From: a virus
DNA: 31,659 nt
IMG/VR virus record: IMGVR_UViG_3300025132_000169
Coordinates: 1-31,659 of that record
Reading direction: 5' to 3' (one strand)
The position numbers were made by a program, and so were the translations under genes. The notes under the pieces were generated by a model. That model was not told the DNA's origin. It ran no database searches and saw only the letters and a list, made by a program, of their open reading frames with translations. Positions 1-31,659 of this stretch are shown here, piece by piece. Numbering within the stretch: position 1 is the first letter of the stretch; each line of letters starts with the position of its first letter.

Positions 1-1754
1 TTAGCATTGCCGTTAGACTCAACGCGGAAGTCAAAGTCAGCACTATTTTCATTGACCACCATTCCGCCAGAACCAATAAGTACCTTTGAAGAAGAACCGT
101 GGAATAGTTGTAATCCTGAACTACCAATACCCATGCCACCAGTGTTACCTGATGCTTCAACATTAATAAGACTTACGTTATCAGCACCGCCTACTTCTAG
201 TTTGGAGTTTGATATAGATGGGGTTCTATTTATACCAACGCGCCCTGATTGGTCTACCCTGAGTCGCTCAGATGAATTATATTCATCAGTAATTGCTAAA
301 TAACCATTTGCACCATTAGACGTAATGCTGAAAGCATCCGTTGTGTTTTCCGTTAAATAATACCCACCTGACGTTTGCGCTTTAATTTTTCCTGAGTAGT
401 CGATACGCATGCGTTCTGAGCCATCAACTTCAACGCCAAAGTAACTGTTAGCCGCCGCATTCCCAGCATCTGCTGCAACAATAAACACACCATCGTTGTC
501 GCTATAAAGTTTTCCATAAACTCCAGAAGTACTGCCTCCTAAGCGCACTTGACCATTGCTAGATGAACCTCGAATTTCTAAATTAGAATTAACTGAGCTA
601 GTACCGATACCAACATTACCGCTAGAGTCGATACGCATGCGTTCTGTAGAAGTTGAAGTTCCTGCTTGAATTGTGCTAAACGCCATTGTGGAGCCGTTAG
701 CAGACCCTTCCGCATAACCCATAATCTCAACATAACGAGATGCAGTCTCAGCAATTCTGATGTTGCCGCCACCAGACTTAGTAAATGTAGCTGTGCCGAG
801 GACATCTATCCCAGATGAGTTAATAGTTAATTGTTGAGCTGAAAATGTATTTACGCCTATTTTTAAAGGATTTGCGCTGTACATATACGCTTGGTTTGCT
901 ACGCCAGTTAAACCGCCTGAACTATTATCTGAACCAAGCAAGATATTAGCTCCGCTGTTTGTAAGTTGTAAACGTGCCGCACCAGTAGTTTCTTGAGCTT
1001 TAATAAAAGAGTTACTGCCTGTATTTGAGACAGTAACCCCTGTGCTTGTAATAGCACCACAACTAATACTTGATGCACCTATTAACGTACCATTCATCGT
1101 TAAGTTTCTGCTGATAGACACATCTTTTTCATCAGTAAGACGCATTGCGATTGCAGTTGTACCGCTTGAGTTGGTCGTGTAGAAATCTAAATTAGATGCG
1201 GGTGCGCCAGTAGTATTCTTAACCTTAATTTCACCATCTGGAGCAGTAAAGCCCATAGTGATTGCGCTTGTATTTGCTGATGCTGAACCAGTAATTTTAG
1301 CTGAGCCTGTTACGTCTATGCCTGTGGAGGTGGTTTGTAACTTAACTGAGCCGTTTTGATAAAGATAGGTCGAACCATCTTGAACAGAAAAGAATAAATT
1401 CTCAGACTCATCTGGAGACATTACTGAAAGCTCGTTTGTAAGTAACCGCAATCCTCCTGTTCCTTGGTCGCTAATGTAACTGCGAGACCCATCATGGTAA
1501 ATCTGTAAGTCACCATTCGTTTGATTGCCAAACTGTAGCTTGACGTTATCACCTAGAGATAGGTTGCCTGTAAGAGTGCCGCCAGATAGGGGTAGGAATG
1601 AGCCGCTAAGATTTGCAAATTCAACTATACTGTTACTAGAGTTCTTATAGAATATTTTGCCGTCAGCATAGTTAATCGCTAACTCACCATGTTCTAATGA
1701 TGAGGGTGTATTAGATGACGTGCCAGAATTTTTTAACTTAATTGTTTGAGCCAT
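1..1754 (-). CDS. Tail fibre protein, N-terminal part (partial, open at window edge)
   Basis: An uninterrupted frame starts at ATG 1754 and stays open for 584 codons to the left edge, so it is truncated by the window. The first 40 or so residues (MAQTIKLKNSG, SSLEHGELAIN) are the fibre-entry domain also found at the start of the next gene upstream, resembling the Mtd N-terminal type. It is followed by the fibre motif LPLSGGTLTG and several copies of ERMRID-type segments (SERMRIDYSG, TERMRIDSSG), typical of long beta-structured phage fibres. It lies 14 bases downstream of the previous fibre gene in the same operon. By position and direction it is probably the front part of the protein whose C-terminus is at 29123-31659. 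Some stretches look richer in G+C than the neighbouring fibre gene (for example 32 of 60 bases at 661-720), which suggests a separate origin. Confidence 0.85.
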   Translation of the reverse strand, partial: MAQTIKLKNSGTSSNTPSSLEHGELAINYADGKIFYKNSSNSIVEFANLSGSFLPLSGGTLTGNLSLGDNVKLQFGNQTNGDLQIYHDGSRSYISDQGTGGLRLLTNELSVMSPDESENLFFSVQDGSTYLYQNGSVKLQTTSTGIDVTGSAKITGSASANTSAITMGFTAPDGEIKVKNTTGAPASNLDFYTTNSSGTTAIAMRLTDEKDVSISRNLTMNGTLIGASSISCGAITSTGVTVSNTGSNSFIKAQETTGAARLQLTNSGANILLGSDNSSGGLTGVANQAYMYSANPLKIGVNTFSAQQLTINSSGIDVLGTATFTKSGGGNIRIAETASRYVEIMGYAEGSANGSTMAFSTIQAGTSTSTERMRIDSSGNVGIGTSSVNSNLEIRGSSSNGQVRLGGSTSGVYGKLYSDNDGVFIVAADAGNAAANSYFGVEVDGSERMRIDYSGKIKAQTSGGYYLTENTTDAFSITSNGANGYLAITDEYNSSERLRVDQSGRVGINRTPSISNSKLEVGGADNVSLINVEASGNTGGMGIGSSGLQLFHGSSSKVLIGSGGMVVNENSADFDFRVESNGNA

Positions 1755-1768
1755 AGAAGACTACCTAA

Positions 1769-2836
1769 TTAAAATGTACCGCCATTTATTGCTACATTTT
1801 CAACATTTAAAGCTGATAAAGTGCTTGTATCAAGAACATTAGGGTTTAATGCTGACCCTAAACCTATTGACCATCTATCAGTATCTTCATTCCAAACAAT
1901 AAATGCGTTTACTGATGTTCCTCTTTCAACTTCAAGACCTGCTTGTCCACTTGGTGTACCAGTAACATTGCTATTTAAAAGAAGTATATTGTCTTCAAAA
2001 GTTACTGTCTGACTATCTATTGTTGTTGTAGAGCCATTTACAGTAAGATTACCATGTACAGTTAGATTACCTGATATATCACCAACACCATTAACGTCTA
2101 ACGAATCAGATTGAATTTCACCAGTAATAAGTACACCATCTGATTTTGTAGATAATTTTTGTGCGTTATCGCAATATAATTTTGAAACACCGTCCTGAAC
2201 AAATTGAGCATATAATTCATTTGTAGAGCTTCTTACCTCAAGATTGGAACCTTTTATAATTAAATTACCAGTGCCACTTTCTTCAATCATCGAAGCATTT
2301 GGATTTGATGTTCCATCGTGAAATATTTTTAAGTCTCCAGATGCACCAAAAGATGCTTTTACATCATCTGCAAACTCTAATGAATCATCTGATTTATCAA
2401 AAACTATATTGCCATTATCACCAGTAAATGTAACATCACCAGTAAACGTACCGCCAGACAAAGGCATTTTGTTATTGCCACTAGAATCTGTCCAGGGAAC
2501 ATTAACAACCATTTGATCAGAACTATTATGTTGAATGCCATAAGTTCTGCTCGCAGTTGCACTAACAGCATTAGCTGTAATGGATTGATCAGTATTACTA
2601 AAAAGTTTTGAAACACCTAAATGTGTAGCTGTGGCCACTGGACTTGGCGTGCTTGGATCACCAATAAGGTCTAGTTTGTCTGTAAATGCTTGACCACCAA
2701 TAGTAATAACATTAGAGCCATCACCAATATATAGTTTTTTTGTATCTGCTTTAAAACTATATGCTAATTCTCCAGCAGATAAACTACTAGGAACTGCTGT
2801 TCCTGTACTTCTTTTGATTTGAATAGTTTGAGCCAT
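1769..2836 (-). CDS. Tail fibre protein, 355 aa
   Basis: This is a receptor-binding or fibre-shaft protein on the virion surface. It opens with MAQTIQIKRSTG and SSLSAGELAYS, matching the first residues of the downstream fibre gene and resembling Mtd N-terminal-type domains. The fibre motif MPLSGGTFTGDVTFTG follows near residue 125, then DDSLEFADDVKASFGASGD, a serine/threonine/asparagine-rich beta region and GNLTVHGNLTVNGSTT. The C-terminus is NVAINGGTF, closely like the end (NVIIDGENF) of the gene immediately upstream. It sits second of three tandem fibre genes, with 11-14 base gaps. The fibre identity is firm; the receptor is unknown. Confidence 0.85.
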   Translation of the reverse strand: MAQTIQIKRSTGTAVPSSLSAGELAYSFKADTKKLYIGDGSNVITIGGQAFTDKLDLIGDPSTPSPVATATHLGVSKLFSNTDQSITANAVSATASRTYGIQHNSSDQMVVNVPWTDSSGNNKMPLSGGTFTGDVTFTGDNGNIVFDKSDDSLEFADDVKASFGASGDLKIFHDGTSNPNASMIEESGTGNLIIKGSNLEVRSSTNELYAQFVQDGVSKLYCDNAQKLSTKSDGVLITGEIQSDSLDVNGVGDISGNLTVHGNLTVNGSTTTIDSQTVTFEDNILLLNSNVTGTPSGQAGLEVERGTSVNAFIVWNEDTDRWSIGLGSALNPNVLDTSTLSALNVENVAINGGTF

Positions 2837-2847
2837 AATAAATATCC

Positions 2848-3495
2848 TTAAAAATTTTCACCATCAATAATTACGTTTGATAGTTCTCTTGCTGAATTGA
2901 TAAATGTAGTTCCTCCGACAGCATATCCTACAGTATTGTTAAGTAATCCTGTCATTGTATCACCTGTTTTTTCTACAAATCCAGAACCAGAAAATGATTG
3001 TGTTGCTACTGGTTCTCCTGTAACTGAATCAAAACCCAAAAATTTACCCTTACGAATATCCTTTAAAGGTAACTCCATTGTGCCTACAGCAGCATCTTGA
3101 TCTTTTAATCGTAATGTTCTATTGATTGCAGTTTGTTGTTGGTTACAAGCTAACCATAATCTATCGTAATCATTGTTAACTTCATCAGCTAAAAATGGCC
3201 CATTTGGTTGAAATACTGTATCTCTATCTAAATCCATAGCCATAAATATAGTTATGGCAGTACCTTGTGTTGGGAAAATAGGATTGTTATTGCTGTCTTT
3301 TAACGTAAATGTAATTGTTCCTCCTGAACCTACACCTACGTTTTCAACGGTATAATTAGTATTTAATGTCTGTACAACACCACCAAGCAAAACTTTTACA
3401 TCTGATGCATCATTTAATTGAAATGTATAGTTGTATACATTCTGATCATTACCAGCAATGTAATCGTTTCTAGTTGTATTTGCTGTAACTGTCAT
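2848..3495 (-). CDS. T7-like tail fibre anchor protein, 215 aa
   Basis: This resembles the N-terminal domain of the T7 fibre gp17, which attaches the fibre to the tail. The matching parts are an N-terminal beta domain (NYTFQLNDASDVKVLLGG, YTVENVGVGSGGTITF), the segment AITIFMAMDLDRDTVFQPNGPF, and FLADEVNNDYDRLWLACNQQ, which corresponds to the conserved stretch where an aspartate/leucine-rich helix follows the beta domain. T7 gp17 is a single protein of about 550 residues; here the anchor is only 215 residues and ends NVIIDGENF, so the receptor-binding parts must come from the next two genes. It follows the internal protein gene by 9 bases. Confidence 0.8.
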   Translation of the reverse strand: MTVTANTTRNDYIAGNDQNVYNYTFQLNDASDVKVLLGGVVQTLNTNYTVENVGVGSGGTITFTLKDSNNNPIFPTQGTAITIFMAMDLDRDTVFQPNGPFLADEVNNDYDRLWLACNQQQTAINRTLRLKDQDAAVGTMELPLKDIRKGKFLGFDSVTGEPVATQSFSGSGFVEKTGDTMTGLLNNTVGYAVGGTTFINSARELSNVIIDGENF

Positions 3496-3504
3496 TTTTA
3501 CGCC

Positions 3505-6500
3505 TTATTGATTACCTGTTAATTTTTCTAATCTACTTCTTATTTCACTAAATCTATCTTGACCAGTTAATTTATTATCTGCTTCAATTCTATTAAGATT
3601 AATTTGAGCGTCTAGTTCTGGAAATTCTTGTAATAATTGTTTCTTAGCTACTTCTCTGTATTTTTTTATAACTTTTTGAAGTTGTTTATTTTTACTGCCA
3701 CCTTCACCGTCTGTAAATCGTTTGTAAATAGGACTGTTTATTTGTTTTTTTAATGTTTCAAAAAGTGTTGATTTTATTCCTTTTAAATCTTCTCCAGATG
3801 CAAGCACAACATATCTATCATATTGTTGAGGAGTTAATTTTACTGCACTTATTGTTCTTGATGGCATACCAATATCTACTTTTTGAGCAACCATTTCATC
3901 TGCAACAACATTAAATTTTTTAGTAGATTTATAAATAGGAGACATAATATCTGGGCCTAAACCTCCTTCTAACAATATTGGTTCACCAAACATATTTCTA
4001 ACTGGCGGTAACTCATCACTATATCCTGGCACTCGTTTTTTAATATTTTCTAAAGTAGTTTCTGAATACCTCATTGCTGGATCATTTATTCTTGCAAGTG
4101 CATAAATGCCAGATGGTACTGCACTTGCAGCCATACCTTGTGCCCATTTTATAAGAGAAGAACTATCTGCATTTGGATCAGCTTTTTGTCTTTCATACGC
4201 TTCTATAAAATCAAATACACCTTTTGCAAAAGTTCTACTTACAAAACTATTGGCAGCTGCCAATGTGACTGCGGTTGTAGCACTCAAATAATCAGGATCA
4301 TCTTGATCAATTTGTCCAACAATTTCAGTTGAGTTAGCAGCAACCATCAAAAGCTGTCCAATAGGATCAAGTCTTGAAATAGAATAATATGTATCACCAA
4401 TTAAAATTGAATTTGCTTTCCATCCAGTCATTTCTAATATTTTTCTTTGATTTTTATTTACAGGGCCATTACCTGTAATTTTTCCTTCCATAGCGTACAT
4501 ACTTGATATAGCCATAAAAGTGCTGCCTAATGCTACTCTTGCTAATGCTAAATCTTTTTTTGCACCACCTGATGCTATATCTTCTCTAAATTTTCTTGAA
4601 AGAGGTGCTGCTGGTGTTCGTGCTAAAGCATAAGAAGCAACATTAATGGGTGTTCTAATAAAAGGTGCAGTTACTTTTAACAAAGGACTTAAAATAGGAT
4701 TATCTCTACTATCTCTTGCTCTTTGAAACATTTTTGTAGTTTTACCTAAATCATCAGTAAACGTCTGATAATTTCTAGCGTTCATTGCTTCTAAATGGAT
4801 ATCTTCTGGTGGATTTTCTAAAGTTTCTTTTACTTTTGCTACAAATTCGTCACCTTGTAAATTTAAATCAGATGCTTTTCTGTATGCTTGTGCATTTAAT
4901 TCCATTCTGTAAGCAATAGATTTAAAAAATTCATCACCAGCTAACAAAAGTCTGCCAGGCAATCTAACCATATTTCCAATAAAATCTACTGCTCTACCTA
5001 ATAACCCTGATGCTTCTAAATTTTCTGCCGTAATTGATGATTTGTTTTGAGTTTCTAATTTTGTAAGTCTATCTGTTGGTTCGCCTGTTCGTAAAACCCT
5101 TGAAGCTGCTATATAACCTTCTTTTATTCCTTCTAATATCCCAACTGCTTGAGCATCAGCTTCTTTAAAAGGTATGTTTTTACTAAATACTCCAGCTATT
5201 TTTCTTTCAGCTACACTGTTTAAAACTACTGACGCATTACTTACAATATTAACAATATGTGTAGCTGGATTTGACAATAAGCCGTTGATCCAAACTTCAT
5301 AAAACATATCTTGCTTTCTAGCTTTATTTAAATCTCTAATATATTTTCCAACTTGTGCATCTGTCTTATAAGTGCCTAGAGCTTCAGCAATTTTTTTCAT
5401 ATTGTCTGTGCCACCAAACTCTTCTAATGCTTCGTTAATTGCTTGTAATTGAGCTTTTTGGCTTTGTGCTTTTATTCTCAAAGAACTCAATGCACGACCT
5501 GCTTCTGCGGTTGCACCTGAAACTTGTAGCTGTATTCCTTTATGTTGCTGTAATGCTCTTTGCAATAAAGCAAGTTGTACTTCATCACCTGTCTCTGCTT
5601 TTTTTGCAATCTTTAAAACATTTTCTGCTGACGAAACTAAAAGCTGTCTTGATGCAACAAGTTGTTCTGCGTTAAATGCTTCTCCAATACCTCTTGATGT
5701 AAGTTCATCAACAGTCATTCCAAGATCTTCTGCAAGTTTAATAGTTTCTTCTTGCTTAATTTGTTCTCTACGTGCTTGATTTATATCTACACTGTCAGAT
5801 TGTGCTATTTTTGTAATTAAATCTTTTACTTGTTCAGATGTTTCTAAATTATTTACATTTATATTTTCTGCATCTTCTTTTTTTGCTTTTGTTTTACCTT
5901 TTTTAAATATTTGTATTTTTGCGCTTGAATCTTCTGCTAACTTTTCAAAAGGAATAAACTCAGGTTCTTTTTCTTCTCTACGTATAGCTGGACTTTTTAC
6001 TGATTTTTCTTCAGTTTCTTTAACTGCTTCATCTACAGTTTTATTTTGTTCTTGTGCTTTTTCTTTTAAATTTTTATTTTTTTTAATTAATTTTACAGTT
6101 TTAAAAAGACCATCTGCTAAACCACCTAATGCAAGACCTTCAATTCCATTTTTAAATTTGCCTTCTGCGAAAGTGTCATTTTCATCTGATTGTAGATATT
6201 CTGTTACAGGATTTTGTAACTGAGGATATTGTTGTACAAGATCAGATAATCTTGCTTCATATGGGTCAAAAACTGTTGCATCTGCAATAAAACCTGCTGC
6301 GTATGGTTGTGCTCCTTTTGCTATTTTTGCAGCTTTTGTTGCTTTTAATGAAGGAATAAACCCTGTTAAAAATTGTGTAACACTTCTGGTAAATTGACCT
6401 GCTCCTGTTTTTGCTGGTGCAATTTTTTTTACTTTTTGTTTTGGCAAATTAAATATTTCTTCTACTGTTTCACCTGCTTCATTTATTGCATCAAATACAC

Positions 6501-6753
6501 CAGCTATTGATTGAGTAAGAACATCACCAACACCTGTTGCTATTGCTCGAGGGACAGTAGGATCATCTGGTTGTTTTTGATCTAGTTGTTGTTGTTCAAA
6601 TAATTTATTTAATCTTATTTGACCTTCTTGTGCTCCTGTCAAATTACGACTGTTATCAACTTCAACAAAAATTGATGAAATATCATCTATTGCAGATTGT
6701 TCTGTTCCTATTGGCGGTGGCATTGTATTTATGTTAGGTATATTTTCTTGCAT
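3505..6753 (-). CDS. Large internal virion / ejection protein, 1082 aa
   Basis: Its length and its position between the smaller internal proteins and the fibre match the largest internal core protein of T7-like phages (the gp16 position), which is ejected into the cell envelope with the DNA. The N-terminal 300 residues are polar and charged, with Lys/Glu-rich coiled-coil stretches (about 225-300). The middle carries a hydrophobic segment near residue 490 (NPATHIVNIVSNASVVLNS) and a motif near 592-610 (RLPGRLLLAGDEFFKS) that I recall from this class of podovirus proteins, then further hydrophobic stretches (LGSTFMAISSMYAMEG, TAVTLAAANSFVSRTF). I see no lysozyme or transglycosylase catalytic motif, unlike T7 gp16. 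Its start overlaps the stop of the upstream gene by one base. The role is inferred from position and composition. Confidence 0.7.
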   Translation of the reverse strand: MQENIPNINTMPPPIGTEQSAIDDISSIFVEVDNSRNLTGAQEGQIRLNKLFEQQQLDQKQPDDPTVPRAIATGVGDVLTQSIAGVFDAINEAGETVEEIFNLPKQKVKKIAPAKTGAGQFTRSVTQFLTGFIPSLKATKAAKIAKGAQPYAAGFIADATVFDPYEARLSDLVQQYPQLQNPVTEYLQSDENDTFAEGKFKNGIEGLALGGLADGLFKTVKLIKKNKNLKEKAQEQNKTVDEAVKETEEKSVKSPAIRREEKEPEFIPFEKLAEDSSAKIQIFKKGKTKAKKEDAENINVNNLETSEQVKDLITKIAQSDSVDINQARREQIKQEETIKLAEDLGMTVDELTSRGIGEAFNAEQLVASRQLLVSSAENVLKIAKKAETGDEVQLALLQRALQQHKGIQLQVSGATAEAGRALSSLRIKAQSQKAQLQAINEALEEFGGTDNMKKIAEALGTYKTDAQVGKYIRDLNKARKQDMFYEVWINGLLSNPATHIVNIVSNASVVLNSVAERKIAGVFSKNIPFKEADAQAVGILEGIKEGYIAASRVLRTGEPTDRLTKLETQNKSSITAENLEASGLLGRAVDFIGNMVRLPGRLLLAGDEFFKSIAYRMELNAQAYRKASDLNLQGDEFVAKVKETLENPPEDIHLEAMNARNYQTFTDDLGKTTKMFQRARDSRDNPILSPLLKVTAPFIRTPINVASYALARTPAAPLSRKFREDIASGGAKKDLALARVALGSTFMAISSMYAMEGKITGNGPVNKNQRKILEMTGWKANSILIGDTYYSISRLDPIGQLLMVAANSTEIVGQIDQDDPDYLSATTAVTLAAANSFVSRTFAKGVFDFIEAYERQKADPNADSSSLIKWAQGMAASAVPSGIYALARINDPAMRYSETTLENIKKRVPGYSDELPPVRNMFGEPILLEGGLGPDIMSPIYKSTKKFNVVADEMVAQKVDIGMPSRTISAVKLTPQQYDRYVVLASGEDLKGIKSTLFETLKKQINSPIYKRFTDGEGGSKNKQLQKVIKKYREVAKKQLLQEFPELDAQINLNRIEADNKLTGQDRFSEIRSRLEKLTGNQ

Positions 6754-8456
6754 TATTTATTCTCAGTTTTTTGTAATAAAACAGCAGATAAATCTTTTTT
6801 ATATTGTTCATTTATAATAATTCTATTTTGAAAATAATTTTTTATATTGGTTAATAAATTATTTTCATCTTCTGTTAACTCTCTGCGATTATCTGCAAAA
6901 GAATTATTAGTAATAATTTTTAATGCTGTTTGATAATCTTTATAATCTTCACCATTCGGTAATTTTGGTTTATCAAGATCAAATAAATTATTACTAATAA
7001 GGATTTCTCTTGAAACTTCCCAAGGATCTTCGCCCTCATTTACTCGTGAATAAAAAACTACATTTGCGTCAATAATTTTTTGCACAATACTTTCATCAGC
7101 AATAATTCCCATTCCAAAAGTATCAATAGTTTTTGTAATACTTTTTTCAATATAATCTGCTGCTCTTTTAATTTCTGTTGATTTTTGTGTAGAAAAATTA
7201 TTATCTATAACACCTTGTATTTTTTCATATGTTTGTTTAAAGGTTTCTCTTTTTAATCCCCCAGTTGCATAAAGTTGATTTGTTAGTTTCATTGCTGCTA
7301 TTGGATTTTGTGCGATAATAGAATTTATTTCTTGTAAAGTTAACAGATCATCTTTAATTGCTGTTTCTTGTTTTAAGTATGCTGTTAAACTTTTATATCT
7401 TGTTTGATCTAAATTTCCTAATTTCAAATCATTGTCTAATTCTGTTTGATCTGGTCTATCTTTTTCAGCAAGTTGATCAGCAAATGTAATTCTTTTAAAA
7501 TATAAGTCAGATGTAAAATCTTGAAGTTTTGTTTTTGTCTCTTTAATTTCTGTTTCTCTACGATTTGATTGTGCATCAATTCTTTCATACTCGTCAGTTG
7601 CAAGTTTTACAAAAGTTCTTTGTTCTTCTGGTGTGTAGCCTTTCAAAGAAATTGTATCTGTAGGTGTAGAATCATCTAAAGAATCAATAAAATCTAAAGC
7701 ATCAATAGGGCTTTCTTCATATTTTTGACCTACTAAAAACAAAATTTGCTCTTCATCTAATAATAATTTTGTATTTTTTTTTGCTAGTTCTTTTGCTGTG
7801 CTACTTAATACATTAGAAGCATCAATATCTAAAATAAGTTGATTTTGAGCAGTTTTAGCAGCTTCTATATCTCCTTCTTTAGCAAAACCTCTCATAAGAT
7901 TTTGACCATTTTCAATTAATTTTTGAGCACTTTTTTGTGTTGCTTTTATTTGATTAGTAGTTTGTAAATCAATTAATGATTTTTTGTATCCTGATAAGAT
8001 TTTATCTACAGAATTTTGAGTATTAATATCAAATGGAGTGACTTGTTGAACACCTTGCAAAAAACTATTTACATTATCGTCAAATGTTTTGACTGGTGTT
8101 TCTGACAATCTTGCTTCTGCTTCAAATTTTGTAAAATTTTCTCCTAAATATAACTGAAATTGATTTGTATAATTTTCTAAAGCAAGTTTGTTAGTATACT
8201 CTGCTCCATATCCTTTTGCTTTTTGTAGTTCTCCAAATGAAATTTGTCCTGTTTCTGGGTCTGTTTTAATAGCTTTATCTACTGCTTTCTGCGCTTTTTC
8301 TGGTGCTTCTTCTGCTGCTTTTGCTTCACCAAATGCTCTAGCAGTTTGAGCAATGCCACCTGCAATACCTGCAAGTTGCTCCATCCTACGAACCCTAGAC
8401 TCATCTATAGGTGAGGGCTGAAACTTACCGTATCTTTCTATTCTTTGTATAGCCAT
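6753..8456 (-). CDS. Putative internal virion protein, 567 aa
   Basis: This is the second of three consecutive internal-type genes. It is highly polar, mostly helical in appearance, rich in Lys, Gln, Asn and Thr, without an evident membrane segment or catalytic motif. The start region (MAIQRIERYGKFQPSPIDESRV, followed by GIAGGIAQTARAFGEAKAAEE) resembles the opening of the middle internal protein in other marine podoviruses, the position of T7 gp15. It is tightly coupled: its start lies 2 bases from the gene above and its end touches the next gene. No enzymatic function can be read from it. Confidence 0.6.
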   Translation of the reverse strand: MAIQRIERYGKFQPSPIDESRVRRMEQLAGIAGGIAQTARAFGEAKAAEEAPEKAQKAVDKAIKTDPETGQISFGELQKAKGYGAEYTNKLALENYTNQFQLYLGENFTKFEAEARLSETPVKTFDDNVNSFLQGVQQVTPFDINTQNSVDKILSGYKKSLIDLQTTNQIKATQKSAQKLIENGQNLMRGFAKEGDIEAAKTAQNQLILDIDASNVLSSTAKELAKKNTKLLLDEEQILFLVGQKYEESPIDALDFIDSLDDSTPTDTISLKGYTPEEQRTFVKLATDEYERIDAQSNRRETEIKETKTKLQDFTSDLYFKRITFADQLAEKDRPDQTELDNDLKLGNLDQTRYKSLTAYLKQETAIKDDLLTLQEINSIIAQNPIAAMKLTNQLYATGGLKRETFKQTYEKIQGVIDNNFSTQKSTEIKRAADYIEKSITKTIDTFGMGIIADESIVQKIIDANVVFYSRVNEGEDPWEVSREILISNNLFDLDKPKLPNGEDYKDYQTALKIITNNSFADNRRELTEDENNLLTNIKNYFQNRIIINEQYKKDLSAVLLQKTENK

Positions 8457-8458
8457 TA

Positions 8459-8953
8459 TTAAGGACCTTCTTGGTCTCCTTTTTTACCTGGTGCTAATGT
8501 TTTAAAAGCAGCTTGCAAATTATCTGATGATTTCAATAACGTAGATACTGCTCCTAAATTTGATTGCCTTCGCGCATCTCTGCCTGACTGAATTATGTTT
8601 CTTTGCCGCAATCTGTTTGTCAAACCAATAATCGTTTCACTTTCACCTATAGTTTTTGCTTGTTCTAAAGCTAAACTTGCTGGCGTGCCTTCTGCTGCAA
8701 CACCAGATGTTGCTTGAGACAAAATATTAGAAGCCAAAACTCTATTTAATTCTTCTCTTCTTTTAAGTTCTTCTGTTTGTGCAGCTATTCTTTCTTCTTC
8801 TGCTCTACGCTCTGCGGCTTCTTCTGAGGCTTTACCAGCTTCAATAGATGCAAATGCTTGCGCTCCTGTTCCTGCAATGCTATATGCAGCAAGTGCTTTT
8901 TTTGAAACTAATGCTTTACCTACAGTTTGCAATGCAGCTAATATTTGAAACAT
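8459..8953 (-). CDS. Internal virion protein, gp14-like, 164 aa
   Basis: The length, alanine richness and charged helical centre (residues about 40-75, EEAAERRAEEERIAAQTEEL) fit the small internal protein at the T7 gp14 position, part of the ejected core. A moderately hydrophobic N-terminus (MFQILAALQTVGKAL, then AAYSIAGTGAQAFASIEAG) could contact membrane. The motif RVLASNILSQATSGVAAEGTPASLALEQ is typical of this class, in which a GTP(A/S)-type turn separates two helices. It follows tail tubular protein B by 21 bases and precedes the two larger internal proteins. Confidence 0.65.
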   Translation of the reverse strand: MFQILAALQTVGKALVSKKALAAYSIAGTGAQAFASIEAGKASEEAAERRAEEERIAAQTEELKRREELNRVLASNILSQATSGVAAEGTPASLALEQAKTIGESETIIGLTNRLRQRNIIQSGRDARRQSNLGAVSTLLKSSDNLQAAFKTLAPGKKGDQEGP

Positions 8954-8974
8954 TAAAAAACCTCTTTTATATAA

Positions 8975-11821
8975 TTATGAAGATTGTACTTCATATTCAA
9001 TAGCTTGTATGTGAAATGGCATAGGATTAGGTACAGTTATTTCTGGTACTACTTCTATGTTCCAACCATTACCACCGTTATTATCTTGTATAACACCTGT
9101 AAATGGCGATAAATCGCTGTTTAAGGGCGTAGATGATGCTGTGCCAAACTCTAACGTAGGTACGGTATTTCCGTCTATAACAACGCCAGCAGACTCTAAA
9201 ACACGTAAATTCATACGTGTAATCTTTTTATCTCTCATTTGATTTTGACCAGCAATATTACCTGCTGTTGTATTTAATGGCATTGATTTTATTTTAGGAA
9301 CAAAATTAAAACCTATTTCTACATTAGCTACAGATGCTTGCGCTAAAATAAATGTTTGTTCTGCATTTGAAAGTGCAACAAACGATCCCTCTGCACTTGT
9401 TTGTACTACACGATCAGAAAAATGAATGCCTCTAGCAACAACGCTCACTGTTAATCCATCTAAATGTGTACCAGTAGTTGGTGAGGGTAAAAAACATTTA
9501 TTGCTGTCAATACTTCCTTTGTTTGTTTGTTTTAATGATGCATCTAATAAATAATTTTGATTCCACATTTCAATAGTATAAGTCGTTGTTGTATCTGTGG
9601 TTCTTTCATTTACAAAAAATAAACTATTATTAACTGTAGATACTGAAATAAGTTTTAATGGATAAACAGTATTTGTGCTTCCGTTTGTCCATTTTGTAAA
9701 ACCATTTATATCTTGTGATCTTAATGTGTTAAGTATTGCAGCAGAACCATCTTCATTAATAACAACAACATAGTTAGCATCTTCTGTTGTAGAGCCACTT
9801 AATACACCTACATCTGCTGGATTATTAATTAAATGAGAAGATAATACAGATATGTCAACCGAATTGTATGCATCTTCGTTATAGTTATATAGATACTGTC
9901 TTAACGTTTTTCCGTTTTTATCAATAAATAATGTAGCGCCATCTAAAGATTTAGCTTCTAAAAACTTTGAACCATGTTGTGTTTGAGCTTTGATAGATAC
10001 TGTAGCTGGTGTATTGCCTGTTAATAAAAATTCTGCACCTGCGGTAAAAATTTGTAATCCTCTATCTGGATTTATATCTACTATTTCAGTAAGGTTTCTT
10101 GAAGATATTGTTACAAATATACCTTCATCATCATCACCTTCTTCTGTAAAAAAATCAAAAAATGAGCCAGCCCTAGATGCAAAAACACTTTGACGTTTTG
10201 ATTTAGTGCCACCAAACCACAATCTACCTTCAAAAAAAGTAGCTGTTCTTGGATACCCTCTTGTATCTGACCATACATCTTCAGACCTTGGTACGCCAGC
10301 AGCAGAGCGTGTAAATGTAATTGCATCTGTAGCTTTTCCACTTGTAAAAAATCCAGTAAATAATTCATATGTTCCTGATGAATTACCATCTAATGTTATT
10401 GTATATTGCAATGTCCCTGTTCTTGTAACTACAATGCCGTCATCACCAAATATAGGCATATCTTGTAAATTTTTACGTATGTTTTCTATTGTAGAAGATT
10501 GCTCATTTGCATTGCTGTCACCAGCAAAACTTATATTTTTACTTAATACACCCTCTACATCTATTTGAAATCTATCACCTATTTGTACACCAGTAGTTCC
10601 ACTATTTGGAAAAGTCATTACCTGTATTGCTGCCGTAGGTGTTGGGCTAAGAGCATCATTAAAATCAAACTGAGGTATGTTTAAAAACGGTATATTGTCA
10701 ATCTGAAAATTTGTATCTGAATTGTTAATAATTCTTTTAGGAAAGTGTTCCATGTGGAACATCAACATAACATTTTCTGTTTGTACATCTCTTACATCTT
10801 GTACTTCTGTATTAGCAAATGGTGCTGTTAAAAATGCAACAGGTTGAAAAAATGTTACTGTAGCATCTGTTATTCTATAAAACGCAATATTACCAAATGA
10901 ATTTGATCTTGCTACCAAACTATAAGTAAGCGTTGGCGTTCCAGCTAGTGTACCTGATGATGGCGGTGTTGTAGTTCCAGATATTTTTTCTGCTCTTGCA
11001 ATGCCTCCAACTACCGATAAAATTCTATAAGTTGATGAATTAACTGTATAATTATTGCCTACTGTTGGCGTTCCTACGGTTATTGTAAAATTGTATACTT
11101 CAAAACCACCTGTTAACACAGAAAGATAATGTCTATCTGACTCAACACTAAAATCAAATGTTTTTGCTTTTGATGCGGTAGTTGTTTCTAACAATACATT
11201 AAATTCAGTCAAAAATAACACAAGACTCCCTAAGTCTACACTATCAGAAGTAACCCTTGATATTTTAAAATATTTCCAATTTTGAGCATCAGGTACTTTA
11301 AATTTAAAAGATTGTGCATCTTTAGTAACCGTTATTGTTCCTACTGTTGTTTTTGTTGAAAAATTACTTTCTACACCTGCTACAATTTCAAAAGTTGCTG
11401 TAAGTGTTGACGTAGTTGCGCCACCACCAGCAGATGCTAACTTAATATCTTTGACTTCAACAAATCTTCCTAAAGACGTTTGGCTGCTTAAATTATAAGA
11501 AGCAACAACAAAACCACTTGTTGTTCCTAGTGCATTAGTAACAAATGTTGTAGAAGAGTCAAAGTCATTTATATTAGCTGCTGTACCACCATTTGTATTA
11601 GTAATAGTCATTTGTGTTGCAACAAAAGGTTGCTGTATATTTGATGCTGTATCTACGTGTTGCGTGCCAGGTCTACGCTTTAAACCACCTTGCGGTACAA
11701 TAACTACGTTTTCAGCAGTTTGCATACCTTTATAGTATTGATCTATGTCTACTCGTCCTTTAATAAGAGGAGAAAGCTCTCCACTCATAAAAGCACTTTG
11801 AAAAAACTTAGACATGGGCAT
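8975..11821 (-). CDS. Tail tubular protein B-like (nozzle), 948 aa
   Basis: This is a structural component of the short tail, the nozzle below the connector. The N-terminus has the family signature: FFQSAFMSGELSPLIKGRVD, then QYYKGMQTAENVVIVPQGG and KRRPGTQHV. The middle contains the hallmark SDTRGYPRTATFFEGRLWFG (about residues 520-540) and later AGAEFLLTG. At 948 residues it is longer than T7 gp12 (about 794), with extra threonine/serine-rich beta sequence in the first third. Two starts are possible, ATG 11821 and ATG 11815 (MSKFF); a GGGG element lies about 6 bases from the first. It begins 2 bases after the tail tubular A stop, so the two are translationally coupled. Confidence 0.88.
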   Translation of the reverse strand: MPMSKFFQSAFMSGELSPLIKGRVDIDQYYKGMQTAENVVIVPQGGLKRRPGTQHVDTASNIQQPFVATQMTITNTNGGTAANINDFDSSTTFVTNALGTTSGFVVASYNLSSQTSLGRFVEVKDIKLASAGGGATTSTLTATFEIVAGVESNFSTKTTVGTITVTKDAQSFKFKVPDAQNWKYFKISRVTSDSVDLGSLVLFLTEFNVLLETTTASKAKTFDFSVESDRHYLSVLTGGFEVYNFTITVGTPTVGNNYTVNSSTYRILSVVGGIARAEKISGTTTPPSSGTLAGTPTLTYSLVARSNSFGNIAFYRITDATVTFFQPVAFLTAPFANTEVQDVRDVQTENVMLMFHMEHFPKRIINNSDTNFQIDNIPFLNIPQFDFNDALSPTPTAAIQVMTFPNSGTTGVQIGDRFQIDVEGVLSKNISFAGDSNANEQSSTIENIRKNLQDMPIFGDDGIVVTRTGTLQYTITLDGNSSGTYELFTGFFTSGKATDAITFTRSAAGVPRSEDVWSDTRGYPRTATFFEGRLWFGGTKSKRQSVFASRAGSFFDFFTEEGDDDEGIFVTISSRNLTEIVDINPDRGLQIFTAGAEFLLTGNTPATVSIKAQTQHGSKFLEAKSLDGATLFIDKNGKTLRQYLYNYNEDAYNSVDISVLSSHLINNPADVGVLSGSTTEDANYVVVINEDGSAAILNTLRSQDINGFTKWTNGSTNTVYPLKLISVSTVNNSLFFVNERTTDTTTTYTIEMWNQNYLLDASLKQTNKGSIDSNKCFLPSPTTGTHLDGLTVSVVARGIHFSDRVVQTSAEGSFVALSNAEQTFILAQASVANVEIGFNFVPKIKSMPLNTTAGNIAGQNQMRDKKITRMNLRVLESAGVVIDGNTVPTLEFGTASSTPLNSDLSPFTGVIQDNNGGNGWNIEVVPEITVPNPMPFHIQAIEYEVQSS

Positions 11822-11823
11822 GG

Positions 11824-12381
11824 TTAGCCCCTTACATTAACAAATGGATTACTAGCTAAAGGTTCAACAGGACGTTGTTGTGAATCAGTATATCGTGCCA
11901 TACGAGATGCATTTACATACTGCCTAGCATTTGCATCCATAGCACTACCACTATCTCGTATAGATGGTGCAAAATCCATAGCTAACGCATACTCTATCAT
12001 TTTACTAAAGTAAACAGGCCATGTAGATTCAGGCGCATTGTAAATATAATCTATATTTAATGTAGATTTTAAATTGGTATATAGTTTGTCACCATACAAA
12101 TTGTATGGAACTAATGGATTTATTTTAATTAAAAATAATAAATCAGAAGGTAATTGATAAATAGAATCCCATTCTGTTCCTACTGGGTTTTCTGATGTTA
12201 AATTTAATGATGCTTTTTTTCTTGCAAAGCTCCATTTAAACTTTGTTAATTCGTTTTGAACAATATTGTCATACAGATTGTTTGCTACAGTTTGCGCTCT
12301 TGCATTACCTGTCAATGAGGTAATAGGCAAATCACCAATCAAAATTAAAGCGTTTGATATTAAACCTATCTTAGAAGCCAT
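11824..12381 (-). CDS. Tail tubular protein A-like (adaptor), 185 aa
   Basis: This is the gatekeeper or adaptor ring between portal and nozzle. Family features include the opening IGLISNALILIGDLPITSL, then NLYDNIVQNELTKFKWSFARKKA (a conserved helix followed by W-F-A) and EWDSIYQLPSDLLFLIKI, which is the typical W-x-x-x-Y-x-L-P-x-D motif, and IDYIYNAPESTWPVYFSKMIEYALA. Length is close to T7 gp11 (196). It is preceded by a terminator-like hairpin and followed directly by the nozzle gene. Confidence 0.85.
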   Translation of the reverse strand: MASKIGLISNALILIGDLPITSLTGNARAQTVANNLYDNIVQNELTKFKWSFARKKASLNLTSENPVGTEWDSIYQLPSDLLFLIKINPLVPYNLYGDKLYTNLKSTLNIDYIYNAPESTWPVYFSKMIEYALAMDFAPSIRDSGSAMDANARQYVNASRMARYTDSQQRPVEPLASNPFVNVRG

Positions 12382-12390
12382 AATTTACCT

Positions 12391-12416
12391 TTTAAGAAAG
12401 GGGGGATAAACCCCCC
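12391..12416 (-). terminator. Intrinsic terminator-like hairpin after the capsid genes
   Basis: Read on the minus strand, six G (12416-12411) and six C (12405-12400) form a perfect stem around a 5-base loop, followed by TTTCTTAAAA. It lies between the 87-aa gene and tail tubular A. The U-run is interrupted, so it may be only partly efficient, attenuating rather than stopping transcription into the tail genes. Confidence 0.6.
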
Positions 12417-12433
12417 ATTCAATTTTATACTAC

Positions 12434-12697
12434 TTATGCCGTAATAGTTGTACCAGCTGCTGCGGTTATGCTAGTAGCTGTCAATGCTTTGATATAAGTA
12501 ATAGTTACCACTGGTGTTGAAGGAGTGCTAGTATTTTTGCAAATTACTAAATCACCAATCTTAAACTCTTCGATAGCGGCTAAAAAATAATCCGCATCAT
12601 CAACAGCAGTTTTTGCATCGGTTGAAGTGTATTGCCAAGTGTTACCACCAGTACCAGAACCACCAATTCTACACAGTCCATCTCTTGAAAAAGCCAT
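12434..12697 (-). CDS. Putative capsid-associated (decoration-type) protein, 87 aa
   Basis: I do not recognise a named family. The protein is small, beta-prone and rich in Thr, Ala, Gly and Ile, with a GSGTGGNTWQYTST segment near the N-terminus and the end TAAAGTTITA. It lies 12 bases downstream of the capsid gene and just before a terminator-like hairpin, so it shares the high-output capsid transcript. That context points to an abundant virion part such as a decoration or head-stabilising protein; this is inference. Confidence 0.55.
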   Translation of the reverse strand: MAFSRDGLCRIGGSGTGGNTWQYTSTDAKTAVDDADYFLAAIEEFKIGDLVICKNTSTPSTPVVTITYIKALTATSITAAAGTTITA

Positions 12698-12709
12698 GAT
12701 AGTTCTCCT

Positions 12710-13537
12710 TTACACGTTATCTTTGTATTCTACTTTTATAATACCTTCAGCATCACGTACTGCTGCTCCAGCTCTTAACATTCCATTACAAAGGAATGAA
12801 GTTCTTTCAGGTATATAATCAATAGATGTTTTCATTTCTATGCCTATTGCAAGACCAATAGCATCTCTGTGATAGAAATATGAATCAACAGTATTTCCAG
12901 CTACTGTTAAACCACCTTCTGTCCTAGTTCCAACAACATGTACAGCAAAACCAGCAAGTGTACTAATATCACCTGATACTAATGCTTTTACAGTTTGGAA
13001 GTCAGAAGAAGTAGCCTTTGTATCTTTTAAAAGACCTTTTAGTCCGTCACCATTTATAGCCGCGTGTAGATCAGTGCTAGGAACATTTTGCTTACGCAAT
13101 GTTGCTTGCGCTTCTACAACTTTGTCCATAGTCAAACCTCCACTACCATGAGCTATTGTTGTTGGTGATGCACCATTCATAACATCAATAATAAGCTGAT
13201 CTTCTCTTCGGCTTAAAGCACCAGCTATTGTACTAGCAAGCTCTTGCTTTTCGTCAAAGTTAACTTCTGCTTGATCAAAAATGTCTGTATATTCTGGAGC
13301 ATTCCAGTTTTGAAGTGTGGCTGTTATCAAACTATGCGTAACATCCATTGGAGTAACTAAGTCAGACGTTGATTTCTGATTAGCTAATCCTTTTCCCATT
13401 TTACGAAACTTATATGTTTCGCCTACTACATTGTTTCTAACAGTTACAGATGGCTTGAGAAGACCCATGCCAGCATATTCATGCTTGACCATTGAATCAA
13501 ACTCGATTACTGCAACCGATGTCAAATTAACACTCAT
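12710..13537 (-). CDS. Major capsid protein, 275 aa
   Basis: This is the main head subunit. It directly follows the scaffold gene, as in T7-like and other podoviruses. The sequence looks like the short capsid proteins of this group: VAVIEFDSMVKHEYAGMG, then VVGETYKFRKMGKGLANQKS, IFDQAEVNFDEKQELASTIA, ALSRREDQLIIDVMNGA, and the late HRDAIGLAIGIEMKTSIDYIPER. The C-terminus (GMLRAGAAVRDAEGIIKVEY) fits HK97-type capsids in which a strand after 'AGAAVRDAEG' closes the A-domain. It is shorter than T7 gp10A (345). The SD element GAGG lies 8 bases before ATG 13537 and sits in the arm of a hairpin. A dedicated promoter lies upstream. Confidence 0.88.
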   Translation of the reverse strand: MSVNLTSVAVIEFDSMVKHEYAGMGLLKPSVTVRNNVVGETYKFRKMGKGLANQKSTSDLVTPMDVTHSLITATLQNWNAPEYTDIFDQAEVNFDEKQELASTIAGALSRREDQLIIDVMNGASPTTIAHGSGGLTMDKVVEAQATLRKQNVPSTDLHAAINGDGLKGLLKDTKATSSDFQTVKALVSGDISTLAGFAVHVVGTRTEGGLTVAGNTVDSYFYHRDAIGLAIGIEMKTSIDYIPERTSFLCNGMLRAGAAVRDAEGIIKVEYKDNV

Positions 13538-13545
13538 AATTATAT

Positions 13546-13579
13546 CCTCAAAAAGAGTAAATTAAATAATTTTTTGAGG
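13546..13579 (-). promoter_or_regulatory. Leader hairpin covering the capsid ribosome binding site
   Basis: A perfect 9-base inverted repeat, CCTCAAAAA (13546-13554 on the plus strand) and TTTTTGAGG (13571-13579), with a 16-base loop. In the minus-strand mRNA the 3' arm ends in GAGG, the SD of the capsid gene. No U-run follows, so it is not a terminator. It could mask the SD or stabilise the mRNA. Confidence 0.55.
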
Positions 13580-13592
13580 TTTTAGCTGAGTA

Positions 13593-13631
13593 CCCAGTAA
13601 AATGGTCAGCATCCAACCTAAATTTACTGGG
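13593..13631 (-). promoter_or_regulatory. Second stem-loop in the capsid leader
   Basis: A perfect 9-base inverted repeat, CCCAGTAAA (13593-13601) and TTTACTGGG (13623-13631), separated by 21 bases, lies in the untranslated leader between the predicted transcription start and the capsid gene. It could protect the 5' end of the capsid mRNA or pair alternatively with the SD hairpin. Confidence 0.5.
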
Positions 13632-13656
13632 CGATATACGGTATCCAGTTGTCCCG

Positions 13657-13686
13657 ATTATACATCGGTTAATATATTAATATCAA
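13657..13686 (-). promoter_or_regulatory. Sigma70-like promoter for the capsid gene
   Basis: On the minus strand a -35 element TTGATA (13686-13681, 5 of 6 to TTGACA) and a perfect -10 TATAAT (13662-13657) are separated by 18 bases. The -35 box overlaps the scaffold stop codon. Predicted transcription would begin near 13650, giving a leader of about 110 bases with two stem-loops. Confidence 0.65.
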
Positions 13687-14399
13687 TTATTACCAGCAAA
13701 TGCTTCTAACATACGTTTTACTTTGCGGTCATGCTCAATATTAACACTTCTTAAAAGATTACCATGTTCATCTTTTTTATACATTTCAGCTTCTATCATT
13801 TCCATAGAAAGACCTTCAGGATTTGGCCCACCTTCAATCGGAAGCCTAACAGGTGCAGTCGCTCCTACAATCATTTCAACTAATTCTATGTTTTCAGCAG
13901 TAGTAACTAATGATCTTGCTTTTTCATAAGTTTCAGGATCAAGATTGTTTTTCATAAACCCTTCGACATTCTTTATTCTTGTTTGAGCATTGTCACCAAG
14001 TTTTTGCAGCTCCATTTCTTGACTGACTTCTTCTACTGCTTGCTCTTGTGCAGTTAATAACTCCCATGCTTCACCAAAAGCATCTGCACTCATGTTTGTT
14101 TTTTCAGCAAAGGCTTCTAGTTCTTGATATAAAGCATCATCTTTATCTATACCTTCTGGTGGTTGATAACCATCTTTGGGCGATCCTTTAAAAGCCCCAA
14201 ACTTTTTAGATAGTTCTGCATAACCTTTTGCTTGATCTGCAACAGTCTTATACTTTTTATCTAACCAATCTGGTGCGTCTCCTACACCTTTAATACCTTC
14301 TGCTAAAAAATATTCTCCTTCTGCCAATGTTGGTTCAGCTTGATCTAGCAGGGTATCGTTTGTTGTTTCTTCAACGGCCTGTTCAACTTCTTCTGACAT
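13683..14399 (-). CDS. Scaffolding protein, 238 aa
   Basis: This acidic, helical protein assists capsid assembly and leaves the head later. It is rich in Glu (EEVEQAVEETTNDTLLDQ at the N-terminus), carries KYKTVADQAKGYAELSKKFG (about 49-70), a common feature of podovirus scaffolds, and has a charged C-terminal helix ending with RKVKRMLEAFAGN that could bind the capsid subunit. It lies between portal-side genes and the capsid, the T7 gp9 position, and is shorter than gp9 (307). The stop codon is shared with the -35 box of the capsid promoter. Confidence 0.8.
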   Translation of the reverse strand: MSEEVEQAVEETTNDTLLDQAEPTLAEGEYFLAEGIKGVGDAPDWLDKKYKTVADQAKGYAELSKKFGAFKGSPKDGYQPPEGIDKDDALYQELEAFAEKTNMSADAFGEAWELLTAQEQAVEEVSQEMELQKLGDNAQTRIKNVEGFMKNNLDPETYEKARSLVTTAENIELVEMIVGATAPVRLPIEGGPNPEGLSMEMIEAEMYKKDEHGNLLRSVNIEHDRKVKRMLEAFAGNN

Positions 14400-14409
14400 T
14401 GTTTTATCC

Positions 14410-14691
14410 TTAAATTATTTCTGCTTGTTTAAGTTGATTAATTATAAATTTAACAACACCTGACTCGCCATTATGGTATGCAGCTTCATAATTAATGTTG
14501 GTAGAACCAAACTGTGTATCATTTTCATAGATAAATCGTTTAGTTAAGTCAGACAAAATACTTTGTCCATCTTCAGATGTAAAGACTCTGTGATATTTTT
14601 TAGAAAGTTCTTTGTAGTTTTCTTTGCGTATTTCTGATTCTTTCTTAGCTTGTTGCGCTAATTCAGGATTATCTATGTCTGTCCAACTCAT
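14410..14691 (-). CDS. Bbp19-like phage protein, 93 aa
   Basis: It resembles the Bbp19-type structural domain known from Bordetella podoviruses and many others: an aromatic-rich first half with YHRVFTSEDGQSILSDLTKRF and a second half NYEAAYHNGESGVVKFIINQL, i.e. the family pattern of a glycine-preceded short helix after an F-x-S/T-x-x-G start. It lies between portal and scaffold, as in that family. Its ATG overlaps the portal stop codon. Precise role in the particle is not known. Confidence 0.6.
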   Translation of the reverse strand: MSWTDIDNPELAQQAKKESEIRKENYKELSKKYHRVFTSEDGQSILSDLTKRFIYENDTQFGSTNINYEAAYHNGESGVVKFIINQLKQAEII

Positions 14692-16259
14692 TGTTGTGGC
14701 ATAGGCCTTTCAGATGTCTTCATTCCAGCTTCTTCTGCTTGTGCACCAGCTTGTATAACTTGTTGTTTTTCTGCTTGCGATCTTACTAATTCTGCTGGCA
14801 TACCAGTTTTAGATGCAACCCAAGCACCAAAATCTTCTAATTTAAATCCTATTAATGCTTGATCTGGCCCCGCATTTTGCATTACAAACTGTACTGCTTG
14901 CTGTACGTTAATAATGTCCTCACCATCTTGAGCTTTTGCAAGAGGTGATAAAAATTTAATTTCTACTTCTTTACCGTCTAACTGAATTGGCTGTAACAAA
15001 CCTCTACGTGTAAGAATATAAGTAACTCTTTTAAGTATTGGTATTAAAACTTCTGTTTGTAATCTACCAAATGCTGATCCTATTCTTCTTGCAAGCTCTC
15101 TTGAGTCTAAAGCAATCTCTGTTGCTGATCTAACTGGGCCTGTAGGATCACGCAAATCATTAAACAAAGTTTTCTTTATAGCTGCTTGCAAATCTTGTAC
15201 TTCAAACTGCACCAAAGATAGGTTAGTTCCTGTGTCTAATCGCTGTATAGATGGGTTTTGTGAGTTATTAGAGCCTACAGGTATTACTACTCCTGGACTA
15301 ATTACTATGTTGTATGGATTAGTAACGCCATCATCTGTTGCTGTATACATACCTGACAAATCTATAGCTGCTTTTTGTAATACAAACTCTTTTACTTTAT
15401 TAAGAGAGCGTACATCAGGTAATGCTTGTACTGCTGGGCCTCTACCACGTATTTCACCAGCCGTTTTAGAGTATCTTCCTGTTACCCAAGGGCTAGATTT
15501 ACCGTAATCTTCCATCCAACTAATAGCATTGTCTTTATCACTCCAAACAATACCGTAATATTTTTCTTTTTTAGGATCAAAAATTACACCTTCACGTATA
15601 TCGCACTCTGTATCAGGTTTGTTTTCCATAATAGACTGCATAGTTTGTGTAGGCTTGTATCCTCTGTACTTGCGAGGTATATCTCTAGCCTTCATCTTAA
15701 ATCTACGCCAGTGTGTTTCTACAGTTCCGTATGGCCCTTCTTCAAATGCAATACCTTTTTGCGGTATGGCTGTAAATACGATAGGCATATCATTGTCATC
15801 AGCTTCATCAATACGTAATGTGCCTGTACCTACTAGTAAATCTAGTGCGTGCTCAAAAAATTGAGTAGCAAAGTTTGATCTGTTTATGTAATCAAAAACA
15901 ATAGTAGCTTGAGATTCTAAATTTTCGCGTATGTCTTTTTCTGTAACATCAAAATCACCTGATTCTAGTTCGTTTACAATCTCATTAGAGGGTGCAAACG
16001 TAGCCCAACGTGCTTGAATAGGTGCAATGTTTTCCTGAAGTTTACTAGCTGCTTGCTGTATAGCTTCCATAGCCGTTGAATCAAAGATACGATCCATTTT
16101 CTTTTGACCTTTTGCAAAGTCATCAAACAAATTTCTGTTTGGTAAAAAGTATTCATAAACATCATCTAATAAATCATGCCAGTTAGACATTCTTTTAAAT
16201 GCATCTGCCTCTCTTCTTTTAATGTCTTCGTATGATCCTAGTTCTTTTGGAATTTGCAT
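14688..16259 (-). CDS. Portal (head-to-tail connector) protein, 523 aa
   Basis: This is the dodecameric portal through which DNA is packaged and ejected. Family features: YEYFLPNRNLFDD (residues about 32-45), KKMDRIFDSTAMEAIQQAASKLQ, the FATQFFEHALDLLVGTGTLRID segment (about 130-150), RYSKTAGEIRGRGPAVQALPDVRSLN (about 240-268) and RDPTGPVRSATEIALDSRELARRIGSAFGRLQTE (about 370-400). Length matches T7 gp8 (536). The C-terminus is Gln-rich. It follows the 103-aa gene by 13 bases and its stop overlaps the next start. Confidence 0.92.
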   Translation of the reverse strand: MQIPKELGSYEDIKRREADAFKRMSNWHDLLDDVYEYFLPNRNLFDDFAKGQKKMDRIFDSTAMEAIQQAASKLQENIAPIQARWATFAPSNEIVNELESGDFDVTEKDIRENLESQATIVFDYINRSNFATQFFEHALDLLVGTGTLRIDEADDNDMPIVFTAIPQKGIAFEEGPYGTVETHWRRFKMKARDIPRKYRGYKPTQTMQSIMENKPDTECDIREGVIFDPKKEKYYGIVWSDKDNAISWMEDYGKSSPWVTGRYSKTAGEIRGRGPAVQALPDVRSLNKVKEFVLQKAAIDLSGMYTATDDGVTNPYNIVISPGVVIPVGSNNSQNPSIQRLDTGTNLSLVQFEVQDLQAAIKKTLFNDLRDPTGPVRSATEIALDSRELARRIGSAFGRLQTEVLIPILKRVTYILTRRGLLQPIQLDGKEVEIKFLSPLAKAQDGEDIINVQQAVQFVMQNAGPDQALIGFKLEDFGAWVASKTGMPAELVRSQAEKQQVIQAGAQAEEAGMKTSERPMPQQ

Positions 16260-16272
16260 AATAAATTCTCAG

Positions 16273-16584
16273 TTAAACTCTTGAAATTCGTGCGCGACCA
16301 GACGTATTTGAACTCAAACCGCTTGATCCATAAGCGCCACCAGATGATCCAAGCATACTTCCTGTGCTTCCGCCTGTTGATCCACTTGTTCGTTTTCCTG
16401 ATCTTGTAGATGATGTGTTTCCAGAGGCAAGTAAAGACGCTGAACCTAATCTACCACGTGCAATTGCTTTAAGTCTTTTTTCTGATTCTTCTATCTCTTC
16501 ATCAAGCCGTCTTGATTGTCTTTCAACAACTGCAAGCTCTTGTGCTGATGGCTCTGGGGCTTTAGGTCTTTTTAAAAATCCCAT
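16273..16584 (-). CDS. Small pre-portal protein with Ser/Gly-rich tail, 103 aa
   Basis: No function recognised. The N-terminal half is charged and helical (MGFLKRPKAPEPSAQEL, then RRLDEEIEESEKRLKAIARGRLG); the second half is a low-complexity Ser/Gly/Thr stretch ending in a basic patch (SGRARISRV). Similar short proteins that begin with a K/P-rich segment and a charged helix occur before the portal in other marine phages. It sits 2 bases downstream of the 110-aa gene inside the packaging-portal operon, which suggests a role in head completion. Confidence 0.6.
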   Translation of the reverse strand: MGFLKRPKAPEPSAQELAVVERQSRRLDEEIEESEKRLKAIARGRLGSASLLASGNTSSTRSGKRTSGSTGGSTGSMLGSSGGAYGSSGLSSNTSGRARISRV

Positions 16585-16586
16585 GA

Positions 16587-16919
16587 TTACTTCCTCATAT
16601 GCTTTAATAGTTGATAGGGTGTTAAAATAAAAGGATTATTTATTCCTAAAAGCTGTTTAATGTGGCCTACACAAGTATTTAACATAAATAATGACCTTTT
16701 TTTCTCTATAGGAACATAGTCCACTATAGCAAAGATGTTTTGGATTATACTATCTTGGTCTTTAACAGTAAATAAATCAAACCCTTCCTGTCTTTTGCCA
16801 TGTATTATGTACCCACTAGGCGATGGTTTGACTAAATAACAATGCCGACAGCCTTTTTTTAGTAACCATGACCACCAATTTGTCTTATCATCCTCAAAAA
16901 TTACAAAAACTTTGTTCAT
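16587..16919 (-). CDS. Conserved protein between terminase and portal, possible permuted papain-like fold, 110 aa
   Basis: I have no named family for it. A histidine at residue 26 (KKGCRHCYLVKPS) begins a predicted strand and a cysteine at residue 83 (MLNTCVGHIKQLLGI) opens a helix. Histidine before cysteine with this spacing and the 'N-x-C-V' helix start recall circularly permuted NlpC/P60 (LRAT-like) folds. The end FILTPYQLLKHM is a recognisable closing motif. Its ATG overlaps the terminase stop (TAATG), so it is coupled to TerL. The enzymatic reading is inference; it could be a structural relic of that fold. Confidence 0.6.
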   Translation of the reverse strand: MNKVFVIFEDDKTNWWSWLLKKGCRHCYLVKPSPSGYIIHGKRQEGFDLFTVKDQDSIIQNIFAIVDYVPIEKKRSLFMLNTCVGHIKQLLGINNPFILTPYQLLKHMRK

Positions 16920-18376
16920 TAAAATACACTAACTTGTATCTTTGCAGTCGTAGGTTTAGAAAAGTTAGATACTCTTGTAAGCGCAGCTCTGCCTTCACCC
17001 TCACCCTGTAATGCGTACTCTAAGGCTTCTACTGGGTGCGAATATTCGTTTTTATCTGGCTCATCAGTGTATTTTTCACCCTGAGTTTGCACTCTTCTGT
17101 AACAAAAACCACCCTGAAGCCCTTTTCTAATCATAGATGCTTTAGGCAAGACAAGAAATCTAGGTTTACCATCCATACACATTTCTTTCATAGGCACTTC
17201 TAATGCTGCTCTGCGTTTCATAGGATCATTGTTTACTGTAGGCTGACAGGGTATACCTGCGGCACGCAGTATTTGAAAGGGTGTATCAGAGTTTGCTTGA
17301 TTTCTATTGTTACCAGATGGATCGCCCCATCCTTTGTAGTTGTGATTAGGATAATGTTCTTCAATATACCGCTTGAGTGATGGCGCAAAGTCTATAGCAC
17401 CTGAATCTTGCTGTACAAATTCATCAAAACATACCCATCTGCCCATAGCTGTACGCTGTAAAAACGCACACGCTGGCGTTCTACCAAAGTCAAAGCCTAA
17501 AATAATTGGTGTAGACCTATCTAAAGCAAAATCTATGTGCTGACAGTGTACGCTATCCGTATACATGGGGTGTACAGGCTTACCATTAGACACAAATCCA
17601 TATTCATTGGCTAGATTTACTTTAATCCAGTCATCAGACTTACCCTGCATACCACGATCATAATACCCTTCAGGTAAATTTTTAATGTTTTCTGCCTTAT
17701 TGTTTATCTTCCAACTCTCTCCATCCTTCAATACGCCACCAGCCTGTCTAAAAAATGACCAGTTATCAGGACGTTCTATCTCCGCAAGTTTAAAATACCA
17801 GTGATCTTCATCAGGTGCATTAGAATCACCTATAATTCCATGATGTGTAGCCGTACATCCTTCTTTATTTGATGGGTATCTGCCATGTCGTAGGTCTAAC
17901 ATGTCTAAAACGGCCTTAGAATGCTCTTTCGTCTCGTTTAGCCACACCCAGGTAGTCTGGATACCCCTAGCCTTTTTAACGTGCTCTGGGCGATCAAATG
18001 CGATAAAGATCACATCGCAATGAACGTATGTCCCATCCTCAAGTTTAAATCTTATAAAATGTGTTGGGGGTTCTTTATTGCCTTGTTTGAACTCACCCAA
18101 CTCACCATGTATTTCTAACCAGTCTTTGATGGTAGTAGAAAAGAGTTCTGAGTAAGTATTTCGTGCTGCAATAACACGAGATAGTCTAACATTGTAATTT
18201 TTATGTGTTTTTGTCTTGACAGGTGCTTGCTCACACATCAAATCAAACAATTTAAGAATACATTGAACAGTCTTACCCGATCCCAACGGCCCCATAATAA
18301 AAGAATTACGCGCACGACAGTCGTTAAATTGCTGAAGTACCTCACCCTGGGGCATAAGGTTATATTCAATTCTCAT
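16919..18376 (-). CDS. Terminase large subunit, 485 aa
   Basis: This is the packaging motor: an ATPase that pumps DNA into the prohead, with a nuclease that cuts the concatemer. Walker A is GPLGSGKT at residues 29-36. A Walker B-like hydrophobic strand with acidic end is TTWVWLNETKE (about 141-151). The RNase H-like nuclease domain shows GFDFGRT (about residue 275, first acidic residue) and GWGDPSGNNRNQ (about 330, second acidic residue), and a late HPVEALEYAL segment. Length is near that of short podovirus terminases. ATG 18376 overlaps the stop of the preceding small gene in ATGA fashion. Confidence 0.92.
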   Translation of the reverse strand: MRIEYNLMPQGEVLQQFNDCRARNSFIMGPLGSGKTVQCILKLFDLMCEQAPVKTKTHKNYNVRLSRVIAARNTYSELFSTTIKDWLEIHGELGEFKQGNKEPPTHFIRFKLEDGTYVHCDVIFIAFDRPEHVKKARGIQTTWVWLNETKEHSKAVLDMLDLRHGRYPSNKEGCTATHHGIIGDSNAPDEDHWYFKLAEIERPDNWSFFRQAGGVLKDGESWKINNKAENIKNLPEGYYDRGMQGKSDDWIKVNLANEYGFVSNGKPVHPMYTDSVHCQHIDFALDRSTPIILGFDFGRTPACAFLQRTAMGRWVCFDEFVQQDSGAIDFAPSLKRYIEEHYPNHNYKGWGDPSGNNRNQANSDTPFQILRAAGIPCQPTVNNDPMKRRAALEVPMKEMCMDGKPRFLVLPKASMIRKGLQGGFCYRRVQTQGEKYTDEPDKNEYSHPVEALEYALQGEGEGRAALTRVSNFSKPTTAKIQVSVF

Positions 18377-18558
18377 TTTTTAGACCAATTTATCTTATCA
18401 AAATTGTCTTCAAAACGCTGTCTTGATGTTTTAGAAGAGGTTCTTGCATGACTACCCTTACCTCCGTTATATTCAGGAAAATACCTATCACGTGTCTCTT
18501 TATCTAAACTGTGAACATGATTAGGCCCCTTTTTACCGCGACTACTCATTGAACTCAT
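18373..18558 (-). CDS. Small basic protein upstream of TerL, 61 aa
   Basis: Function unknown. The best start is ATG 18558, which overlaps the thermonuclease stop (ATGA); an in-frame GTG at 18564 is less likely. The protein is basic and polar (SSRGKKGPNHVHSLDKETRD, then RTSSKTSRQRFEDNFDKINW), with no membrane segment. It is coupled at both ends by ATGA overlaps, to the nuclease above and TerL below, which implies a packaging-related accessory role. Confidence 0.65.
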   Translation of the reverse strand: MSSMSSRGKKGPNHVHSLDKETRDRYFPEYNGGKGSHARTSSKTSRQRFEDNFDKINWSKK

Positions 18559-18941
18559 AACCACACCTTTGTTTTTGTACCACCATCATAATCTACAGCT
18601 AAATTCTCTGATTTAAGAAGATCAGCTACATTACCGCGCTCACAATATAAATCACCCAATATACGCCCATATTTATCTGTACCATACGATTTAATTGTAA
18701 TGTGACCCTTTAGGTACTCTTTTAACCTAACCTTCGCTAAAAGCCCTAATTCTTTCTCTTTTGCTCTCTCAGGATATTTCTTTAAATTAATGCGTGACTC
18801 AGGTGTATCTATACCAGCAATCCTCACAGACTTCTTATGTAAATAAACAGAAAAACCTAAATCAATCTCAGATAACACAACAGTATCACCATCAATCACA
18901 CGACCTAATCTACAATTATATACAAAAGGCTCTATTGTCAT
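18555..18941 (-). CDS. Thermonuclease (SNase-like), 128 aa
   Basis: This is a staphylococcal-nuclease-type Ca2+-dependent phosphodiesterase. All active-site positions are present: the DGDT loop (Asp19), Arg40, the AGIDTPES motif (Asp45, Thr46, Glu48) and Arg93 in TDKYGRILG. These match SNase Asp21, Arg35, Asp40, Thr41, Glu43 and Arg87. No signal peptide is visible, so it would act in the cytoplasm. It lies in the packaging operon between the small and large terminase genes and could degrade host DNA or process packaging intermediates. No SD is visible; the A/C homopolymer tract sits where it would be. Confidence 0.85.
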   Translation of the reverse strand: MTIEPFVYNCRLGRVIDGDTVVLSEIDLGFSVYLHKKSVRIAGIDTPESRINLKKYPERAKEKELGLLAKVRLKEYLKGHITIKSYGTDKYGRILGDLYCERGNVADLLKSENLAVDYDGGTKTKVWL

Positions 18942-18946
18942 TTAAA

Positions 18947-18962
18947 TTTTTTTTTGGGGGGG
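18947..18962. repeat. Homopolymer tract T9-G7
   Basis: Nine T followed by seven G on the plus strand, then an AT dinucleotide run (18963-18972). It lies directly upstream of the thermonuclease start codon and reads C7-A9 on the coding strand. Such tracts are prone to slippage and also to sequencing error. Confidence 0.7.
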
Positions 18963-19003
18963 ATATATATATACATATGTAACGCGACTCCGAGATAGGG
19001 GTG

Positions 19004-19288
19004 CTATTCTGAGCCAGCAAAGTCTTTTCTATTTATACTGACAACTAATTCATCTTCCATCTTAATTTCTTGACTGCGAAGTTTCGGGGTCAGATATTCA
19101 GCCACACGGCTCCACGAGGTGATGCTTTTCTCGCAGTTAATGATAGACGGCTCTTCTGATACTAACTCATCAAGTTTAACGGCTTGTTTTACCATCTCAA
19201 TCACTGGATTAAAGTCTTTACCCATCATTTGCTCTAGTTTCTTGTGAATAAAGGCGCGATTCTTTCCCAATCCTCTGGTATTTTGCAT
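19004..19288 (-). CDS. Putative terminase small subunit, 94 aa
   Basis: The opening (TRGLGKNRAFIHKKLEQMMG, DFNPVIEMVKQAVKLDELV) matches a family often called small terminase in marine phages, in which a GLGKNRAF start precedes a helical segment and a later RVAEYLTPKL motif. The small terminase recognises phage DNA and recruits TerL. It is the first gene of the minus-strand packaging operon, with a sigma70-like promoter 37 bases upstream. It is shorter than classical small terminases and has no clear HTH, so the assignment rests on position and resemblance. Confidence 0.6.
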   Translation of the reverse strand: MQNTRGLGKNRAFIHKKLEQMMGKDFNPVIEMVKQAVKLDELVSEEPSIINCEKSITSWSRVAEYLTPKLRSQEIKMEDELVVSINRKDFAGSE

Positions 19289-19324
19289 TGTATAACCTAT
19301 ATATATGTATTTTGCTCTTAACTG

Positions 19325-19353
19325 ATTGTATTGATTAAATAAATAAAAGACAA
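19325..19353 (-). promoter_or_regulatory. Sigma70-like promoter for the packaging operon
   Basis: On the minus strand a -35 TTGTCT (19353-19348) and a -10 TACAAT (19330-19325) are 17 bases apart. Transcription would begin near 19318, about 30 bases before the small terminase ATG. The wider intergenic region (19289-19485) is very AT-rich and holds the divergent early promoter as well. Confidence 0.5.
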
Positions 19354-19423
19354 CAAAACAGCATAATTAGTTATATATTCCCCCTATATATTTAGCATAT
19401 TTTATCTAATTGTGTTTATCTTG

Positions 19424-19452
19424 TTGACACTTAGTCACTGATAATATATATT
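19424..19452 (+). promoter_or_regulatory. Sigma70-like early promoter
   Basis: A perfect -35 TTGACA (19424-19429) and a -10 TATATT (19447-19452) lie 17 bases apart, with transcription expected near 19459. The spacer contains AGTCACT (a 7-base odd palindrome), so a repressor could bind between the boxes. It drives the 19486-21443 operon. Confidence 0.65.
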
Positions 19453-19485
19453 AACGACTCAATCAATCAAAAAAGGCATAACAAA

Positions 19486-19752
19486 ATGAACGTAACAAAC
19501 ATGAAAAGCGCAAGAGGTAATACAGTACCCAATCAATTTATAATTAGCACAAGTGAAGGAGATTATTTCCAAAGCTATAAAAGCATCATAGCGTTAAGGA
19601 AAAATGATGGCTCGATAGTATTAGACGACTATTATTGGGATTATTCTGTAACCACTGGCAGATATAGAAACGAGTTTTTAAATGAGGGCATCGCAGAAAC
19701 ACGCAAAAAGATTTCAAGCGGTGAATATCAATTAACAGATTTAAACGCATAA
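19486..19752 (+). CDS. Conserved small phage protein, 88 aa
   Basis: The first gene of the early plus-strand operon, with an AAAGG element before ATG 19486. The sequence is soluble and beta/alpha mixed; the segment LDDYYWDYSVTTGRYRNEFL is a recognisable motif shared by small phage proteins of unknown role. The N-terminal ISTSEGDYFQSYKSIIA fits a fold with a strand pair. No function can be assigned. Early position suggests take-over of host processes. Confidence 0.65.
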   Translation: MNVTNMKSARGNTVPNQFIISTSEGDYFQSYKSIIALRKNDGSIVLDDYYWDYSVTTGRYRNEFLNEGIAETRKKISSGEYQLTDLNA

Positions 19753-19762
19753 GGGGGAAACT

Positions 19763-19966
19763 ATGAGCAAATTTAATTTATTTGATTATATGGGAGATAT
19801 TCTTAACCATTTTTATTCTATAAATAACTTGGAGCATTGCTGTGCTCTTGAGAGTTTAATCGGTGGGAATTATAAAACTGATGAGCAAATGATTTTTCTT
19901 ATGCGATTTTCACGAGTGTGGGAATTAGTGGAAGAAAGGGAAAGCAAAAAAAGGAGGAAAGCATGA
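19763..19966 (+). CDS. Small hypothetical early protein, 67 aa
   Basis: Not recognised. It begins after a GGGGGAAACT leader, has a hydrophobic/aromatic first third (MSKFNLFDYMGDILNHFY), two cysteines (EHCCALE) and a basic end (EERESKKRRKA). The stop overlaps the next ATG (ATGA). It is coupled within the early operon. Confidence 0.55.
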   Translation: MSKFNLFDYMGDILNHFYSINNLEHCCALESLIGGNYKTDEQMIFLMRFSRVWELVEERESKKRRKA

Positions 19967-20148
19967 CCAGTAAAACAATTCTTATCACAGAAACAAGACT
20001 TGAAACGGTCAACTACTTTTATGAATTTGAAGGAACCATTGATCAAGCGAAAGAATGGTTTCAAGACAATGGTCATTACAGTTTCATTGATCACGATGTT
20101 GTGCAATCTGACATAAACTTCGTTGAATATAAGGAGTTTGAGGAATGA
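19963..20148 (+). CDS. Small hypothetical early protein, 61 aa
   Basis: The start is ATG 19963, preceded by a strong AGGAGG, rather than the upstream in-frame ATG at 19918, which lies inside the previous gene and lacks an SD. The protein is acidic (YEFEGTIDQAKEWFQDNG, VQSDINFVEYKEFEE) and looks like a small beta-alpha-beta unit. Function unknown. It is linked by ATGA overlaps to both neighbours. Confidence 0.6.
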   Translation: MTSKTILITETRLETVNYFYEFEGTIDQAKEWFQDNGHYSFIDHDVVQSDINFVEYKEFEE

Positions 20149-20369
20149 CTGACTACACTTGGGATATACCAACAAGGAACGCAAAAGCATTGAGATATTT
20201 AGCACAAAAGCAAGAACAGGCCGAAAAACGCCATATAAGGCTCACACGCAACCGTAAACGGATTACAGGTGTCATTGTATCTCGTCTTGGCTTAATGGCT
20301 CTAATGGCTTTTATTTCAATCGGTGCGTTTTTGCTAGTAACTTTATTTAATCTAATTTTAAGGGGGTAA
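20145..20369 (+). CDS. Small membrane protein, 74 aa
   Basis: The first 43 residues are charged and basic (KQEQAEKRHIRLTRNRKRIT), followed by one long hydrophobic segment (about residues 44-70, IVSRLGLMALMAFISIGAFL) and a short tail. With the positive part before the membrane segment it should sit with the N-terminus in the cytoplasm. Early expression argues against a holin; an inner-membrane effector such as superinfection exclusion is possible but unproven. Confidence 0.6.
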   Translation: MTDYTWDIPTRNAKALRYLAQKQEQAEKRHIRLTRNRKRITGVIVSRLGLMALMAFISIGAFLLVTLFNLILRG

Positions 20370-20371
20370 AA

Positions 20372-20563
20372 ATGAGTCAGAACAAAAAACTTTTAAGTTA
20401 TCTTAAAAATAATGGGTCTATTGATCCAATGCAAAGTCTAAATGAGTTAGGCATTTATAGATTAGCGTCTAGGATTCACGAACTTAGGCAACAAGGATTG
20501 TTTATTGAAACGGCACGACAAACAAACGGTTACACAAAATACATCTTAAAAAAGGGAAAATAA
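20372..20563 (+). CDS. Winged-helix-type small protein, 63 aa
   Basis: It resembles the short phage HTH family with the pattern IDPMQSLNELGIYRLASRI-HELRQQG followed by a two-strand wing (IETARQTNGYTKYILKKG). Such proteins bind DNA and are usually found next to replication or early genes. It is preceded by AAGGGGG and followed after 1 base by the methyltransferase. The target is unknown. Confidence 0.7.
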   Translation: MSQNKKLLSYLKNNGSIDPMQSLNELGIYRLASRIHELRQQGLFIETARQTNGYTKYILKKGK

Positions 20564-20564
20564 C

Positions 20565-21443
20565 ATGAATATTTTATCATGCTTTGATGGTATGGGTTGC
20601 GCTAGACTTGCGCTAGACAAACTCGGAATACCTGTTAATAATTACTACGCTGCAGAGATAGATAAGTACGCTATAAAAATTGCAAAGAAAAATTACCCAG
20701 ACATTCGCCATGTTGGAGATATTACAAAGATAAAAGACTATTTTCAATATTGCCAAGGCAATACACCCATTGATTTAATTATCGGTGGGTCGCCTTGTCA
20801 GGGTTTTTCTTATGCTTCAACTGACAGATTAAACTTTGATGATCCACGATCAAAACTTTTCTTTGAGTTTGTATGGTTCTATTACCAGTTAAAACCAAAA
20901 TACTTTTTACTTGAAAACGTGCGAATGAAAAAAGAATGTCAGGATGTTATTTCAAAGTATCTTGGAGTTGAACCTATAGCCATCAATAGCAATCTTGTTA
21001 GCGCACAAAACAGGAATCGCTTGTACTGGACAAACATTCCGTTTTTAGGACAGCCAGAAGACAAGGGCATCATGTTGCGTGACGTTTTACTTGATGATGC
21101 ACAAGAACCAATGCTCTCTAATATCTATGGTGGTTTTGGTGAGAAGAAACCACGAGTGCATTATGGAAAATCAGTAACCATGAGAACAGGATGTGGCGGT
21201 GGTCATATCCCATCAGTTACAATTAAAGATGGCATCAGACAGCTAAATCCTATTGAGTGCGAAAGATTGCAAACTGTACCCGACAACTACACTGAGGGAG
21301 TATCAAATACTCAAAGATACAAAATGTTAGGAAATGGGTTTACTGTAGATGTTATCTGTCATTTATTGAGGGGCTTGAAACAGCCCCTTTCTTTTACCAG
21401 GGTACATCATCATCAAAACCATCATCAGCTATCTTTGGTTTAG
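20565..21443 (+). CDS. C5-cytosine DNA methyltransferase, 292 aa
   Basis: It transfers a methyl group from SAM to carbon 5 of cytosine in DNA. Motifs in order: I, LSCFDGMGCARLAL (4-17); IV, GGSPCQGFS with catalytic Cys78; VI, ENVR (117-120); VIII, QNRNR (148-152); IX/X, RQLNPIECERLQTVP (225-239) and LGNGF (255-259). The variable region between VIII and IX (about 150-225) is short, so its specificity may be simple. No restriction enzyme is nearby; protection of phage DNA from host restriction is the likely role. Beyond residue 270 the frame runs through a terminator hairpin into sequence antisense to the SSB-like gene, giving a His/Gln-rich tail (HHHQNHHQ) unlike the family. Confidence 0.93.
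   Translation: MNILSCFDGMGCARLALDKLGIPVNNYYAAEIDKYAIKIAKKNYPDIRHVGDITKIKDYFQYCQGNTPIDLIIGGSPCQGFSYASTDRLNFDDPRSKLFFEFVWFYYQLKPKYFLLENVRMKKECQDVISKYLGVEPIAINSNLVSAQNRNRLYWTNIPFLGQPEDKGIMLRDVLLDDAQEPMLSNIYGGFGEKKPRVHYGKSVTMRTGCGGGHIPSVTIKDGIRQLNPIECERLQTVPDNYTEGVSNTQRYKMLGNGFTVDVICHLLRGLKQPLSFTRVHHHQNHHQLSLV
21370..21395 (+). terminator. Intrinsic terminator of the early plus operon
   Basis: Stem GGGGCT (21370-21375) and AGCCCC (21382-21387) with a 6-base loop, followed by TTTCTTTT. It lies inside the annotated 3' end of the methyltransferase, 46 bases before its stop codon. No U-run follows on the minus strand, so it acts on the plus strand only. Confidence 0.75.
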
Positions 21444-21687
21444 TGTAAGACTCTTGATCCCCATCTGTATAAAACACATTAACATTACCCAGTATCGGAG
21501 TTTGTAATTTCTGTTCTCTCTCTTCTTTCGTTGTTGTCTGGCTTATAAAACCATTCGCATCGTATTTATTCTTTGCCGTAGTATCCACAAAAGTCGTTAA
21601 ATTTAAATAGGTTCCCTTGTCACCCTTGAACATTCTTTCTTTGTCAATCTTGTTGACGTTGATTTGTATGTTTAATCCTAGTTTCAT
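21394..21687 (-). CDS. SSB-like single-strand DNA binding protein, 97 aa
   Basis: A small protein with an OB-fold-like strand pattern (MKLGLNIQINVNKIDKERMF, KGTYLNLTTFVDT, PILGNVNVFYTD) and the acidic SSB-type C-terminus DDGFDDDVPW. That tail is what host partners bind in cellular SSBs (which end DDDIPF). It is shorter than E. coli SSB (178). It is the last gene of the leftward recombination operon, 1 base after the annealing-like gene, and overlaps the methyltransferase tail convergently by 50 bases. It should coat single-stranded DNA in replication and recombination. Confidence 0.7.
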   Translation of the reverse strand: MKLGLNIQINVNKIDKERMFKGDKGTYLNLTTFVDTTAKNKYDANGFISQTTTKEEREQKLQTPILGNVNVFYTDGDQESYTKPKIADDGFDDDVPW

Positions 21688-21688
21688 A

Positions 21689-22432
21689 TCACCCTGCCAT
21701 TAATTTGTTAAGTTGATTTGATTCTTGTTCACCAAGAATTTTATGTAAAAACTTTAAGTCAAATGTATTAAGGTGTTCTACTTCAACCTTTACATCGTAA
21801 TAACTGTCTTGATCTGTTAGACCCTCAGATATATCGTCCTTTAGTTTTCTCCATCTATCGCTGCCATAACTGCTTAACTGCCTTATCTTGTCTTTCTTTG
21901 CAGTTACCTCGCCACGCCTAAACGAATTAAACAATCCTATCTGCTGCTCTTCTGTGCATTGAGACATAAGAGCGTGCATTGTCATACCATCATTGCGTTC
22001 TAGCGCATCATCTAACATGGCCTTTTGTTCTAACGTGTACGAGGGCTTAACCGAAAACTCGTCAGCTTCATCCTCACTGTACACGTCACCATGTAATCCG
22101 ACTAACTTTAAAATTACACGATCTTTTGCACGCTTCTCTGCCATCGCAAACGGATAACTATTCTTGCAGTTGTAAGGGGCAGATTCACCTACTGACCACT
22201 CAGACTTATCACCTAAATGACCAGTAACCAAGACAGCGACTTCTTTGTTTTTAATACTAACCTCTATAAAATCTGGCTTATCAAACTGTATTCCCTTGAA
22301 CGCTGCTAACTTCTCAAGTGTTTTATGCTTGATAACTAACGTACCATGACAATCCCACACCGTATCGTTATCAGGTTTGATACCCATCTCTCTAAATACT
22401 TTTCCAACATTCTCTGGTATGTTGTTCTTCAT
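21689..22432 (-). CDS. Annealing-type recombination protein (ERF/RAD52-like?), 247 aa
   Basis: The segment SAPYNCKNSYPFAMAEKRAK and DRVILKLVGLHG (about residues 85-116) is typical of phage proteins in which an 'A-x-A-x-K-R-A-K' helix caps a beta sheet, as in single-strand annealing proteins of the ERF/RAD52-like group. The N-terminal half has the expected strands (DTVWDCHGTLVIKHKTLEKL, FDKPDFIEVSIKNKEVAVLV). The C-terminal part is charged and helical. It is between a zinc-ribbon protein and an SSB-like protein, the company such recombinases keep. The family assignment is tentative. Confidence 0.5.
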   Translation of the reverse strand: MKNNIPENVGKVFREMGIKPDNDTVWDCHGTLVIKHKTLEKLAAFKGIQFDKPDFIEVSIKNKEVAVLVTGHLGDKSEWSVGESAPYNCKNSYPFAMAEKRAKDRVILKLVGLHGDVYSEDEADEFSVKPSYTLEQKAMLDDALERNDGMTMHALMSQCTEEQQIGLFNSFRRGEVTAKKDKIRQLSSYGSDRWRKLKDDISEGLTDQDSYYDVKVEVEHLNTFDLKFLHKILGEQESNQLNKLMAG

Positions 22433-22433
22433 T

Positions 22434-22790
22434 TTATAACCCCAATAATCGTTCGTTAAACTTGTTCAATGGATCAAATTTAGCATTGTCCATTTGCTCT
22501 TTTGCATACCTAGCACCATAAGCATGATCGTATTCTTTTGATTGACCAGGCATATGTGGCTTGCCCAGTTGACAGTCAGCATCACCACGATCATAGTCAG
22601 ATAGCTTTTCATATGACTTGTACTCCTCGTCTGTTAAACAATCCCAACAAACATAATGGCAGCCATCATCAAAGTCTTCTTTTTCTGTCATTAACCCATA
22701 TATATCTGATGGCACCCATAAATCACCATCTTTATTTTGATCACATCTATCACAATAAATGATCTCATCATTCGGAAATTGCCATACCAT
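22434..22790 (-). CDS. Zinc-ribbon-like small protein, 118 aa
   Basis: Two CxxC pairs, CDRC (residues 13-16) and CWDC (about 48-51), are set 31 residues apart and could bind one zinc. The rest is acidic and polar with no motif recognised. It is the first gene of the leftward early operon, with AAGGGA 8 bases before the ATG, and precedes the annealing-like gene by 1 base. It may be a DNA- or protein-binding accessory to recombination, or an early regulator. Confidence 0.6.
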   Translation of the reverse strand: MVWQFPNDEIIYCDRCDQNKDGDLWVPSDIYGLMTEKEDFDDGCHYVCWDCLTDEEYKSYEKLSDYDRGDADCQLGKPHMPGQSKEYDHAYGARYAKEQMDNAKFDPLNKFNERLLGL

Positions 22791-22827
22791 TTTATTAATC
22801 CCTTTTTAATTGATTGAAAATATATAG

Positions 22828-22851
22828 TGACACAATGTGAAAAGTATGTCA
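22828..22851. promoter_or_regulatory. Candidate operator / leftward promoter in the divergent control region
   Basis: Inverted half-sites TGACA (22828-22832) and TGTCA (22847-22851) bracket a 9-base odd palindrome CACAATGTG (22831-22839). On the minus strand TTGACA (22852-22847) can serve as -35, though the matching -10 is poor. The region separates the leftward recombination operon from the HTH regulator, and shares TGACAC and GTCACT words with the 19424 promoter. Confidence 0.3.
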
Positions 22852-22882
22852 AACTTATTTAACAATATAACAAGGAATAACA

Positions 22883-23107
22883 ATGACAGAAGAACAAACA
22901 ATCCACTTGAATGTGGGTAAAGCAATCAATCATTATTTAAAAATGTTTGGTATGAATCAATCACAGTTTGCCATTAAATGCGGTATGTCTAGGTCGATGA
23001 TTACATATTTAGTAAACAGTAAAAGAGCACCATCTATAAGGACATTACAGAAGATATCTAATAGCTGCGAAGTAAAGCTATCTGAATTTATAAGGGCTGC
23101 TGAATGA
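22883..23107 (+). CDS. Cro/CI-like HTH regulator, 74 aa
   Basis: An HTH_3-type domain fills the protein: helix-turn-helix at about residues 26-47 (NQSQFAIKCGMSRSMITYLV) followed by NSKRAPSIRTLQKIS, the usual third and fourth helices. There is no C-terminal cleavage or dimer domain, so it is closer to Cro than to CI. It is the first gene of the rightward replication operon, opposite the recombination operon, as in lambda. Its stop overlaps the next ATG. It probably represses the early promoters. Confidence 0.8.
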   Translation: MTEEQTIHLNVGKAINHYLKMFGMNQSQFAIKCGMSRSMITYLVNSKRAPSIRTLQKISNSCEVKLSEFIRAAE

Positions 23108-23733
23108 GCAATTACAATTTTGTAAAGCCAAACTATTACGCAATTATCCCAGCTAATGTTAGATATGATGACAAGATATCAGCTAATGCTAAGTTACTAT
23201 ATGGTGAGATAACTTCATTGTGCAACAAGGAGGGAAAGTGTTGGGCAACAAATTCTTATTTTTCAAAGTTATATAACGTACACAAAAACACAATCAGCAA
23301 ATGGATAAGTAGTTTAGTTGACCTTAAGTATATAGAAATAGAAATAATATATGCAGAAAATTCTAAAGAAATAGTAAACAGGTATATCCGAATTCGAGGT
23401 GAGGGTATAAACGAAATCAGTTATACCCCTATAAACGAAATGCTGAAGGATAATAATACAAGTATTAATATTAAATTTAATATACCTACAGTTGATGAAT
23501 TAGAAAAATATAAAAAAGAAAAAGGTTATCAGTGTGATGTTAAACAATTTTTTAATTACCATGAGTCAAAAGGATGGATTGTTGGCAAAGTTAAGATGAA
23601 GAATTGGAAACGTGCATTGAGTTTTTGGGAATCAAACAACAAAAAATGGAGCAAGAAAGATGGAGACAAGACAACAGCTAGAGCAACTTATGCATCAAGC
23701 ATCTACGACTACGATAAAGCAACAGACTTTTAG
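23104..23733 (+). CDS. Replication initiator, lambda O-like, 209 aa
   Basis: A winged HTH at about residues 28-80 (SANAKLLYGEITSLCNKEGK, CWATNSYFSKLYNVHKNTIS, KWISSLVDLKYI) is of the type found at the start of phage initiator proteins. The middle is Asn/Ile-rich and variable. The C-terminal third (VKQFFNYHESKGWIVGKVKM, NWKRALSFW) is a common ending in these replication proteins. It lies between a Cro-like gene and a P-like gene, the lambda order. The origin may lie inside the gene, as in lambda O, though I cannot see clear iterons. Confidence 0.65.
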   Translation: MSNYNFVKPNYYAIIPANVRYDDKISANAKLLYGEITSLCNKEGKCWATNSYFSKLYNVHKNTISKWISSLVDLKYIEIEIIYAENSKEIVNRYIRIRGEGINEISYTPINEMLKDNNTSINIKFNIPTVDELEKYKKEKGYQCDVKQFFNYHESKGWIVGKVKMKNWKRALSFWESNNKKWSKKDGDKTTARATYASSIYDYDKATDF

Positions 23734-24112
23734 TAAACAAGACAAAGATGTTATTGCATATTTCTTTTTAAGATTACAAAACACTTATGGTATTGCAAAG
23801 ATGCAGTCGCAATGGCCTGACTCGCATACCTTGTCATTAGCTAGAAGAGAGTTTGGTAAGTCAATATCAAGATTAAGCAGAGAACAGATCAATGCTTTGT
23901 TTGATGTAGTACACGATGAAAGACAAAAGGGTAATGATAAATTTTTATTTCCTGACATTGATGCAATACTTGGTTTGCAAAAACAAAACGCAAGGATAGC
24001 AAGCTATCACAAACTGTACATACCCCATCAACTAGCACCCAGGGAAGTAAAAGATAGGCGTAAAGCAAACATAATTGCTCTTGATAAAATGAGGAAAGAG
24101 TTAAACATATGA
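23660..24112 (+). CDS. Helicase-loader-like protein, lambda P-type, 150 aa
   Basis: The gene overlaps the O-like gene by 74 bases in another frame; GGAG lies 8 bases before ATG 23660. The sequence QDKDVIAYFFLRLQNTYGIA, then the segment ISRLSREQINALFDVV and DKFLFPDIDAILGL, follows the pattern of lambda P and its relatives, in which an 'F-L/F-P' turn precedes a helix after a helical bundle. It would recruit host DnaB to the phage origin. It is shorter than lambda P (233), lacking a clear N-terminal extension. Confidence 0.5.
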   Translation: METRQQLEQLMHQASTTTIKQQTFSKQDKDVIAYFFLRLQNTYGIAKMQSQWPDSHTLSLARREFGKSISRLSREQINALFDVVHDERQKGNDKFLFPDIDAILGLQKQNARIASYHKLYIPHQLAPREVKDRRKANIIALDKMRKELNI

Positions 24113-24366
24113 ATGGAAATACAAAGTTTTTTGTTTATCGTGGCAAAACTAATAAGTTAATTTTTGGTAACAAATATTCACGTACTGAAATAGCAGAATT
24201 ATTTGATAGATCAACATCTTTTGTTTCTAACAGATTAAAAAATAAAAAATCATTTACAGACTCTGATTTGGAAATAAGAGAAAGAAAAAAACGATTAAGA
24301 AAACGACAATCGCTATATGACACAAAGAATTTAAGTAGCGCATGGTTAAAGAAAAAACTTATATAG
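24109..24366 (+). CDS. Basic HTH-like protein, 85 aa
   Basis: The centre RTEIAELFDRSTSFVSNRLK (about residues 25-45) reads as a helix-turn-helix, followed by a very basic helix (EIRERKKRLRKRQSLYD). The N-terminal strand pair (TKFFVYRGKTNKLIFGN) may be a small sheet. It overlaps the P-like gene by 4 bases (ATGA). A DNA-binding regulator, possibly of the downstream operon, is likely; specificity is unknown. Confidence 0.6.
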   Translation: MNGNTKFFVYRGKTNKLIFGNKYSRTEIAELFDRSTSFVSNRLKNKKSFTDSDLEIRERKKRLRKRQSLYDTKNLSSAWLKKKLI

Positions 24367-24373
24367 GTGAATA

Positions 24374-24796
24374 ATGTCTGAACAATGGTTTATAAATAAT
24401 CAACACAAAAAAGAATGTTTTAAAACATTTGTGGATGAAATTTGTGAGAGCAATGATTGCGTAACATTTATATGCAAAACAGGTAAACCCAGATCACCCA
24501 AACAGCAAGCAGCACTTGAGGTTTATTTTAGAAATGCAGCAAATATGTTAAATGACGCTGGTTACTATCATCAATTAAATGCAGATTTTCTTAGAGATTC
24601 TATTGAAATACCCTGGACGCAAGAATCATTTAAAGAATTTTGGCGATCAATACAGAACACAATGTACGGTGTATCATCAACCACAGACATACAATCTGAC
24701 AAAGTATCTAAGGTCTATGATGCTATTAACTCAGCATTGAGTGAGCGTACAGGCATACACATACCGTTCCCATCAAAGCCAATGACAGATTTATGA
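24374..24796 (+). CDS. Conserved phage protein in the nin region, 140 aa
   Basis: It resembles a phage family with the pattern 'RSPKQQAALEVYFRNAANML', 'IEIPWTQESFKEFWRSIQNT', 'STTDIQSDKVSKVYDAI' and an ending H-I-P-F-P-S. Members are common near replication genes, but I know no proven function. Its position next to a NinG-like protein is that of lambda NinB, though the sequence does not match NinB. It ends in ATGA overlap with the next gene. Confidence 0.65.
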   Translation: MSEQWFINNQHKKECFKTFVDEICESNDCVTFICKTGKPRSPKQQAALEVYFRNAANMLNDAGYYHQLNADFLRDSIEIPWTQESFKEFWRSIQNTMYGVSSTTDIQSDKVSKVYDAINSALSERTGIHIPFPSKPMTDL

Positions 24797-25197
24797 GTCA
24801 AAAACTACGCAAGAAATGCCTGACTGCTATACAAAAACTAGCAAGGATATCTGCTGCTGATCAGCTTGGTATGGTGCAATGTGTATCATGCGACAAAAAA
24901 TTGCACTGGAAAGATGCAGATGGTGGACACTACATAGCCAAGGGTAGTTCATCATATTGGGCGTTAGAGATAGAAAACGTACACCCACAATGTAAAGGAT
25001 GTAATTGTTTTGGTATGAGTAAGGGCAGCGCAGAAGGACAGTACACATTATGGATGATAGATATGTACGGTGAAGACTTTGTTAGACAAATGCATCAAGA
25101 CAAACGAAAACTAAAAAAAATGTACAAACAAGATTATGAAGATATGCTCAAAGAATTTAATGAATTAATTAAACATCACGAAGAAAGATTATCCTGA
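24793..25197 (+). CDS. ninG: NinG/Rap-like recombination nuclease, 134 aa
   Basis: This is an HNH-type nuclease of the lambda NinG (Rap) group, which resolves branched recombination intermediates. The cysteine pair CVSC (about 32-35), the histidine of DGGHYIAKG (about residue 47), and NVHPQCKGCNCFGMSKG (about 62-80) give the zinc-supported HNH core; the helix ARISAADQLGMVQCVSC precedes it. It is shorter than lambda NinG (204). It is the last gene of the rightward replication operon. Confidence 0.8.
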   Translation: MSQKLRKKCLTAIQKLARISAADQLGMVQCVSCDKKLHWKDADGGHYIAKGSSSYWALEIENVHPQCKGCNCFGMSKGSAEGQYTLWMIDMYGEDFVRQMHQDKRKLKKMYKQDYEDMLKEFNELIKHHEERLS

Positions 25198-25250
25198 CCC
25201 CAAGTTGATAGGCTAAAAAAAGGGTGTAGAGTTGGGGACAAATTAAATAC

Positions 25251-25278
25251 TTGCATTAACTCAGACACTTGTTAGAAT
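25251..25278 (+). promoter_or_regulatory. Sigma70-like promoter upstream of a terminator
   Basis: A -35 TTGCAT (25251-25256) and -10 TAGAAT (25273-25278) are 16 bases apart, so transcription would start near 25285. A strong terminator follows only about 30 bases later, so the primary product would be an RNA of about 55 bases. Confidence 0.5.
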
Positions 25279-25314
25279 AAAAGTCCTTTTTATGATTGTA
25301 TGAAACCCCCTTTT

Positions 25315-25339
25315 AAGCCCCACATGGGGCTTTTTTTTT
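25315..25339 (+). terminator. Strong intrinsic terminator
   Basis: A perfect 7-base stem AAGCCCC (25315-25321) and GGGGCTT (25326-25332) with loop ACAT is followed by seven more T. It ends the replication operon and lies before the basic-protein cluster. It sits inside the frame that opens at 25300, which is one reason to reject that start. Confidence 0.9.
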
Positions 25340-25353
25340 GTTATACTCAAAAT

Positions 25354-25638
25354 ATGGAGAAGAAAAGTTTACTCAAACGTATCGGTGTATCTGGTTACAA
25401 CAAAGCAAAACGCACACCAAATCACCCTACAAAATCACACGTTGTTGTTGCAAAAGTTGGCGATAAAGTTAAAACTATACGTTTCGGACAGCAAGGAGCT
25501 AAAACTGCTGGCAAACCTAAATCTGGAGAGTCTCAAAGAATTAGAAATAAACGAGCAAGTTTTAAAGCAAGGCACAGAAAAAACATAGCACGCGGTAAAA
25601 TGTCTGCTGCGTGGTGGGCAAACAAAGTTAAATGGTAA
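25354..25638 (+). CDS. Small basic marine-phage protein, 94 aa
   Basis: The frame begins at ATG 25354; an upstream ATG at 25300 would place the terminator inside the gene. No SD precedes 25354, but TATACT at 25342-25347 could be a -10 that starts transcription on the A of the ATG, making it leaderless. The protein is very basic, with signature segments KRTPNHPTKSHVVVAK, IRFGQQGAKTAGKP and FKARHRKNIARGKMSAAWW, then KVKW. I recall close relatives in marine phages (DUF6321-like). Function unknown; a nucleic-acid-binding role is a guess from charge. Confidence 0.8.
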   Translation: MEKKSLLKRIGVSGYNKAKRTPNHPTKSHVVVAKVGDKVKTIRFGQQGAKTAGKPKSGESQRIRNKRASFKARHRKNIARGKMSAAWWANKVKW

Positions 25639-25648
25639 GGAGATAATT

Positions 25649-25717
25649 ATGCCGTATCACACAGGTTCAAAAAGCAAACCAAAACCAAAGCCAAAGAAAA
25701 GTAAGCCAAGGAAATAA
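25649..25717 (+). CDS. Tiny lysine/proline-rich protein, 22 aa
   Basis: ATG 25649 is preceded by AAGGAG at a good distance. The product reads MPYHTGSKSK, then a Lys/Pro alternating tail (KPKPKPKKSKPRK). It is too short for domain recognition, but very similar short Lys-rich peptides that begin MPYH/K occur beside the same genes in marine phages, which supports a real gene. Confidence 0.55.
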   Translation: MPYHTGSKSKPKPKPKKSKPRK

Positions 25718-25718
25718 C

Positions 25719-25892
25719 GTGGCAAAAGGTACAAAACATTACTTTGCTGACGGCAGAGAGTACACAGGAGGCACTCACAAGATGCCAAATGGTGAAACAC
25801 ATAGCGGTTCTATGCATACAAAGAACAGTAAAAAGTTGTTTCATTTCAAAAACTTATCAGAGAAAGCTAAGAAAAAAGCTAAAGGTGAATAA
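25719..25892 (+). CDS. Small basic protein, GTG start, 57 aa
   Basis: The start is GTG 25719, 1 base after the previous stop, with AAGGA upstream. The sequence KGTKHYFADGREYTGGTH, KMPNGETHSGSMH and LFHFKNLSEKAKKKAK is a characteristic pattern in marine phages: a G-G-T-H-K-M-P-N-G core and a lysine-rich helix. Histidines (7, 20, 28, 33, 42) could bind metal. Function unknown. Confidence 0.75.
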   Translation: MAKGTKHYFADGREYTGGTHKMPNGETHSGSMHTKNSKKLFHFKNLSEKAKKKAKGE

Positions 25893-25894
25893 CT

Positions 25895-26206
25895 ATGGAT
25901 AAATCAACCAAAACAAAATTATCCACCAGACAAAGAAAACGAGCACAAATAAGTCCCAAAGATCATATCACAGTTGCTTTTCAACAAATAAAAGGAACAG
26001 ATAAAAACTCTGTAAAACAAAACAAATTTGTATTTGCTCTATCACAATTAAAAAAGGCAAAAAGCAAAGAAGAGTTACGCAATTTAAAAACTTTAATTGA
26101 TAAAAAATCAGCGTCTTTAAATAATGAAGAAAAGAAAATAACTGCTGAATTTAAAACTCTAGCTGGTAGTATTTACAATGACACCTTAAAAAAAGTAGGT
26201 GATTGA
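25895..26206 (+). CDS. Basic helical protein, 103 aa
   Basis: ATG 25895 follows 2 bases after the previous stop, with AAGGTG upstream. The N-terminus KTKLSTRQRKRAQISPKDHI resembles the next gene's start (KKKLTARQRKLA), suggesting common ancestry. The rest is predicted helical, Lys-rich (KKAKSKEELRNLKTLIDKK). No enzyme motif. It may bind nucleic acid. Confidence 0.65.
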   Translation: MDKSTKTKLSTRQRKRAQISPKDHITVAFQQIKGTDKNSVKQNKFVFALSQLKKAKSKEELRNLKTLIDKKSASLNNEEKKITAEFKTLAGSIYNDTLKKVGD

Positions 26207-26207
26207 T

Positions 26208-26330
26208 ATGGACATGAATAGAAAGAAAAAACTAACTGCACGACAAAGAAAACTTGCAGCTATGTATGGTGACAAAAATAAAATTACTCGCGGTGATGTT
26301 ATTGCTGCTGCTAAGAAAGGTAAAAAATGA
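26208..26330 (+). CDS. Tiny basic protein, 40 aa
   Basis: ATG 26208 is preceded by AGGTGA. The product MDMNRKKKLTARQRKLAAM, followed by a short DKNKITRGDVIAAAKKG helix, is of a pattern I recall from other marine phages. MNRKK at 26214 is an alternative start. Its stop overlaps the next ATG. Function unknown. Confidence 0.65.
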   Translation: MDMNRKKKLTARQRKLAAMYGDKNKITRGDVIAAAKKGKK

Positions 26331-26497
26331 CATCACGAGTCAATGAAGCTGGTAACTATACCAAACCTAGAATGAGAAAAAGTTTATTTGAAGCTATCAA
26401 ACGTGGTGGTAAAGGTGGTAATCCTGGGCAATGGTCAGGCAGAAAAGCACAGATGTTAGCAAAACAATACAAAGCTAGAGGTGGCGGCTACAGGTAA
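26327..26497 (+). CDS. Small basic protein, 56 aa
   Basis: ATG 26327 overlaps the upstream TGA; the stop overlaps the next ATG (TAATG). The sequence MTSRVNEAGNYTKPRMRKSL, FEAIKRGGKGGNPGQWSGRK and QMLAKQYKARGGGYR is a distinctive and highly conserved-looking pattern known in marine phages. Net charge is strongly positive and aromatic/glycine turns are frequent. Function unknown. Confidence 0.75.
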   Translation: MTSRVNEAGNYTKPRMRKSLFEAIKRGGKGGNPGQWSGRKAQMLAKQYKARGGGYR

Positions 26498-26748
26498 TGG
26501 CACTCAGGAAGCCACAGAAATCGCTCTTAGACTGGGGTAAACAAGATTGGGGTACTAAGTCAGGTAAACCATCTACAGTCGGCCCTAAGGCCACAGGAGA
26601 GCGTTATTTGCCACGTAAGGCTAGACAGGCATTATCTTCTCAAGAATATGCAGCAACCAGTAGAAAGAAAAAGAAAGACACTCAATCTGGTAAGCAAGTA
26701 TCAAGACAACCTAAACGTATAGCAAAGAAAACATCTAAATATCGTTAG
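26497..26748 (+). CDS. Small basic protein, 83 aa
   Basis: Translationally coupled to the previous gene. The pattern LLDWGKQDWGTKSGKPST, GPKATGERYLPRKARQALSS and QEYAATSRKKKKDTQSGKQV is a widespread short family (DUF5872-like), found in phages and giant viruses. The C-terminus is very basic (PKRIAKKTSKYR). Its stop codon overlaps the endolysin stop on the other strand; there is no terminator between them. Confidence 0.75.
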   Translation: MALRKPQKSLLDWGKQDWGTKSGKPSTVGPKATGERYLPRKARQALSSQEYAATSRKKKKDTQSGKQVSRQPKRIAKKTSKYR

Positions 26749-27086
26749 TAAGACCACATAACAGATTCTGTATTTCTGTTATCAACGTGTATAAAAGTTT
26801 TAGCTATACCTATACCATTAAATCCCATCGCTACAGCGTTCTTTACAATCAAGTATCTTTCCATACCATTGTTCACTTTAATATCAGATGCTATGCCTTG
26901 TGCATGAGTACCAGGCTTTGCTTTCTTTGATTCAATACTATGTGATGGGCTTCTGTATCCACTTGTAATTATAAATGGAAAGCCACAAGCATCACGTAAA
27001 TCGTCTAACTTATATAGAAAGTTTGGACACATTTCATTATCGCCTGTTTCTTGGCAATCAAAATCTGATAGCTTAAAGTATTTCAC
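26745..27086 (-). CDS. M15-type peptidase endolysin, 113 aa
   Basis: A D-Ala-D-Ala carboxypeptidase-like (Peptidase M15) fold that cuts peptidoglycan cross-links at lysis. Zinc ligands are visible: His61 and Asp68 in THAQGIASDIKV (HxxGxxxD), and His100 in FIHVDNRN. SGYRSPSHS (42-50) is the typical substrate-binding turn. There is no signal peptide, so export depends on the holin-like protein. Small for an endolysin but complete. It overlaps the upstream gene by 4 bases (ATGA). Confidence 0.88.
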   Translation of the reverse strand: MKYFKLSDFDCQETGDNEMCPNFLYKLDDLRDACGFPFIITSGYRSPSHSIESKKAKPGTHAQGIASDIKVNNGMERYLIVKNAVAMGFNGIGIAKTFIHVDNRNTESVMWSY

Positions 27087-27277
27087 TTTGTAGGTTTTTT
27101 TGATTTGGGTGCAACTTTCTTTGGTGCAGCTTTTTTTTGACGTACTGTTTTATATGCTTCATTTTTATTTGGTGTTGATTTGTCATCACCTACAAACTGT
27201 CCCTTTTCATCTCTGTTACGTACTGTAACGTCTTCTGAATTAGTAAAAAAGTTTACAACACTTCTAAATAAACCCAT
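27083..27277 (-). CDS. Small basic protein upstream of endolysin, 64 aa
   Basis: A short amphipathic/hydrophobic start (MGLFRSVVNFF) precedes a polar region (VTVRNRDEKGQFVGDDKST) and a Lys/Pro/Ala-rich tail (KKAAPKKVAPKSKKPTK). The tail is reminiscent of histone H1-like and cell-wall-binding tails, but no family is recognised. It is coupled to the endolysin and the small membrane protein. Confidence 0.6.
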   Translation of the reverse strand: MGLFRSVVNFFTNSEDVTVRNRDEKGQFVGDDKSTPNKNEAYKTVRQKKAAPKKVAPKSKKPTK

Positions 27278-27279
27278 GA

Positions 27280-27411
27280 TTATTCTCCTATTTCTTTAGT
27301 TTCTGGCCCGAAAAAAAATATAATAACAAACATTCCGATAATTAATCCAATTAATATAACAACATAATACCATCTGGCTTCAGCACCATTGTAGTCTTGC
27401 AACCATCCCAT
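27280..27411 (-). CDS. Small single-membrane-span lysis protein, 43 aa
   Basis: ATG 27411 starts just after the holin-like stop. The product MGWLQDYNGAEARWYY is followed by one strongly hydrophobic helix (residues about 17-35, VVILIGLIIGMFVIIFFFG) and a short acidic tail (PETKEIGE). Position in the lysis cassette and topology suggest a pinholin, antiholin or spanin-like component. Assignment beyond 'membrane' is inference. Confidence 0.65.
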   Translation of the reverse strand: MGWLQDYNGAEARWYYVVILIGLIIGMFVIIFFFGPETKEIGE

Positions 27412-27412
27412 G

Positions 27413-27784
27413 TTACTTTCTTAAAGTCATTAGCTTGCTAACACCACGTATGCCAAAGCTAGAGCTTATGGCTATAAATAGCAAGTATTGATACCAATCT
27501 GGGAGTGTGGATAGTGCTTCAAAGCCAAGATGCACTCTGTCAATGACAGTAGTATCGCCACTTGCTATTGCATACCCAACCATAAAGATAGGGATGCTAA
27601 GAACAAGAGTCCAAAATTCATCTTTCCAGCTCCCCTTTGATGACTCAGCCATGATCTGTTCCCAGTTAGCATCATTCTGTATAACTGAAATTTTGGCTTC
27701 GTGCTTTGCTTTTTTTTCTTCTGCTTTATTTGATAACCATGTACCAACTAGGTTGGATACTGGGCCTATAAGATTATTCAGCAT
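27413..27784 (-). CDS. Holin-like membrane protein, 123 aa
   Basis: ATG 27784 is chosen because GAGG lies 9 bases upstream; an in-frame TTG at 27793 has no room for an SD. After an amphipathic, charged N-terminal half (WLSNKAEEKKAKHEAKISVI), two hydrophobic stretches appear (FWTLVLSIPIFMVGYAIAS and YQYLLFIAISSSFGIRG), the pattern of the 3TM-type phage holins with a conserved K-D-E-x-W-T before the first main span (SWKDEFWTLVL). It makes pores at lysis. It follows the 81-aa gene with a small overlap. Confidence 0.75.
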   Translation of the reverse strand: MLNNLIGPVSNLVGTWLSNKAEEKKAKHEAKISVIQNDANWEQIMAESSKGSWKDEFWTLVLSIPIFMVGYAIASGDTTVIDRVHLGFEALSTLPDWYQYLLFIAISSSFGIRGVSKLMTLRK

Positions 27785-28019
27785 CTTCTTCAACCTCTGG
27801 TAATGGTATTACGTTTACACTTGTTACTGTTACATCTTCACCTACCCATTCTGGACGGCAAAAAGCGTGCTCAAATCCTTGAAAATATTTGCGATCTTTT
27901 GACAACTCTTGAGCTACCCATTCACAATGCTGCGGATTTTTAAAGTAAGTTTTTCTTTCATCATTTACTTCAACACCATCCATAACAATAATCAATGCAA
28001 TAACCAACTTTAGATTCAT
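27774..28019 (-). CDS. Small exported-type protein of the lysis cassette, 81 aa
   Basis: Begins with a short signal- or anchor-like segment (MNLKLVIALIIVMDGV) and continues with a soluble domain with two cysteines (QHCEWVAQELSKD, FEHAFCRPEWVG) that could form a disulphide in the periplasm. The segment before the second cysteine is aromatic. It overlaps the holin start by 11 bases. Family unknown; a periplasmic lysis accessory is plausible. Confidence 0.6.
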   Translation of the reverse strand: MNLKLVIALIIVMDGVEVNDERKTYFKNPQHCEWVAQELSKDRKYFQGFEHAFCRPEWVGEDVTVTSVNVIPLPEVEEDAE

Positions 28020-28318
28020 CGCCTTTCTTTCAACATAATCTCAATAAGCGTTCCTAACTTTTCGTCAGTAGCTTTACTGATTTCAGTTTGTGCAGCCAAT
28101 CCATCAGCAATAGTTTGTATAGCTTGCTCATTAAGTTTGCTACGCACAGAATTATCGGTAGTTGTACTTTGTAATGTTTCAACAACCTTACTAACTTTCT
28201 TAACTTCTTGATCCGTTGCTTGAGCTTGAGCTTGCATAGTTCCCCATGCAATAGCTGCTGGTATAATTGCTGCCATTAAAGGTACAGCCCATGATGGCAC
28301 TTTAACTGACTCACTCAT
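28016..28318 (-). CDS. Small membrane-anchored coiled-coil protein, 100 aa
   Basis: ATG 28318 is preceded by AAGGAG at 9 bases and is preferred over ATG 28336. One hydrophobic helix near the N-terminus (WAVPLMAAIIPAAIAWG, residues about 10-26) is followed by a polar helical, coiled-coil-like domain (DQEVKKVSKVVETLQSTT). This is the architecture of an inner-membrane spanin, but no partner outer spanin lipobox is seen. It overlaps both neighbours, within the lysis operon. Confidence 0.6.
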   Translation of the reverse strand: MSESVKVPSWAVPLMAAIIPAAIAWGTMQAQAQATDQEVKKVSKVVETLQSTTTDNSVRSKLNEQAIQTIADGLAAQTEISKATDEKLGTLIEIMLKERR

Positions 28319-28520
28319 TGACAATTTCTCCTTCATCTTCTACTGGTTGCAATGACTCTTTGATTGCATTTGCATAAGCAGAAATCAATACATTTTTTTC
28401 ATCTAACATCATTTGTAATTGACCAAGTTCTTTTCTTAACTCGTTAATTCTTTCTACATGAATTTTGCTTATGTCAGAAAGATCATCTTCTTTATATTCA
28501 ATATCATCTATAGTAATCAT
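28311..28520 (-). CDS. Acidic coiled-coil protein, 69 aa
   Basis: The centre (HVERINELRKELGQLQMML) reads as a coiled coil, and both ends are acidic (MITIDDIEYKEDDLSD; VEDEGEIVNE). No membrane segment. It lies between a fibre-side protein and the membrane coiled-coil protein and overlaps the latter by 8 bases. Function unknown; it could be a chaperone for fibre assembly. Confidence 0.6.
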   Translation of the reverse strand: MITIDDIEYKEDDLSDISKIHVERINELRKELGQLQMMLDEKNVLISAYANAIKESLQPVEDEGEIVNE

Positions 28521-28521
28521 A

Positions 28522-28845
28522 TTATGCGCTCCAAGGTGTTCCAGTTAGTGTTGGGGGGTTTTTTTGATTTTCTACTTGTTGCTTAGTGCTATTTTGAATC
28601 TCTGTTTTATCTATTTGCTGCCAAGCCCAATCGAGGCAATTTATTTCCGTCACGCTATCCCAGGAAATATAATTTTCAGCCGTTACATCATATTCAAGTG
28701 ATACAGTGCCATAGCTACTGCCTGTGTAATCAACACTATCGACTGTTTCAGTGCTTGAAAGCCGCCAATGTAAAACCACAATTGGCTTTTCTGTGGTGTT
28801 TTCCCATTCGGTCTCAACAATCGACCAGGTGTGTTTTATTGCCAT
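28522..28845 (-). CDS. Fibre-side protein, 107 aa
   Basis: The sequence KHTWSIVETEWENTTEKPIV, VVLHWRLSSTE, then ENYISWDSVTEINCLDWAWQ and NQKNPPTLTGTPW is the pattern of a phage family found beside tail fibre genes, especially in cyanophages (DUF7936-like): a beta domain, then a helix, then a NPP-x-x-x-G-x-P-W ending. Its role, perhaps fibre attachment or assembly, is not established. It lies downstream of the fibre. Confidence 0.65.
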   Translation of the reverse strand: MAIKHTWSIVETEWENTTEKPIVVLHWRLSSTETVDSVDYTGSSYGTVSLEYDVTAENYISWDSVTEINCLDWAWQQIDKTEIQNSTKQQVENQKNPPTLTGTPWSA

Positions 28846-28857
28846 GTATTACTCCTT

Positions 28858-29121
28858 TTATGCGTCTGGGTTGTAATCGGTTGCGGCAGTTATTGCGGCA
28901 TTTATAGAAGACATATCCTCTGAACCCCAATCATCTAGTGCAACACCCATTGAAAGATATCCAGAGCTACGCATGACCCTTTCTTTCTTTTCTGTTTTTG
29001 TCATGTCATTGCAAAACTCATTGCTATCATCTAAGCAATTTGTAATTACGCTGACGCTTCCTAGCATTGCTGAGTACATCTGAGCTTTCTCAGCGTCTGT
29101 TCGCTCTACTACTTCACTCAT
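28858..29121 (-). CDS. Hypothetical protein next to the fibre gene, 87 aa
   Basis: Not recognised. It is acidic, helical, with two cysteines (NCLDDSNEFCND) and a TEKKERVMRSSGYLSMG segment. It starts 1 base after the fibre stop and is probably translated with it; a fibre chaperone or attachment role is possible by position only. Confidence 0.55.
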   Translation of the reverse strand: MSEVVERTDAEKAQMYSAMLGSVSVITNCLDDSNEFCNDMTKTEKKERVMRSSGYLSMGVALDDWGSEDMSSINAAITAATDYNPDA

Positions 29122-29122
29122 A

Positions 29123-31659
29123 TTATTCTCCTTCTAAGGCTGTTATTCGAGCGGTTAATGATTCGATTAATGCTTGTTGCTCTTGAATCGCTTTGGTTAA
29201 AATTGGTATTAATTTTTCATACTGCATACCATACTGCTTGCCATCTTCTGACATGGTAACAGCAAGATTAGTTTTGTTTGCTTTGTCATAACCTGCGGCA
29301 ATCTCAAGTGCTTCAACATCTTGTGCTTTAAATCCTATATCTAACCAATCTTCTTTGTGAGTGCCATCAGGTGTATTATCACCATAGTTAGAACGCTTAT
29401 CCCACTTGTAGGTGTAAGGCTTAAGTTGATTGACAAAATCTAATCCAACATCTAAGTCTGTGAAGTCTGTTTTATCTCGTTCATCCGATGCAACTGTCAA
29501 TGCGACTTGTATATGAGCATTGGTAACATTTTCATCGCCAAGCACAATTTGATTAGCACCTGTGGATATTTCTCCTCCTGGACTACCAGAACGACCTGCA
29601 TCTTCGCCTAAGAATAGATTATTTGTACCACTAGTGACATTAAGACCTGCCGCCCTACCAACAGCAGTATTTCCTGACCCAGTGCAAGCAGTTAAAGCTT
29701 CTTGACCTAAAGCAACATTATGATCTCCACAGTTTGCACTTAATGCCGCATAACCAACCGCTACATTTTCTACACCGTCATCAGTAGCATCACCACAAAG
29801 TCCACCGATCAATGTATTACGGATACCAGTGGTTATATCATTACCTGCCTGATGACCAATAGCGACGTTAAACATATCACTCGCTGATGCAGGGTTTTGT
29901 AAAATTAAAGCGCCTTGACCTATGGCAACAGATTTTGATCCAACTGTATTTGATCCTAATGCACCAAGTCCAATAGCAATATTAAAGTCAGCATCTGTAA
30001 TTGCGTCTCCTGCTAAACCTCCTATTAATACATTTTGTATGCCCGTTGTGAGATCATTGCCTGCTTCATGGCCGACTGCTACGTTATAAGTTGACGTTGT
30101 TGAAGTAACATTAAAGTTTTCTAAAGTTCCTCTTCCAATAGCTACGTTGTCACTTCCACTGGTGTTAGTTGATAAAGAACTATAACCAATCGCTACGTTT
30201 GAACCACAATCCGTAAGAGCATCTCCTGCTAATCCTCCAATAAGTGTGTTCCTAACGCCTGATGTAATAGCTAGACCTGCTTGATGCCCTATTGCTACAT
30301 TGTAAACATCTGTCGCACCTGTAAAGTTTTGACTTACTAGTGCTTGAGTACCAATAGCAATAGACTTAGAGCCTGTTGTGTCAGAAGATAATGCTGAGTA
30401 TCCAATAGCTACGTTATAATCAGCATCCGTTAAAGCATCTCCTGCAGTTGCGCCAATAAGAGTGTTTTGCAAACCTGTGGTTACTGCTTTTCCTGCGGAA
30501 TGACCAAGAGCAGTATTATATCCATTTGCACCTGAACCTAAAGTATGTGTGGCAAGTGCGTCTGCTCCTACTGCTGTATTTTTATCTGAAACTGTATTTG
30601 TTGCGAGTGACCCATGACCAACTGCTACGTTTTGTCCTCCGATTGTTATAGCACCTGCGGCATTATATCCTACTGCTACGTTGTTATTGGCTCCTTGCAT
30701 TGCATCTCCTGCAAGGCCACCTATAAGGGTGTTTTGTGTGCCTGTGGTTACTGATGCACCTGCGTTAAAGCCTACTGCTGTGTTATGAGAATCAGTAGAA
30801 GAAGTAAAATTTTGAACATTTAAAGCACTGTGACCTATAGCTACTGATTTATTTCCTTTCGTATCTGCACCTAAAGCTCCTACTCCTAAAACCACATTGT
30901 AGTCAGCATCTGTAAGCGCATCTCCTGCTAAGCCTCCGATGAGAACATTTTGTATGCCTGTGGTTACTGCCGCACCTGCGTTATCACCAATTGCAACATT
31001 GTGAACATCTGTAGCTGAAGTAAAGTTTTGAGCTTCAAGAGCCGAATGACCAATAGCAATTGATTTACTACCTAACGTGTCAGCGGTTAAGGAATGAGAA
31101 CCTATTGCTACATTGAAATCTGCATCTGTTAAAGCATCACCTGCTAACGCACCTACAAGAGTGTTGCGGATACCTGTGGTAATTGCGGCTCCTGCCGAAG
31201 CTCCGACAGCAACATTGTATGCATCTGTGCCAGAACTAAAGTTTTGATTAAGTAAAGCGTTTCTACCTATAGCGATACTCTGTTGTCCTTGAGTATCACC
31301 GCCTAATGCACCTTGACCAATAGCTACGTTATTATAACCAGTAGTTAAAGCGTCACCTGCTAAACCGCCAACAAGTGTGTTCCTAACGCCTGTGGTCATT
31401 ACATTACCTGATGCATAACCTACAGCAGTATTATATGCATCAACTCCTGCATTTAAACTGTCTAATGAAGCATAGCCAATTGCTACGTTGTAGCCGTTAG
31501 CATCTTCAGATTGTAAAGCACCAAAACCTACGGCTACATTCCTATCTCCAGTAGTAATCGCAGTACCTGCATTATCTCCTATTAAAGTGTTGTATTGTGC
31601 GCCAGAAACAATGCTGTTACCTGCGGTTGCACCAAAGCGTACGTTAGAGGTTCCTGCTG
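29123..31659 (-). CDS. Tail fibre protein, C-terminal part with S74 chaperone (partial)
   Basis: The frame is open through the right edge: from the window end the reading goes AGTSNVRFGATAGNSIVSGA without a stop, so ATG 31399 is internal, not the start. About 720 residues are built of NVAIG/NTLIG-type repeats, like the beta-roll head of trimeric autotransporters (YadA-like). The last 121 residues form a Peptidase_S74 intramolecular chaperone (SDERDK start; serine for self-cleavage; EKLIPILTKAIQEQQALIESL coiled coil at the end), which drives trimerisation and is then cut off. With the left-edge fragment (1-1754) it probably forms one fibre of more than 1,400 residues. Confidence 0.88.
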   Translation of the reverse strand, partial: AGTSNVRFGATAGNSIVSGAQYNTLIGDNAGTAITTGDRNVAVGFGALQSEDANGYNVAIGYASLDSLNAGVDAYNTAVGYASGNVMTTGVRNTLVGGLAGDALTTGYNNVAIGQGALGGDTQGQQSIAIGRNALLNQNFSSGTDAYNVAVGASAGAAITTGIRNTLVGALAGDALTDADFNVAIGSHSLTADTLGSKSIAIGHSALEAQNFTSATDVHNVAIGDNAGAAVTTGIQNVLIGGLAGDALTDADYNVVLGVGALGADTKGNKSVAIGHSALNVQNFTSSTDSHNTAVGFNAGASVTTGTQNTLIGGLAGDAMQGANNNVAVGYNAAGAITIGGQNVAVGHGSLATNTVSDKNTAVGADALATHTLGSGANGYNTALGHSAGKAVTTGLQNTLIGATAGDALTDADYNVAIGYSALSSDTTGSKSIAIGTQALVSQNFTGATDVYNVAIGHQAGLAITSGVRNTLIGGLAGDALTDCGSNVAIGYSSLSTNTSGSDNVAIGRGTLENFNVTSTTSTYNVAVGHEAGNDLTTGIQNVLIGGLAGDAITDADFNIAIGLGALGSNTVGSKSVAIGQGALILQNPASASDMFNVAIGHQAGNDITTGIRNTLIGGLCGDATDDGVENVAVGYAALSANCGDHNVALGQEALTACTGSGNTAVGRAAGLNVTSGTNNLFLGEDAGRSGSPGGEISTGANQIVLGDENVTNAHIQVALTVASDERDKTDFTDLDVGLDFVNQLKPYTYKWDKRSNYGDNTPDGTHKEDWLDIGFKAQDVEALEIAAGYDKANKTNLAVTMSEDGKQYGMQYEKLIPILTKAIQEQQALIESLTARITALEGE
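29791..31380. repeat. 216-base tandem repeats in the fibre gene
   Basis: Eight copies of the same element (the AGDAL/CACCTGCTA word) start at 29791, 30007, 30223, 30439, 30706, 30922, 31138 and 31354. Spacing is exactly 216 bases except one interval of 267 (216+51). Each unit is 72 residues of NxAIG-type coils; copies are diverged but clearly related. Confidence 0.9.

Follow-up and report, generated by a model that had tools for sequence, protein, structure and literature searches.

The locus described here raises the question of whether seven very small genes, encoded in a single row by a virus, represent one concerted system, as the first-pass annotation had proposed, and, if so, what their products would do. 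The window analyzed (i.e., the whole stretch of 31,659 nt) is a virus contig of 31.7 kb that does not close as a circle. Seven ORFs of 94, 22, 57, 103, 40, 56, and 83 aa (P1 to P7, hereafter the cassette) fill positions 25354–26748 on the + strand, exactly as first annotated; they are separated by gaps of 10, 1, 2, and 1 bp, followed by overlaps of 4 and 1 bp:

25354–25638, + strand: P1, 94 aa, phrog_7595; predicted beta hairpin plus helices
25649–25717, + strand: P2, 22 aa, an MPYHxGxKxK... peptide; similar peptides adjoin cassettes in loci L068, L072, and L090
25719–25892, + strand: P3, 57 aa, GTG start; HKMPNGxxHSGxxHTKxSxxL family
25895–26206, + strand: P4, 103 aa; apparent accessory insertion with a P5-like N-terminus
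26208–26330, + strand: P5, 40 aa; LTxxQRKLAA...KIT family
26327–26497, + strand: P6, 56 aa, phrog_17747; resembles a divergent N half of DUF5872
26497–26748, + strand: P7, 83 aa, phrog_14910; resembles a divergent C half of DUF5872; four predicted helices

The net charge per residue of P1 to P7 (0.14–0.41) was far above the genome median of 0.0 (Mann-Whitney p = 2e-5) and higher than that of the other small genes of this genome (p = 1e-4). The description of all seven proteins as strongly basic thus holds for the set on average; P3 and P4, with 0.14 per residue, are moderately basic only. P4 and P5 have the motif KL(S/T)xRQRK in common, which accounts for the K-L-(S/T)-x-R-Q-R-K start pointed out in two of the proteins. 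Consistent with the reported absence of enzyme motifs, a Pfam search of all seven proteins yielded no family above its cut-off and no enzyme family.

P1 (residues 4–94, E = 6e-39), P6 (residues 3–56, E = 1.5e-30), and P7 (residues 1–83, E = 6e-34) match phrog_7595, phrog_17747, and phrog_14910, respectively, to the ends of the profiles, and are thus full-length members of these families, which have no assigned function; the linkage, fusions, and head context described below are absent from PHROG. Phage records containing P1, P6, and P7 numbered 44, 16, and 17, respectively, with P1 present in phages of Roseobacter, Synechococcus, Prochlorococcus, Celeribacter, and Vibrio, in P22-like environmental phages, and in others. 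At least 594 relatives of P1 were found in one scan, and cassette families are also present in hundreds of viral contigs. The first-pass statement that at least five of the proteins belong to marine-phage families proved true of P1, P3, P5, P6, and P7.

Profile searches of 259 related loci showed that co-occurring family pairs were encoded on one strand in 100% of cases. P6 was located 5′ of P7 in all 138 loci with both (median gap of 3 bp), and single-ORF fusions were found for P6-P7 in 27 loci and for P7-P1 in three. While the commonest orders were P1-P6-P7, P6-P7-P1, P1-P3, P1-P3-P5-P6-P7, and P6-P3-P7-P1, loci fetched by P7 alone contained P6 in 73 of 80 and P1 in 43 of 80 cases, and loci fetched by P3 alone contained P1 in 61 of 77. 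P2-like MPYHKGKKKK peptides adjoin cassettes of distant phages. The core of the cassette is P1, P6, and P7, with P3, P5, and P2 as frequent partners and P4 as an accessory gene. Rather than being rarely found together, the families commonly occur side by side in these loci, and the proposal of a concerted system is well supported by this co-occurrence, by the single strand, the coupled starts, and the P6-P7 and P7-P1 fusions, as well as by purifying selection. These families were known before as unknowns; the conserved cassette appears to be undescribed in the literature searched, and internal head proteins of small size are themselves a known kind.

All seven ORFs are real genes under purifying selection. 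Mean dN/dS among close relatives was 0.20 for P1, 0.11 for P3, 0.12 for P5, 0.10 for P6, and 0.09 for P7; the value for P4 (0.08) comes from three sequences only. Even the 22 codons of P2 were constrained (dN = 0.033 versus dS = 0.58 in close relatives), and the lack of selection that would have spoken against the set was seen for none of its members. P4 was rejected as a core member, since it was found in four loci only and represents a 313-nt insertion separating P3 and P5; it looks like a recent accessory insertion. The idea of a shared seven-member set accordingly stands for P1, P3, P5, P6, P7, and the recurring P2-like peptides, and fails for P4.

When the neighbors of 240 cassette loci were clustered, the commonest families were TerL (75 loci), portal (65 loci), a virion structural protein, scaffold, three kinds of major head protein, and TerS. 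A head or packaging gene was located within 4 kb of the cassette in 171 of 219 loci, on the same strand every time, as compared to 18 of 94 control loci (same strand in two), although this contrast is inflated because the head-gene HMMs came from cassette neighborhoods; control loci were anchored on a DNA methyltransferase or on a replication-region protein resembling a single-strand annealing protein. TerL alone was found within 4 kb in 78 of 219 cassette loci versus 18 of 94 controls. Individual cases include a P22-like phage with a cassette gene between the tail accessory factor and stabilization protein genes, KBS-S-2A, with a cassette gene between minor head protein and coat protein genes, and MEP402, with a cassette gene directly 5′ of TerL. 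The nearby TerL, TerS, portal, and scaffold genes would also be expected if the cassette encoded assembly factors that help terminase, portal, or scaffold engage DNA and then leave, such that they are absent from the finished virion; however, cassette order and position relative to TerL are highly variable, which argues against such a role.

Outside the cassette, the P1 domain is found fused to head proteins and to proteins of the injected type:

L260:3752–4759, Vibrio phage qdvp001 gp133: P1 domain N-terminal to Peptidase_S78_2, an XkdF-type head-maturation protease
L287:101–3268, MAG contig: 1056-aa ORF combining P1, at the N-terminus, with SLT and ART-PolyVal

The qdvp001 gene sits between portal and head decoration genes, and its homologue in L265 retains the protease without the P1 domain. 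N-terminal parts of head-maturation proteases are typically removed on maturation, and this fusion would fit assembly factors as well. In the 1056-aa ORF, which may be a true fusion or the product of a lost stop codon, ART-PolyVal scored 31.0 bits, marginally below its cut-off of 31.2. Packaging and injection have been proposed for phage polyvalent proteins, which are head-linked (PMC5512222), and the single occurrence of P1 in an SLT/ART-type protein of this kind speaks against factors that leave before the virion is complete; we consider the assembly-factor explanation somewhat unlikely. Polyvalent proteins need at least two disparate domains, whereas the window proteins, as single small domains without Pfam enzymes, do not qualify as such, the only multidomain homologue being that of L287. 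In addition, the P1 domain forms the C-terminal end of a cytidylyltransferase protein of Methylophilales phage Melnitz. A cyanophage core cytidylyltransferase (T4-GC190) has been detected in purified S-SM1 virions (PMC3037559); the cyanophage homologues of this virion-type enzyme were without P1, with matches ending at residue 274 of 650. Fusions of P1 to the protease and to SLT/ART are few: approximately one vibriophage group has the former, and one MAG contig the latter. Linkage and fusion of the cassette families to head-assembly genes are features of relatives, and not of the cassette's position in the window.

AlphaFold predicted, with fair confidence, a beta hairpin with helices for P1 (pLDDT of 83) and four helices for P7 (pLDDT of 87). 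Comparison of both proteins with PDB sequences and, by fold searches, with solved structures gave no convincing match, and a BFVD search returned only P1's own relatives; because the predicted folds match no solved structure, DNA binding is without fold-level support. A weak match of P1 to phrog_220 (“minor head protein and DNA pilot”; E = 6e-4) is a lead only. Ribosomal protein uL24 was rejected as an identity for P1, as the match to plastid uL24 was not significant (E = 0.35–0.79).

P6 and P7 together look like a split, divergent DUF5872, judging from the alignments. A P6-P7 fusion homologue aligned to positions 5–110 of the 116 positions of DUF5872 (PF19197), with both halves in order, at 24.7 bits (gathering cut-off of 27.5), while P6 alone and P7 alone from the window did not match DUF5872 in Pfam. 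In profile-profile comparison, P6 matched the N half with 77% probability and P7 the C half weakly (25%), as compared to 0.15% for a negative control. The two putative halves are separate genes in the window. Two small families near P1 (cl28 and cl27), which are often coupled, match the N and C halves of DUF5872, respectively, and occur exclusively in loci lacking P6 and P7, as if the two pairs replaced each other; the cl27-type C half has cysteines, whereas P7 is without them. DUF5872 is named in the genome paper of an algal giant virus (PMC12085832), and literature searches on DUF5872, DUF6321, DUF6496, and DUF5824 yielded one genome-paper mention and no function.

Further basic families found near cassettes include DUF6321 (in 518 phage records), DUF6496, and, as judged by eye, a DUF5824-like family. 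T4-like cyanophages encode proteins in which several such modules are combined:

L262:2957–4240: multi-module protein with DUF5872-type and DUF6321 modules
L263:2903–4234: multi-module protein with DUF5872-type and DUF6321 modules

The DUF5872-like parts of these proteins (both halves) were called by eye and by shared PHROG matches. The multi-module genes adjoin terS/terL, and one product is annotated as “structural protein”. Syn9 gp114 and S-B43 QDH50481 (T4-like cyanophage, DUF6321) carry small basic modules of a like kind beside terS/terL, but within one protein of 427–443 aa rather than in a row of genes as observed here; P1, P3, and P5 were not found in the T4-like cyanophage multi-module proteins.

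Among the functions that the first-pass annotation had offered, internal-head proteins or phage DNA compaction fits best because in other phages the families lie beside head-assembly proteins and form fusions with them, while nucleoid displacement and ribosome binding found no direct support. Strong positive charge and the absence of an enzyme family are also in favor of a place in the head interior. We give about even odds (a probability of approximately 0.5) to the reading that the cassette encodes small proteins that bind DNA inside the head, are incorporated as the virion is assembled, and possibly exit together with the genome. The proteins would be made at the time of virion assembly and would enter the prohead alongside DNA or attached to it, in some phages via fusion to the head-maturation protease; they would help neutralize or condense the packaged genome, and, if ejected along with it, they may act on the DNA of host or phage right after entry. 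T4 internal head proteins, which are head-linked and thought to be packaged and injected, offer a parallel in kind. Conservation, linkage, fusions, and head context in other phages are observed directly, and virion presence, DNA binding, ejection, and late expression in this phage are inferred. Counting against late expression here, the cassette lies opposite the structural genes, after replication/recombination genes, and against the endolysin.

An extended form of this reading, which we regard as unlikely, is that many unrelated marine phages share a modular “virion chromatin” kit of exchangeable basic proteins that condense the genome and deliver it in a ready-to-act state; its parts would be related to algal giant virus domains, with equivalents being swapped (P6/P7 for other DUF5872 halves). 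The cassette families are very common marine-phage proteins without assigned function, a sizeable portion of viral dark matter, and a head-tied, exchangeable module would provide a concrete, testable function for them. This also raises the question of whether tailed phages rely on protamine-like proteins, of which classical coliphages make hardly any use.

In the window, the structural genes (portal/head-tail connector, major head protein, tail, and internal virion protein) are located on the strand opposite the cassette, which is preceded by a ninG-like gene (24793–25197, phrog_171) and abuts, on its 3′ side, an M15 endolysin gene on the opposite strand; this phage, with a leader of its own ahead of the cassette, is an exception. 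No DNA-level matches to the window's first 25 kb were found in the phage collection. The location on the + strand after the early/recombination operon, together with the strong basic charge and the weak uL24-like match of P1, would be consistent with host-takeover proteins that displace the nucleoid or bind RNA or ribosomes in the infected cell. This explanation is quite improbable, however, as in other phages the families lie within late head modules, on the strand of the late genes, the fusion partners are virion-assembly proteins, and the uL24 match does not reach significance. The adjacent M15 endolysin, along with lysis genes nearby in CRP-1, CRP-345, HTVC033P, and HMO-2011, may suggest cationic peptides acting on the envelope at lysis; but the P22-like, S-CBS2, KBS-S-2A, and MEP402 cases have no annotated adjacent lysis gene, no membrane segment was evident by eye, and P1 and P7 are predicted to be folded domains, which makes lysis accessories highly improbable.

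The leader (25198–25353) is conserved in relatives, where promoter-like sequence is followed by a hairpin and then by TGTTATAAT or TGTTATACT. It includes three features:

25253–25280, + strand: weak promoter-like site (TTGCAT, ~16 nt, TAGAAT), read in the sequence; low confidence
25315–25340, + strand: hairpin terminator AAGCCCCACATGGGGCTT plus T run, in the ninG–P1 interval; conserved in close relatives
25338–25347, + strand: TGTTATACT, extended −10-like motif, identified by eye; abuts the T run, 6 nt before the P1 start codon

The terminator annotated ahead of the operon was recovered as a strong hairpin ending at 25332, 21 bp 5′ of P1, and is the sole terminator-like hairpin of the region. 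Confidence in the promoter-like site is low because a consensus promoter scan of the region showed no excess over shuffled sequences; relatives carry better promoter-like sites at the matching position. At the extended −10-like site, the relatives listed have TGTTATAAT or TGTTATACT a few bases 5′ of the P1 start. Judging from these motifs, the leader may work by antitermination at the hairpin, or P1 may be transcribed from an extended −10 promoter as a leaderless mRNA.

Two further genes of the window, both on the − strand, were noted. A small basic gene with a KKAAPKKVAPKSKK tail (27083–27277; cluster 24) is located beside the endolysin and is kept in relatives. The other (29123–31657) encodes a very repetitive fiber-like protein with VAIG/TLIGGLAGDAL repeats, the C-terminus of which resembles an intramolecular chaperone.
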